Below are positions 1 to 47,011 of a DNA stretch of 47,011 nt, piece after piece; position 1 is the first letter of the stretch, and every line of letters starts with the position of its first letter. The notes below the pieces were generated by a model. That model was not told where the DNA came from and ran no database searches. It saw only the letters and a list, made by a program, of their open reading frames with translations. The position numbers and the translations under genes are program-made. The stretch covers positions 1-47,011 of the IMG/VR virus record IMGVR_UViG_3300003322_000275; one strand, written 5' to 3'. Source of the stretch: a virus.

Positions 1-16
1 CTGTAAGGTGATATAC

Positions 17-54
17 TTTGACAATCCTAAGAACATTTGACAAGATTGAGAACC
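17..54 (+). promoter_or_regulatory. Tandem 19-bp direct repeats downstream of the end-spanning promoter
   Basis: Two adjacent 19-base units (17-35 and 36-54) share the start TTTGACAA and the later block AGAAC, about 14 of 19 positions identical. They lie immediately after a TATACT -10 box (12-17) and end six bases before the first ATG (61). The placement over the expected transcription start suggests an operator pair, perhaps for autoregulation by the helix-turn-helix protein encoded just downstream. The TTGACA at 18-23 could also act as a second -35 box, but its -10 partner (CAAGAT, 41-46) is weak. Confidence 0.45.
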
Positions 55-60
55 CATCCT

Positions 61-279
61 ATGCACGAAGAATCGAAAGATAGCCTAGTTACGGTACGTG
101 AAATCGCATCGATCTTAGATGTGAGTCTCGCAACTGCATATCGATGCGTAAACACGTACAAATTGATTCCAATCGCCGCGCAAGAAATGTATGGCAATAA
201 CCGCACACGCAATCTTTTTAAGCGTGACGATGTGTTAGCCCTCCGTGAAAAGCGTACGCCGCAACCAGTCGAAGCATAA
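61..279 (+). CDS. Small helix-turn-helix DNA-binding protein
   Basis: A 72-residue basic protein. Residues 11-35 (VTVREIASILDVSLATAYRC) form a clear helix-turn-helix of the MerR/excisionase type. A later segment reads NLFKRDDVLALREKR, the usual 'wing then recognition' layout of these proteins. I use the ATG at 61 rather than the upstream in-frame TTG at 37, because the TTG lies inside a repeated operator-like sequence. It is the first gene after the promoter that spans the window ends, 13 bases ahead of the primase-helicase. The role is inferred: an early regulator, possibly of its own promoter or of the repeated operator cassettes elsewhere. An excisionase role is unlikely because no integrase was found. 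Confidence 0.75.
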   Translation: MHEESKDSLVTVREIASILDVSLATAYRCVNTYKLIPIAAQEMYGNNRTRNLFKRDDVLALREKRTPQPVEA

Positions 280-291
280 AAGGATCACATC

Positions 292-2421
292 ATGACGATC
301 GCTGAAACACTTGCGGCGCTCTATACTGATTCGCCAGTATTAGAGATTCGGATTCTCCACAAAACAGGGCAAGTTGATAGTGGCTACTTTAATGATTACG
401 CACGGCTGGAAAAAGCCGTAAGCACATACAACGGCGAGAGCGCGATCTATTTCACACTTAATCCCTGTAAGGCTGAACTAATCGCCAGGATCAATAATCG
501 CATTGATACGCGCGTCAAAAAGACAACGACCGATCGCGAGATCGAAACACGCCGCTATATCATCTTCGATTTTGATCCGGTGCGCGCCGACGACATCCCC
601 GCAACAGACGACGAGCACAAGCGAGCATTGACGGCTGCCGCCAGAACCCGCGATTACTTCACGGAAAATGGTTGGCCGCAGCCGATTGAGATCGATAGCG
701 GGAATGGGGCATACCTACTTTATGCGATCGATTTTCCGAACGATGAGGAGTCACGCAAGCTCGTAACTGATTGTCTCACGGCGGCAAACCTCTTGTTTGG
801 CGACGATTGTGTTAAAATCGACACCAAGATGGCAAACGCAGCGCGGATCATTCGTCTGCCCGAAACGAAAAATATCAAGGGGGATAGTTCAAATGATCGC
901 CCGCATCGGTATGCACGTGTTATAGCGATTCCGCATGCGATTCACACGGTACATAAACTACTGTTACAGAAACTAGCCGATCTCGTGCCGCAAGAGCCGA
1001 AACCAACGTCAATCATACCCAAATTCGATTTTGATAAATGGTTAGACGACAATCAAATCGAAATCGTCAAAAAAGAGCGTTGGAATACTGCGATCATGTA
1101 CACGCTGGCGCGGTGCGCGTTTAATCCTGCACATAAGGATGCGGCGATCTTCCGTTATGATAACGGTGGGTATCAATACAAGTGTTTTCACAATAGCTGT
1201 GATAAAAACAACTGGCGCGCGTTTACGAAACTCTACCCACTTCCCGATTCTGGTAAGTCGAAGAGCGCGAAGATCATGGCGAAACTCTTTGATCTCGGAT
1301 ACACGTTCCGCATGAATGAATGCGGTGATCGAATCGAGGTCAATGGCGTACCGATTACCAACGGGTTAGCGGCGAAAGTGAGAGTCCAGATGACAGACCT
1401 TAATTTCAAAAGCGTACGCGAGATCGAAGATGCGTATCACGCAAACGCGCTGGATAACAGCTACCATCCCGTCAAGGATTACCTAAATAAGTTATCGTAC
1501 GACACAAATCGTGACTATATTCGTGAGCTTGCAGATCATTTTAAGGATATTCACCCATCGATCAATGGCGAATCCGTCTTTTATACGTGGTTCAAACGGT
1601 GGTTGATTGGTGCGGTTGCAAAGGTGTTTGGCGATCACCAAAATCCTATGCTCGTCTTAGACGGGCCGCAAGACATTGGAAAATCCTACTTTGCACAATA
1701 CCTAGCAAGTGGTCTACCACACTTTTTTCTGGAGAGCGCGATCGATCCGGAGAGTAACGACCATAAACTCCGCTTGATTCGATCGTGGATATGGGAAGTA
1801 GGCGAATTAGGTGCAACGACTCGCAAGGCGGATGTTGAAGCGCTCAAGTGGTTTATCACGCTAAAGCAGGTTGACGTACGTAGGCCATACGATCGCTATG
1901 ACATGCAAAAACCAGCGTTAGCATCATTCATCGGTACGATCAACAACGACGGTAGCGGCTTTTTGGTTGACACAACGGGCAACCGCCGCTTTCTGGTTGT
2001 TACGTTGCAACACATCGATTGGAGTTACACACGCATCCCAATCGATCAGGTGTGGGCGCAAGCGGTGTGGTACTGGCGCAACGATGAATCGGCAACGCTC
2101 ACCAAAGACGAGAAACAGTACCAACGAACACTTAATCAGGACTACGAAGCCGAAGCAACGTACATGCCAATGCTACTACGATACTTTACGATCGATCGCG
2201 ACGATAGTGCATGGATGTCATCGTATGACATTATGACGATCTTACAACAACGTGAGCGCTTGTCAGGGCCGCCGCGTAGTCAATCGATGGAGTTATCCCG
2301 CGCATGTAAAGCGCTGGGACTCGAAAAGCGCCGAATCAATGGCGTACACGGTTACTGTGGGATTAAGCCGAAAGATCAGATAACACTTACTATGCCAGTA
2401 AAACAGGGGGTAAACTCATGA
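292..2421 (+). CDS. PrimPol-VirE type primase-helicase
   Basis: A 709-residue replication protein with two enzymes in one chain. The N-terminal archaeo-eukaryotic primase domain shows the catalytic FDFDP (D93, D95), the nucleotide-binding SGNGAYLLY (136-144) and KIDTKMANAARIIRLPETKN (175-194). A cysteine/histidine cluster follows around residues 275-303 (CFHNSC at 298-303), probably zinc binding. The C-terminal virulence-associated-E type ATPase has Walker A GPQDIGKS (458-465), a Walker B-like WIWEVGELG near 500 and an arginine-finger region GNRRFLVV. Enzymes of this architecture prime and unwind phage DNA. It has a good start 13 bases after the helix-turn-helix gene, and its stop overlaps the next start (ATGA). 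It probably works with the family A polymerase at 18.2-20.8 kb. Confidence 0.9.
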   Translation: MTIAETLAALYTDSPVLEIRILHKTGQVDSGYFNDYARLEKAVSTYNGESAIYFTLNPCKAELIARINNRIDTRVKKTTTDREIETRRYIIFDFDPVRADDIPATDDEHKRALTAAARTRDYFTENGWPQPIEIDSGNGAYLLYAIDFPNDEESRKLVTDCLTAANLLFGDDCVKIDTKMANAARIIRLPETKNIKGDSSNDRPHRYARVIAIPHAIHTVHKLLLQKLADLVPQEPKPTSIIPKFDFDKWLDDNQIEIVKKERWNTAIMYTLARCAFNPAHKDAAIFRYDNGGYQYKCFHNSCDKNNWRAFTKLYPLPDSGKSKSAKIMAKLFDLGYTFRMNECGDRIEVNGVPITNGLAAKVRVQMTDLNFKSVREIEDAYHANALDNSYHPVKDYLNKLSYDTNRDYIRELADHFKDIHPSINGESVFYTWFKRWLIGAVAKVFGDHQNPMLVLDGPQDIGKSYFAQYLASGLPHFFLESAIDPESNDHKLRLIRSWIWEVGELGATTRKADVEALKWFITLKQVDVRRPYDRYDMQKPALASFIGTINNDGSGFLVDTTGNRRFLVVTLQHIDWSYTRIPIDQVWAQAVWYWRNDESATLTKDEKQYQRTLNQDYEAEATYMPMLLRYFTIDRDDSAWMSSYDIMTILQQRERLSGPPRSQSMELSRACKALGLEKRRINGVHGYCGIKPKDQITLTMPVKQGVNS

Positions 2422-2630
2422 CAGAATGGCATCCGATCACTGAGATTGTACGCAATTGTGATGTATTGTTATACGGGCCTGAAACAAAGTTTTCAGCCGT
2501 TAAATATCGATTGGGTTATTATGACTCGGAATCAGATCAGTTTGTGTGGTACGGCGATTTCGACGATCTTGATATGTGGAATCCGACTCACTGGTGCTAC
2601 TTACCAGCGTCACCGGAGGTAAAACAATGA
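2418..2630 (+). CDS. DUF551-like small protein
   Basis: A 70-residue acidic protein. It begins with EWHPI and ends with NPTHWCYLPASPE. This arrangement, an N-terminal W-x-x-I and a C-terminal THW-x-x-LP, is the signature of the DUF551 family found in many phages and prophages. The function of that family is unknown. It overlaps the primase-helicase stop by four bases and its own stop overlaps the next start, so the three genes are translationally coupled in one early operon. Confidence 0.7.
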   Translation: MTEWHPITEIVRNCDVLLYGPETKFSAVKYRLGYYDSESDQFVWYGDFDDLDMWNPTHWCYLPASPEVKQ

Positions 2631-2833
2631 ATCGTCTTAGTAAGTCGCATAAAAAACGTATGCAAACAGCGATCGAACGTCAATCGCTCCCATGCGCGCA
2701 TAAAGGCTATTATTCATCGCGACATCTCGCAAAACAAGCTGCGAAGAAGTTTAGCCATGAATACGACAAGCAATTGATGTTTTATCGCTGTCCGCATTGC
2801 GGGATGCATCATCTAACGACTGTGAGATCATAA
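2627..2833 (+). CDS. Small zinc-finger protein
   Basis: A 68-residue basic protein. The pairs C-x-H (CAHKGYYS) near residue 19 and C-x-x-C...H-H (YRCPHCGMHHLTT) at the C-terminus form a likely single zinc site. The fold looks like the small phage zinc proteins that turn bacterial-looking RCPHCG ribbons into nucleic-acid or protein adaptors. The start at 2627 overlaps the previous stop as ATGA with GGAGG-like sequence upstream; longer in-frame extensions run into the upstream gene and are not needed. No specific function can be assigned. Confidence 0.65.
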   Translation: MNRLSKSHKKRMQTAIERQSLPCAHKGYYSSRHLAKQAAKKFSHEYDKQLMFYRCPHCGMHHLTTVRS

Positions 2834-3493
2834 ATGCCAAACAAGCCGAAAACCAACTACAAAGCGCGTGACGGTGAGATTCACGCGAAAGACACCTTTC
2901 AGACGCCCGCCTACGCGCTTGATCCCCTACTCCCCTATATTGAGCGCTTTAGGACCGTGTGGGAGAGCGCACACGGTCATGGGTATCTTGTACGAGCGCT
3001 TACGCGCGCGGGCAAAGACGTTATCGCAAGCGATTTAGCAACACAGGGAGATTTTTTCAAGCTTAACGTGCGTGACCCGATTGGCGGCAGTTTGAGTATT
3101 TTTGATTGTAATGTGGTACAAGTTACAAACGTACCATTTTCGCTTAAATTTAGGTGGATTGCGGATAGCTGTAATCGCCGTCGTGCGTTCGCACTCTTAG
3201 TGCCCTCTGATGTCTTGTTCGCTGGCGAGCGAGTCCAACCGTTGATCAAACGATACAACCTGGAGATGCTTGTACCAAACAAGCGGATCAACTATTGCAC
3301 ACCCGAACGCGGATGGGATGGATCATCGGCGCAAATGCACACCAGTTGGTTGACATACGGACTCAATATCGGTCGTCTGATTACCTTTGTAGAGATCAAG
3401 CCGCGACCGGAAGAACCGTTAACGCGCAACCTCTTAGACTGGAAGCCCGATCGCCCGAATCAACTGCGTATTTTTCGGCCCGGATCACTGTGA
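2834..3493 (+). CDS. Phage adenine-methyltransferase fold protein with altered motifs
   Basis: A 219-residue protein that follows the plan of phage N6-adenine methyltransferase-like proteins: an N-terminal DTFQTPAYALDPLLPYI, an AdoMet-binding motif I region WESAHGHGYL (usual form WEPAxGxG), an acidic motif II (VIASDLATQGDF), a motif IV region and a C-terminal target-contact part. The motif IV position reads TNVPFS where an active enzyme would have N-P-P-[FY]. Motif I has also lost its usual proline and cysteine. I therefore call it a methyltransferase fold that may be inactive or may have changed specificity. It starts directly after the zinc-protein stop and is the last gene before the non-coding RNA region. 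Confidence 0.65.
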   Translation: MPNKPKTNYKARDGEIHAKDTFQTPAYALDPLLPYIERFRTVWESAHGHGYLVRALTRAGKDVIASDLATQGDFFKLNVRDPIGGSLSIFDCNVVQVTNVPFSLKFRWIADSCNRRRAFALLVPSDVLFAGERVQPLIKRYNLEMLVPNKRINYCTPERGWDGSSAQMHTSWLTYGLNIGRLITFVEIKPRPEEPLTRNLLDWKPDRPNQLRIFRPGSL

Positions 3494-3522
3494 AATACAC
3501 GTTATTTTAACCAGATTTTAAC

Positions 3523-3551
3523 TTGACAATCCTCTGCGAATCGATTATACT
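3523..3551 (+). promoter_or_regulatory. Consensus promoter for the non-coding RNA region
   Basis: TTGACA (3523-3528), exactly 17 bases, then TATACT (3546-3551). An AATCGATT palindrome (3539-3546) touches the -10 box and resembles the operators of the other cassettes. Transcription would begin near 3557-3560, right where the first long RNA stem starts. Confidence 0.85.
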
Positions 3552-3897
3552 ACGTGCAAGTGATAGACGTTCGGGCGCGACTCATAATCGCCACAACGAT
3601 AGATCAACAACAGTAGACGCTCTGCGGGAATCTGTTGCGTCTATCACACGTCGTTACACATCACAGTATCATGCGGTGTCGCTCACCGTTCCGGTACACC
3701 ATAGTCGGTAGCTGCGAATGCGGGAGTCCGGCGTGTGTAACGACGAGCCGCGCATTGACGAGTAGCCACCTCGAAGCCGGAGCTAAACGGGCGCGGTACA
3801 AAGCGGATCGATCGGGTTGAGTCACGAGTAAGATGTTATGCGAGTCAGGCGACTCCACGTGTCACGCGCATAGCACACCCGATCGATCTATAAATGA

Positions 3898-4023
3898 TAC
3901 GCAGTAGCTCAGTGGGAGAGCGCGACTCGGCGCAACCGAGCGTACAAGATCGCTATGACTTTTGCTGGATACTAAAGCGGCTAATAGCGATCGGTGTTGG
4001 TTCGATTCCAACCTGCGTAACCA
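3898..4023 (+). tRNA. tRNA-like body with the anticodon arm replaced
   Basis: The 7-bp acceptor stem is TACGCAG/CTGCGTA, with discriminator A and an encoded CCA end (4021-4023). The D arm is GCTC-AGTGGGA-GAGC and the T arm is GTTGG-TTCGATT-CCAAC, all canonical. The total of 126 nt is far too long, however. Between the D arm and T arm lie a short hairpin CTCGG-CGCAA-CCGAG and a 9-bp stem GATCGCTAT/ATAGCGATC (3948-3956/3984-3992) enclosing 27 nt. No normal 5-bp/7-nt anticodon arm can be drawn, so no amino acid is assigned. A CTA triplet just before the right arm could mimic an anticodon only if an intron were removed. It sits inside the large structured RNA, so it may serve for processing or as a structural scaffold. 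Confidence 0.6.
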
Positions 4024-4175
4024 TGATCTTTGGCCCGAACACGATCGAACGTGAAAACAGAAGCGCCGTAGGCAAACCGAACAACACGTGACTTTAGGTA
4101 GGCGTGCGGGAATCGTATCGGCGGATCGTAAGTAGGACGCGAGAAGGCAGACCGTCATGTAACCACATCAAACGA

Positions 4176-4320
4176 TCTCTACTCGTATCTGGAGTCAAAA
4201 ATCGGTGTGTATACCGCTACACGTATCTATGCGCGATGACGATCGCTAAATCGGCAGCATTTGAGTGCTGCGATCATAGACACAACATCGATCGCGGTTG
4301 ACTCCAGATACGAGTAGAGA
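4176..4320 (+). repeat. 22-bp perfect inverted repeat closing the last RNA domain
   Basis: The left arm 4176-4197 (starting TCTCTACTCG) is the exact reverse complement of the right arm 4299-4320. The 101 bases between them contain smaller hairpins such as GCAGCA-TTTGAG-TGCTGC. It is the longest perfect stem in the window. A T5 run lies seven bases after the right arm, so the element could also help end the RNA before the gene at 4362. Confidence 0.9.
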
Positions 4321-4361
4321 ACAGAAGTTTTTGTAATCGAGCATGAAAGGAAAACAATCTC

Positions 4362-4934
4362 ATGGCAAAGAAAGTTGACGAGCAGACTCAGATGGTTGAA
4401 TGGCTACGGCTTGCGGATGCTGCCGAACGTACGGGCAAATCGCAGGCGACGATCCGAAGCGCGCTCCGCAAGCATGAGATCTTCACTGCGAATTCGGATG
4501 CGTTTCGCGAGATCAGGCCGATGTTGCAGATGCCCGATGGCTCGTTTCAGCCTGGTGGGGGGCACAGCAGCATCGTTGTACGCAGCGATCTCTTGCAACA
4601 GTGGGCCGAAGTTGCCGACCAGCGTGCGACGACTCAGCGATCGGTGGGTACAGTCTACAAGCTCAATCTCCGCGATCAGCCGTTGGACGCCAATCAGATC
4701 GCAGGTGTGCGTGCGGCTAACGATCAGATCGCGCGCGACGGCAGCACGATGACTCTCCAACAGGCCGTTGAAGTCTTGCTGGCACCGTTCGATGTCAACC
4801 TGCGGCGCGCGTTTGAGCGCAAGCCGCGTGAAGAGTCGAACGCGAGCGAAGAGTCGCATATCGACACGGCGACTCCAAACACCGATAACGTTCAACAGGT
4901 TGCTGCCTTTGAGTTTGAGCTTGTCGAAGGCTAA
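4362..4934 (+). CDS. Putative helix-turn-helix protein
   Basis: A 190-residue protein without a firm family match. Residues 14-35 (RLADAAERTGKSQATIRSAL) form a plausible helix-turn-helix. The centre and C-terminus are polar, and the last 45 residues are rich in E, S, N and D (low complexity). The start at 4362 has AAAGGAAAA upstream. It stands alone between the structured RNA and a strong terminator, so it is either read from the RNA promoter or translated from the same transcript. Proximity suggests a regulatory or RNA-associated role, but that is inference. A 188-residue frame on the opposite strand is a shadow of this gene. Confidence 0.7.
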   Translation: MAKKVDEQTQMVEWLRLADAAERTGKSQATIRSALRKHEIFTANSDAFREIRPMLQMPDGSFQPGGGHSSIVVRSDLLQQWAEVADQRATTQRSVGTVYKLNLRDQPLDANQIAGVRAANDQIARDGSTMTLQQAVEVLLAPFDVNLRRAFERKPREESNASEESHIDTATPNTDNVQQVAAFEFELVEG

Positions 4935-4953
4935 CGACCGATCGCACACCGAA

Positions 4954-4991
4954 CTAAAAGCACTTGACATTCGATCGTCAAGTGCTTTTAG
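4954..4991 (+). terminator. Bidirectional stem-loop terminator
   Basis: A perfect 15-bp stem CTAAAAGCACTTGAC/GTCAAGTGCTTTTAG with an 8-base loop. The outer part of the stem is A4/T4, so it can act in both directions. It closes the unit formed by the structured RNA and the gene at 4362. Confidence 0.75.
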
Positions 4992-5020
4992 ATTCTCTCA
5001 AATCTACACGGTTTCAGGGA

Positions 5021-5049
5021 TTGACATTGATAATCGATTGTGGTATGAT
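5021..5049 (+). promoter_or_regulatory. Promoter-operator cassette upstream of the 74-residue gene
   Basis: TTGACA (5021-5026), 17 bases, TATGAT (5044-5049). The spacer contains TAATCGATTG (5031-5040), and a second related box GAAACGATAT lies at 5062-5071. The sequence before the -35 (AATCTACACG...) is nearly identical to that of the cassettes at 37388 and 39184. Confidence 0.85.
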
Positions 5050-5089
5050 TACGTCAGTTGAGAAACGATATTTAAGAAAGGTACTGACG

Positions 5090-5314
5090 ATGGCTATGAG
5101 TATGAAGTATGGCGATCGCGGCTTCTATAAGCGCGAAAATTGGCGGATCGTAGATGTTACCGCATCGGATGATGCAGTAACGGCATTTGGGAGTGGGGTA
5201 GGCTATACGGAAACAACGCTAGACGGTCGGCGGATGTGGACGGTAGACGGTGTATATCACTATGAAATCGTTCGCAAGGACGGCGCACCAAACCGTGCAT
5301 ACGGTATGCACTGA
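5090..5314 (+). CDS. Small protein of unknown function (operator-cassette gene)
   Basis: A 74-residue protein that I do not recognise. The start at 5090 follows GAAAGG with good spacing and lies about 40 bases after a consensus promoter; the longer in-frame reading starts inside the terminator and is rejected. The composition is mixed with several aromatic residues (FYKRENWRIVDVT, WTVDGVYHYEIV), suggesting a small beta-rich domain. It is a single-gene unit with its own regulated promoter, like the small genes at 28.4, 36.1, 37.5, 39.3 and 40.1 kb. Its product may therefore belong to the same regulon. Confidence 0.75.
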   Translation: MAMSMKYGDRGFYKRENWRIVDVTASDDAVTAFGSGVGYTETTLDGRRMWTVDGVYHYEIVRKDGAPNRAYGMH

Positions 5315-5339
5315 AGAGATCGAAGAAGCGTTAGCGTGT

Positions 5340-5368
5340 TGTTGGGGGATCATTATGATCCCCCAACA
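5340..5368 (+). other. Strong hairpin ahead of the DUF6011 gene
   Basis: A near-perfect palindrome built on GTTGGGGGATCA/TGATCCCCCAAC (about 12 bp with a 3-5 base loop), 35 bases before the next ATG. It has no T-run, so it is not a standard terminator. It could be a weak terminator, an RNA-stability element or a translation-control hairpin. Confidence 0.6.
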
Positions 5369-5403
5369 CAACTGCCGTATCTTTACGGAAAGGATGGGCT
5401 TCT

Positions 5404-6255
5404 ATGCCAACCTCAACCACCTTCGACTGGAACGACGATCGCGTCAAGCTCGTTATCGAGCGCGTCACCGCGAAAAATGTCAAAGTTACCCGTGAGCATT
5501 GCGAGAAATCGAATACACTGCAATGGATTGCGACGTACTACGCCGAAACGTATGGCGGATCATTCGATTTCATGCGCCAGATGCACGCAATCATCGGCTC
5601 TGGCGGACGCCTGAGTTTCGGCCAGATGGCGGGCGTTGTCAACTGCATGATCGCAGAGTCAAAGCGCCGTAAGCCATCCAAGATTGAGGACCTTTCCGCC
5701 GATCTCCCAGCCGTTGCACCACCTGTGATTCCAAGCGTCGTACAAACAACCGAATCCGCGTACGAGTCGCTACGTGAGGCGCAAAAGAGTAACAGTAGTA
5801 CCGGCGCCGCATTGCGCGATCTGCTGTATGCAACTGTAGCGGAGCGCCGATCAGATGAAGCGGTTACGCCGGTTGTCAAAAACGGTACGTACACCGTTGT
5901 GCTGAGTGAGGCTGGCGCGTATCGTACGCTGCGAATCGAGGACTGTCCCGAAATGATGGATCGCCCGGCTGGTACGCAGATCGCGGGGTTCCTCTCTGGT
6001 CCCGATAACGAGCGCGATTTTACCAATTGCGCATTCATCGCGGGGAGTCAAGTCATAATGTGGGCGCGTTTCAAGCACGACTCGACTTCCGCGCAAGCGC
6101 TTAAAATCCTCGTGAGCGCGACCGACGACCAGCGCGCCGACTATGGCACGGCCTATGCCATGGAGAGTGGGCGATGCTGCCGCTGTGGGCGCAAGCTCAC
6201 CGTACCAGCGTCCCTGTTTCGTGGTATGGGGCCGGAGTGCAGTAAGAAGGCTTGA
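5404..6255 (+). CDS. DUF6011-type zinc-binding protein
   Basis: A 283-residue protein. The C-terminus CCRCGRKLTVP...GMGPEC (from about residue 257) is the DUF6011 zinc module (C-x-x-C-G-R-x-L...G-x-G-P-x-C), common at the end of phage and actinobacterial proteins. The N-terminal 90 residues are a separate helical part (DDRVKLVIERVTAKNVKVTR; YGGSFDFMRQM). The middle (about 165-250) looks like a beta-rich domain with VKNGTYTVVL and YRTLRIED. AAAGGATGG precedes the start at 5404. Related phage proteins combine DUF6011 with a domain that binds DNA ends or nucleotides, but no activity can be assigned here. Confidence 0.75.
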   Translation: MPTSTTFDWNDDRVKLVIERVTAKNVKVTREHCEKSNTLQWIATYYAETYGGSFDFMRQMHAIIGSGGRLSFGQMAGVVNCMIAESKRRKPSKIEDLSADLPAVAPPVIPSVVQTTESAYESLREAQKSNSSTGAALRDLLYATVAERRSDEAVTPVVKNGTYTVVLSEAGAYRTLRIEDCPEMMDRPAGTQIAGFLSGPDNERDFTNCAFIAGSQVIMWARFKHDSTSAQALKILVSATDDQRADYGTAYAMESGRCCRCGRKLTVPASLFRGMGPECSKKA

Positions 6256-6312
6256 CGTAGGAATCGCCCATTTTGTCTTGCTGTTTTGTTCGTACGATAC
6301 AAAAGGTTAACA

Positions 6313-6468
6313 ATGCACTACGCCGATCTGACACCGATCGAGCGCGCGATCTTTGATCTCATTACGGATGACTACACGGTACAAGAGATCGCCTACGCGC
6401 TAAATCTATCGATCGCGGCTGTTCAAACTGCGATTAAATCTCTGAAACAAAAGTTGAGTACGCAATGA
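6313..6468 (+). CDS. LuxR/sigma-region-4-like mini regulator
   Basis: A 51-residue protein that is essentially one helix-turn-helix: LTPIERAIFDLITDDYTVQE then IAYALNLSIAAVQTAIKSLK. The pattern of LT-x-x-E followed by an HTH ending in V-x-x-x-I-x-x-L-x-x-K is that of LuxR or sigma region 4 domains. The ATG at 6313 follows AAAAGG, and an upstream TTG is less likely. Its stop overlaps the start of the SprT-like gene. A paralogous mini-HTH occurs at 7850. Both are small enough to act as dimeric regulators. Confidence 0.75.
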   Translation: MHYADLTPIERAIFDLITDDYTVQEIAYALNLSIAAVQTAIKSLKQKLSTQ

Positions 6469-7088
6469 AACCCACACCAGAACTGTACCAACTGCTGCAA
6501 GATGCGTATGATTTTTTCAACGCGCATCTATTCGACAGTGAGTTACCGCAATGCTTGATTACGCTGCAGCGCAAGCGCGGTGCGGGCGGATATTTTTGGG
6601 CAGAAATCTATCGAACACGCGATCAAGAGGATGATACAACGATTTCGGAGATTGCACTTAACCCTGAAACGTTTGATCGTGATGAGCGCGATTTGCTGTC
6701 AACATTGGCGCATGAGATGTGCCATGCGTGGCAAGAGTATCAGGGTGAGAAAAAAGCGCGTAAGGGGTATCATGACCGTGAATGGGCTGAAAAGATGCTA
6801 GAGATTGGCTTAAAGCCGATCAGCTACGATCAGCCGGGCAAGATGACTGGACAGCGTGTCTCACACGAGATTGTTGACAACGATCGCTTTGACATCGCAT
6901 GTACAACGTTTCTTAAACTCGCTACCGATCGTCTGAAATGGTTTTCGCTGAAACCCACGAAGAAAGACACGAAGAAGAACAAAATCAAGTATACATGCCG
7001 TGGTTGCGGTGCGAACGTCTGGGGGAAACCGGATATGTCGATCTTTTGCGGTGTATGCGAAGAGGAGTATCAGACCGATGTCAAATAA
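6465..7088 (+). CDS. SprT-like zinc metalloprotease
   Basis: A 207-residue protein of the SprT-like family. The active site HEMCH (H83, E84, H87) sits in LSTLAHEMCHAWQEYQG, with the expected third ligand in GYHDREW (H103). The C-terminal zinc ribbon is YTCRGCG...IFCGVCEEEY. Family members (eukaryotic Spartan) cut proteins cross-linked to DNA. A phage version could clear DNA-bound host proteins during replication, which is inference. It overlaps the preceding mini-HTH by four bases and the following HNH gene by eleven. Confidence 0.88.
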   Translation: MKPTPELYQLLQDAYDFFNAHLFDSELPQCLITLQRKRGAGGYFWAEIYRTRDQEDDTTISEIALNPETFDRDERDLLSTLAHEMCHAWQEYQGEKKARKGYHDREWAEKMLEIGLKPISYDQPGKMTGQRVSHEIVDNDRFDIACTTFLKLATDRLKWFSLKPTKKDTKKNKIKYTCRGCGANVWGKPDMSIFCGVCEEEYQTDVK

Positions 7089-7425
7089 AAATGGATCACA
7101 TTGGTTACGGCCGACAACGCGGCTTGCAATCTACTTACGGGATAACTTCGCGTGTGTGTATTGCGAAAAAGACCTCAAACGGGTCAAATCAAAGCTTCGT
7201 ACGATCGATCACATCATTCCGCGCGAGAATCGCGGATCAAATCATCCGACAAACCTTGTTACGTGCTGCAAGCGCTGTAACGATCTGAAAGGTACAAAAC
7301 TAGCACTTGATTTTATTGATCAATTTCGATCGCGTGACAAAAATGCTGCGATTCGGCTGGTACAGCAGCAGTATGCACCGCTGCCGCGTGATCTCGCACG
7401 CAAGATCATCAAAGGTGAGATATGA
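7078..7425 (+). CDS. HNH endonuclease
   Basis: A 115-residue protein with a complete HNH nuclease: CVYCEKDL, TIDHIIPRENRGSNHPTNLV, TCCKRCNDLKGTK, including the D-H pair, the asparagine and two C-x-x-C zinc knuckles. The start at 7078 has AGAGGAG upstream and overlaps the SprT-like gene. It is not next to the terminase, so packaging-linked HNH function is less likely. It could be a free-standing nuclease or a replication-coupled enzyme beside the RuvC-like gene. Confidence 0.88.
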   Translation: MSNKNGSHWLRPTTRLAIYLRDNFACVYCEKDLKRVKSKLRTIDHIIPRENRGSNHPTNLVTCCKRCNDLKGTKLALDFIDQFRSRDKNAAIRLVQQQYAPLPRDLARKIIKGEI

Positions 7426-7853
7426 CAAAACTTGTTGCGTTCGATCCTGGTGGGACGACGGGATTCGTTATTTTCGATAACGTTGACTACAGAGCACGTG
7501 ATTATGATCTCAGTGCGGTTGGCGTCATCGAATGGCATGATCGCAAGCATATCGAGACGATCTTGCGATCAAGTATGCCGGATGTCATCGTTATCGAAGA
7601 TTTCAAACTTCGTCGTGATAAGGCGTTGGAGCAATCCGGCAGCGACATGCCTGCCCCGCGCGTAATTGAACGTATCCTGGTGTACTGTGAGCAACTAAAG
7701 CTTGACGATCGGATCGTCATACAGATGCCGGGATTACGTACAAGCTGTAATGTGCCGCTAGAACATCAAAGGGTGTGCCGTATCTCACATATTCGCGCGG
7801 CATATCTCCACGCGCGATATTATGTTTTGACGCATAAGAGGTTGGGGCAATGA
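7422..7853 (+). CDS. RuvC-like Holliday junction resolvase
   Basis: A 143-residue protein of the RNase H fold. The motif AFDPGGTTGFV (D8) gives the first catalytic aspartate and VIVIEDF the glutamate, and the C-terminal HIRAAYLHARYYV carries the final catalytic cluster. Proteins of this form in phages resolve branched DNA before packaging. The start overlaps the HNH stop (ATGA), and its own stop overlaps the next start, so the genes from 6313 to about 9800 form one coupled operon. Confidence 0.8.
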   Translation: MTKLVAFDPGGTTGFVIFDNVDYRARDYDLSAVGVIEWHDRKHIETILRSSMPDVIVIEDFKLRRDKALEQSGSDMPAPRVIERILVYCEQLKLDDRIVIQMPGLRTSCNVPLEHQRVCRISHIRAAYLHARYYVLTHKRLGQ

Positions 7854-8071
7854 GTGCTTACGATCGACTAACACCACAGTTGCGCGAGGTTGCGCGTCTT
7901 ATTACATTAGGTTGGACGACTGATCAAATCGCGGCGCATCTTGACATATCAGTTCATAGCGTTTATGTGTATATGTCACGAATACGCGACGAAATTGAGG
8001 CTGACGGTGTGCCGCGCCCATTTTTGCGTAGAGGTATCGCTAAATGGTTTGTCGAGGTATTTAAACGATGA
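7850..8071 (+). CDS. LuxR-type mini helix-turn-helix regulator
   Basis: A 73-residue protein. LTPQLREVARLITLGWTTDQ and IAAHLDISVHSVYVYMSRIR form a typical LuxR C-terminal helix-turn-helix. The remaining C-terminus is basic and aromatic (RPFLRRGIAKWFVEVFKR), possibly for dimerisation. It resembles the mini-HTH at 6313, probably by duplication. It is coupled to the resolvase before it and the SNF2 helicase after it. Confidence 0.75.
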   Translation: MSAYDRLTPQLREVARLITLGWTTDQIAAHLDISVHSVYVYMSRIRDEIEADGVPRPFLRRGIAKWFVEVFKR

Positions 8072-9528
8072 AAGAATTACGATCATATCAGACGTACGCC
8101 AGTGCTGAGATCATGCGGCTGAAGCGCTTGTTACTTGCCGATGACACCGGACTCGGCAAGACGATCACCGCAATCGATGTGATCAAGCGTGTGGATGGTC
8201 CGGTACTAGTTGTTGTGCCGAAGACGATCAAATTGCAGTGGTACAATGCGCTCATCGATCAGGGTATCGCCGCAACGACGATATTAACGCCCGATGCCGC
8301 GCTGATTGATCTTGATCTTGCGTATCGCGGTGTGCATGTCGTGTTATTGCACTATGAGATGCTCGTTAAGCACATCGATCAACTAAAGCGCGTTCATTGG
8401 TCGTTAGTTGTATTAGACGAAGCGCATCGGATTAAGAACCGTAAGACGCGAAAAAAGAATCCGAACTACGGCAAACGACCGGGTGAGCCGAAGACAATTT
8501 CAGCCGACACACAGCGTACAAAAGCTGTCTACGCGCTCAAAGCCGATTACAAGCTCCTACTGACGGCGACACCGTATGACGAGCGCAACCCGGCTGAAAT
8601 ATGGTCATTGTTACACTGGCTTGATTCGCAGTTTTTTACATCATATTGGCGCTTTTATGACGCACATATCAACTACGAGATATGTGATCGCTATGGACGT
8701 ATCATCAAAGAGGTTAAAAAAGACAAACCACTTCGCGATCCTGAAAGTTTCGCGCGCGTGATTCGCCCGTATGTGTTGCGTCGATTGAAGAAGGATGTAC
8801 GTGCTGATCTCCCGGATCGCATCGATCAGACGATCGATCTGGAGATGAACGCGGATCAAGCTGCGATCTATCATACGCTCTATGACGCGGAGATCAACGC
8901 GCTTATTACGACACTGCACGACATTGAGGCACAACGCCTTTTTCACAATCGCTACGCCGCCTGGGCGTTAGGTCAGATTGCCGACGAACCACAGAGCGCG
9001 ATCGAAATTAGTATGCCGATTGTGTTGACGCGCATCCTACGTCTAATACAGACAACGACCGATCCGGCGCTCTTGGGACATCCTACGGCGTCAAGCGTCA
9101 AGCTAGATTGGTTGCGCGAGTGGTTGGAGGATCATCCAGACGAGAGTGTGATTGTTTTTACGCGGTTTCGCGAGGCGGCGATCAAGATCAACGGCTGGAG
9201 GCTGTTTGACAAGCTGATCGTTGGCGGTCGCAAACGTGAGAACGTGACGACCGCAGATCGCCGGATCGTGGGGACGATCGCCGCGATGGGGGAGGGTCTT
9301 GATCTGCCGTGGATCGATCACGCGATCTTTTTAGATGTAGAGTGGTCGTCTATCATGATGACACAAGCGATCGATCGCATCTATCGGATCAACATTGCAA
9401 ACGTAAAGCACGTGATGTATTTGCGATGTGCTGGAACGGTTGATCAATTGGTACATGACGCGGTGGAGCGCAAATGGTCTACGCATCAGATCGTAGAGCA
9501 GTTTCTAGTAGAATCGAGGGTTGTATGA
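8068..9528 (+). CDS. SNF2-family DNA helicase/translocase
   Basis: A 486-residue SNF2/DEAD-like ATPase. Visible motifs in order are I LADDTGLGKT (about 23-32), II VVLDEAHRIKN (about 118), III LLTATPYDE (about 165), IV VIVFTRF, V GLDLPWIDHAIFLD and VI MTQAIDRIYRI. The length is that of a minimal SNF2 core with no extra domain. Phage members are thought to act in replication or recombination by moving along double-stranded DNA. The coding region is very rich in GATC words (ten between 9241 and 9420). Confidence 0.9.
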   Translation: MKELRSYQTYASAEIMRLKRLLLADDTGLGKTITAIDVIKRVDGPVLVVVPKTIKLQWYNALIDQGIAATTILTPDAALIDLDLAYRGVHVVLLHYEMLVKHIDQLKRVHWSLVVLDEAHRIKNRKTRKKNPNYGKRPGEPKTISADTQRTKAVYALKADYKLLLTATPYDERNPAEIWSLLHWLDSQFFTSYWRFYDAHINYEICDRYGRIIKEVKKDKPLRDPESFARVIRPYVLRRLKKDVRADLPDRIDQTIDLEMNADQAAIYHTLYDAEINALITTLHDIEAQRLFHNRYAAWALGQIADEPQSAIEISMPIVLTRILRLIQTTTDPALLGHPTASSVKLDWLREWLEDHPDESVIVFTRFREAAIKINGWRLFDKLIVGGRKRENVTTADRRIVGTIAAMGEGLDLPWIDHAIFLDVEWSSIMMTQAIDRIYRINIANVKHVMYLRCAGTVDQLVHDAVERKWSTHQIVEQFLVESRVV

Positions 9529-9800
9529 CAGACGTTACAATAATCTCGCCACTGTGGAGACCATATCACGTTGTCTATTTGGTACACCGCGCGTCAACAG
9601 ATAAGAATGTGACATATGGCGGTGAGACACTCATGGCGGAGTCTGAAGATGCTGCCCGCGCAATAGTCGAAGCTGATCTAAAGGCGCAGTACCCAAATCA
9701 CGTAGCAATCTATGTATCTGTGAGTGCGTTTTCGGAGTATGAGATCGGATTGATTGTCGATTACGATCGCCATCGTGTCAAAACACCCAAAACCGCTTAA
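9525..9800 (+). CDS. Small protein of unknown function
   Basis: A 91-residue protein that I do not recognise. The start at 9525 overlaps the helicase stop as ATGA. The predicted pattern alternates strands and a helix (YHVVYLVHRAS; EDAARAIVEADL; NHVAIYVSVSAF), consistent with a small alpha/beta domain. The last codons lie in a 16-base palindrome (9791-9806). As the last gene of the coupled helicase operon it may assist that enzyme, though this rests on position only. Confidence 0.7.
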   Translation: MTDVTIISPLWRPYHVVYLVHRASTDKNVTYGGETLMAESEDAARAIVEADLKAQYPNHVAIYVSVSAFSEYEIGLIVDYDRHRVKTPKTA

Positions 9801-9806
9801 GCGGTT
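9791..9806. repeat. 16-bp perfect palindrome over a stop codon
   Basis: AACCGCTTAAGCGGTT contains the TAA stop of the preceding gene and lies 27 bases before the next -35 box. It has no T-run, so it is more likely a binding site or weak pause than a terminator. Confidence 0.5.
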
Positions 9807-9832
9807 ATCGTAAAACGACGATATTAGAATGC

Positions 9833-9861
9833 TTGACAATCGAGTACAGCCATGGTATAGT
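9833..9861 (+). promoter_or_regulatory. Promoter-operator cassette (divergent copy)
   Basis: TTGACA (9833-9838), 17 bases, TATAGT (9856-9861). The first operator is imperfect (CAATCGAGTA). A good AAATCGATTG box lies downstream at 9871-9880, centre to centre about 34 bp. It serves the genes from 9909. Confidence 0.8.
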
Positions 9862-9908
9862 AACAACATCAAATCGATTGACGATTTGACTAGCGAAGAG
9901 GTAATAGC

Positions 9909-10136
9909 GTGACTTATCGAAACGTCCAGCGCGTATTGGTCGCGATGTTGCAAGAGCGCGTAGCTACGTTTTTCCTCGATGCGGAAGGATATGAGATTCC
10001 GATCGATCTTCGTAACGAGTATGAAAATGAGCGCTATATAGCGCTTGCAACGTTGTGGCAACGCATCGAGTCAGCTAAGTCCCTATCCGACTTAGACGCC
10101 GTATGCCGTGATTTACTCGCGTTCGATAATTTATAA
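9909..10136 (+). CDS. Small acidic protein of unknown function
   Basis: A 75-residue, mostly helical protein (VQRVLVAMLQERVATFFLDA; ATLWQRIESAKSLSDLDAVC). The likely start is the GTG at 9909, after GAAGAGG with good spacing; no in-frame ATG gives a better site. The gene is first in a unit driven by a consensus promoter with operator boxes. No family is recognised. Two short genes follow in the same direction. Confidence 0.65.
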   Translation: MTYRNVQRVLVAMLQERVATFFLDAEGYEIPIDLRNEYENERYIALATLWQRIESAKSLSDLDAVCRDLLAFDNL

Positions 10137-10157
10137 TTTTAAAGGAGGGGGCCGACC

Positions 10158-10592
10158 ATGCAACGAATTGTAAACCTCACACCACACGCACTGAATCTCT
10201 ATGCGCCCGGCTATGTTGGTGGATACGATGACTACGGCCAGTTTAACGAAGATCTTCAGGTCGCGCCGAAGCTGCTTGCTGTGATCCCGTCGTCTGGTGT
10301 CGCGCGGGTGAGTTCGACACCTGGTGAGGTTGTCAATACGCATATCCAATTCGAGTCGGAGGGCGTGACTCACCGACTCTATGATTTTCCGATCGCCCGT
10401 CCGTTTGAGTGGGAGCAGATCGATGGCCTACCTGATCCGCAGGACGGCATTATCTATGTCGTATCAACGATCGTTGCACAGCGCGCCATGCGTGCAGATG
10501 TGCTGTCGCCAGGTACCGGGCCAAGCGATGGATGTATCCGCGATGAGCAGGGGCAAATCGCTGGCGTGACTCGCCTAATTGCGTGGGTATAG
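10158..10592 (+). CDS. Conserved protein with NLTPH and RDE motifs
   Basis: A 144-residue protein of a pattern I recognise from many bacteria and phages but cannot name. It begins with NLTPHALNLY, has IPSSGVARVSS near residue 47, YVVSTIVAQRAMRADVLSPG near 100 and ends with a CIRDEQGQIAGVTRL block. The conserved DVLSPG...RDE segment suggests a compact enzyme-like beta domain, but the function is unknown. It has the strongest Shine-Dalgarno site in this part (AAAGGAGGGG), so it should be highly translated. Confidence 0.7.
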   Translation: MQRIVNLTPHALNLYAPGYVGGYDDYGQFNEDLQVAPKLLAVIPSSGVARVSSTPGEVVNTHIQFESEGVTHRLYDFPIARPFEWEQIDGLPDPQDGIIYVVSTIVAQRAMRADVLSPGTGPSDGCIRDEQGQIAGVTRLIAWV

Positions 10593-10598
10593 GGTTAC

Positions 10599-10850
10599 AT
10601 GCAGATTATCAACAACCACACGCCGAATCACGGCGCGCAAGGGACGTTTGTAGAGCCGATCACGATCGATAACTCCGCGATCGATTACGTGTACGTGCTG
10701 ATGTGTCGTTTAGTTGATGAGACACATGGGCACATATCAAGCGTATTTCGTGACGAGTCGCGTGCAAATGCGGCGTGTTCTGTATTGAGCAACCTGTCAG
10801 AGGATGCATCGGTGATCGAATATTACATCGAACGCCACATCTTACGATAA
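10599..10850 (+). CDS. Small protein of unknown function
   Basis: An 83-residue protein. The first 25 residues are polar (NNHTPNHGAQGTFVEPI). The remainder, from about IDYVYVLMCRLVDE to VIEYYIERHIL, fits a small beta-alpha-beta domain. It follows the previous gene by six bases. Its stop (10848-10850) overlaps the end of the opposite-strand gene by nine bases, so it is the last plus-strand gene before a reversed gene. Confidence 0.6.
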   Translation: MQIINNHTPNHGAQGTFVEPITIDNSAIDYVYVLMCRLVDETHGHISSVFRDESRANAACSVLSNLSEDASVIEYYIERHILR

Positions 10851-11255
10851 CATGCGCGCCAGGATTGCCCGCGCGCGTTGATCAACGTAGCTATCGAGTG
10901 GGCTGAATGCGAGATCGGCCCATGGTGCATCCGCAATACCGACTGTAAGACGACTGGATGCGCCAACGCCACCAAACGCATGACTTGCAACAGCGTACAG
11001 TTTATTGTTCATTGCAAGCCATACACACCCAGAGTCGTCTTTGAATTGATCGTAACGGTAGAGATCGTCGTCAAGCAATTTGAAAATAAACTCGCCGTTG
11101 TTATCGTAAAACCAACCACAGCGTAGTTTGTCGGCTTGCTTGAAGGTAACGATCGCACCCGGCCCGCCAAGAACCGGCACAACCACAACATCCGTCACCA
11201 CACCATCATCAGGCAACCCGACAAGGCGAGTCCAAGTAAAATTGAGTGTTGGCAT
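10842..11255 (-). CDS. Reversed single gene of unknown function in the plus arm
   Basis: A 137-residue protein and the only minus-strand gene I accept in the early arm. It starts MPTLNFTWTRLVGLPDD and has beta-rich, aromatic segments (CGWFYDNNGEFIF; GCVWLAMNNKLYAVA), so it looks like a real globular protein. It has a Shine-Dalgarno site AGGAG nine bases before the ATG. A perfect minus-strand promoter (TTGACA-17-TATACT) lies about 215 bases upstream at 11498-11470, leaving a long leader that is antisense to the small plus-strand frame at 11270. No family is recognised. Its isolation and own promoter make it a moron-like gene. Confidence 0.65.
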   Translation of the reverse strand: MPTLNFTWTRLVGLPDDGVVTDVVVVPVLGGPGAIVTFKQADKLRCGWFYDNNGEFIFKLLDDDLYRYDQFKDDSGCVWLAMNNKLYAVASHAFGGVGASSRLTVGIADAPWADLAFSPLDSYVDQRARAILARMLS

Positions 11256-11269
11256 GAAAGGAGTCTCCT

Positions 11270-11476
11270 ATGCGAGCACAGCTATTGTACGACCGGAGAG
11301 ACCAGTTCGCAGAAGTCAGCGGCAGCGATCTTCATGAATTATTTCGGTTCCTCTGCGACGGCGATCCATCGCCGTCGGGAGCCGTAGATATTCCAGACGA
11401 CCGGCTCCGCGCAGCACAAGTCGCGTTCGCTGATTCTGATATTGCTGCGTTTGTCGCGATATTCTGTGTAGTATAA
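11270..11476 (+). CDS. Possible small acidic protein, antisense to a leader
   Basis: A 68-residue frame with an excellent Shine-Dalgarno site (AAGGAGTCTCCT then ATG). Its composition is protein-like (SDLHELFRFLCDGD; IPDDRLRAAQVAFADSD). The start lies 14 bases from the start of the reversed gene, and both use the same near-palindromic GGAG-CTCC block as a ribosome site on opposite strands. A consensus minus-strand promoter overlaps its 3' end, so one of the two transcripts is antisense to the other. I keep it with moderate doubt. Confidence 0.5.
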   Translation: MRAQLLYDRRDQFAEVSGSDLHELFRFLCDGDPSPSGAVDIPDDRLRAAQVAFADSDIAAFVAIFCVV

Positions 11477-11498
11477 GTAAGTCTAGCATGGCTGTCAA
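11470..11498 (-). promoter_or_regulatory. Minus-strand consensus promoter of a divergent pair
   Basis: Read on the minus strand: TTGACA (11498-11493), 17 bases, TATACT (11475-11470). The -35 box lies inside the left arm of the inverted repeat 11492-11526. It points toward the reversed gene at 10842-11255. Confidence 0.75.
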
Positions 11499-11526
11499 TG
11501 ATCTCACGACACGGGATCATTGACAG
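11492..11526. promoter_or_regulatory. 12-bp inverted repeat linking two divergent -35 boxes
   Basis: CTGTCAATGATC (11492-11503) and GATCATTGACAG (11515-11526) are exact reverse complements, 11 bases apart, with arm centres 23 bp (about two helical turns) apart. Each arm contains one TTGACA, one for each direction. A dimeric protein bound here would cover both promoters at once. Confidence 0.75.
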
Positions 11527-11548
11527 GCCATAGCAACTGTGGTACAAT
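11520..11548 (+). promoter_or_regulatory. Plus-strand consensus promoter of the divergent pair
   Basis: TTGACA (11520-11525), 17 bases, TACAAT (11543-11548). It drives the gene at 11577 and probably the recombination genes behind it. Its -35 box is the right arm of the inverted repeat. Confidence 0.85.
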
Positions 11549-11576
11549 TATTGTACCTGAGAGAGGGGTAATTACA

Positions 11577-12077
11577 ATGAGTACCATTCCTGAGCTTGAT
11601 GTGCTAAAGCGACGATTACATGAGCGCCAGATGCAAAGAGCGCAGTATGGTTTCAGCGTCGATCCGTCTGTTGTGATGGAGATCGAGTCGATTGAAGCGA
11701 TCACGCATGTGATGGGGTTGATTGATGTTGGTCGTCGCAATCTCATCCATTTGCTCAAACAACGCGAACACTTCGGCGCGAGTGTACCGCCGCATATCGT
11801 TAACCAGATTGCTAACGAACGCGATCAAATCGCAGCGCGTATCCGGCTGTGTCGCGAACGTGGATATACGATCGCGGCGCATCCTGTTGACGCGGATGTT
11901 ACGCCAATCGAATCGCCAACTGGGCCGATTGTGTTTTCGCGCAATCCGATCGACACGATTCGCGAATCGTTAAGTGATCTGGAAACGATGATCCGTCATA
12001 ATCAAAAGGCGTTAGCACTTGATTTGTGCCGCAAACTTCGCACGCTGTTGGAGTCGCAAGATGCCAGCGAAGATTAA
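11577..12077 (+). CDS. Helical protein with two effector-associated-domain-like repeats
   Basis: A 166-residue protein. Two similar segments, LKRRLHERQMQRAQYGFSVD followed by PSVVMEIESIE (about 9-39), and LLKQREHFGASVPPHIVNQI (about 59-78), follow the pattern 'L...Q...YG...P...EIE'. I recognise that pattern from short N-terminal helical domains of Chloroflexota and cyanobacterial conflict proteins (effector-associated domains). The C-terminus is another helical hairpin (IRESLSDLETMIRHNQKALA). AGAGAGGGG precedes the ATG. The function here is unknown. Possibilities are interference with host defence assembly, or a structural helical repeat in the recombination operon. The start of the Cas4-like gene overlaps its end by 17 bases. 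Confidence 0.6.
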   Translation: MSTIPELDVLKRRLHERQMQRAQYGFSVDPSVVMEIESIEAITHVMGLIDVGRRNLIHLLKQREHFGASVPPHIVNQIANERDQIAARIRLCRERGYTIAAHPVDADVTPIESPTGPIVFSRNPIDTIRESLSDLETMIRHNQKALALDLCRKLRTLLESQDASED

Positions 12078-13095
12078 AGACTACGAGATTCACATATCAG
12101 ACATCCAACGCTTTAAGCGGTGCCGCCGTGAGTGGTCATGGGCTTCGCATCTCAAGCGCAACCTGGAACCGCGCGAGAAATACGCACCACTGTGGATTGG
12201 CACGCTTGTCCATCATGGTCTAGAGATGCGGTATCGATCGCAGCTAATGCCGGAAGAATCGATCGAATCGTTTGCAGATGCGAATCTTTCGGAAACGCAG
12301 CGCAATGATCCGAAAGTGTATGAAAATACAGTTCTAGCGATCAATCTCGTTGACAGCTACATCAAATGGCAAGCCACGGATCGTACGTGGCTTGCGGATC
12401 GTAACTTTGATTTCATTGCGCCGGAACAGGATTTTAAGGTCTTACTGTGGCAAACGACTCGCGCGCGGATATGGCTTGCTGGTCGCTTCGATGGTATTGT
12501 GCGCCGTCGCGACAACGGGCAGTTGTATCTGTGGGAGATCAAGACCACACGATCGATTGCGGAGCGCGAGAAACAGCTTGATTTCGATGAACAGACGAGT
12601 GCGTATCTCTACGCTGCCCGCGAACTTGGTTATGACGTGCAAGGTGTCATTTATACGCTGATCCGTAAGAAGCTACCTGAATCACCGCGAATCCTTAAAA
12701 ACGGACTGTTATCAACGGATAAATCGGTTGATACGACCGCAGAGCATTATTTAGCATGTATTAAGACGCAGCATAGTAACGCTCCGCTTGATCGTGATAC
12801 GCTTCTGCACTATTATGGCGATATTCTGACGCATCTCGGATCACAGCCCAACAAGTTTTTTAAGCGCTGTGTCGTTCATCGCTCGCAACGCGAGATCGAA
12901 CACAGCGCTGGAGAGATCATTGACGTGGCGCGCGAAATGCTATCGCCACGAACGCCGATCTATATGACGGCAACCGCCGGATGTAACTATTGCCTGTTTC
13001 GATCGCCGTGTGCGGCATACAATCGCGGCCAAGATTACGAAGCGATCTTGGAGCGCGACTATCAACCCAACCAGAAGTTTGTAAAGGGTGAATGA
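12061..13095 (+). CDS. Cas4/RecB-like PD-(D/E)XK nuclease
   Basis: A 344-residue nuclease. The catalytic core is visible as GRFDGIVRR...LYLWEIKTTRS (D and E-x-K), with the upstream histidine in LVHHGLEMR. A cysteine near the N-terminus (FKRCRREW) and the C-terminal cluster C-x2-C-x5-C (CNYCLFRSPC) form the usual four-cysteine iron-sulphur site of Cas4/AddB-type enzymes. It probably trims DNA ends to make single strands for annealing. It is followed by a Sak4-like ATPase and an SSB-like gene, so together they form a recombination module. I chose the ATG at 12061, which overlaps the previous gene. Confidence 0.85.
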   Translation: MPAKIKDYEIHISDIQRFKRCRREWSWASHLKRNLEPREKYAPLWIGTLVHHGLEMRYRSQLMPEESIESFADANLSETQRNDPKVYENTVLAINLVDSYIKWQATDRTWLADRNFDFIAPEQDFKVLLWQTTRARIWLAGRFDGIVRRRDNGQLYLWEIKTTRSIAEREKQLDFDEQTSAYLYAARELGYDVQGVIYTLIRKKLPESPRILKNGLLSTDKSVDTTAEHYLACIKTQHSNAPLDRDTLLHYYGDILTHLGSQPNKFFKRCVVHRSQREIEHSAGEIIDVAREMLSPRTPIYMTATAGCNYCLFRSPCAAYNRGQDYEAILERDYQPNQKFVKGE

Positions 13096-13096
13096 T

Positions 13097-13798
13097 ATGC
13101 CGATCGAATTTAAGATCGCGACGATCGAAAACAGTTTCGTACGCATGGCGCTTGCGGGACCACAAGGCTCAGGTAAGACGCTCACAGCGCTCAAACTGGC
13201 GCGGTGGTTGGGTACAAAGACCGTCGTAGTCGATACTGAGAATGATACCGCGAAACTCTACGCGGATCACCTCGATACGCCGAAACCGTATTACATCTAT
13301 AATCTCAATCGATTTGAACCACAGGCGTATTGTCAAGTGGTTGCGGCTGTTGCGGCGAGCGATGCGGATGTGTGCATTATCGACTCGCTCTCGCATTCGT
13401 GGAATGGGAAAGGCGGTATTTTGGAGATTGCTGGTGGTGACATACGCGGGTGGAAAGCGGCGAATCCGGAGTACCAAAAGTTGGTCACGCAGATAACGAG
13501 TTATAACCGTCGTATGCACGTTATCGTCACGCTGCGTGCAAAACAAGAGTACGTTTTAGAGCGCGATGACGTTACCAGTAAGATGACAGTTGTTAAGCAC
13601 GGCATGGCACCGATCCATCGCGACGAACTACCATACGAGTTTGACATCGTAGGCATGCTTGATCAGAACAACGTCATCCGTTTTGATGGCGTTGGTAAGA
13701 CTCGTTGTGCTGAACTACGCGGCAAAACCTTTGCCGATCCCGGCAAAGAGTTAGCAGATATTATTAATAATTGGCTGAAAGGGGAATCGAATGGGTAA
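13097..13798 (+). CDS. Sak4-like RecA-fold ATPase
   Basis: A 233-residue P-loop protein: Walker A GPQGSGKT (21-28), Walker B VCIIDSLSH (near 95-103) and a sensor-like VIVTLRAKQEY. This is the phage nucleotide-binding protein pattern (AAA_24 family), of which Sak4 single-strand annealing proteins are members. It sits between a Cas4-like nuclease and a DUF669-like SSB candidate, the usual setting. I prefer the ATG at 13097 with AAAGGG upstream; a GTG at 13088 is possible. A nucleotide-dependent helper of replication is the alternative. Confidence 0.8.
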   Translation: MPIEFKIATIENSFVRMALAGPQGSGKTLTALKLARWLGTKTVVVDTENDTAKLYADHLDTPKPYYIYNLNRFEPQAYCQVVAAVAASDADVCIIDSLSHSWNGKGGILEIAGGDIRGWKAANPEYQKLVTQITSYNRRMHVIVTLRAKQEYVLERDDVTSKMTVVKHGMAPIHRDELPYEFDIVGMLDQNNVIRFDGVGKTRCAELRGKTFADPGKELADIINNWLKGESNG

Positions 13799-14231
13799 AC
13801 CAGTTGAAGGGACCGTCAAACCGATCGTGCGTACAGCAAAATCCGTAATTGAGGGTGCGACTGTTGGCGGGGGCGCGCTCGTCAAGAGCGTCATATGCTA
13901 CGCATACTGCGCGATTGACGGCACGCTCTTGTCGAAACATGCCGGTTTGTGGGCGCGCAATGGGCTAAAATGTCCAAAGTGCGGGCATACGACGTGGTAT
14001 ATCAAACGCGAATGGCGCGGTATTCCGCTCGTTGACGAGTCTACATTCGACATCACGCAGTACGTGCAGCCGCCAAAAGTCGAGTCAACAGCGCCGGTTA
14101 GTAGCGAAGCGCTGGTACAGCGGGCACCGGAACTGGATTTTCAGAAGAGTCTACTTGCGCGGTTGACGCGCATTGCACGCGCGTTGGAGCGCCTTGCGGA
14201 TGCGTGGGACGGAAGGCGCGAATCAATCTAA
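13791..14231 (+). CDS. Zinc-ribbon protein of unknown function
   Basis: A 146-residue protein. Four cysteines in two pairs (CYAYCAIDG and LKCPKCGHTTWYI, about residues 42-69) make a zinc ribbon. The N-terminus is rich in glycine and valine, and the C-terminal 35 residues form a basic amphipathic helix (LLARLTRIARALERLADAW). It overlaps the ATPase gene by eight bases, which ties it to the recombination module. A role in binding single-stranded DNA or a partner protein is plausible but not shown. Confidence 0.65.
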   Translation: MGKPVEGTVKPIVRTAKSVIEGATVGGGALVKSVICYAYCAIDGTLLSKHAGLWARNGLKCPKCGHTTWYIKREWRGIPLVDESTFDITQYVQPPKVESTAPVSSEALVQRAPELDFQKSLLARLTRIARALERLADAWDGRRESI

Positions 14232-14281
14232 GGCTTTCTTTTCGTACGACATAATTATTTTAGTGCAATGGAGGATCAACC

Positions 14282-14713
14282 ATGACTCAGCCGTTTGTGT
14301 TCGACAGCAGCAAGGCCAGCGCCCCGGCGATCGATGCCGGGCCGGTGGAAATGACGATCAAGCGCGCGACATTCAAGCGCGCCGACAATAGCACGATGTA
14401 TATCAATCTGCTGTGGGAGGATGTTGACGGGCGATCGCTGTGGAATAAATTATTCTTTACGGAAAAATCGATTAAGCGCGTGGTTGCGTTTTTGGAGGCG
14501 ATTGGGCGTCCTGGTGAGCTTGACGGTGAGACGATCGATGAGTCGTTTCTGACTAAGTGGGCTGAAACGTTGTTGGGTGAATCGGCAACACTGGACATCG
14601 AATTGAAGTGGTCCGACTACAGTAAGGCAGCCGAGCCAAATGTTAAGTGGTATCGCCCGCTAAATGCGACCAACAGTGCGAATGATCTGCTTGATCTGGA
14701 CGGCGATCTGTAG
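14282..14713 (+). CDS. DUF669-like putative single-stranded DNA-binding protein
   Basis: A 143-residue beta-rich protein. The central part (VEMTIKRATFKRADNSTMYI followed by NLLWEDVDGRSLWNKLFF) resembles phage DUF669 proteins with an OB-like fold. It ends in a short acidic tail (NDLLDLDGDL), as SSB proteins use to dock partners. GGAGGATCAACC before the ATG is a strong ribosome site. It follows the nuclease-ATPase pair, which is where phages commonly keep their SSB. Family assignment is by pattern only. Confidence 0.6.
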   Translation: MTQPFVFDSSKASAPAIDAGPVEMTIKRATFKRADNSTMYINLLWEDVDGRSLWNKLFFTEKSIKRVVAFLEAIGRPGELDGETIDESFLTKWAETLLGESATLDIELKWSDYSKAAEPNVKWYRPLNATNSANDLLDLDGDL

Positions 14714-14715
14714 CG

Positions 14716-15096
14716 ATGAATCGATTTGTTGCAAGCGTCGCAATCACGTATGCGATCTATCTACTGGTGACGCGGATCGTATTTGATCCGCAGATTGATA
14801 CGGGTTGGGCGCTTGCAGCAAGTATGATCTATTGGTACGTTCGATTACGCAAGATACAGGGCCGATATAATCGTATAAAGCGACTCAAGCGCAACGGTGG
14901 AAAGCACACGGACTTGGAGTGGTATCGATTATGCGCGCGGTATCACTGGCGCTGTGCCAAATGTCAAGCGCATACGAAACTCACAAGAGATCATATTATC
15001 CCCGTCTCCAAAGGTGGGACGGATGATATATCGAATCTACAACCATTGTGCCAATCGTGTAACAGTTCTAAGGGTAAAAAGATCATAAGGTACTGA
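14716..15096 (+). CDS. Membrane-anchored HNH endonuclease
   Basis: A 126-residue protein with two parts. Residues 5-22 (VASVAITYAIYLLVTRIV) and 29-42 (GWALAASMIYWYV) are two hydrophobic helices. Residues 70-126 are a full HNH nuclease: CAKCQAHTKL, TRDHIIPVSKGGTDDISNLQ, LCQSCNSSKGKK. The two helices should place the nuclease on the inner face of the cytoplasmic membrane. This combination is unusual for phages. It starts two bases after the SSB-like gene and two bases before the next membrane-protein gene. Confidence 0.8.
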   Translation: MNRFVASVAITYAIYLLVTRIVFDPQIDTGWALAASMIYWYVRLRKIQGRYNRIKRLKRNGGKHTDLEWYRLCARYHWRCAKCQAHTKLTRDHIIPVSKGGTDDISNLQPLCQSCNSSKGKKIIRY

Positions 15097-15097
15097 T

Positions 15098-15778
15098 ATG
15101 CGCGAGTTTTTCAAGAAATTTTACCGAATCGCAATTTACACACCGTATCTTGGTGCAAAAGCATGGTTGTCGCTCTTTTTACTCACGACCGCGACGACGT
15201 ATGCGAGCGCGCAATTTTCGGGCCAACATGCGATTTTTCCATGGTTAGTTGCCTGGATGCTCGCTGTGGGTATCGAGTGGACGTATCTGAGTGGGTTGTA
15301 TTATGCCGATCGTACGAAGTCGAATTGGTACGTGTGGCCGATGATTGGCGTTGGCGCGCTCACAAGCGGGTTGTATGCGGTGCTTTACATTCTTGGCGTG
15401 TACAGCATTATTCCACAGCGCCCGCAAGGTTGGATCGCGCTGATGCTGGCGCTTGCACACGTTGTGCCGCTGATTCTCTTACTCTTTTGCTATACGCTGG
15501 TAAAGCGCCAGTATGCTAAAGAGCAGATCGCACATAATGAGTTTTTGGCTGAGCTAGATCGTGCTGAACGCATACGTCAAGACCAGCGTGCGACCCTTCG
15601 GCTGGAGTTGGAGCGGGCGAAAGTTGACATTGCAATCCAAGCCGCGCGGGCGAAAGTCGCAAAGGTGTCAAGCAATTCGGCGCATAGGGTGTGCCCAAAC
15701 TGCGGGATTCCGCTTGATCCACATCGTTACGCAGCAGCAAAAAAATATGGCTCCTGTAAGGCATGTAATCCACGCTAG
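15098..15778 (+). CDS. Four-helix membrane protein with coiled coil and zinc ribbon
   Basis: A 226-residue protein. About four transmembrane helices fill residues 22-135 (for example AWLSLFLLTTATTYASA; WLVAWMLAVGIEWTYL; GALTSGLYAVLYILGVY; IALMLALAHVVPLILLLFCY). A charged helical segment (about 140-195, RAERIRQDQRATLRLELERA) follows, then a C-terminal zinc ribbon CPNCG...CKAC. The order suggests a membrane sensor or anchor with a cytoplasmic adaptor. No family is recognised. Its neighbours are the membrane HNH and two more proteins, one of them also membrane bound. Confidence 0.75.
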   Translation: MREFFKKFYRIAIYTPYLGAKAWLSLFLLTTATTYASAQFSGQHAIFPWLVAWMLAVGIEWTYLSGLYYADRTKSNWYVWPMIGVGALTSGLYAVLYILGVYSIIPQRPQGWIALMLALAHVVPLILLLFCYTLVKRQYAKEQIAHNEFLAELDRAERIRQDQRATLRLELERAKVDIAIQAARAKVAKVSSNSAHRVCPNCGIPLDPHRYAAAKKYGSCKACNPR

Positions 15779-15981
15779 GTGGATACATTTTTACACGTTT
15801 TTTCATTGTGGATGTTGTGGAAAACGTAAAAAGTTAAAATCGCCTTAATCTGTTTGGCAACTGTTTGCACCCTATCCGGCACGCGATCCAAACTGTTTGA
15901 GCGGGACAGTGAGCAGGACAGTGCCGCAAAAAAGTTTTACACGCGCGTCTTACACGGTTTCCACCGAGAAAGGCTTTACAC
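15779..15981. other. Non-coding gap with DnaA-box-like words
   Basis: About 200 bases without a gene. It is AT-rich near 15790-15845 and contains TGTGGATGT and TGTGGAAAA, which resemble DnaA boxes, a repeated GGACAGTG (15902-15923) and several TTACACG words. It could be a regulatory leader or a secondary replication site. No hairpin terminator or consensus promoter was seen. Confidence 0.35.
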
Positions 15982-16269
15982 ATGCAAGACAATACCGCAG
16001 AGTTTCGATCGATGTTAGACGGTATTGCGCAGCAGGTCGTTGATCGTGCGCAAGAGATGATCCGTCAGGGCATGCGCATTAACGCAGCGTTTAAAATGGC
16101 CATCGCGTGGGAGCTTGAAGTACAGATGAAAGCCGTTATGACGACGACAAGCGCGGATCGTGTTTTCATGCGTACTACACTCACCGCACTATCAACCGCG
16201 ATTCGCATGCGTGATGATACGCAACTTTATCAGATATGTACGGCGATCGAATCATATATTAAACCCTAA
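15982..16269 (+). CDS. Small helical protein of unknown function
   Basis: A 95-residue, nearly all-helical protein (MLDGIAQQVVDRAQEMIRQG; AAFKMAIAWELEVQMKAVM; LTALSTAIRMRDDTQLYQIC). GAGAAAGG precedes the ATG. It has no cysteine cluster or membrane segment. It sits inside the membrane-protein cluster and may be a soluble partner of its neighbours. I do not recognise a family. Confidence 0.65.
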   Translation: MQDNTAEFRSMLDGIAQQVVDRAQEMIRQGMRINAAFKMAIAWELEVQMKAVMTTTSADRVFMRTTLTALSTAIRMRDDTQLYQICTAIESYIKP

Positions 16270-16300
16270 TCTCTATATCGCCCGCTAGAAACGATCACAC

Positions 16301-17020
16301 GTGTTTGAACGACGTTTGACAGATATTACACGACCAGCCCACGGTCCAATGGACCTGAATGCTGGTCGTCCAAACGCGAAAGATGCCTTGTATGCGTCTG
16401 GATTTACGCTGCTGAACCTTGTCGTTGCATCGATCGGCGCGCTTATTTTCGTATGGGCGCTGCCGAAGGATGCGTTTGCCACATGGTCTGCGGTGCGTGT
16501 GGTTGGGTGCGCGTTCGGTGGGATGGTTGTGTTTTTTGGTATGGGCTTTGCATGGCACATGGGGCGCATTACAACGCAGGAATGGCGCGACTATCAGGGC
16601 CGTAAAAGCGAGTGGCATACGGTACAAATTGCCATGTATCAGCGCGCAAACGGTTTAGAACACATTCGCGAATACTCTGAACACGAACTGCGACCTGATC
16701 TCGCACGTGATGTACTCGCATTAGGGCTTGCGTTGCACTATCGCTACGCAAGCGGTGTGCAACGGCGCGATCTCCACAGCGTACGCAGTTTGGAAGAGTC
16801 GATTTATATTGACGCGGGAAATCGCGCGATCTTGATCGGTAAGCTCGCAGGAACGTCACCAGAGAAGGCGAGCGCGCTGTTTGCCAAACTTGGTTGGGTA
16901 CGTAATCGAAGGCCGGGCCATGCTGGTGATTGGGTTCCGCAGAGCTTTGAGGATGTGATCGATCTTTTCGCGCGAAATTGGTCTAAAGTCGATAGGATTC
17001 AAAATGATCAAGAAAGTTAA
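16301..17020 (+). CDS. Two-helix membrane protein with a cytoplasmic C-terminal domain
   Basis: A 239-residue protein. Two transmembrane helices lie at about 33-53 (FTLLNLVVASIGALIFVWAL) and 63-87 (AVRVVGCAFGGMVVFFGMGF). The rest is cytoplasmic. Its last 70 residues (EESIYIDAGNRAILIGKLAG...WVRNRRPGHAG) look like a helical, possibly winged, DNA-binding region. The frame opens with GTG at 16301; ATG at 16349 is an alternative start, and neither has a strong ribosome site. The following gene overlaps its end. Membrane plus nucleic-acid-like domain is a repeated theme in this cluster. Confidence 0.65.
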   Translation: MFERRLTDITRPAHGPMDLNAGRPNAKDALYASGFTLLNLVVASIGALIFVWALPKDAFATWSAVRVVGCAFGGMVVFFGMGFAWHMGRITTQEWRDYQGRKSEWHTVQIAMYQRANGLEHIREYSEHELRPDLARDVLALGLALHYRYASGVQRRDLHSVRSLEESIYIDAGNRAILIGKLAGTSPEKASALFAKLGWVRNRRPGHAGDWVPQSFEDVIDLFARNWSKVDRIQNDQES

Positions 17021-17417
17021 TCTCGATCAAGCCGGACTCGGTATGTTCTTAGGATCAACCGAAGAACATATTATGCGCGCATTGTGGGCTGGTCCAAAAA
17101 CGTTGCAAGAAATCCACATGTGGATTATCAAGCATCGCAATCCACAGCAGGGTTATAGCGCTGTGAATACGGTGTTAGCGCGTCTGATCGAAAAAGAATA
17201 CGTATCGAAACATACCGATCTTGGGCAACATGCCGTCTACAAAGCAGACACGCTAGGCGAAAAGGATTTTGTATTACAATGCTTGCGGCATGTGTGCTTG
17301 TGTCTTGATATATGGTATCCGCATGTGTTTGCATGTGCATATGATATTGTATTTAACGAGTGTAATCAAGCTGCTGATTCGATTCCGCGCTTTATCCCAC
17401 CGCGAGAGGATGTATGA
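17004..17417 (+). CDS. BlaI/MecI-like winged-helix regulator
   Basis: A 137-residue protein. Residues 18-75 match the BlaI/MecI winged helix: STEEHIMRALWAGPKTLQEI, GYSAVNTVLARLIEKEYVSK, then a wing GQHAVYKAD. In bacteria such proteins repress operons as dimers and are removed by proteolysis. The C-terminal third has five cysteines and is not the usual dimer domain. It overlaps the membrane-protein gene before it and the methyltransferase after it, so it probably controls this cluster or binds the GATC-rich sites of the genome. Confidence 0.75.
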   Translation: MIKKVNLDQAGLGMFLGSTEEHIMRALWAGPKTLQEIHMWIIKHRNPQQGYSAVNTVLARLIEKEYVSKHTDLGQHAVYKADTLGEKDFVLQCLRHVCLCLDIWYPHVFACAYDIVFNECNQAADSIPRFIPPREDV

Positions 17418-18199
17418 AACTCACGATCATACATGGCGATTGCGTTGAAAAGACACGATCGATCGCGGATAACTCGATTGACGTGATCTTTAATGATCCG
17501 CCGTATGGCACCGGAAACAGATCGAACAAAACACCCGATTACGATCAATCCGAGTACATGGCAACACGCAACTGGCAGAACTTCTTTGCCGATTGGGATG
17601 CACCAGTTGATCCCATCTTTACTGAACTGTGGCTACGTGAAGCATGGCGCGTGCTTAAACCGCAAGGATCGATCTGGATTTGTGGAACGTTTCACAACAT
17701 ACCAGATGTTGCACTGATCGCACGGAGTATCGGTTTGTTTACGATCCAGTGGGTAGTGTGGTGTATACCCAATTCGTTTCCACATCTTGCTGGACAAAAG
17801 ATGGCAAACGCCAATCAAACGCTCATATGGGCGCGCAAATGTAAAAAACAGCGCCATGTGTATATGTACGAACGCGCGAAAGTATGGAACGGTGGCAAAA
17901 ATCTACGTGACTATTGGGAGATCAACAACGACGGATCGGTGTGCAACGAGTTACCATTCTTGCGGGATTTTCCTGCGAAAAAACCGCGTAAGCTGATCGC
18001 ACGTGCGCTAGACATCAGTTTGCCCGATGATCGGCCTACGCACGTGCTGGATATGTTCGCAGGATCAGGTACAACCGGGGACGTATGCCGATCAATCAAT
18101 CGGTGGATACCCCAGTCGCGTCAACATCCAATCAATTGCACGCTGATCGAAAAAGATCGATCCAACATCGATCGCTTTATCATACCGAGGTTTAAGTAA
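17414..18199 (+). CDS. N4/N6 DNA methyltransferase (beta class)
   Basis: A 261-residue enzyme. The catalytic DPPYGTG (residues 28-34) comes first and the AdoMet-binding FAGSGTT (about 220) last, the order of beta-class enzymes such as CcrM. Between them LREAWRVLKPQGSIWICGTF is a classic motif. Target recognition would lie around residues 130-190. The sequence does not reveal the site, but the remarkable surplus of GATC words in this genome makes an adenine methylase acting on GATC or a related site a sensible test. It starts inside the regulator gene and ends on the polymerase start. Confidence 0.9.
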   Translation: MKLTIIHGDCVEKTRSIADNSIDVIFNDPPYGTGNRSNKTPDYDQSEYMATRNWQNFFADWDAPVDPIFTELWLREAWRVLKPQGSIWICGTFHNIPDVALIARSIGLFTIQWVVWCIPNSFPHLAGQKMANANQTLIWARKCKKQRHVYMYERAKVWNGGKNLRDYWEINNDGSVCNELPFLRDFPAKKPRKLIARALDISLPDDRPTHVLDMFAGSGTTGDVCRSINRWIPQSRQHPINCTLIEKDRSNIDRFIIPRFK

Positions 18200-20790
18200 T
18201 GCAACCTAAAGCGCCGGGTGCGGATTGCGCCAACTGTCCACTGCGATCACAGCCGTGTGTCCCGTCGTCCAAGCCAGATGGCCTGATCCGCTTTGCCGTA
18301 GTTGGGGAGGCGCCGGGTGCGGAAGAGGTTTCAGCCGGAGTATCGTTTGTCGGCCAGTCCGGTAAGCTGCTTCGCAAGGCGATCGAATACGTGGGCTTGA
18401 ATCCTGATCAGGGTTTTTACTCTAACGCGGTTTTGTGTCGCCCCCCCGGCAACAAGATCGATCAGTATCCGCAAGCCGTTCAGGCGTGCTCAGAACGTCT
18501 CAGACGCGAGATTACGGACGTGCCTAATGTTCCGGTCGTTTTGGCCGGAGCAACCGCGCTACGGGCAGCACAGCGCGTTCTGGGGGCATCCGGCGATCCA
18601 TCTATCATGCGCGCTGCTGGACACTGGATTGACACGCCCGATCGGAGCTTTCTCCCCATCTTGCACCCTGCGTTCGTGCTACGCTCACCCGACTACATCG
18701 GCCCGTTTCTCAACAGCTTGCACGCGCTCAACGTTGATCGCTCAAAAGATTGGCTTGCGACGAAATATGATGTACTCGATACCTATGAAGATGTGCTGCT
18801 TGTTACAAGCAATTTTAACCACAAAAAGCATGTTATCGCGTTTGACGTTGAAACAAGCGGCTTAAACTGGTATACAACACATGATACCGATCGGGCGCGT
18901 TTGCTGTGCTTTGCGTTCTCAGCATGGGATGAACATGCGATCGTCATTCCGGGTACATTGTTTGATGACCATCGCGTGTGCAAAGCAATCGAAGATATGC
19001 TAAGACAGTGTACGTCTGTTGCACATAACGGCAAATTTGATCTGAACGTGTTATCGCAGTACGGTATTCATGCCGATCTGAGCGATGATACCATGCTCAT
19101 GCACCACCAACTTGACGAGAATCCTGGTGGACACGGCTTAAAAACGCTCGCATCGATCTATCTTGGTGTACCCGATTACGAAGCGCAGTTGGTTGATAAA
19201 CACTTTCGTGGTGTTGATCGCGCAAAGCGTGACTACTCAACTATCCCGCGCGATAATCTCTACAAATACGTCGCAATCGACGTATGTACTACGCTGGCAT
19301 TGCATCGCGTGTTCAAATCGATGCTTGCAGATCAAAAACTTATTGAACCGTATACAATAGCGCGTGATGGATCGAACATGCTGCAACGCGCTGAACAGCG
19401 TGGCTTTTTGATCGATCGTGTGTATCTTGAAAGAGTACGGCTAATGATCGGTGCAAAGTTACGTGATGCGGAATACATGGTACAGGATGCCGCAAGTACC
19501 GTAGCACGCAAATATCTCGACAATGTACCAGTAACACAATGGACTCACATTCGTGGTATTGATTGGATCAAGACGATTGATCAATATCGCGCTGTATTGG
19601 AAAAGATCGCCAATGGGATCAATATCGCAAGCTGGCAACAAATGCAAGTCTTGTTTTATGACGTACTAGGACTCAAGCACGGTAAAAAACTCGGATATAA
19701 AACAAAACCGCGATCAACCAACGCAGAGGCGCTTGACAGCTTGCTTGAAGCCGCGCCAGATAATAAACTCGTGAGAACGCTCAAAGAGTTTCGCAAGATT
19801 GATAAAATTCGCTCAACCTATGTTGAGCCGATCTTGCGGCTGATTGATCGTGATGATCGCATGCACATTAACTTTAAGATACATGGTACGGAAACATACC
19901 GCCTAAGCGCCGCCGATTCGCAGCATGGCATTCCACGGCCAACCGACCAATACGGCCAGATGATTCGCGGCGCATACATCGCGACGCCCGGCTATAAGCT
20001 GGTGATGTGTGATTACTCGCAAGGCGAATTACGAGTCTTTGCCGCGCTGAGTGGTGAGCCGTTTTTGCTAGAGACGTTCGATCGTGAAGAGGACCCGCAC
20101 GGCAATCTGTGTCTTGCATTGTTTGGCGATCATCCACGCTTGCGTGGCATGACCGCAGCCGATTACGACAAGGCAACGGCTGAATGGCGTCTGCCGGAAA
20201 TCGAAGGATACACACTAAAAGATCAAAAAGCGTTGTGGAAACACTACCGCACGATCTCAAAAAACGTCATGTTCGGTGCTGGTGTGTATCTTGGTGGTGC
20301 ATCCGGTATCGCTGCGATGATCCCCGGCGGTCAAGTTACTGCACAGCAGCTAGAGCCGGTGATCAAACGTATGAAAGCAAGTATGCCGATCGCGGCGCAA
20401 TGGCAACAAAACCAATTCCGAATCGCGCGCGATCAGGGTTATGTCGAAAATCGTTTTGGGAATCGGCGGCGCTTTCCGTTCATCACATCCGAAACGCTTG
20501 ACGAAATACGCAAGGCAAGCGTCAACGCGCCTATCCAATCGAGTCTCTCACAGTTGACACTTTTAAGTGCGATTCTTTTTGATGATCTCTATCGCGATCG
20601 TGACTGGCATGTACTACACTTAGTACACGATCAGATCATTACAGAAGTACCAGACGCGCAAGCCGACTATGCGGCAGCGTGTCTACAGCAAGCAATGATT
20701 ACACTCGGTATGAGGTGGTTTCCAGAGGTTAAATGGAAAGCTGACATCGAAATTCAAGATCGATGGTATCAAGAAAGGCCAGAACTATGA
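18199..20790 (+). CDS. Uracil-DNA glycosylase / family A DNA polymerase fusion
   Basis: An 863-residue protein. Residues 1-180 are a family 4 uracil-DNA glycosylase: cysteines C10, C13, C80 and C97 for a 4Fe-4S cluster, GEAPGAEE (36-43) and HPAF (156-159). Residues 210-380 are the 3'-5' exonuclease (AFDVETSGL with D216/E218, HNGKFDLN, YVAIDVCTT). The polymerase follows: motif A DYSQGELR (D605 on), motif B KNVMFGAGVYLGG (about 688) and motif C VHDQ (about 809-812). Two departures are notable: isoleucine to glycine in motif A, and glutamate to glutamine in motif C (usually HDE). This is the main replicase. Fusion to a glycosylase domain is known from some phages such as SPO1. Confidence 0.93.
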   Translation: MQPKAPGADCANCPLRSQPCVPSSKPDGLIRFAVVGEAPGAEEVSAGVSFVGQSGKLLRKAIEYVGLNPDQGFYSNAVLCRPPGNKIDQYPQAVQACSERLRREITDVPNVPVVLAGATALRAAQRVLGASGDPSIMRAAGHWIDTPDRSFLPILHPAFVLRSPDYIGPFLNSLHALNVDRSKDWLATKYDVLDTYEDVLLVTSNFNHKKHVIAFDVETSGLNWYTTHDTDRARLLCFAFSAWDEHAIVIPGTLFDDHRVCKAIEDMLRQCTSVAHNGKFDLNVLSQYGIHADLSDDTMLMHHQLDENPGGHGLKTLASIYLGVPDYEAQLVDKHFRGVDRAKRDYSTIPRDNLYKYVAIDVCTTLALHRVFKSMLADQKLIEPYTIARDGSNMLQRAEQRGFLIDRVYLERVRLMIGAKLRDAEYMVQDAASTVARKYLDNVPVTQWTHIRGIDWIKTIDQYRAVLEKIANGINIASWQQMQVLFYDVLGLKHGKKLGYKTKPRSTNAEALDSLLEAAPDNKLVRTLKEFRKIDKIRSTYVEPILRLIDRDDRMHINFKIHGTETYRLSAADSQHGIPRPTDQYGQMIRGAYIATPGYKLVMCDYSQGELRVFAALSGEPFLLETFDREEDPHGNLCLALFGDHPRLRGMTAADYDKATAEWRLPEIEGYTLKDQKALWKHYRTISKNVMFGAGVYLGGASGIAAMIPGGQVTAQQLEPVIKRMKASMPIAAQWQQNQFRIARDQGYVENRFGNRRRFPFITSETLDEIRKASVNAPIQSSLSQLTLLSAILFDDLYRDRDWHVLHLVHDQIITEVPDAQADYAAACLQQAMITLGMRWFPEVKWKADIEIQDRWYQERPEL

Positions 20791-21116
20791 CTCGTCCAAC
20801 AATTGTGTGTCTTTGCGGATCGACTCGTTTTGGGGATGCGTTTCGTGAGGCAAATCTACAAGAGACGATCGACGGTAAGATCGTATTATCAATCGGTTGT
20901 GATCTCAAAAGCGATCACGAACTGTGGTCCGATTTGACTACTATCGAATTGACGCGATTAAAGGCGCAATTGGATGTATTGCACCTCCAAAAAATCGATC
21001 TCGCGGATGAGATACTTGTACTGAACATTGGCGGGTATATAGGCGAGTCAACTATGCGCGAAATTATCTACGCTGAACGGCACGGCAAATTAGTTCGGTA
21101 TCTTGAAGAAGGATGA
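20787..21116 (+). CDS. Nucleoside 2-deoxyribosyltransferase-like protein
   Basis: A 109-residue protein with the family pattern: CLCGSTRFGDAFREAN at the N-terminus, HLQKIDLADEILVLNIGGYI in the middle and GESTMREIIYAERHGKLVRY near the end. Family members cut or exchange the base of nucleosides, and several phages carry such a gene beside the polymerase to shape the nucleotide pool. Here a uracil glycosylase lies just upstream, so a pool-cleaning role fits. The start at 20787 overlaps the polymerase stop (ATGA). Confidence 0.8.
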   Translation: MTRPTIVCLCGSTRFGDAFREANLQETIDGKIVLSIGCDLKSDHELWSDLTTIELTRLKAQLDVLHLQKIDLADEILVLNIGGYIGESTMREIIYAERHGKLVRYLEEG

Positions 21117-21126
21117 GGTAAAAGAC

Positions 21127-21288
21127 GTGACAAGCAATTGGACGATCGTTGGCCTTGTTATCGCCGCGATCTTGCTTGCATTGTTCGTGTTGTGTGTTAT
21201 TGTCACGTTGTATGTTTTGATCACTGATTTACGCGCAATCCACCGCTGGATGCGATCACGTGACGAACGCAACGATGACTCATGCTAA
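21127..21288 (+). CDS. Small single-pass membrane protein
   Basis: A 53-residue protein. Residues 6-33 are a strong transmembrane helix (TIVGLVIAAILLALFVLCVI followed by VTLYVLI), and a basic/acidic tail ends in cysteine. I use the GTG at 21127 with GATGAGG upstream, since the earlier TTG lies inside the previous gene. It is the last plus-strand gene. Its end overlaps the last minus-strand tail gene by nine bases, marking where the two arms collide. Confidence 0.65.
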   Translation: MTSNWTIVGLVIAAILLALFVLCVIVTLYVLITDLRAIHRWMRSRDERNDDSC

Positions 21289-23034
21289 TTGCTTTGTAAG
21301 TCGCGCTACTTGAACGTCAAGATTTGGTTGTGGGAGTTCTAACTCCACATCTTTTAATTGTCCGGACACGAGATCGTATGATACGCGCGTTACAACTAAC
21401 GTGCGTATTTTGTCGTATACAAGCCCGACGATCGGTGGGAAATTGCGGATTGTTATCGTATCATCCGCGCGTAATTCACGCGGATCGTGCCATGCGCCAC
21501 TTGAGTCGTAGATAGCACTGATCGGTACGTTAACACGCGGGATTGGCTCTTTTGTGGAAGCTAGGATCGTGTCTCGCATGAGATTCGCCTGTACCGAGTT
21601 GCTCACATTACCTCGCACGATTTTACCGCGTGTAATACCCACACGTGCGATACTTGTTGCATCTGATGCGGTTGATCGCTGTTTGCGCCCACTCGCATCA
21701 GTATATAGTATAACTACCCTGTTTGCAAGCTGTGTCAATGAACGCTGAATATCAAGTGAATCGATGTCAATGTACCATGTACGCCCCGATCCACGCGGGC
21801 GTACGATAAGTTGCCGATTTTCGTAGATGAGTGCGGTCCAGACACGCGGGATTGTTTGGTTATCACCAGCGCTTTTTACGAGCGTGTTTATAGCATCCGA
21901 TGGCAAGCTGTCCTCAAAAATTGCATCTACTTGATCAACGCCTTGACTCTGAATCATCCCCAATGATGCGCTTATTTGCGTTGAATTAACCGCGTTTACA
22001 GTTGTAACACAATCTTTAATGATCTCATCGGGGTAGATAACATGCGCTTGTACCGTATCTGCTGCAAGATGCGCTTGCGCGAATACGGCGGTAAACGTTG
22101 TTGACGTAATTGCGGTAACGATCACGCTCTCACTAATCGTACCGCCAATTTGCAAACGCTGTCCAACATAGATGTTCGCCATACTTGCTGGCGTTACCGT
22201 ACGTGTACCTGCTGCGATTGCGGTTCCGAGAGTTGTACTGATTCGGTTGGCTGTTGACGATACAAGGCGGATGTTTGTTAATCGAATAAAATTTGCGCCC
22301 GTTTCACCCGCCGGTGTTGAGTTTGCGCCCGTATTGTTAAAGATTGCAAATTCAATGTAATCACAGCCCGAAAACGTCACGTTAAGTGATCCTGAGACTT
22401 GCGCACCACTCCCTGTAACAGCCGTCGTACCGGCTGAACCTGTAAATCCCGCTTGATGGCGGATGTATTGAAAAACCCAATTTAATGGCAGATTGATCGT
22501 GTAGTCAAATGATGCGCCAACTATCTGGCGGCTACTTCCATCCGGAATCTGGTAGAGCCACGATCCGACATCCGCGCCATTATTGAAGATGATCCCCTTT
22601 TGTGTTGTAAGGTAGAGTTGATTAGAATTGTTTGCTTGATATTTTGCTGGAGTACGATTCGTAATATCGAGTTCATTCATTTGCCGCCAATCACGTACCC
22701 CGCTAATACTCCACAGCGCAGTATGTGGTACGTCTGACAACGCAACCCAATGCCCTAACGCAACGATTTTTAATCCGCCGCTCGCGCCGTGGATAAATTG
22801 CGTTGCATCATTTAATCGCCCTTCAAAGATGCGCATCGGCCCAAACGTCGCTATGACGCGCAATGCGCCGTAATTGAGATAATAGTTAAACGCATCATAG
22901 AACGGGATGCGCAAAGCAGCCTCAAGCGACTCAAAACCGTGTTCACCAGTGTGTACAACACCAGATCGCACGAACGTAGACCAATCATCGATAAATACGC
23001 CAGATGCGGTCTGAACGATCAACGATGTCATCAT
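21280..23034 (-). CDS. Tail hub / minor tail protein
   Basis: A 584-residue protein, the last gene of the late arm. The N-terminus (VQTASGVFIDDWSTFVRSGV) and ...GPMRIFEGRLND resemble tail-tip hub proteins, and the C-terminus IRTLVVTRVSYDLVSGQLKD...ELELPQP is the typical ending of siphovirus hub or receptor-binding baseplate proteins. The central part is threonine/alanine-rich and beta-like. It follows the distal tail protein, as hub proteins do. GGAG precedes the double ATG. No endolysin-like or glycosidase motif is visible in it. Confidence 0.7.
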   Translation of the reverse strand: MMTSLIVQTASGVFIDDWSTFVRSGVVHTGEHGFESLEAALRIPFYDAFNYYLNYGALRVIATFGPMRIFEGRLNDATQFIHGASGGLKIVALGHWVALSDVPHTALWSISGVRDWRQMNELDITNRTPAKYQANNSNQLYLTTQKGIIFNNGADVGSWLYQIPDGSSRQIVGASFDYTINLPLNWVFQYIRHQAGFTGSAGTTAVTGSGAQVSGSLNVTFSGCDYIEFAIFNNTGANSTPAGETGANFIRLTNIRLVSSTANRISTTLGTAIAAGTRTVTPASMANIYVGQRLQIGGTISESVIVTAITSTTFTAVFAQAHLAADTVQAHVIYPDEIIKDCVTTVNAVNSTQISASLGMIQSQGVDQVDAIFEDSLPSDAINTLVKSAGDNQTIPRVWTALIYENRQLIVRPRGSGRTWYIDIDSLDIQRSLTQLANRVVILYTDASGRKQRSTASDATSIARVGITRGKIVRGNVSNSVQANLMRDTILASTKEPIPRVNVPISAIYDSSGAWHDPRELRADDTITIRNFPPIVGLVYDKIRTLVVTRVSYDLVSGQLKDVELELPQPNLDVQVARLTKQLA

Positions 23035-23041
23035 ATAGTAA

Positions 23042-24439
23042 CTACTCCGGTGTTAGAAAGCCTTTGGTGCGCGTTGCACTTAAAGCCCACTGCGCTGCTG
23101 ATGTACCTGCTACGTTTGCCACGTTCCAGAAGTTTGATTGTACCAGCATGACAAGCATGCTGAAATCTTGCGCTGTACCGCCGTAGAGCATATATGGATT
23201 ACCCGCGTAGTCAAGATTACGTACGGTTGACGATCGCTGGACTAATGCTTGCGCTTGTGTGAGCATCGCGTGATCAACAACGATACCGAGACTCGGATCA
23301 ATTGAATTGAGTGTTAGAAACGATGTTGTGCGCTCACACCACACAGCGACAGCATAATCGATGTCAACAGTAATCGAACCGGATACGCTACGCACATTAA
23401 GGCGCATCTGTGTGATAAATTCGCCATTAAGATCACTGCGCAACATACCACAGAATAGCACTTGCGGTACAGACGGATTGACGGCAAATAGGGTTACTTC
23501 TGGCATTGCGATCGTACGCCCGCCCGTTGTGATCGCCTCGACATAAACGATCACGTCAACGGTCGTTGACCCGTTTTTCATCACCGCATAAACGGCCATG
23601 TATTCAGCGCCATTATTTCCGGTAAATGCACTACTTGTATAGGATGAATTACTCGTAGTAGCCGTGATTCGCCCAACATACCCATTCGTTGCAAGATTTG
23701 TGCTATCCGCCGTACCAGTAGTACCACTAAACACCTTTGATGCGCCCGATCCGCTTGCGGCGCCTTCAATGATGTCATAATCGTTATTACGATTTGCGCA
23801 AATAATCACACCACTTGCAGAGGTTGTCTTAACGCCACCGGATGCGCTTGCCGTAAGTGTTGCAGCGACAGGATCAACAATAGCCGCTGTCTCAAGATAT
23901 GATACCTTAATCGGTCCTGGCGCTGCGGTAGCAGCTACATTCGCTGTATCTGTCGCACCGAGCCATAAACCATTTTTGCGCGTGAATCGTGCCTTAATAC
24001 CCTCAATACGATAAAAATTACCAACTTGCGTAAAGTTGGTTGGTAATAATACGGGCACCCTATCTTCAGTAATAATAACCACGTCTTGCATCGGTACTGT
24101 TTGTGTTGATCCAGCAAGTTGATATTTAATCAACACAGGTACATCACTACCATTGATTCTGTGGCGCTTATTCCACCAACGCCACGCGCGATCGAATAGT
24201 TTATTAAGTGTTTGAAGATACGTCAAACACAGTGCAGGAGTCGCCGCAATGATATTTAAACGCCATTCTTCGGTAACACTCGTATACGGTAACCCCAATT
24301 CACTCGGATTCGGTACCGCAATTGCGGGTGCCCATGTATCCCACACGAGTGTATACGGTGTTGGCGATCCATCGGCGGCCATAAATACCGCAGATAAATC
24401 GCCGTCTGTGATCTCAAGATAGTGGAAACTCGTTGCCAT
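23042..24439 (-). CDS. Putative distal tail protein
   Basis: A 465-residue protein between tape measure and hub, the place of the distal tail (Dit) protein. The N-terminal 170 residues (FHYLEITDGDLSAVFMAADG... and the RAWRWWNKRH region) would be the ring domain. The middle (about 175-380) is alanine, threonine and serine-rich beta structure, which may be a carbohydrate-binding insertion. The ATG at 24439 with GGGG upstream is preferred over the longer frame, which begins inside the tape-measure gene. The assignment rests mainly on gene order. Confidence 0.65.
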   Translation of the reverse strand: MATSFHYLEITDGDLSAVFMAADGSPTPYTLVWDTWAPAIAVPNPSELGLPYTSVTEEWRLNIIAATPALCLTYLQTLNKLFDRAWRWWNKRHRINGSDVPVLIKYQLAGSTQTVPMQDVVIITEDRVPVLLPTNFTQVGNFYRIEGIKARFTRKNGLWLGATDTANVAATAAPGPIKVSYLETAAIVDPVAATLTASASGGVKTTSASGVIICANRNNDYDIIEGAASGSGASKVFSGTTGTADSTNLATNGYVGRITATTSNSSYTSSAFTGNNGAEYMAVYAVMKNGSTTVDVIVYVEAITTGGRTIAMPEVTLFAVNPSVPQVLFCGMLRSDLNGEFITQMRLNVRSVSGSITVDIDYAVAVWCERTTSFLTLNSIDPSLGIVVDHAMLTQAQALVQRSSTVRNLDYAGNPYMLYGGTAQDFSMLVMLVQSNFWNVANVAGTSAAQWALSATRTKGFLTPE

Positions 24440-24443
24440 AGTG

Positions 24444-27400
24444 TTACCCCATCTGCGCGCGGATGTCAACGTTTACGCCCGCAGCACGTAGCGCGGATTG
24501 AATCATATCAACAAAATCACTGATTCCGAACGTACCGCGCGCGTCAACATTGACGATCGCAGCAGCTTGTGCCGTACCTTCAAGCGCTTGTACCTGCTCT
24601 AGCAGACGAATTTGCGCAGTAAGATTATCAATGTCTGTCTGATCGGTTGCAAGTGCTAATTCCTTTCGTAAATTCGCCATCTCCGCGATGCGCTTCGATT
24701 GTTCGTTAAACAACGCTAATGCACCACTTGCATCGGTTGCTGCAAGTGTTGATACTTGTGCGCGTAGTGCATCATACTGTTTCGCCGCATCCTCTGCGAT
24801 CTTATTTAATGCCTCTTGCCGCCTATTCGCTTCATCCTGTGCGACCATAACATCAGATGCGGCAACTTTCCGTTGGTTTTCGATCTTATGTTGCTCTGCA
24901 AGTAGATCGTTTTGCTGCGCATAGAGATCATTTAATTGTTTCTGTTTCGCCTCTTTTTCCTCATCTGTATAGACTTGCATCGCATTGACACGCGCGATTT
25001 CTTTCTGAACGTCTTGTAGTTGTCCTGTTACCGCACCCCACTGCGTTGCGAGGTCCTCACCGCGTTTCGTTGCGTTATCAAGCCGTGATGTATCGACACC
25101 AGCGCGTAAATTTTGAATCGCTTTTAGTGAGTCCAGTGCGCCGCGTGCAAGACCGACCATATTGGATGTAAATTGATCAACAAACTTGCGCGCGTTTTCA
25201 CTGAGTTTTGTTGCTACCGTCGGCCACATCGATTGAAAACCGACAAGAAAGCCTTGTACGGAATTGATCGCAAGATCAGCGAACACCGTTGACGGCGAAT
25301 GAATCCCTAGCACATCTCGCACCGCTTGTGGTATTTCGTTAATGCGATCCTGAATCCAGCCGGTAAAACGTCCCCACGCATTTGATATACCGTCCTGAAT
25401 ACCCTGAACGATTGCAGCGCCGATCTTTTTCATCTCAGATGCTGCCCAAACGGTCTTTTCCGCGATCCATTTTATGATTTCAGTTTGTATCGCGTTCAAC
25501 TTCGCTTGAATGTATGGTATAACATCTGTCGCAACCCATGTTAAAAACTTATCCGCTAATCGTTTCAGTTCAGGTGTTACGGTTGTAATCAAGTTACCGA
25601 TAAAATTAACGATTCCCGCCAAAATTGACGCTAATGCACCCGGCAGCGCAGGAATCACATCCGTAGCAACCCATGCGATAAATTTACCTGCTAGTACCAG
25701 CAGTTTCGGTATCACATCTGCCGTTGTCGTGGCGATCCAACTTAATAACACGCCGGTTGCTTTACCAAGATTTGCACCGAGTCCCGGCAGTGCGTCAAGT
25801 ATCCATGTTGCAGCCTTTTGGGCAAATTGTGCAAGATTTTCAGCCCAACGTGGGAGATTATCGAGTAATGTATTGATTAACCCGTTAAAGAAGATGCCAA
25901 CGTTATTTACCATCTCTGGCGCACGTTCTGAGAGCCATGTCACCGCTTTGACGCCAAACTCTACAAACGTTGCGGCGATTTGTGGAACGTATGTCAGTAG
26001 TTGATTGACGAGCGATAATATAAACTGTGATACGTTGGCAAGCAAACTAGGAATTGCATCAACGATCCAATCTACAGCCGGTCCCGCAAGCTGTCCAAAC
26101 GCAGTTAGCACCTGTGGCAAGAGGTTTGTGATCCCTTGCAGTAATTGATCGCGCAGATCAGAAATTCCCGTAAGAATCGATCCAATAAACTGATCAAACG
26201 TTACTGTACCATTTAACAAGCCGATAAACGTATCAACAACACCTTGAATCGCGTTGCCAAACCCCTCAAAGGTCCCGCTTGCACCTGTCAACAGATCAAT
26301 CGTCGCGCCTAATTGTGCTGGAAAATTTGTAGTAAATTCACCTGCGATCCTGAACGTTTCGATCCATGTACCAAGAGTGCTATTGACACCCACAATTGAC
26401 TGGACAAACGCTTGAGCACTTGCTTCAATAGCATCTAGTTTTGCTTTAGCGTCTTGCGCCGCACTTGATACCGCTTGCATGGGTGCAACAGCATCTTGGA
26501 GACTTGCACCAACGTTCGGCATACCGCCGGCACCACCAGTCCCACCCCCACCCGCTGCACTCTTCGCAAGCGACTCCAAAAGCGATGCTTGCTCTGCAAT
26601 CAGCGCATTCGTGCTGTTTGTGGCGTCGAGCATCGCTTGTTGCTGATCAATGCGCGCTTTTGCTGCCGCTTCTTCTTTTGACGCCGCGTCAACTTTGGCT
26701 TGCGCAGTTGCTACTTCGGCATCGCGTTGCGTTTCAATCCCATCGATCTGCTCTTGCAACGCGATTTGCTGTAACTCATTCGCTGCGAGGTCCTTTTCAT
26801 ACTGAGTCGCTTCACTATCCGCGAGAGTCTTATTCAGTTCTTCGATCCGCTGGAGATTGCGGATATGTTGTGCCTGATCCTGTAGCTGCTGCATCTGCGC
26901 GTTTAGCGGCGCAAGCATATCCGCGTACTTTTGTGTCGTACGATTTAATTCATCTTGCGCGGCTTCAAGTCGGCGTGTAGCGGCGCTCAGATCAAAATAG
27001 CCGCGTACAAGCCCACTCACAGCCCCACCCACCGGGCCTAGACTTGACACGATCCCATCAAACGTAGCTTGTGAGACTTCCCCTAGTCGGGCGATCTCAG
27101 ACAACCCGGCGCTGATGCCTTGCCGCCCGGCCAGCAGGGTAGGGATCACCCCGCGCTGATCAAACTTGCCAGTGTCAACCAACCCTTTCAGACTGGACTC
27201 AATCGATCGCGAGAGATCATCGAACGCGCTGAAATCAGCTTGTGCCCATCCTTCGATATAGACCGTACCAGCTTCTTTACCCCACTCGTCAAGCTCTGGT
27301 GTGATCTTTGGCGGCGATCCGGGGCGCAACCAGTTGGCGATCACACTGCCGATCTGTTTTAAGACACTCACAACCGTATTGATCGCAGCAGCGATACCCG

Positions 27401-28328
27401 CCGCGAATTGATTGGCGATATTCTCACCCCACGCAAACGCAGCTTTCCCGTAACCAATAATTTGCCCCGCAAACTTTTCTAAGACGGCGATCACAAACTG
27501 CAAACCGTCTGCGAAACGCTGTGCCGCGCCAGATGCCTCAAGACGACCGAGCAGGTTTAAGATACCTTCAAGCGCGCGTTTTCCCGCATCAAACAACGGC
27601 TTAAAAGCGGTTGCTGCCAGCATTTTTGAACTATCGCTGATTGAAGATGTGAGTCCTTGCCAGGTTCCGGCTTGTAATTTCATCGCACCAGAAAACTTAC
27701 CAAGATCGTCTGTGAATACTTTCCACATCTGATCAGCGCTCGCACCGCTCTTAGACATGGCTTCAAGCTGGTTGATCGTTTGTGGAGAGATGACTCCAAG
27801 CTGTTGGAGATTTTGAATCGCCTCTCCGATCGGCTTTCCGGCTTGCAGCGCGGCGTACATGCGGCCAGACCAGAACGAAATATCTTGAAGCGGTTTTGTA
27901 GTCGCCGCAGCAGCATCACCAAAGAGGGTGAGATTCGCCATGGTATTGAGCGTTGCACCACCAAAGACTTGTAGCTGCGCGCTCGCATCGATGATCGGCT
28001 GTGTTTCAAACGGGGTTTCTTTGGCGAACGTGAAAAGGTTTTTAACGTGTTGCGTTGCTACATCTGCGCTCCCCATAAGCGTCTGAAATTGCAGAGTCGA
28101 AGTTTCAAGCGTCGCGTTCATCCCGATTGCGGAATCGGAGATAAAATCGATTGCACCACCGATTGCAGCCGTACCAGCCATGGCGCTAATGAAGCTCGCA
28201 GCCGTACCCGCCGCTGTTTGCAGCACGCCCCCTAACCCACTGGTGCGCTTTTCCGCATCTGCGATTCCACCAGTGAACTGCGAGCTATCGAGTCCTAATT
28301 CAACGACAAGTTTTGCAAGTGTGGACAA
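24444..28328 (-). CDS. Tail tape measure protein
   Basis: A 1294-residue protein, by far the longest of the late arm. It starts with the classic tape-measure N-terminus (KLVVELGLDSSQFTGGIADA followed by EKRTSGL). It continues with hydrophobic helices, two alanine/glutamine-rich coiled coils (about 450-580 and 1110-1260) and amphipathic repeats of the type FIGNLITTVTPELKRLADKF. It sets tail length and is ejected with the DNA. By the usual 1.5 angstrom per residue a tail of roughly 190 nm is implied. The start codon is TTG (28326-28328) with AGAGG upstream. That ribosome site directly abuts the -35 box of the opposite-strand cassette. Confidence 0.93.
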   Translation of the reverse strand: MSTLAKLVVELGLDSSQFTGGIADAEKRTSGLGGVLQTAAGTAASFISAMAGTAAIGGAIDFISDSAIGMNATLETSTLQFQTLMGSADVATQHVKNLFTFAKETPFETQPIIDASAQLQVFGGATLNTMANLTLFGDAAAATTKPLQDISFWSGRMYAALQAGKPIGEAIQNLQQLGVISPQTINQLEAMSKSGASADQMWKVFTDDLGKFSGAMKLQAGTWQGLTSSISDSSKMLAATAFKPLFDAGKRALEGILNLLGRLEASGAAQRFADGLQFVIAVLEKFAGQIIGYGKAAFAWGENIANQFAAGIAAAINTVVSVLKQIGSVIANWLRPGSPPKITPELDEWGKEAGTVYIEGWAQADFSAFDDLSRSIESSLKGLVDTGKFDQRGVIPTLLAGRQGISAGLSEIARLGEVSQATFDGIVSSLGPVGGAVSGLVRGYFDLSAATRRLEAAQDELNRTTQKYADMLAPLNAQMQQLQDQAQHIRNLQRIEELNKTLADSEATQYEKDLAANELQQIALQEQIDGIETQRDAEVATAQAKVDAASKEEAAAKARIDQQQAMLDATNSTNALIAEQASLLESLAKSAAGGGGTGGAGGMPNVGASLQDAVAPMQAVSSAAQDAKAKLDAIEASAQAFVQSIVGVNSTLGTWIETFRIAGEFTTNFPAQLGATIDLLTGASGTFEGFGNAIQGVVDTFIGLLNGTVTFDQFIGSILTGISDLRDQLLQGITNLLPQVLTAFGQLAGPAVDWIVDAIPSLLANVSQFILSLVNQLLTYVPQIAATFVEFGVKAVTWLSERAPEMVNNVGIFFNGLINTLLDNLPRWAENLAQFAQKAATWILDALPGLGANLGKATGVLLSWIATTTADVIPKLLVLAGKFIAWVATDVIPALPGALASILAGIVNFIGNLITTVTPELKRLADKFLTWVATDVIPYIQAKLNAIQTEIIKWIAEKTVWAASEMKKIGAAIVQGIQDGISNAWGRFTGWIQDRINEIPQAVRDVLGIHSPSTVFADLAINSVQGFLVGFQSMWPTVATKLSENARKFVDQFTSNMVGLARGALDSLKAIQNLRAGVDTSRLDNATKRGEDLATQWGAVTGQLQDVQKEIARVNAMQVYTDEEKEAKQKQLNDLYAQQNDLLAEQHKIENQRKVAASDVMVAQDEANRRQEALNKIAEDAAKQYDALRAQVSTLAATDASGALALFNEQSKRIAEMANLRKELALATDQTDIDNLTAQIRLLEQVQALEGTAQAAAIVNVDARGTFGISDFVDMIQSALRAAGVNVDIRAQMG

Positions 28329-28337
28329 AATTGCCTC

Positions 28338-28366
28338 TTGACAATCGATTGCACATGTGGTATTAT
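28338..28366 (+). promoter_or_regulatory. Promoter-operator cassette inside the tail operon
   Basis: TTGACA (28338-28343), 17 bases, TATTAT (28361-28366). The perfect palindrome CAATCGATTG (28342-28351) overlaps the -35 box, and a second box TAATCAATAG lies 37 bp on (28379-28388). The leader TAGCTGAAAGG before the gene is shared with the 39981 cassette. Confidence 0.88.
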
Positions 28367-28404
28367 GATGTCAGTCGATAATCAATAGCTGAAAGGCCGC
28401 GACA

Positions 28405-28710
28405 ATGAACGGCAAGAATCAATTCTATATCCACCGCTATCCGACCGCATCGGGTTACATGTATCAAATCATGGATCGCATTGAAGAACGTCAGATATGC
28501 GATGGTAGCAGTAAAGCGGATGCCGAAATGATCGTAGCTGCACTCAACTGGTCACGTATGGCATACCGCATAATGAATACGGTTGTCAAGGCATTTCGGC
28601 ATCTTGACGCACGTACCGGATCAAAGTCATGGAAAACGTTTACTAGCGGGCAGATAGGGCTTATTATGGCAGCGCTGCATGATTGCGATCTTCCTGAATC
28701 ACTGCAATAA
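28405..28710 (+). CDS. Moron protein of unknown function
   Basis: A 101-residue protein encoded against the direction of the tail genes. The N-terminus is beta-like (QFYIHRYPTASGYMYQIMD) and the rest helical (RMAYRIMNTVVKAFRHLDAR). GAAAGG lies 14 bases before the ATG. It has its own regulated promoter on one side and a hairpin terminator (28726-28757) on the other, so it is a self-contained unit between chaperone and tape-measure genes. No family is recognised. Confidence 0.75.
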   Translation: MNGKNQFYIHRYPTASGYMYQIMDRIEERQICDGSSKADAEMIVAALNWSRMAYRIMNTVVKAFRHLDARTGSKSWKTFTSGQIGLIMAALHDCDLPESLQ

Positions 28711-28725
28711 TTCACACAGAATGCG

Positions 28726-28757
28726 AAAGCCGCTGATCTTAGGCGATCGGCGGCTTT
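28726..28757. terminator. Hairpin terminator behind the moron gene
   Basis: A 13-bp stem with one G-U, AAAGCCGCTGATC/GATCGGCGGCTTT, and a 6-base loop. T4 follows on the plus strand and T3 on the minus strand. It ends the moron transcript. On the minus strand it lies within the tail operon and would have to be read through. Confidence 0.7.
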
Positions 28758-29059
28758 TGGCGTTCGTCCTTCCCCCCAAACAAGGCGTTTATCATCTCAA
28801 CCTGTGCAAGTAGTTCTTCTGGTGTTTTCTTGCGTTTCGGCCCACGATCGGGTGGATAGATGTCTTCCCACGTCCACACGCGATCCGATCGTTTCTTACG
28901 CTGCGTATTGAGCAGCGTTGCAACCACGTTACCAAAATAGACTCGTAGCGTGTTGCCGTCAACGATTGGATTGATTCGATCGTATGCGATCCATTCCAAA
29001 AACTCAGTAGACGAGATCGCATCTTGACACACCGCAACCGAGGGATGGCCGAGCGCCAA
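28739..29059 (-). CDS. Tail assembly chaperone, C-terminal (frameshift) part
   Basis: A 106-residue reading frame with the pattern of second tail chaperones (SSTEFLEWIAYDRINPIVDG; ...EDIYPPDRGPKRKKTPEELL). Its only start is a TTG three bases after the stop of the first chaperone. It lies in the -1 frame relative to that gene. A canonical slippery heptamer lies upstream and no stop interrupts the -1 frame in between, so it is probably made mainly as a fusion of about 267 residues, as lambda gpG-T. Such proteins load the tape measure, whose gene follows. Confidence 0.75.
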   Translation of the reverse strand: MALGHPSVAVCQDAISSTEFLEWIAYDRINPIVDGNTLRVYFGNVVATLLNTQRKKRSDRVWTWEDIYPPDRGPKRKKTPEELLAQVEMINALFGGKDERQKPPIA

Positions 29060-29061
29060 TG

Positions 29062-29541
29062 TTAGTTTGAACCAGAATTGGCGCTCTGGTCGTTTTTTAG
29101 ATCACCCGTAAGTTCGTTCAAGTCGCTTTGGCCAATACCCGATAGTTTTTGCGCCACGTCCGCTACACGTGACAATGCCGCCGCGCTCAATTGTCCAAGA
29201 TCAGCGATCTCAGCATCCGTAAACATCCGTCGCGGAGTCTTGTCGTATTTAAGCACATACGATCTGCTATACTCGCTACCATCATCGGATGCGTGTACTT
29301 TTAGCTCAAAATCATCTGGATTGACGATCGAAAATGCGGCAAGCCGGGCGCGCACGTTGGTCATGTTCAGTTGGGTTGATCCGTTGATTCGCCCCTGAAC
29401 CATAGCCCCCTCGAACGCATCACGCATACTCCCCGTAAGCTCGCATACGATCACACTACCACCCCATTCCGGTACGTCAACAACCTGCGTTTTAAGTCGC
29501 GCGCGCGCGCTGAGAATCTGATCCTTCGTTAGTAGTTGCAT
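29062..29541 (-). CDS. Tail assembly chaperone, N-terminal part
   Basis: A 159-residue protein with the typical VDVPEWGGSVIVCELTGSMR segment (about 20-39) and a charged helical C-terminus, matching phage tail assembly chaperones. Near the end the codons CTA-AAA-AAC contain the in-frame slippery heptamer A-AAA-AAC. Unshifted translation stops nine codons later. The gene lies between the tail tube gene and the tape measure, the standard location. Confidence 0.82.
   Translation of the reverse strand: MQLLTKDQILSARARLKTQVVDVPEWGGSVIVCELTGSMRDAFEGAMVQGRINGSTQLNMTNVRARLAAFSIVNPDDFELKVHASDDGSEYSRSYVLKYDKTPRRMFTDAEIADLGQLSAAALSRVADVAQKLSGIGQSDLNELTGDLKNDQSANSGSN
29092..29098 (-). other. Programmed -1 frameshift site
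   Basis: On the minus strand the bases read A-AAA-AAC in the zero frame of the first chaperone gene (codons CTA AAA AAC). This is an efficient -1 slippery heptamer. Three bases later CCAGA...TCTGG can form a 5-bp hairpin. The -1 frame is open from here into the frame 29059-28739. Confidence 0.75.
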
Positions 29542-29553
29542 CTGCTCGTCATC

Positions 29554-29967
29554 CTATGCTAGTGTCGGTTGACCGCTGATCTTGAGCGTAATATCGGCGC
29601 TCAATTTGTCATCAATTGGGGCACCGGGACTAAAGTCTGTGAGAATCGCCGGTAATGTCCACGTTGTACCGGCGGTATCGGGAAATACGACTGTCCATGT
29701 GTCGATCGTTGAATTGTTCGCAAAATCAGCAAGCACGCCCGTTGCCGCGTTGTGTGTGGAGTTTGACGGGATATAGTTGATCGAAAACGACAATTCGCCG
29801 CCGTCTTTCAACGATTTACCAAACTCACGCCACATATTAGGTGATTGGTGGTGAGTCAACTCAAACGTATCGCGGCTCATGCCGGGTGGAGTAATATCAT
29901 TCACTTCTGCGATCGTTGTGCCGTTACGCTTTAGCAGCGTGCCAAAGGCGCTGATTCCATTTGCCAT
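29554..29967 (-). CDS. Major tail tube protein
   Basis: A 137-residue protein that matches small phage tail tube proteins: an N-terminal ISAFGTLLKRNGTTIAEVND, ELTHHQSPNMWREFGKSLKD with GGELSFSINYIP, and a C-terminal SADITLKISGQPTL. The fold should be the tail-tube beta barrel. It directly precedes the chaperone genes, and it should be one of the most abundant virion proteins. Confidence 0.88.
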   Translation of the reverse strand: MANGISAFGTLLKRNGTTIAEVNDITPPGMSRDTFELTHHQSPNMWREFGKSLKDGGELSFSINYIPSNSTHNAATGVLADFANNSTIDTWTVVFPDTAGTTWTLPAILTDFSPGAPIDDKLSADITLKISGQPTLA

Positions 29968-29987
29968 TGTTTTACGCTCCTAAAACG

Positions 29988-30368
29988 CTAGAGTCCAACA
30001 CAGCCGATCTTGATCGCCGCGTTCTCACCTTCACAGTAGAGCATGGCGTCGCTCTGATACCAACCGTTACGCTCAAACAGGAATACCGCGATCTCACCAG
30101 CCCCAACCGAGTACGCACTAATATCCCCCGATCGGTTGAGCGTAGACGACGATGCAAGCGATGTAAACGTCACGGTATAGGCGTTGGTTGCGTGTGTATT
30201 ATGGACAATTACAAACAGTCGTCCAAAATCGCCCCATGCGATCTGATTACCACTACTGCCAGACGATCCGGTAACCGCCGTCTCTGTAAGATCGGCGCTA
30301 TTCGCAGAAAGCGGCAACGACGGATACGATCCGAGTAACGTTGTTTTGTCTAACGTAGTGCGTGCCAT
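29988..30368 (-). CDS. Putative virion protein, beta-rich
   Basis: A 126-residue protein rich in serine, threonine and glycine (SLPLSANSADLTETAVTGSS) with strands such as RLFVIVHNTHATNAYTVTFT and EIAVFLFERNGWY. It lies among head-tail genes, just before the tail tube gene. It may be a head or tail decoration protein. No family is recognised. Confidence 0.6.
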   Translation of the reverse strand: MARTTLDKTTLLGSYPSLPLSANSADLTETAVTGSSGSSGNQIAWGDFGRLFVIVHNTHATNAYTVTFTSLASSSTLNRSGDISAYSVGAGEIAVFLFERNGWYQSDAMLYCEGENAAIKIGCVGL

Positions 30369-30602
30369 TTAACGATCCTCTTTCTCAACTGCGATACATT
30401 CAACATCTGCACCAACTAATGCATTTGTGTCGATACCTAGCAGATCAGATGTACCGTAGTGAAATACGACGATTCGTAACGGTTGATCCCAATCGGCATA
30501 GATATTTATTGCGTAGACCTCTTGACCTTCGAGTCCAAGCGTTTTGACAATCTGCTCAATAAGCGGATTTGATTGTATAATGTTTTTACGCTGTTGTGTC
30601 AT
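30369..30602 (-). CDS. Small late protein of unknown function
   Basis: A 77-residue protein (LIEQIVKTLGLEGQEVYAIN; RIVVFHYGTSDLLGI) that overlaps the preceding tail-completion gene by 17 bases and ends one base before the next start. It has no motif I recognise. Its tight packing in the head-tail joining block suggests an assembly role. Confidence 0.6.
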   Translation of the reverse strand: MTQQRKNIIQSNPLIEQIVKTLGLEGQEVYAINIYADWDQPLRIVVFHYGTSDLLGIDTNALVGADVECIAVEKEDR

Positions 30603-31008
30603 GTTGGACTACAAGATCAATGATCTTTAAGCGCTTTTGCACCGTTTCGTCGTAATCGTCACGCTCACTCATCCATTGGATGCGATCGATGCGTACCGCT
30701 GGTGATCCTGCGATGCCTTTATAATCCCTCAGAACACGCTTAAAGTGGTTTGTAAGCGTTTCAACCAGATCATAGGTGTTATGCCACAGTGTTAGCTGTA
30801 AGCGCGTCTTCGCGAACCCGGGCGCAATTTGCGTACGATCAACGTTGTTATGTGCCGATTCAGTGACTGTATCGATTAGTTGGTAATCCACAGCCGGATA
30901 GGTATTCATTGACTCCGGTATCGGCTTCGGGTACCAACGTGATGCAATCTGCGCGCCTATCTGCGAATCTGCGAGCGCGATTGCGCGTACTGCGTACTGT
31001 ACCGTCAT
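30586..31008 (-). CDS. Tail completion/terminator-like protein
   Basis: A 140-residue protein. YPAVDYQLIDTVTESAHNNV, then TRLQLTLWHNTYDLVETLTN and a final RIDRIQWMSERDDYDE follow the pattern of small siphovirus tail-terminator or completion proteins (DUF3168-like). It sits between an HK97 gp10-like gene and the tail genes, where the tail terminator is expected. The start overlaps the previous stop. Confidence 0.65.
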   Translation of the reverse strand: MTVQYAVRAIALADSQIGAQIASRWYPKPIPESMNTYPAVDYQLIDTVTESAHNNVDRTQIAPGFAKTRLQLTLWHNTYDLVETLTNHFKRVLRDYKGIAGSPAVRIDRIQWMSERDDYDETVQKRLKIIDLVVQHDTTA

Positions 31009-31379
31009 GATATTAGATGATTGATCTGAGCGCTGATTGCGTTGCGTATCTCGGCTTGTGCCTTAGATAGCTTCGTGTCAAACGCAGGTCGCAAGAATGG
31101 ATGCGCCGCCATGTCCCACGTACCAAACTCCTGATGCGGCCCATACTCGACATCCGTACCGATTTCTGCGACGATTCGATTATCATTTTTTGTCACGATC
31201 TCAGTATGGATTGATCGCCTGAGTGTACCCGTCTCATATGGTGCAAGCGTTTTTGCTTCGTTTTGGATCGGTAACGCACCGGCTGTAAGCGCATTTGACA
31301 GCACTCGCGCTTGCATACCCGACTCAAGCCGTTTAAGTTTCGATTGTAGTTCTTGCATCCCGCGAATCTTAGGGGCCAT
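31005..31379 (-). CDS. HK97 gp10-like head-tail connector
   Basis: A 124-residue protein with the gp10-family plan: an N-terminal helix (ELQSKLKRLESGMQARVLSN), APYETGTLRRSI in the middle, then VEYGPHQEFGTWDMAAHPFL followed by RPAF. The E-x-G-T-x-x-M-x-A-x-P-F-x-R-P-A block is characteristic. It acts in completing the head or joining it to the tail. Confidence 0.88.
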   Translation of the reverse strand: MAPKIRGMQELQSKLKRLESGMQARVLSNALTAGALPIQNEAKTLAPYETGTLRRSIHTEIVTKNDNRIVAEIGTDVEYGPHQEFGTWDMAAHPFLRPAFDTKLSKAQAEIRNAISAQINHLIS

Positions 31380-31752
31380 GACTTATAATCTCGGTCGTGA
31401 GTGTTGTATGCGCGCGTTCGGAGTCGTGCGCTACGCTTAAGATGTCATGCACATCGCCGTTGCACACAAACTGATCGGTAACAACAATCTGCGGATAATA
31501 TCCTTGCAACGCGATCGAATACGCAAACTCTACCACCGTTGAGTCTGATCTACGTACTTCAGCGCCAGATGTATCTTGCGCGATCTGTGCCAGGATACCG
31601 ATCAATGTTTGCACAGGTAGGTATGTAATTGTCTCTTCACCACTGCCCGCGTCTTGCACGACGGTTTTACGCTGGATATACCCGCGCGAACTGTGATGCG
31701 TATGCAATTCACGCATTAAGCGTGAATGAAACAGCCGACTCGGATTAAACAT
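31369..31752 (-). CDS. Head closure-like protein
   Basis: A 127-residue beta-rich protein. Segments GYIQRKTVVQDAGSGEETIT, then LIGILAQIAQDTSGAEVRRS and FVCNGDVHDILSVAHDSERA fit small head-closure (SPP1 gp16-like) proteins. The start at 31752 overlaps the previous gene by eight bases; a longer version from 31773 is possible. It is placed between the gp6-like adaptor and the gp10-like protein, as is usual. Confidence 0.65.
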   Translation of the reverse strand: MFNPSRLFHSRLMRELHTHHSSRGYIQRKTVVQDAGSGEETITYLPVQTLIGILAQIAQDTSGAEVRRSDSTVVEFAYSIALQGYYPQIVVTDQFVCNGDVHDILSVAHDSERAHTTLTTEIISHGP

Positions 31753-32131
31753 TGCGCTCGATCGACTTAACAATCAATTCACGCTCGCCAAAGTCGTTAT
31801 TGACTTGCTCTGCATAATCAAAGCCGCCACCAGCCGCTTGCTCGTCATATTCAGCAGCAGCTATCAATTTATCCGCGCGTTTCAGAAGTGCATCGCTCAC
31901 ACGCGCGCCATCGGTGGTAAGGTTCTGGAGTGTAATCACCTTTAAGACGAGCGCTTGATCGCTTGCGATTGCACCAAGCGCGCGGGCAGTAGCGCGCTTA
32001 ATGCTGTTATTTTCCTCAGATAGCCAAGACTCGATCTCTTCGTTTGAAAAGATCGGGTTTGACTCGTCGCGATCGGGTATGTCACGGCGTACACACCCGA
32101 CTGATGTAGTTATGTCGTAACTCCACGTCAT
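31745..32131 (-). CDS. gp6-like head-tail adaptor
   Basis: A 128-residue helical protein: VRRDIPDRDESNPIFSNEEI, SWLSEENNSIKRATARALGA and an alanine-rich final helix with DEQAAGGGFDYAEQVNNDF. The pattern S-x-E-E-I...A-x-A-x-A-L matches phage gp6-type adaptors that attach below the portal. It overlaps the previous small gene by four bases. Confidence 0.72.
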   Translation of the reverse strand: MTWSYDITTSVGCVRRDIPDRDESNPIFSNEEIESWLSEENNSIKRATARALGAIASDQALVLKVITLQNLTTDGARVSDALLKRADKLIAAAEYDEQAAGGGFDYAEQVNNDFGERELIVKSIERNV

Positions 32132-32340
32132 TTCGATGCCTTTGACGTACTAACGCGCATCTTTGACAGTGTGTCAGTGAGTTTATCGATCGATTGCACC
32201 ACATCACGCATATTGCGGTTAAAACGACGCATTTCGATCAGTAACGCACGCGAATACGATTCCCCAACGGTTACCGCGTTCGGTAGCTTATCAGGATCGT
32301 AATCAAGCCGATCGTTGTCTTTACTAGCTTCCGCTGCCAT
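32128..32340 (-). CDS. Small late protein of unknown function
   Basis: A 70-residue, charged protein (EASKDNDRLDYDPDKLPNAV) with a helical C-terminus (MRDVVQSIDKLTDTLSKMRV). It overlaps the capsid gene by 17 bases and the adaptor by four. It could be a minor head protein. No family is recognised. Confidence 0.6.
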   Translation of the reverse strand: MAAEASKDNDRLDYDPDKLPNAVTVGESYSRALLIEMRRFNRNMRDVVQSIDKLTDTLSKMRVSTSKASK

Positions 32341-33550
32341 CGCTTACTACAACCATGTTATAATCGATCAACGTTCCACCAAGAATGTGCATGATCTTTT
32401 GATGGATAGACATATCCTCGTAATCACCCATCATTGGATCAACGCCACCACCGAGCCGTTGCGTATTTGGCGCCTTTTGCCACATAGATGGTTCTTCATA
32501 CCCCTGAAGGAATGTCATTTCCATCGCGGGCCGATCTTGCGGATCGGCAAACAGGTACCATGTCGTATTTTTGTTTGCCGACGTGTCAACGATCGGAAGA
32601 TACCAGTTAGTTACGGGTTTGAAGCGTTGCATCCAATTTTCGGTAAGGATACGCACGCCAGCGCTCGCTGACGCAGGTACAGCCTCAATCGATACTGCAC
32701 GCAAGAGTTTTGTAGCAGCGATCGTCAACAATGGCGGCACAAGCAGCGTAATACCCTCCACAACGATTGGTTGACCGTTACTATCCGTACGGCCATAGAG
32801 TAGGTTAACAGCGGCTTCAAGACCCGACTCACCAAGCGCTGGGTTACCTGTTACGATGTTGTTGTGTCCGGCGCTGAAAAACGTTGAATCGGGTCCAGTG
32901 GAGTTGACAAAGAGATCAGTTGCGAAATACTCTTCGGTTCTCCGCGCGGCACGTGCAAGGAATTGCGGCAAGCGGGATAGAAATTCGCCACGCCGATTGA
33001 TCAGCATGCGCCAGTTATACGTATATCCGCGTTCGTAGACTTGTACTTGAGTCGTGTACGGCGTTTCAGACAAATCGTTATCGATGTCAACGCCGTCAAG
33101 TTCTGCTTTGCGATTCGACGGATACAACGGCTGTTGCATACCATCCAATGCGATTAGGCGCGCTTGCCGGAAGTCAACGACCGTACCGCGCTGCGCATAC
33201 GCGGGCCATGTTACTGGCGTCTCGCGATACTGCGCAAGCAAACGTGTGTCGAGGATGTCACCAAACAAGATCGGAAAATCACTGGTTGACATCACTTCAC
33301 GCATGTGATGCTCGCTGATCTGCCCGTTCTTGAATGCGACCAAGAAATCACGCATTTCACGCAATTTTGCCTGATGACGCGGATCAAACATACGTTTTGG
33401 CGTGCGAGACGGGCCGCGTTGCTGAATATCGCGCCATGCTTCGCTGAATGATCGCTGTGGGAGATCGACGACCTGTACCGCGCCACTGTCTGTCAATTCG
33501 CGGAGATCGGTATCGGTAAATTGCTCTGGACTAAAAAGCGGGTGAGTCAT
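32324..33550 (-). CDS. Major capsid protein (HK97-like)
   Basis: A 408-residue protein. The first 100 residues are charged and helical (EAWRDIQQRGPSRTPKRMFD; FKNGQISEHHMREVM). The core has the spine-helix type segment RLPQFLARAARRTEEYFATD followed by LFVN, and domain-A sequence (VVEGITLLVPPLLTIAATKL). The C-terminus (NTTWYLFADPQDRPAMEMTF followed by LQGYEEP) is characteristic of phage capsid proteins. The ATG at 33550 with GGAG upstream is chosen; a longer frame begins near the stop of the preceding gene. It lies after the protease and decoration genes. Confidence 0.88.
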   Translation of the reverse strand: MTHPLFSPEQFTDTDLRELTDSGAVQVVDLPQRSFSEAWRDIQQRGPSRTPKRMFDPRHQAKLREMRDFLVAFKNGQISEHHMREVMSTSDFPILFGDILDTRLLAQYRETPVTWPAYAQRGTVVDFRQARLIALDGMQQPLYPSNRKAELDGVDIDNDLSETPYTTQVQVYERGYTYNWRMLINRRGEFLSRLPQFLARAARRTEEYFATDLFVNSTGPDSTFFSAGHNNIVTGNPALGESGLEAAVNLLYGRTDSNGQPIVVEGITLLVPPLLTIAATKLLRAVSIEAVPASASAGVRILTENWMQRFKPVTNWYLPIVDTSANKNTTWYLFADPQDRPAMEMTFLQGYEEPSMWQKAPNTQRLGGGVDPMMGDYEDMSIHQKIMHILGGTLIDYNMVVVSDGSGS

Positions 33551-33567
33551 TATCTTTGATCTCCACA

Positions 33568-34542
33568 CTACTTACGGGTATATTCGATCCAAGCGCCGTA
33601 CAGGTACGCCGCATCGGTCGTATGCGCGCCAACAACGAGTCCAACACTCGCCATAGTCGGGTAGGCACCGATGTCACCAGCTGCAATCGTTACACTATAT
33701 TTTGCAACGGTTGTGCCGGTTACTGCCGCCGTGTTGCCGCCAGCATTGGTATCCCCAACCCCCTCGAAATAGGACACTGCAACCGTTGGCGTATTCGTCG
33801 CACCCGCCATTGCCATCAAAAGATTGACGGTAACAGCGGCAGTATCGTCAAGATCGGGCGGATATGCAAAACTCCATACGATCTCATCGCTATTCGATGC
33901 CGCCCATGCGATCCGCAATTGCTTATCGGTTGCAGCATTCACACGCTGCAAGATCGGCGTAGTATTCGATGACAACATGCCAGCGTCACCAGCCGTGTTG
34001 ATAATATCGTTGGTTGCGATCTCGCGCGCGGATGCAAGCGGTAGGGGGATGTAGCCGGTTGCAAGCGTTGTGGTAAGTTTTGCAGCGGTTACGCCGTTTG
34101 CAGCGAGTTGAGTCGTACCAACGAGTCCCGCGCTCAGCGTGCCGCTCCCTGGCGATGGTACGTGCCATACGTTGATCGTTGACGTTGCACCACTCGTTAC
34201 CGTATCATCAGCGAAGCCATAGAAGTAGCCCGATGATTTCTTGCTGAGAAATCCCGTACCATCGTTTATGTCGGCGTCAACATAGAACAGTGCATCGCCA
34301 ACTGCAACCGCGCTGTTTCCGCTATCATTGACACCCTTCACACTCAACAACGCACGGAACGGCCCGGTATCAACCGTCGTTTGAGTAGATGTGTTCCCGC
34401 CACCACCCTCATCCGTCAACGCCATACCAGTTTCAAGACCGATTCGACACGGTTGGCCCGAAAGTGGTGTGGTTGGGTGCGTGACAGTCGCGCTCTTATG
34501 CCAACACGACAAAAACGAGTCACGAGTCTGATTTGTTGCCAT
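33568..34542 (-). CDS. DUF2190-like decoration protein with a C-terminal extension
   Basis: A 324-residue protein. The first 130 residues match DUF2190 decoration proteins (GPFRALLSVKGVND...AVAVGDALFYVDADIND...GYFYGFADDTV). The remaining 190 are a separate beta-rich region (DEIVWSFAYPPDLDDTAAVT followed by VNLLMAMAGA; YSVTIAAGDIGAYPTMASVG) like jelly-roll domains of virion surface proteins. It lies between protease and capsid genes, as decoration proteins do. It may display an adhesion domain on the head. Confidence 0.72.
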   Translation of the reverse strand: MATNQTRDSFLSCWHKSATVTHPTTPLSGQPCRIGLETGMALTDEGGGGNTSTQTTVDTGPFRALLSVKGVNDSGNSAVAVGDALFYVDADINDGTGFLSKKSSGYFYGFADDTVTSGATSTINVWHVPSPGSGTLSAGLVGTTQLAANGVTAAKLTTTLATGYIPLPLASAREIATNDIINTAGDAGMLSSNTTPILQRVNAATDKQLRIAWAASNSDEIVWSFAYPPDLDDTAAVTVNLLMAMAGATNTPTVAVSYFEGVGDTNAGGNTAAVTGTTVAKYSVTIAAGDIGAYPTMASVGLVVGAHTTDAAYLYGAWIEYTRK

Positions 34543-34550
34543 GTTGACTC

Positions 34551-35903
34551 CTAATCGAGTGCTTTAAGCGACTCAACAAATTCGTTATAGCCTTTTACGC
34601 CGTCATCATTCGTTGGCGCTTGCGATCCGTTGCGCGCACCCATATAGCGCGGTGATCCACTTCCAAGCGATGCGAGATACTGCATTTCCTCAGTAACAGC
34701 CGTTTTAACGACTTCGACAAGCGCCGCACTGTCAAGCACGCCGTCTTTTAGCGTATAACGCCGTGCAAGCCCATTCACAGGGTTACACAGCCGATCGCGT
34801 GTGGGTTGGGGTAGTTGAGAATACTTGCGGATTTCCGACTCAACTAGCGTTTGTGCATCACGCAAACACAGCGCTTCGTTTTGTCGTGCGATCGTCTCCT
34901 CAAGTTTCGCAAGCCGATCAGCGGTTGCGGTATCAATCGTCATTTCCGACTCCTGTGATGTATTTTTGCGCGCGCTTTCATATAATGGCAACACTTTTCC
35001 GCCGCGCCCCGCGATCGTCACGTAATCGACTGACTTGCCTTCAGTAATCGCGTCTACGATGTTTCCGCGCCGCCCTTCGACTTCTCCGATATGCGCTTTA
35101 CCAGACGCGCGAATCGATGTGCCAATATCCGGCGCGATCACGTCAAGTGTTTTACCGAAATCAGGCACAACTTTCGCAGACGCATACAAACCAGGCCCTT
35201 GATCAACACCCTTGGGATCAATCCAGTGATCGTACCACTTTGCATCCTCTTGCAGCGTTGATCCAAGCCGCGTGAGTGTGCCTTCCGGTCTGGTTGCCTC
35301 TTCAATTGCGGTTGGATGATCGATGTAGTTGTGTAGACCCCTTTTGAACACTTTTGGCCCATCGCGCTGCAACACTTCGCGCGAGTAGTACCCCGATGAT
35401 CCCCAACCGGGCGAGATCAGCTTAAGCATGACCGTACCGTCGTTTGACACGGCACGCTCTACCAATGCAACCGAATCGCCCTCAAGCTCTACGGTTGCAC
35501 TCTCATAGGTATTGGTTGGTACTGGTTGTGGAGATTGATCGCTTGTGGGGACATACTGCACTTTACGCGACACTTCGATCGGTGTACCAAACGTAGCAAC
35601 CCCCGTTTCATCGATCGCGTAATCACATTGCATCCATCCACCATCCCAACCGTTGCGATAGACGAGGTTACTATCGAATATATCCTCAATCATCGCGCGA
35701 TTGGAAACTTTTTCGCGGATTTCACGACTTAGTGCGGCATGCAGATCGCTATTAGCAAACCCAGCCGCCTCTTTGACATCGGTGGGGGATTCATCATCAA
35801 GATCGCCCGCCGCTGTGAGCACAGCGCGGATCGCATCGAGCGCGGCGTGGATGCGGGATTTGTTGGCTTTATTGAGGACCTTACCGGCTTCATGAAGTGT
35901 CAT
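34551..35903 (-). CDS. Prohead maturation protease with scaffold-like tail
   Basis: A 450-residue protein. The protease part, about residues 140-330, includes GLHNYIDHPT (histidine), GTLTRLGSTLQED and GTSIRASGKAHIG (likely catalytic serine), the layout of S77/Mu-I-like head proteases. The final 130 residues (DTATADRLAKLEETIARQNE and onward) form a coiled coil and resemble a scaffold. The preferred ATG at 35903 is 80 bases behind a consensus minus-strand promoter. A longer open frame to 36122 runs through that promoter and is rejected. It matures the capsid encoded two genes later. Confidence 0.78.
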   Translation of the reverse strand: MTLHEAGKVLNKANKSRIHAALDAIRAVLTAAGDLDDESPTDVKEAAGFANSDLHAALSREIREKVSNRAMIEDIFDSNLVYRNGWDGGWMQCDYAIDETGVATFGTPIEVSRKVQYVPTSDQSPQPVPTNTYESATVELEGDSVALVERAVSNDGTVMLKLISPGWGSSGYYSREVLQRDGPKVFKRGLHNYIDHPTAIEEATRPEGTLTRLGSTLQEDAKWYDHWIDPKGVDQGPGLYASAKVVPDFGKTLDVIAPDIGTSIRASGKAHIGEVEGRRGNIVDAITEGKSVDYVTIAGRGGKVLPLYESARKNTSQESEMTIDTATADRLAKLEETIARQNEALCLRDAQTLVESEIRKYSQLPQPTRDRLCNPVNGLARRYTLKDGVLDSAALVEVVKTAVTEEMQYLASLGSGSPRYMGARNGSQAPTNDDGVKGYNEFVESLKALD

Positions 35904-35991
35904 AGTTATACCGCATTGCAGTGCTGAGTATGACGAGCAGAAAGGCAAGACAACGACGACAGAGAGTGTTCGCACCGCAACGCGGTAGGGG

Positions 35992-36020
35992 AGCCTATCA
36001 CGATTTGGGGGAAATGTCAA
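35992..36020 (-). promoter_or_regulatory. Late promoter of the capsid block
   Basis: On the minus strand: TTGACA (36020-36015), 17 bases, TAGGCT (35997-35992). The leader to the protease start (about 80 bases) contains a short hairpin ACCGC-AAC-GCGGT (read on either strand). It is divergent from the moron promoter at 36062, with 41 bases between the two -35 boxes. Confidence 0.72.
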
Positions 36021-36061
36021 GGGGGTAAATAAAATGCTCAAAAAGTCGTAGACTTGAGGTA

Positions 36062-36090
36062 TTGACAATCGATTGTAAATATGATATAGT
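36062..36090 (+). promoter_or_regulatory. Promoter-operator cassette
   Basis: TTGACA (36062-36067), 17 bases, TATAGT (36085-36090). A perfect CAATCGATTG (36066-36075) overlaps the -35 box, and a second box TAATTAATGG lies 37 bp on (36103-36112). It drives two coupled small genes. Confidence 0.88.
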
Positions 36091-36120
36091 AACTGTAGTC
36101 GATAATTAATGGAGTTAATC

Positions 36121-36378
36121 ATGAAGGCACGACGCTTTTCAACACTCGATAAGATCAGACTGACACCTAATCAGTGTAAAACCACGGCGGAGTTAAACGG
36201 GCGCGGTACACACATGTGGAGCGCGGGAGTCAAAATCAATACACCCGATGGTATCGGTGCGCTTGACAATGACGTGTACACCAACGATCAGACCGTATAC
36301 GTCTTTTTCGAGAATTTGTTAGATGTCAAAACATACAACATCGATCAAGTATCACGTATCGTCAGGAGTCGATCATGA
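36121..36378 (+). CDS. Moron protein of unknown function
   Basis: An 85-residue protein, first of two genes behind a regulated promoter and against the late direction. The start at 36121 follows GGAG. Beta segments (WSAGVKINTPDGIG; TVYVFFENLLDVKTYNI) suggest a small compact fold. Its stop overlaps the next start as ATGA. I do not recognise it. Confidence 0.72.
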   Translation: MKARRFSTLDKIRLTPNQCKTTAELNGRGTHMWSAGVKINTPDGIGALDNDVYTNDQTVYVFFENLLDVKTYNIDQVSRIVRSRS

Positions 36379-36602
36379 GTAATCGTATTTTTCTCGGTGT
36401 CGTTTCGTTCGCGCGGGCGAACGAATACGCCGATCGAACGCATTATCGGATCGAACACGCCAATCTAGGCGAAATTTTGCGATCGATCTGGAATCCTAGC
36501 AGATGCTTGTATGATGTTGAGATCGGATATGGGATTGACGATACAGAATGGATCACAATGTCTGATAGTGATCCCGTTGGTATCTGGCAATACACCGATT
36601 AG
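36375..36602 (+). CDS. Moron protein of unknown function
   Basis: A 75-residue protein (RIFLGVVSFARANEYADRTH; NLGEILRSIWNPSRC; WITMSDSDPVGIWQY). It is coupled to the gene before it. Its TAG stop (36600-36602) overlaps the TAA of the opposite MuF gene (36601-36599) by two bases, so the pair is fitted into the late arm without spare DNA. No family is recognised. Confidence 0.7.
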   Translation: MSNRIFLGVVSFARANEYADRTHYRIEHANLGEILRSIWNPSRCLYDVEIGYGIDDTEWITMSDSDPVGIWQYTD

Positions 36603-37381
36603 TGTACGCGCCTTAGTAGGATGTCGCAACGGCATCCAGGGAATCGAAGTGGGCGATCATGCCCCGATGGAAACGCCCGATCGATCGGTATCCATCCTGC
36701 TGCGGCGTTCTCACGGCAACCATCTGATACGCGATCGTCACGACTCGTCAACCAGGACTTTTCAAACTGCAACCCGGTATCCATCGCATCGCGCACCAGA
36801 CCGATCGATCCGGCTGTGTAGCTGTTGCCAAGCTCTGTAATTGCAACCAGTTGCGCGCGTGTTCGGGTGTGTTTTGGCCCGCCTTTTGGGGGCTTTGCGA
36901 ACGATGCAAACTCTTGCTTGATCATTCGCGCAAGCACATCATAACTCGTACCATCCTCAAGCCCCTGTGAGATAATCGCTTCGATTCGCTCTTTGGTCGT
37001 CTCGTCAACGTCTGTTTTAAGGCGAGATTTATACTCTTTGAAGTATGCAACCGCGCGAGGATTTTTAAGATCGAAATTCAAACCGAGATTAAGCGATCGA
37101 TTGCTAAAGCTCATGCCGTAGAGATAATATTGCTCAACAAGCTCTTGAATCTTACTGAGTGTAAGATCACCAGTCTTGACGAGCGCAACAAAGATGTCAT
37201 CTATTTCAGCGCGCGACTCACTAAGCGGTTTGTGTCGTGCTTGGAACGCAGCAGTAAACGCGATGCTCTGCACACGCCAGTATGCCGCGATTAGCTTTTC
37301 GACTTGCGACTCATCGATCGCACGCTGCTTCTTTGTGAGTCGATTCGCAGCTTCAAGAAATTGATCGAAATTTACACGCAT
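36599..37381 (-). CDS. MuF-type head morphogenesis protein
   Basis: A 260-residue protein. The C-terminal MuF domain is clear: ITELGNSYTAGSIGLVRDAM, KSWLTSRDDRVSDGCRENAA, DRAFPSGHDRPLRFPGCRCD. The N-terminal 150 residues are helical. The protein sits behind the portal gene, as MuF proteins do, and acts in head assembly or is injected with DNA. I place the start at 37381. The longer frame from 37408 would read through the neighbouring cassette promoter. Confidence 0.85.
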   Translation of the reverse strand: MRVNFDQFLEAANRLTKKQRAIDESQVEKLIAAYWRVQSIAFTAAFQARHKPLSESRAEIDDIFVALVKTGDLTLSKIQELVEQYYLYGMSFSNRSLNLGLNFDLKNPRAVAYFKEYKSRLKTDVDETTKERIEAIISQGLEDGTSYDVLARMIKQEFASFAKPPKGGPKHTRTRAQLVAITELGNSYTAGSIGLVRDAMDTGLQFEKSWLTSRDDRVSDGCRENAAAGWIPIDRAFPSGHDRPLRFPGCRCDILLRRVH

Positions 37382-37387
37382 CAGGTA

Positions 37388-37416
37388 TTGACAATCGATT
37401 GTTGTCATGGTACGAT
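37388..37416 (+). promoter_or_regulatory. Promoter-operator cassette
   Basis: TTGACA (37388-37393), 17 bases, TACGAT (37411-37416). CAATCGATTG is at 37392-37401 and the second box TAAACGATTT at 37429-37438, 37 bp apart centre to centre. The -35 box starts seven bases from the MuF start codon on the other strand. Confidence 0.88.
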
Positions 37417-37456
37417 TACATCAGTTGATAAACGATTTACACGAAAGGTAATAACA

Positions 37457-37651
37457 ATGGCAACGCAATTACTCGGGATCGTAACCGAAGAGACGCACCA
37501 GCGCCCACATATCAAAGAGATTCGGCGCTATTACGATCCGAAGATCAACCGCTATTACTGCATTGTCGAAAAGAAGAACGGTAAAACAAAGATGACACAG
37601 ATGTATGGAACGTATATCGAGGCGTATAACAACGCATGTAAGGTTAAGTAG
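37457..37651 (+). CDS. Moron protein of unknown function
   Basis: A 64-residue, basic protein (EIRRYYDPKINRYYCIVEKK; GKTKMTQMYGTYIEAYNNAC). GAAAGG precedes the ATG. The order of strand, turn, strand and helix resembles a small AP2-like or nucleic-acid-binding domain, but that is a guess. One base separates its stop from the end of the portal gene on the other strand. Confidence 0.72.
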   Translation: MATQLLGIVTEETHQRPHIKEIRRYYDPKINRYYCIVEKKNGKTKMTQMYGTYIEAYNNACKVK

Positions 37652-37652
37652 C

Positions 37653-39155
37653 TCACGTTTGTAGTCTTGTAGCGATCTCGCGCAATGCTTCGGTAGCTGC
37701 TGCGAGATCGCTACCTTGATTCATCTGGAAACCATCGGGAAATAGTCGATCAAGTATCTCGTCAACGTCATCGACTCCAAGCTCGTTGAGTAGGAGTCCG
37801 TAGACGTATTTCACGTCATCTACGATCAGTGTCTTGCCGTCGAGTGTGAACGCGCTGATAATCGCTGCTACGGCTTCACGTGCGCTATGTTCCAGGATCG
37901 GCGGGAAATCGACGTTGATCGTCGTGTCAACCGAGTCATCGAACACGACAACGTTTTCGCCATACTCGTTTACTGTAAGATCGCCATAGCCGCGTAATGC
38001 ACCCTGCGGGGCGATCACGGCCTGATTTAGTTGATACTTAATCAGCGTCTTGAAGATTTCGATCCATAGTTCTTGACGATCGGCAAACTGTAGCTCAGTT
38101 GGCCGATTCAGTGATTGTGCGGTTGCGTGATTTCCCATATCAACATTGCCGAACCATGTTGTTGGCAAGCCGAACGCAGCCGCTACCATGTCAAGGATCG
38201 GTTGGCCCTCGGTTGCGCTGGTCGTTGATCCGGCTGTTCTGATCGGGTTTAGTTCGTTGCCATCATTATAGATATGAGTCGAACCCGTCAGCGGGCTAGG
38301 ATTCGACTCACGTGGCGCTGTGGCGCTCAGAGATGTATTTAGGCGTGTTTTAGCAGCTTGCACACCTCGCGCACCACCTTGCACCTTCTGTGCCCACGCA
38401 AAACGTGCCAGCGCACGAATGATGGTCGCAAAATCCTCTAAGAACGTCTTGTAGGCTTTTGCCCAATCGAGCGCGGCATAAATCTCTGAGACGCCAAACA
38501 CCCAATCACTGAACCCGCCCGTCTTGACGTGGTAAACCGGGTGCATTTCGATCGGATCGCTTCCAATGCCTTGTGACTGGTCATCACGATACCTGAAATC
38601 ACGATACCACAGCGTCTTTGTGGTAGGACTCGATTGCCCGGTTGTGGTGTTAAAATCATCGTACGATACAATGCGTTTATAGTACCAGATTTTCTTTTTG
38701 TTCTGCGGATCGCGGATGATGTCTTGAATCTCATCCGGTGGAATCGTTCCCAACCGAACCTTGCCAGTAACCGGATGCGTAAACAGGACAAAATACAGAT
38801 TCCCATCCACACGCAGATCGATGTCTTTTTGTTTGCGTGCGATCGGCCCGGTTAATTCAAGCTGGTTGGTTTCATCATCGATGAACGCTTGAATAACCGC
38901 GTTTAGTTCATCATCACGCGCGGAAATATTCACACCGCGCCCAAAGACGTAGTACGTAATTGCCTTGCAGCCACGTTGGATAAGCGGATTTTTCAAATAA
39001 TTCAGGCGTGCAAGACGGGTGATCGTTCGGAGCGATTCGCGACTAAACGACTCCGCGCCATAGGTGCCCATACGCACCCATCCTGCTTGCTCTTGCTCCA
39101 GCGAGATTTCAAGATCGCGGATCGATTCTTCTAGCAATGTATCAACGTCGTTCAA
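37653..39155 (-). CDS. Portal protein
   Basis: A 500-residue protein with portal features: ESLRTITRLARLNYLKNPLI followed by QRGCKAITYYVFG, the wing region LRVDGNLYFVLFTHPVTGKV, YHVKTGGFSDWVFGVSEIYA and the C-terminal GLPTTWFGNVDMGNHATAQS. The encoded start is TTG (39153-39155) with GGAACGAG before it; the next ATG lies 26 codons later. It forms the dodecameric DNA gate, and the terminases precede it in the same direction. Confidence 0.9.
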   Translation of the reverse strand: MNDVDTLLEESIRDLEISLEQEQAGWVRMGTYGAESFSRESLRTITRLARLNYLKNPLIQRGCKAITYYVFGRGVNISARDDELNAVIQAFIDDETNQLELTGPIARKQKDIDLRVDGNLYFVLFTHPVTGKVRLGTIPPDEIQDIIRDPQNKKKIWYYKRIVSYDDFNTTTGQSSPTTKTLWYRDFRYRDDQSQGIGSDPIEMHPVYHVKTGGFSDWVFGVSEIYAALDWAKAYKTFLEDFATIIRALARFAWAQKVQGGARGVQAAKTRLNTSLSATAPRESNPSPLTGSTHIYNDGNELNPIRTAGSTTSATEGQPILDMVAAAFGLPTTWFGNVDMGNHATAQSLNRPTELQFADRQELWIEIFKTLIKYQLNQAVIAPQGALRGYGDLTVNEYGENVVVFDDSVDTTINVDFPPILEHSAREAVAAIISAFTLDGKTLIVDDVKYVYGLLLNELGVDDVDEILDRLFPDGFQMNQGSDLAAATEALREIATRLQT

Positions 39156-39183
39156 ACTCGTTCCAATCTACACGCTTTAGGTA

Positions 39184-39212
39184 TTGACAATCGATTATAG
39201 TCATGATACAGT
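39184..39212 (+). promoter_or_regulatory. Promoter-operator cassette
   Basis: TTGACA (39184-39189), 17 bases, TACAGT (39207-39212). CAATCGATTA is at 39188-39197 and the second box GAAACGATTG at 39225-39234, 37 bp on. The leading bases (AATCTACACGC) match the copies at 5021 and 37388. Confidence 0.87.
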
Positions 39213-39251
39213 GATGTTAGTTAAGAAACGATTGTAAGAAAGGGTAAAACA

Positions 39252-39530
39252 ATGTCACGCGAAATTACGATCTACATCGACACATCCGACGAGTCCATGA
39301 TAGGATCGAGTACGTGGGAACAGTATAACGCCCAACGCAGCGTCCAAAGGTTTCTCGATCTTGTTGTCAAAGAGGTTACAGCCATTTGGCCGAATTATAG
39401 CATATGGATTGAGCAATCAATTGGTGGGCGTACACTGATCGAGGGATCAAATGTCGATCAAACGATGCGTGACGACATTCGCGCCGTAATCACGGACGTA
39501 TGGGATCGGCAAGATTGGTTTGTCGCGTAG
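39252..39530 (+). CDS. Moron protein of unknown function
   Basis: A 92-residue acidic protein. It opens with a strand REITIYIDTSD and continues with a helix VQRFLDLVVKEVTAIWPNYS, a strand IWIEQSIGG and a final helix MRDDIRAVITDVW, a tidy alpha/beta domain. GAAAGGG precedes the ATG. It is the first of two genes behind its cassette promoter. No family is recognised. Confidence 0.75.
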   Translation: MSREITIYIDTSDESMIGSSTWEQYNAQRSVQRFLDLVVKEVTAIWPNYSIWIEQSIGGRTLIEGSNVDQTMRDDIRAVITDVWDRQDWFVA

Positions 39531-39575
39531 TAGCCCCCTCGCTAAGTCTCGCAATAGACAGAAAGGAATCAAACC

Positions 39576-39803
39576 ATGACCATCAAAGACGCCGTAAAAG
39601 CCGCTATCGCCGCAATGCCGGGTAACAAGCCGTTTCGTGCCGCTGAGATTCCGCCGATAGCTCATCCGGCTGGTGAGCATTCAATCGAAGATACGACGTA
39701 CCTTAGTGGTGATCAGGTATCGAGGGCGATTCGTGATCTGCCGTATGTTCAGCGTGGGTTTGGCAAGTGTCGTGTGAAAGGTCGTCGCGTGCCACAGCGC
39801 TAA
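39576..39803 (+). CDS. Small basic protein, possible DNA-binding
   Basis: A 75-residue protein: KDAVKAAIAAMPGNKPFRAA, then DQVSRAIRDLPYVQRGFGKC and a basic end VKGRRVPQR. The pattern resembles a winged-helix (helix, helix, helix, wing). AGAAAGG precedes the ATG. Its last 100 bases overlap the Rmf-like gene on the other strand. It is probably co-transcribed with the gene at 39252. Confidence 0.65.
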   Translation: MTIKDAVKAAIAAMPGNKPFRAAEIPPIAHPAGEHSIEDTTYLSGDQVSRAIRDLPYVQRGFGKCRVKGRRVPQR

Positions 39804-39945
39804 ACCCGGCAAGCCATTTCTTGCGCCAGAATCGCCTTTGCGGAGTGTCTGTACCATACGGACACACCGCAATTGTTTTACCGTCTTGCGCGGCTTTTGC
39901 TCCAGCATCGATCACCGATTGCCATGCTTTGACGTTGTTGCTCAT
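39703..39945 (-). CDS. Ribosome modulation factor-like protein
   Basis: An 80-residue frame. Its first 50 residues read as a small Rmf-type domain: AWQSVIDAGAKAAQDGK, VCPYGTDTPQRRFWRKKW, LAGFSA. The spacing of A-G, D-G, C-P-Y, R and W-x-x-G is that of the Rmf family, whose E. coli member dimerises ribosomes in hibernation. The tail after residue 53 overlaps the opposite gene and may be unimportant. The Shine-Dalgarno site is weak. The evidence is pattern only. Confidence 0.5.
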   Translation of the reverse strand: MSNNVKAWQSVIDAGAKAAQDGKTIAVCPYGTDTPQRRFWRKKWLAGFSAVARDDLSHDTCQTHAEHTADHESPSIPDHH

Positions 39946-39980
39946 CGTAAAAATCGATCGTAAGATCGTGTAAAAAGGTA

Positions 39981-40009
39981 TTGACAATCGATTGCAGCTA
40001 TGGTATACT
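39981..40009 (+). promoter_or_regulatory. Promoter-operator cassette
   Basis: TTGACA (39981-39986), 17 bases, TATACT (40004-40009). Both operators are perfect palindromes here: CAATCGATTG (39985-39994) and TAATCGATTA (40023-40032), 38 bp apart. The leader TAGCTGAAAGG matches the 28338 cassette. Confidence 0.9.
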
Positions 40010-40049
40010 GGTCTCAAGTCGATAATCGATTAGCTGAAAGGGCGAGGCA

Positions 40050-40316
40050 ATGCAGACCACGGGTACCGTAATTGAGATGCACATCACAGGCAAGCGACTC
40101 ATGGACATGTCCGACAATGAGATGGATGTCTACGCCACGCCGGGCGCATCGGAAGCGTATTGGGCCAGTAGGCCGAACTTTATGTACGATAAGTGCATAC
40201 AGACAGCCCAAGCGATCATCGATGACATCTGCATGGGATACGGCTTGGACGAAGACGATCTTCGCAAGAACGAGGACTCCTATACGTTCCTTGTCGAACT
40301 CCTTCCAGCGCGCTAG
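40050..40316 (+). CDS. Moron protein of unknown function
   Basis: An 88-residue acidic protein (IEMHITGKRLMDMSDNEMDV; YDKCIQTAQAIIDDICMGYG; TFLVELLPAR). GAAAGGGCGAGG precedes the ATG. It is an isolated single-gene unit: regulated promoter ahead, strong terminator behind. I do not recognise a family. Confidence 0.75.
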   Translation: MQTTGTVIEMHITGKRLMDMSDNEMDVYATPGASEAYWASRPNFMYDKCIQTAQAIIDDICMGYGLDEDDLRKNEDSYTFLVELLPAR

Positions 40317-40325
40317 ATTCAGATC

Positions 40326-40366
40326 ATCAAAAGACGCCTGATCGTAATGATCAGGCGTCTTTTGAT
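40326..40366. terminator. Strong bidirectional terminator
   Basis: A perfect 18-bp stem (core CAAAAGACGCCTGATC with its exact reverse complement), a 5-base loop and A4/T4 in the outer stem, so it works both ways. It ends the moron transcript. The stop of the opposite gene (40353-40351) lies in the right arm, so late transcription toward the portal has to pass it. Confidence 0.85.
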
Positions 40367-40638
40367 TCACTACGCTTGATCGTCAGTACAATCTGTCCAG
40401 CCGTCTCACACATCACGCACGCCTCGGTTTCAGCTTGGTTGACGTATCCACACGTGATACACCTCAAGCCTTCTGGCACCTGCGTAAACGGCTGGCGCGC
40501 GATCACAGCACCGATCGTCGCGTTCGGATCGATCTGTTTGATCATGCGCTCCACTTGCTTGATCGTCTTGTCGTCAAGCGGTGAGTCCTGCGTAGCCGCC
40601 CTTGTGGTCGTTGTTGGCGTTACTTCATCCTTTGCCAT
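40351..40638 (-). CDS. Zinc-ribbon protein of unknown function
   Basis: A 95-residue protein. The N-terminus is threonine-rich and the middle helical (DDKTIKQVERMIKQID). The C-terminal two C-x-x-C pairs (LRCITCGYVN...CVMCETAGQ) make a zinc ribbon. It follows the large terminase by 11 bases and ends inside a terminator. It could be an accessory to packaging or an adaptor. No family is recognised. Confidence 0.7.
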   Translation of the reverse strand: MAKDEVTPTTTTRAATQDSPLDDKTIKQVERMIKQIDPNATIGAVIARQPFTQVPEGLRCITCGYVNQAETEACVMCETAGQIVLTIKRSESKDA

Positions 40639-40649
40639 CTTTTACCCCC

Positions 40650-42071
40650 TCAATATGGACTAATCGAGTATTGCTCATCGTGTACGATCACTTCGGTGGT
40701 TTCTTCAAGCTCAATTCCAACGTTGTCGATAAAACAGACGACATAGCGCAAATCGTCAAGGCCATGATCATCGGTCTTGACGGGCGCCTCTTTCGCGATC
40801 ACATCCCCTGGTTTGGGTTTCTGCCATTCGTATCCATCAAACTCTTCGATAGTTGACGTAGGGCGATGCACATCTGATAATCGCTCGTCAATCTCAACAA
40901 GCGAGTCGCGCATAAAGAGTAAACGCGGAATCCCATCGCCTGCTGGTCGTAAGCGATTTCTAACCGCTTCAATACCGAGCGAAACGCTTTTGAATGCCGG
41001 ATAGGTAGCAATACCGTGTTTAAGCAGCGTAGCGCGATCTTCAGCATCATGATCTGCAACCACAGCCACGATATTCTCAGCGCCAGAAAGACGGATGATT
41101 TCAGGTGCAACATCTTCGATTAACGTTTCTGTTTGATAGATTTGTCGATACTGAATGAGCTTATCATCCGGTGACAGCGCATACCACGATATTGAAAGCG
41201 GATTCGTAAAGCCAAAATCGATCGAGATATAACACGGCCAATGTTTCGGGATGTCAAACCGATCAATGACGTGAATCTCTTGGTCAAACTCTGGATAAAT
41301 CGCACCTTCGGGTGACGCCCACAACCCCTTAAATAAGCGAAGCGATCGAACGCCTGTCAGTTTCGCGAGTCGTTCAATATACCGTGTACCACGTTTTGTC
41401 CAGCATTGTTTGATCGTATTCCACAGCGACGGATTATCCTCGTGACGGCTTGAAAGCCCCCGTAAACGTCCATTATCAACGTACCGTTTAATCCAGTGTT
41501 GCTTTCCGGCTGGGTTAACATCAAGGATGACTTGCTCAAATTCGAGGACTCCACCGCGCAAACGGGTTGTAAGCGTCTCGTAATCGCCCTCGGTTATTTC
41601 TTCCGCTTGCTGAACGTAGATGACATCGTATTCAGCGCTCAGAATCTTCCCGATATGATTCGGGTCTAATCCCCCAATGTCAATTTCAGACCCGTTTCGG
41701 TAACTGTACACTTGTCGATTACGGCGCTGCGGCCCCTCCCGGACGAGTCTGTGATCGAGACCGAGCACGTTCCGCTCGAAAGTAACGAGTCCAGTGTTGC
41801 TAAGACTTGCGCGAGTCTTCCGCGCGATAAGACCGCGAAAACCAGCGTTGTTTCGTGCAAGTTGGTGGAGTTTATAGAGTGCCGCAAACGATTTACCTGT
41901 TCCAGCCGGACCAACCAGCGCAACGTCAACGTTGTTGAGTGTTTGCAGTTCCAGCGCAGCGCCACGAAACTCCGGATCGTCAATCCGTTTCGTTTGCTGA
42001 TTGTTGTGTTGTAGATTGTCCACCAAGCGCGGAAGCGATGGCAGTAACTCTAGCGGTAACGATGTCAACAT
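40650..42071 (-). CDS. Terminase large subunit
   Basis: A 473-residue packaging motor. The ATPase domain shows Walker A VGPAGTGKS (about 53-61) and a Walker B-like YDVIYVQQAEEITEGDYE (the normal acidic pair is here QQAEE). The nuclease domain has SIDFGFTNP (about 285), VVADHDAED and DDHGLDDLRYVV at the end. It follows terminase small in the same direction with a 92-base overlap, so the true start may lie slightly further in. It packages concatemeric DNA into the portal. Confidence 0.92.
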   Translation of the reverse strand: MLTSLPLELLPSLPRLVDNLQHNNQQTKRIDDPEFRGAALELQTLNNVDVALVGPAGTGKSFAALYKLHQLARNNAGFRGLIARKTRASLSNTGLVTFERNVLGLDHRLVREGPQRRNRQVYSYRNGSEIDIGGLDPNHIGKILSAEYDVIYVQQAEEITEGDYETLTTRLRGGVLEFEQVILDVNPAGKQHWIKRYVDNGRLRGLSSRHEDNPSLWNTIKQCWTKRGTRYIERLAKLTGVRSLRLFKGLWASPEGAIYPEFDQEIHVIDRFDIPKHWPCYISIDFGFTNPLSISWYALSPDDKLIQYRQIYQTETLIEDVAPEIIRLSGAENIVAVVADHDAEDRATLLKHGIATYPAFKSVSLGIEAVRNRLRPAGDGIPRLLFMRDSLVEIDERLSDVHRPTSTIEEFDGYEWQKPKPGDVIAKEAPVKTDDHGLDDLRYVVCFIDNVGIELEETTEVIVHDEQYSISPY

Positions 42072-42396
42072 ATGCGGCTAGATCGCGTGCGTTCTGCTGT
42101 TTAATCCACGTTGGATCGGCTTGTGTCACTTCCAATACGGTTGTAACATTCGTTAGTGCGGCTTCAAGGAATTCACTCACCAGTACCCCAAAACGCTCAC
42201 GATCGATCATGCGTGCGAGCATTTCGTCACGGTATTGCGGCAAATCCTTATGCCAGTGCTTGATTGTCCACAGCGGTACGCCGGTCGCTTTTGCTACGTC
42301 ATATTCGCGTTCGCCAAGCATCAGACGTGACACAGCATCCGCTTTCACGTCTACCGGCCATGGATTCCCGCGATCGTGTGCTTTTTCAAGCGTCAT
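41980..42396 (-). CDS. Terminase small subunit
   Basis: A 138-residue protein. The N-terminal helix-turn-helix AVSRLMLGEREYDVAKATGV followed by PLWTIKHWHKDL recognises the packaging site. The centre is a helical oligomerisation domain and the C-terminus an unstructured tail (GGQSTTQQSANETD). It starts on the stop of the gene before it (ATGA). Its position beside the large subunit confirms the call. Confidence 0.85.
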   Translation of the reverse strand: MTLEKAHDRGNPWPVDVKADAVSRLMLGEREYDVAKATGVPLWTIKHWHKDLPQYRDEMLARMIDRERFGVLVSEFLEAALTNVTTVLEVTQADPTWIKQQNARDLAAYVDIVTARVTAIASALGGQSTTQQSANETD

Positions 42397-42602
42397 ACGT
42401 AAATTTCACCAGTTATCTCGTAATGATCGCCACAATCACAACATGACCAGATAACACGAAAATCAACCGTAAACACCTCATATAGTCGCGCCATAACATA
42501 GTGCCACAGATCGACAAGATATTGCCGCTGCGGATTGCGAAAACGCACTTTCTCAACCCTAAAGCGCGTTGATCCGTAGTATTGACGCTTACTGCGATCC
42601 AT
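42393..42602 (-). CDS. Small protein of unknown function
   Basis: A 69-residue basic/aromatic protein (KRQYYGSTRFRVEKVRFRNP; FRVIWSCCDCGDHYEI) with a short cysteine knuckle C-C-x-C. It is packed between holin and terminase genes with overlaps on both sides. No function is assigned. Confidence 0.6.
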   Translation of the reverse strand: MDRSKRQYYGSTRFRVEKVRFRNPQRQYLVDLWHYVMARLYEVFTVDFRVIWSCCDCGDHYEITGEIYV

Positions 42603-42798
42603 TTGATCCCCCTATTACCGGCTGAGTCGTCACGAAACGCAAGCCCATGTTGATCGCGCCAACAACAATCAAGATGTACGGCTTGGCCGACTCCAATGCT
42701 GGAACGTCTGCAAGCTGCAAGCCGGCCCCTGCGAGGATCGTCAACACAGCGAACCATAGCGTTTTTGATGTGTACCAGGGTTTAATCGGGTTTGTCAT
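42589..42798 (-). CDS. Holin
   Basis: A 69-residue protein with two transmembrane helices (TLWFAVLTILAGAGLQLA and PYILIVVGAINMGLRFVT), a charged N-terminus and a polar tail (TTQPVIGGSNGSQ). The sequence KPWYTSKTLWFA... and NMGLRF match a common class of phage holins. It forms membrane lesions that let the endolysin reach the wall. Confidence 0.82.
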   Translation of the reverse strand: MTNPIKPWYTSKTLWFAVLTILAGAGLQLADVPALESAKPYILIVVGAINMGLRFVTTQPVIGGSNGSQ

Positions 42799-42883
42799 TG
42801 CTATTCCTCATCGCTATGATCGTCTGCGCAATTACACATACGACAAATGCGATCAATAGTATATTATACATCAAATCAACCAT
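42782..42883 (-). CDS. 33-residue membrane protein of the lysis module
   Basis: A reading frame of 33 codons between the gene ending at 42876 and the holin. It overlaps the former by eight and the latter by 17 bases. It encodes one transmembrane helix (YNILLIAFVVCVIAQTIIAM) and a short polar tail. Tight overlaps on both sides argue that it is real. It could be an antiholin or holin partner, or a spanin-like piece. It has no lipobox. Confidence 0.55.
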   Translation of the reverse strand: MVDLMYNILLIAFVVCVIAQTIIAMRNSNDKPD

Positions 42884-43094
42884 GATCTGCGTCTTGTGAT
42901 CCGTATGGCGTAGCGCGGTACATACGCCTATCGATCAACGCCGTAAAAAGATCAATCATTTTTTGACGTGCCGTCTGTTTGTCACCAGCAAAGGCGATAT
43001 AATGACTACCGATTGCATCACTTCGTAGATCATAGAGATCGGTTTCAAGATCAGCGATCTCTAACCCCCAAAACTCACTACTCGCGCTAGACAT
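42876..43094 (-). CDS. Small protein of unknown function
   Basis: A 72-residue protein (EFWGLEIADLETDLYDLRSD; DKQTARQKMIDLFTALIDRR), mostly helical with conserved-looking aromatic positions. The start at 43094 overlaps the previous gene by eight bases. It lies in the lysis block, but no lysis feature is visible. Confidence 0.6.
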   Translation of the reverse strand: MSSASSEFWGLEIADLETDLYDLRSDAIGSHYIAFAGDKQTARQKMIDLFTALIDRRMYRATPYGSQDADHG

Positions 43095-43428
43095 GATCAA
43101 CATCCTTTATTTTCGGTTGCCCGCCGTTTGTCATACCGAGTGCATACAAGCCGAAATAGACACTTGTTACCACTTGCACCGTGTAACCAAGCGTCAATAA
43201 AACGACGTTTAGCGACGGCGGAGCGCCGATCACCGCGTTATCCGCCGCACGGATCGCGACGAGTACGACAATCACATTAAAGAACGCATGCCCACACTTT
43301 TGGACAAACAGACGGCGCATCGCGTGTGATCCGGAGAAATGCAGTCGGTAGATACGCCACAGCAGCGCGCAGTTGATACAGAGCGCTGCAAATGATATAA
43401 AACACCAGATAATAAGCGTTGCAATCAT
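43087..43428 (-). CDS. Three-helix membrane protein
   Basis: A 113-residue protein with about three transmembrane helices (LIIWCFISFAALCINCALLW; FFNVIVVLVAIRAADNAVI; VVLLTLGYTVQVVTSVYFGL). It is directly before the small lysis genes and overlaps the gene ahead by four bases. It may be a second holin or an antiholin. No family is recognised. Confidence 0.65.
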   Translation of the reverse strand: MIATLIIWCFISFAALCINCALLWRIYRLHFSGSHAMRRLFVQKCGHAFFNVIVVLVAIRAADNAVIGAPPSLNVVLLTLGYTVQVVTSVYFGLYALGMTNGGQPKIKDVDHV

Positions 43429-43769
43429 TGATTTCTGCGATCTTTCTCAATTGCTTGACGGATACGGTTAATCGCCTCAGTAAGCTCTGCGAGTCGTACG
43501 GCTTGATTCGCCATGACACCGCTTATCTGTGCTGTGTGCTCTTTGAGGAGTTGATCGCGCTTATCGAGTGCGGCTAAGAACTTATCAAGCTCCGCGCGTC
43601 GATCGGCGGCCGTTTGTTCCAATTGCTTAGTGATCAACGGCCATACGTCGCGACGTGCGAAGTATGCAAGCGCGGCAAGGATTAAGAGCGGTATTCCAAA
43701 CGTTTTACCAAACTCTACCCAATCCACAACGTCATTCACCAACTGCGCGTTCTGTAGGACGTAGTTCAT
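43425..43769 (-). CDS. Membrane-anchored coiled-coil protein
   Basis: A 114-residue protein. One transmembrane helix (TFGIPLLILAALAYFA, about 24-39) is followed by a long heptad-like helix (ITKQLEQTAADRRAELDKFL; AVRLAELTEAINRIRQAIEK). This is the layout of inner-membrane spanins (Rz) or of class II holin accessories. No lipoprotein partner (Rz1) was found beside it, so the spanin call is tentative. Confidence 0.6.
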   Translation of the reverse strand: MNYVLQNAQLVNDVVDWVEFGKTFGIPLLILAALAYFARRDVWPLITKQLEQTAADRRAELDKFLAALDKRDQLLKEHTAQISGVMANQAVRLAELTEAINRIRQAIEKDRRNQ

Positions 43770-43944
43770 CGATGATTGCGGTTAAACGGTCTACTTTACG
43801 TTCGAGTCGTTGTATTTCGTCAATATGCCGATTCGCGTAGCTGAGAATCACAAAATCGACACGCTGCATAACGATCTGCAACGCATCGCGGAGTCTTACA
43901 GGAAGCGTATCAAGAAATCGCAGCCATGCCTCTTGATTCATCAC
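43732..43944 (-). CDS. Small coiled-coil protein of the lysis block
   Basis: A 70-residue helical protein (AWLRFLDTLPVRLRDALQIV; IDEIQRLERKVDRLTAIIDE). It starts inside the endolysin end and overlaps the next gene by 38 bases. It may regulate or partner the membrane coiled-coil protein encoded next to it. Confidence 0.6.
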   Translation of the reverse strand: MMNQEAWLRFLDTLPVRLRDALQIVMQRVDFVILSYANRHIDEIQRLERKVDRLTAIIDELRPTERAVGE

Positions 43945-44699
43945 ATCTCACTGTAGAGTCGTCCAAACGCCTTGTTGACGGTCTTATTGTAGACGATAAA
44001 ACCGTGTTCAAAAAGCTGAATACTCGTCACGCCGTTACCATCGAGCGGGGTAACATACGTCTCACGAGTCAACGCCTTACCGTATTTCTCCGGTCGTTTC
44101 AGCCACGCTACAGGGATTGCATAATCCCAGTTGACGGGAATCGTACCCCAACGCTCTGCCATCGATGTCGGCATTATCGGTAATCCTTTTGCACGTAAAC
44201 ACCATCCCTCTACTACCGCGATCGTCAATTGACGCGGGTCCCAACGACGTTTCGGTACGGCAACATCCGCATCGCCATGGCGAAAGATCGGGATGTTACC
44301 GAATCGCGCTCGCAGGTCGTTTATGCGCCAACCGAGGGATAGCAGTTGATCGTCTGGGTAAAACGGGGATGGGCCGCTCTTGCGTTCTAGTTCGATGCCG
44401 TACGATACGAGATTAACCGCATTGTTGCGATACGTCATGCCATCAATCGTTATCGTAGTTTCAACGCCAGCATGCCACGTAGCAACGTCTGGAGAGGCAT
44501 AATTATAGATCGTACCATCGTACCAAATCAGATCATGGATTGACGCACCGCGATCGTTCTTGACGAGGTACCTTCGCGAGTCACCAGACGGCGCATCCGT
44601 ATCGTGCAACATGATACACCGTGGTTGCGCGCCATAGATACCGCGTGATCCTTTGTGTACCGTACGATACGTTCTATCGTCAACTTTCGGTTGATTCAT
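43941..44699 (-). CDS. Endolysin, N-acetylmuramoyl-L-alanine amidase
   Basis: A 252-residue enzyme of the amidase_2 type. The zinc-site motif IMLHDTDAPSGDSRRYLV (H32) is followed by ASIHDLIWYDGTIYNY, WHAGVE (near residue 75) and RHGDADVAVPKRRWDP (second zinc ligands). It cuts between muramic acid and L-alanine of the wall. The C-terminal 70 residues (WAIP-like segments, YGKALTRETYVTPLDGNGV) may bind the wall. The start at 44699 with upstream GENE overlap of 20 bases is chosen over the longer frame. No signal peptide is seen, so it needs a holin. Confidence 0.87.
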   Translation of the reverse strand: MNQPKVDDRTYRTVHKGSRGIYGAQPRCIMLHDTDAPSGDSRRYLVKNDRGASIHDLIWYDGTIYNYASPDVATWHAGVETTITIDGMTYRNNAVNLVSYGIELERKSGPSPFYPDDQLLSLGWRINDLRARFGNIPIFRHGDADVAVPKRRWDPRQLTIAVVEGWCLRAKGLPIMPTSMAERWGTIPVNWDYAIPVAWLKRPEKYGKALTRETYVTPLDGNGVTSIQLFEHGFIVYNKTVNKAFGRLYSEM

Positions 44700-44898
44700 C
44701 CGACTCACCACAGCGATCACAGCGCGTCGCCAGATAGTAACAATCTTCGGTAACATAGTCACCAAAACTCGCATGTATTAACCCGCCGCATTCACACGGC
44801 TTAGGGTACCCAATCCAACACATAGCGCAGTTTTGATCGCCTACAGGGTGATCGCAATATTCGATCTCGATTGTTTCAGCGTTTGACACCGATCGCAC
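44680..44898 (-). CDS. Small cysteine-rich zinc protein
   Basis: A 72-residue protein with four cysteine pairs or single cysteines (YCDHPVGDQNCAMCWIGYPK; PCECGG; RCDRCGESDE) that can hold two zinc ions. The start is GTG. It overlaps the endolysin by 20 bases and the preceding gene by 23. It resembles small zinc proteins of phage early genes, but the function is unknown. Confidence 0.6.
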   Translation of the reverse strand: MRSVSNAETIEIEYCDHPVGDQNCAMCWIGYPKPCECGGLIHASFGDYVTEDCYYLATRCDRCGESDESTES

Positions 44899-45133
44899 CC
44901 GCTTTCAAGCGCCGGATAGCGCCGCGCATCTTCCGTGCCGTCATCGGATGACGGCTTAATGGCGTGTTGACGATTCCAGCCGCATAGAGCGATCGATAAA
45001 ATCCGTTTAGCGCTGTACCGAGATCAAAACAAATCGGTGATACCATTTCCGTGATCGCGTTCCATGCGGTAATCACACGATCGCTCGTTAAACTCATCAC
45101 GGCTGAAAGTTCGTCAAGCTGTTGCTGATTCAT
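44876..45133 (-). CDS. Small helical protein of unknown function
   Basis: An 85-residue protein (QQQLDELSAVMSLTSDRVIT; CFDLGTALNGFYRSLYAAGI; RKMRGAIRRLKAGAIGVKR) with a basic end. The ATG at 45133 overlaps the previous gene by 20 bases. It is second in the late arm and might regulate late transcription, for which the position only hints. Confidence 0.6.
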   Translation of the reverse strand: MNQQQLDELSAVMSLTSDRVITAWNAITEMVSPICFDLGTALNGFYRSLYAAGIVNTPLSRHPMTARKMRGAIRRLKAGAIGVKR

Positions 45134-45350
45134 CGCTAAATCGCTCACTATCTGTGAGAACACGCTTATCAAAATGTATTTTTAGCTTAATCCCGCGCGC
45201 CGACATAAGCCGACGAACGATTGAGTCACCAAGCGCAACTAATAGATCACACTCAAATAGCGACGCATCGAAGATCATGCTACCATTGGCACGCGTTGAC
45301 GCTGCATAGATTTTAAGCGCTTCGTCTGGTGTTACATGAAACGTAAGCAT
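45114..45350 (-). CDS. First gene of the late arm, unknown function
   Basis: A 78-residue protein (LTFHVTPDEALKIYAASTRA; LFECDLLVALGDSIVRRLMS; LKIHFDKRVLTDSERFS) with a compact alpha/beta look. It is the first gene behind the late promoter and terminator at 45.47-45.60 kb. Being read before the lysis and packaging genes, it is a candidate for a late regulator, but no motif supports that. Confidence 0.6.
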   Translation of the reverse strand: MLTFHVTPDEALKIYAASTRANGSMIFDASLFECDLLVALGDSIVRRLMSARGIKLKIHFDKRVLTDSERFSDESATA

Positions 45351-45370
45351 TGATCATCCTCGGTAGTAAA

Positions 45371-45409
45371 AACCGGCATGAGCGCCCATTCACATCACCC
45401 ATGCCGGTT
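45371..45409. other. 10-bp hairpin in the late leader
   Basis: AACCGGCATG (45371-45380) and CATGCCGGTT (45400-45409) are perfect reverse complements with a 19-base loop. Located between the terminator and the first late gene, it may be a leader RNA element such as an antitermination or stability signal. Confidence 0.55.
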
Positions 45410-45471
45410 CCTGCCAGGGATCGCTATGCGCCGATCCATACTCATTATATCACGCCCTGTCAAGGGTACAC

Positions 45472-45512
45472 AAAAAGCCGCGCTCTAGCTTTCATAGTCA
45501 GCGCGGCTTTTT
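45472..45512. terminator. Strong bidirectional terminator between late promoter and late genes
   Basis: A perfect 13-bp stem AAAAAGCCGCGCT/AGCGCGGCTTTTT with a 15-base loop and T5 in either direction. Read on the minus strand it lies about 50 bases behind the predicted late transcription start, ahead of every late gene. Confidence 0.85.
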
Positions 45513-45570
45513 GGGGCCGAGAGGGGTTAGGTTGTGGACTCGCGAACCGTGGTATTCTGAAGGACGATCG

Positions 45571-45599
45571 AGTCTATCACAGCCGGAGTATTTTGTCAA
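45571..45599 (-). promoter_or_regulatory. Predicted late promoter
   Basis: On the minus strand: TTGACA (45599-45594), 17 bases, TAGACT (45576-45571). It is the only consensus promoter upstream of the late arm and points at the terminator 45512-45472. Its -35 box lies four bases from that of the plus-strand promoter. Confidence 0.75.
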
Positions 45600-45603
45600 G
45601 GTC

Positions 45604-45631
45604 TTGCTTTCCAGCGTGAGCGTGCTATACT
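45604..45631 (+). promoter_or_regulatory. Predicted plus-strand promoter
   Basis: TTGCTT (45604-45609), 16 bases, TATACT (45626-45631). A TTGACA follows directly at 45631. The leader ATTTAGCTGAGAAGGACAGG resembles the leaders of the moron cassettes. It serves the three small genes up to 46573. Confidence 0.6.
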
Positions 45632-45672
45632 TGACACAGCGTAGTGACACATTTAGCTGAGAAGGACAGGCT

Positions 45673-45873
45673 ATGATTCGAGTCAAAGAGCAGCAGGTCG
45701 TAGGCTACCGCAACCGAGCTAACTATCAGGGTACTGTTATAAAGACGCTGTGGGATGACGACAGCGTCACGTACACAACCAAATGGTATCTACCAAGCGG
45801 CTGGACTGAAACCGATTACCATGACAACCAATGCCCAATAATCGATATACCACAAAACGAACAGAAGTCGTAA
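45673..45873 (+). CDS. Small protein of unknown function
   Basis: A 66-residue protein of beta type (QQVVGYRNRANYQGTVIKTL; DSVTYTTKWYLPSGWTETDY), possibly a small SH3-like barrel. GAGAAGGACAGG precedes the ATG. It is first of three genes behind a promoter whose leader resembles that of the operator cassettes. I do not recognise a family. Confidence 0.65.
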   Translation: MIRVKEQQVVGYRNRANYQGTVIKTLWDDDSVTYTTKWYLPSGWTETDYHDNQCPIIDIPQNEQKS

Positions 45874-45874
45874 A

Positions 45875-46348
45875 ATGACACAACTGATCCATCACAGCAT
45901 TGCATTCCTCGTGGCAACCATCGCCGGATTGGCCGGAAACGCGGTGGGCGGGCCTGGAATGGGCGTAGTTAGCTTCGTTGGTATCTTCACAGCCCTAGAA
46001 CTCCGTGCCTCGCAGAGACCCGCCTATCGCGTTACGTGGGGTTCTGACATAATCAGAAAAATCCGACACTCCATCGCTAGCGCGATCGATGATGAAACAC
46101 AGCGGCTTGTCGAAGCGCTACGATCACAGCCGCGCGGGGCATTGAGTCGTAGCCTTGACGATCCGCGTTTCTCACAGCCGGGATGTTGCATCTGCAAGCG
46201 TACTGACGTAGCATTGCCCTATCGCGGGCCGGGGAGTGCGTCAATCCTACGTATTTGCACAGCCTGTTACGCATCCGGCGGTACACCTAAAACCCATTGG
46301 CACTACGCTCCCGCATACACCGGAGAGACGATCCGACTCGATCAATAA
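45875..46348 (+). CDS. Membrane protein with a cytoplasmic zinc finger
   Basis: A 157-residue protein. A hydrophobic N-terminal part (HSIAFLVATIAGLAGNAVGG; GMGVVSFVGIFTALEL) gives one or two membrane helices. The rest is basic and contains C-x-x-C (CCICKRTD) and C-x-x-C (ICTACYASGG) pairs for zinc. The theme of membrane plus zinc domain repeats that of the cluster at 14.7-17 kb. Its function is unknown. Confidence 0.65.
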   Translation: MTQLIHHSIAFLVATIAGLAGNAVGGPGMGVVSFVGIFTALELRASQRPAYRVTWGSDIIRKIRHSIASAIDDETQRLVEALRSQPRGALSRSLDDPRFSQPGCCICKRTDVALPYRGPGSASILRICTACYASGGTPKTHWHYAPAYTGETIRLDQ

Positions 46349-46369
46349 CAAGACAGAAAGGAGACGACC

Positions 46370-46573
46370 ATGATCATACCAGAAGACATTAAACACATGA
46401 CGCCGGATCAAATCAAAGCATTGCCAGCAGACGATCGCAAAGAACTCGCGCGGGAGTTTACACGCCGCTATTTTAAGGAAAGTCCCGATCCAGCCGATCG
46501 ATCGCACGATGTTGACAAAGCGCTGGACTCAGTTCCAGCAAACGAGGATTGGACCGACTATAGCAATCACTAA
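46370..46573 (+). CDS. Small helical acidic protein
   Basis: A 67-residue protein (HMTPDQIKALPADDRKELAR; DVDKALDSVPANEDWTDY). AGAAAGGAG precedes the ATG. It is the last gene of the unit that begins at 45673, with a rho-independent terminator 24 bases behind it. No family is recognised. Confidence 0.7.
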   Translation: MIIPEDIKHMTPDQIKALPADDRKELAREFTRRYFKESPDPADRSHDVDKALDSVPANEDWTDYSNH

Positions 46574-46596
46574 CCACAGTCGATAGTTATCCAGCC

Positions 46597-46628
46597 AAAC
46601 GCACCTGTTAATCGGGTGCGTTTTGTTT
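46597..46628 (+). terminator. Rho-independent terminator
   Basis: Stem AAACGCACC/GGTGCGTTT (46597-46605/46615-46623), a 9-base loop and the T-rich tail TTTTGTTTT. It closes the 45673-46573 operon before the iteron region. Confidence 0.85.
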
Positions 46629-46647
46629 TGCACGCTGCGAGTCGATT

Positions 46648-46666
46648 TTCTGACAAGTTGTCAGAA
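46648..46666. promoter_or_regulatory. 19-bp palindrome, operator candidate
   Basis: TTCTGACAAGTTGTCAGAA is perfectly symmetric around its central base. It is not followed by a T-run. It lies between a terminator and the iteron clusters, and is a likely protein-binding site. Confidence 0.55.
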
Positions 46667-46752
46667 TTAAAACACTTGTGCGGGTTACGTTTACGTGTAT
46701 TGAGACGTTGTATCACACGAAAGCGGTACCGTTTTTGCATCACAAAGCCAAA

Positions 46753-46956
46753 TGCCAACCTTGCCAACCTTGCCAACCTCCCTATATATTTAATTCTCTG
46801 ACTCTAATTCTTAACAGCTTACACTGCTATCCAACCCCACCTAATAAAAATAATAAATATACATATGGTTGGTAAGGTTGGTAAGGTTGACCGGACGCAT
46901 AACAAAAAGATCAGCTTACACGCTATCGTTGCCAACCTTGCCAACCTTGCCAACCT
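46753..46956. repeat. Three iteron clusters flanking AT-rich DNA, origin or partition site candidate
   Basis: Three exact copies of the 9-mer TGCCAACCT in tandem (46753-46779), then about 85 AT-rich bases, then three inverted, slightly diverged copies (AGGTTGGTA type, 46866-46892) and three exact direct copies again (46930-46956). There is no reading frame of quality here. Tandem 9-bp iterons next to an AT-rich stretch are the hallmark of iteron origins. A partition or packaging site is the alternative. Confidence 0.75.
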
Positions 46957-46999
46957 CAAGACTGGATACTACGCGAAATCGTGTAGACATCTGTTCTAC

Positions 47000-47011
47000 T
47001 TGACACACGGG
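47000..47011 (+). promoter_or_regulatory. Promoter spanning the window ends
   Basis: TTGACA (47000-47005) is followed by six bases to the window end. If the end is joined to position 1, eleven further bases give an exact 17-base spacer before TATACT (12-17). The combined promoter would drive the early operon beginning at 61. Confidence 0.7.

Follow-up and report, generated by a model that had tools for sequence, protein, structure and literature searches.

A probable large structured non-coding RNA with a non-decoding tRNA-like body in an orphan phage

What is encoded in the roughly 780 nucleotides that lie between a methyltransferase gene, ending at position 3493, and a gene for a 190-aa protein in a phage genome? 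The window analyzed here, the whole 47,011-base stretch of DNA, is a virus record carrying genes for terminase, portal and tape measure. Its early genes (VapE-type helicase-primase, SNF2 helicase, exonuclease and UDG-PolA polymerase) are on the plus strand, its structural genes (terminase, portal, protease/capsid and tape measure) on the minus strand, and the VapE-type gene is a near neighbor of the locus. In the polymerase gene (18199-20790), a uracil-DNA-glycosylase domain is fused N-terminally to DNA polymerase A, and the 9-mer TTGCCAACC forms two short arrays (46753-46779 and 46929-46956) close to the contig end. Few structured RNAs that lack a known function are, to our knowledge, as large as GOLLD, ROOL and ICP1 RNA, and the original prediction placed the locus beside the first two of these. 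Our analysis indicates that it most likely encodes an orphan large structured phage RNA of the GOLLD, ROOL and ICP1 RNA style that belongs to neither GOLLD nor ROOL.

The structural case starts from the following elements.

3560-3569/3638-3647, plus strand: stem A, 10 bp, perfect, closing domain A (3560-3647)
3649-3660/3734-3745, plus strand: stem B, 12 bp, perfect, closing domain B (3649-3745) with two enclosed hairpins
3747-3753/3791-3797, plus strand: stem C, 7 bp (6 Watson-Crick, 1 G-U), closing domain C (3747-3797)
3806-3817/3877-3888, plus strand: stem D, 12 bp, perfect, closing domain D (3806-3888)
3569-4040, plus strand: wheel, closed by an 8-bp stem of GUUCGGGC (3569-3576) and GCCCGAAC (4033-4040)
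4041-4175, plus strand: linker from wheel to 3' domain, weakly structured in the model fold
4176-4198/4298-4320, plus strand: stem E, 23 bp, perfect, with branched interior, closing the 3' domain E (4176-4320)
3613-3632, plus strand: motif GTAG-N3..7-TGCGGGARTC, copy 1
3708-3728, plus strand: the same motif, copy 2
4098-4114, plus strand: the same motif, copy 3

All five closing stems that had been proposed are present, stem E being 23 bp long and not 22, and single-base gaps do separate A from B and B from C; such adjacency is not significant by itself, nor, taken alone, is the enclosing stem of 8 bp or stem C of 7 bp. The predicted region of long-stem domains, approximately 780 nt in length, is nevertheless borne out by the perfect stems of at least 10 bp with 20-150 nt between their arms, of which the 47 kb hold 14, four of them at the RNA locus. 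Among 2000 dinucleotide shuffles of the region, 1811 contained no such stem, 178 contained one and 11 contained two, and none contained more. The minimum free energy (MFE) of the full-length RNA corresponds to a z score of -5.9 on the plus strand (-5.8 in a separate run) versus -3.6 on the complement, and 28 windows of the same length elsewhere in the record range from -3.05 to +0.93. Since 200-nt sliding windows over the region for the most part show no exceptional stability, the signal is located in the long-range closing stems. The repeated motif occurs three times in the RNA, nowhere else in the window and in 0 of 2000 shuffles of the region, statistics that are generous because it was spotted post hoc. 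By inspection, copies 1 and 2 take similar positions in the fold, with an internal loop UAG/GARU beside a short GC hairpin.

In the model fold, nearly all pairs of stems B, C, D and E, of the acceptor, D and T arms of a tRNA-like body and of the enclosing stem have pairing probabilities of approximately 0.9-1.0 (0.98-0.99 for the enclosing stem). The predicted spokes of the wheel are a small hairpin, an alternative hairpin involving the 3' arm of A, domains B, C and D, and the tRNA-like body. Base 3569 belongs to both stem A and the enclosing stem, so that full formation of one excludes, as modeled, that of the other. The MFE fold keeps the enclosing stem and loses A, which would thus be either an alternative to it or one half of a pseudoknot; in principle, A could be pseudoknotted with 7 of the closing base pairs.

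The transcription signals around the RNA are these.

3504-3551, plus strand: promoter with upstream TTTTAAC repeats, -35 and -10; start position inferred from spacing
3523-3528, plus strand: -35, TTGACA
3539-3546, plus strand: palindrome AATCGATT within this promoter
3546-3551, plus strand: -10, TATACT
4362-4934, plus strand: 190-aa gene, downstream of the RNA
4954-4991, plus strand: terminator-like hairpin after the 190-aa gene, 15 bp with A4/U4 edges (model fold; absent from a simple terminator scan)
3523, 5021, 9833, 28338, 36062, 37388, 39184 and 39981, all plus strand: near-consensus promoter family

A promoter had been noted just ahead of the RNA, and TTGACA-17-TATACT indeed matches the consensus at 11 of 12 positions; its spacing predicts a transcription start at about 3558, some 7 nt past the promoter and two bases ahead of stem A. 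At least six other promoters in the phage, mostly preceding small plus-strand genes, share the form TTGACA-ATCGATT...RTGRTAY, of which the promoter of the RNA is a looser relative and the least typical member. The palindrome AATCGATT, which the window contains 13 times where 1.8 copies would be expected, falls in or near the spacer of most family promoters, so that the family resembles a regulon controlled by one repressor. Many of its members are inserted within the minus-strand structural block. As a bait for kin phages, the promoter family returned one chance match.

A simple scan found no terminator between the RNA and the 190-aa gene, and given the hairpin at 4954-4991 behind that gene, a common transcript is probable: the two are probably co-transcribed, and the RNA appears to head the transcription unit. 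The 190-aa protein matches no family above cut-off (HTH_17 is a weak hit below it, E 0.006), its gene retrieved no relatives from IMG/VR when used as bait, and its single-sequence AlphaFold model (pLDDT 41.5) is unusable.

The same arrangement could conceivably mean that there is no separate RNA, and that the locus is a long structured 5' leader acting in cis on the 190-aa gene, which it might control through a switch between stem A and the enclosing stem, for instance. Consistent with this, locus and gene share a strand, only 41 nt and no detected terminator separate stem E from the start codon, the ATG is preceded by a ribosome-binding-like AAAGGA, and stem A excludes 3569-3576/4033-4040. 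However, 780 nt with a full tRNA body and an encoded CCA exceed by far the needs of known leaders, and in the fold no strong stem hides the start codon or its ribosome site. We thus consider a leader unlikely, and return to the free-standing RNA and its most distinctive part.

3898-4023, plus strand: tRNA-like body (3898-4020, plus CCA at 4021-4023)
3898-3904/4013-4019, plus strand: acceptor stem, 7 bp
3907-3910/3918-3921, plus strand: D stem
3922-3995, plus strand: two hairpins in the place of the anticodon arm (5 bp with a 5-nt loop; 9 bp)
3996-4000/4008-4012, plus strand: T stem, with T loop UUCGAUU

That a tRNA body sits in the chain, as had been noted, is supported by the Rfam tRNA model, which scores 41.7 bits (E 2.6e-7) in the region 3480-4380, and by A73 and an encoded CCA; neither an Rfam scan of the whole window at gathering score nor ARAGORN called it. 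Acceptor, D and T arms and CCA are as in a decoding tRNA and the anticodon arm is not, since no solution with a 5-bp anticodon stem, a 7-nt loop and U33 was found when the variable region could span 3-21 nt and one stretch could be excised. With its anticodon arm swapped for two hairpins, the body cannot decode. This property goes beyond the original prediction, as do the 8-bp stem round most domains, the unit formed with the 190-aa gene and the kinship of the promoter to a repeated family.

A search with the tRNA-like pattern returned a single IMG/VR contig, L235, whose body has by inspection an identical D-arm sequence and a first hairpin with loop CGCA, a similarity that need not reflect common descent. 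L235, L128 and other phage tRNA bodies likewise have closed acceptor, D and T arms and extra hairpins that replace the anticodon arm; unlike in the window, no comparable multi-domain RNA was recognized around the body of L128. The first 1740 bases of L235, a 100-kb phage contig, also hold a sub-threshold tmRNA-like match (422-605, 29 bits), one tRNA, two odd tRNA-like bodies and a 13-bp perfect closing stem (279-415).

These bodies invite the question of whether the tRNA-like body itself is the true product, excised as a decoy for a host tRNA-cleaving defense or a tRNA-binding enzyme, with the flanks serving as processing signals. Its complete acceptor, D and T arms with CCA, the replaced anticodon arm and the similar non-decoding bodies of L235 and L128 would fit such a decoy. 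The strongest statistical signal, however, comes from the long stems outside the tRNA body, and excision would break the wheel, which makes this reading improbable.

Long perfect inverted repeats close to a VapE-type helicase-primase gene could also act at the DNA level, as a replication origin or a recombination or packaging site. This is very improbable, as the locus has no iterons and no skew switch, 60-100 nt lie between the long arms, the plus strand folds better than its complement and the tRNA body has sense orientation.

If the locus acts as RNA, does it belong to a described family? Scanning the whole window at gathering score returned nothing from Rfam, and the region 3480-4380 at E <= 10 returned the tRNA and one chance lncRNA fragment. 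Retron, group I/II intron, tmRNA, RNase P and self-cleaving ribozyme families gave no Rfam match at E <= 10. GOLLD is recognized by a match to its model (the conserved 3' region), by its setting in a phage or prophage with a length of about 800 nt and a tRNA near or inside, and by a homo-oligomeric cage; ROOL by a covariance-model match and by covarying stems P1-P19 with the pseudoknot P10. The suggestion of a GOLLD/ROOL-like RNA therefore divides in two. The locus is in a virus record, is about 780 nt long and has an internal tRNA body, and its description as a structured phage RNA that is large, non-coding and built round such a body is well supported. Membership is not supported, as the covariance-model search that had been proposed, run on 3480-4380 and repeated alongside control genomes, detected neither model at E <= 10, a result to be taken with caution since control genomes also gave nothing above cut-off (below-cut-off matches only for GOLLD; no matching positive control for ROOL). 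A divergent GOLLD or ROOL, which size, phage location and tRNA body would allow and the unmatched models, even so poorly controlled, speak against, is thus less probable still than a DNA-level element.

The resemblances are nevertheless considerable. As described in the excerpted text of PMC12286853, GOLLD RNA (RF02032) is phage-encoded, about 800 nt long and rich in stems, with 5' and 3' domains and a linker that sometimes carries phage tRNAs; the RNA described here, at about 780 nt, shares with that description the phage origin, the many stems, the two domains and an internal tRNA body. It differs from GOLLD in lacking a covariance-model match and a tRNA island, and in that its tRNA body is non-decoding and forms a spoke of an enclosed wheel. 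ROOL RNA (RF03087) appears in the same excerpts as large, multi-branched, phage-encoded and often near tRNAs, and our RNA would resemble it in the first three respects and in a possible pseudoknot. In contrast, the ROOL model does not match, and the excerpts mention no tRNA body inside ROOL.

Other large phage RNAs are orphans without assigned function, as is the present one: the two lncRNAs of phage K (PMC9241854) and the orf-less RNA of about 800 nt that is the most abundant transcript of phage ICP1 as seen by RNA-seq (PMC7567579). Put through the same tests, the ICP1 gap gave a z score of -2.4, one perfect stem of at least 9 bp and no Rfam family at gathering score. ICP1 RNA has no tRNA body and its expression was shown, whereas ours is predicted from sequence; yet the ICP1 gap folds less strongly, which makes the locus studied here at least as convincing by sequence as an expressed case.

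Searches by exact patterns and blast, which a diverged RNA could escape, detected no homologue of the RNA among phages, plasmids, IMG/VR or GTDB genomes. DNA similarity was restricted to T-arm matches to tRNA-Trp genes in phages and to the promoter region in plasmids. In the latter, 3500-3531 (TTTTAACCAGATTTTAACTTGACAATC, the upstream promoter part) matches L299:3001-3032 at 30 of 32 bases (E 6e-3), ahead of nifB in a Candidatus Chlorohelix (Chloroflexota) plasmid, a weak hint at the phage host. As a two-copy pattern, the repeated motif had one match in IMG/VR, within coding sequence, and 59 in genomes, those inspected by script being coding or repeats. Among the relatives, the RNA search covered the 41 longest that were retrieved by terminase, and in these both the RNA and the VapE-type gene are absent. 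The VapE-type protein, used as bait, found no relatives in IMG/VR. With terminase relatives there at 41-49% identity, polymerase relatives at 23-28% and replication proteins that have distant relatives only, the phage is an orphan. The absence of the RNA from Rfam suggests that further families of this kind go unnoticed because their carriers are orphan phages.

No frame between 3493 and 4362 carries a coding signal, in agreement with the original prediction: ORFs inside this interval score -0.22 to +0.03 per codon, compared with +0.09 to +0.19 for held-out genes of at least 100 aa, and the longest (98 aa) is on the minus strand, overlapping the antisense of the tRNA body. The locus thus shows two features expected of large structured phage non-coding RNAs in general, a lack of coding and structure beyond chance. 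Decayed coding sequence or chance is extremely improbable, given the missing coding signal and the stem excess, even though the 23-mer 3778-3800 (domain C) matches 36188-36210 in an 85-aa gene (36123-36378) at 22 of 23 bases, for at the protein level the similarity goes no further than this stretch. GCGGGAGTC, a component of the repeated motif of the RNA, also follows that 23-mer, at 36223.

Single-sequence evidence therefore gives good support to a phage RNA that is large, structured and non-coding and has a tRNA body in its chain. We favor, with somewhat better than even confidence, the fuller reading that it is a probable scaffold or decoy made together with the 190-aa gene. The phage promoter would direct transcription from about 3558, and one transcript would carry the RNA and the following gene. 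The RNA would fold into a multi-branched 5' wheel (3569-4040), with the non-decoding tRNA-like body as one spoke, followed by the linker and the long 3' hairpin domain (4176-4320). The 23-bp duplex, as an RNase III-type target, would be a likely processing point for releasing the RNA, and the ends of the tRNA-like body would be likely points for RNase P and tRNA 3'-end enzymes; alternatively, release from the downstream mRNA may never occur. The tRNA-like body could supply ends that are processed and protected, and could serve host tRNA-binding factors as a handle. From this anatomy we infer that the RNA is a scaffold or decoy and makes use of tRNA-processing enzymes, its most likely role being that of a stable, abundant RNA during infection; assembly into RNA particles, also raised originally, is conjecture. 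More tentatively, the locus may represent a new class of large RNA, built around a non-decoding tRNA spoke in a closed multi-stem wheel, made along with a partner protein and serving as a scaffold or decoy that engages the host tRNA machinery. An unrelated large RNA with a non-decoding tRNA body would suggest a connection of such RNAs with host tRNA processing or tRNA-targeting defenses.

Many other enlarged phage tRNA bodies differ from that of the window in being a tRNA with a short removable insert. Removing one anticodon-arm stretch, mostly of 38-64 nt, yields a perfect decoding tRNA in 61 of 132 rows, compared with 1.6% when the middles are shuffled; since some rows repeat the same gene or join two tRNAs, the distinct genes number roughly 45. 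Examples are the following.

L186:474-591, L126:5001 (minus strand), L143:2120, L206:2477 and L225:361, with others among L114-L235: insert-bearing tRNA genes

The window's own body is outside this model, as no single removal restores its decoding arm. A literature text search for insert-bearing phage tRNAs found no paper, and the inserts may be short phage tRNA introns of a class not yet described. They often lie between nucleotides 28 and 30; once they are removed, the 5-bp anticodon stem is perfect again and its loop normal. Most of the removable stretches carry a common hairpin followed by ACAGCAA, and a second set ends in GTTACTT.
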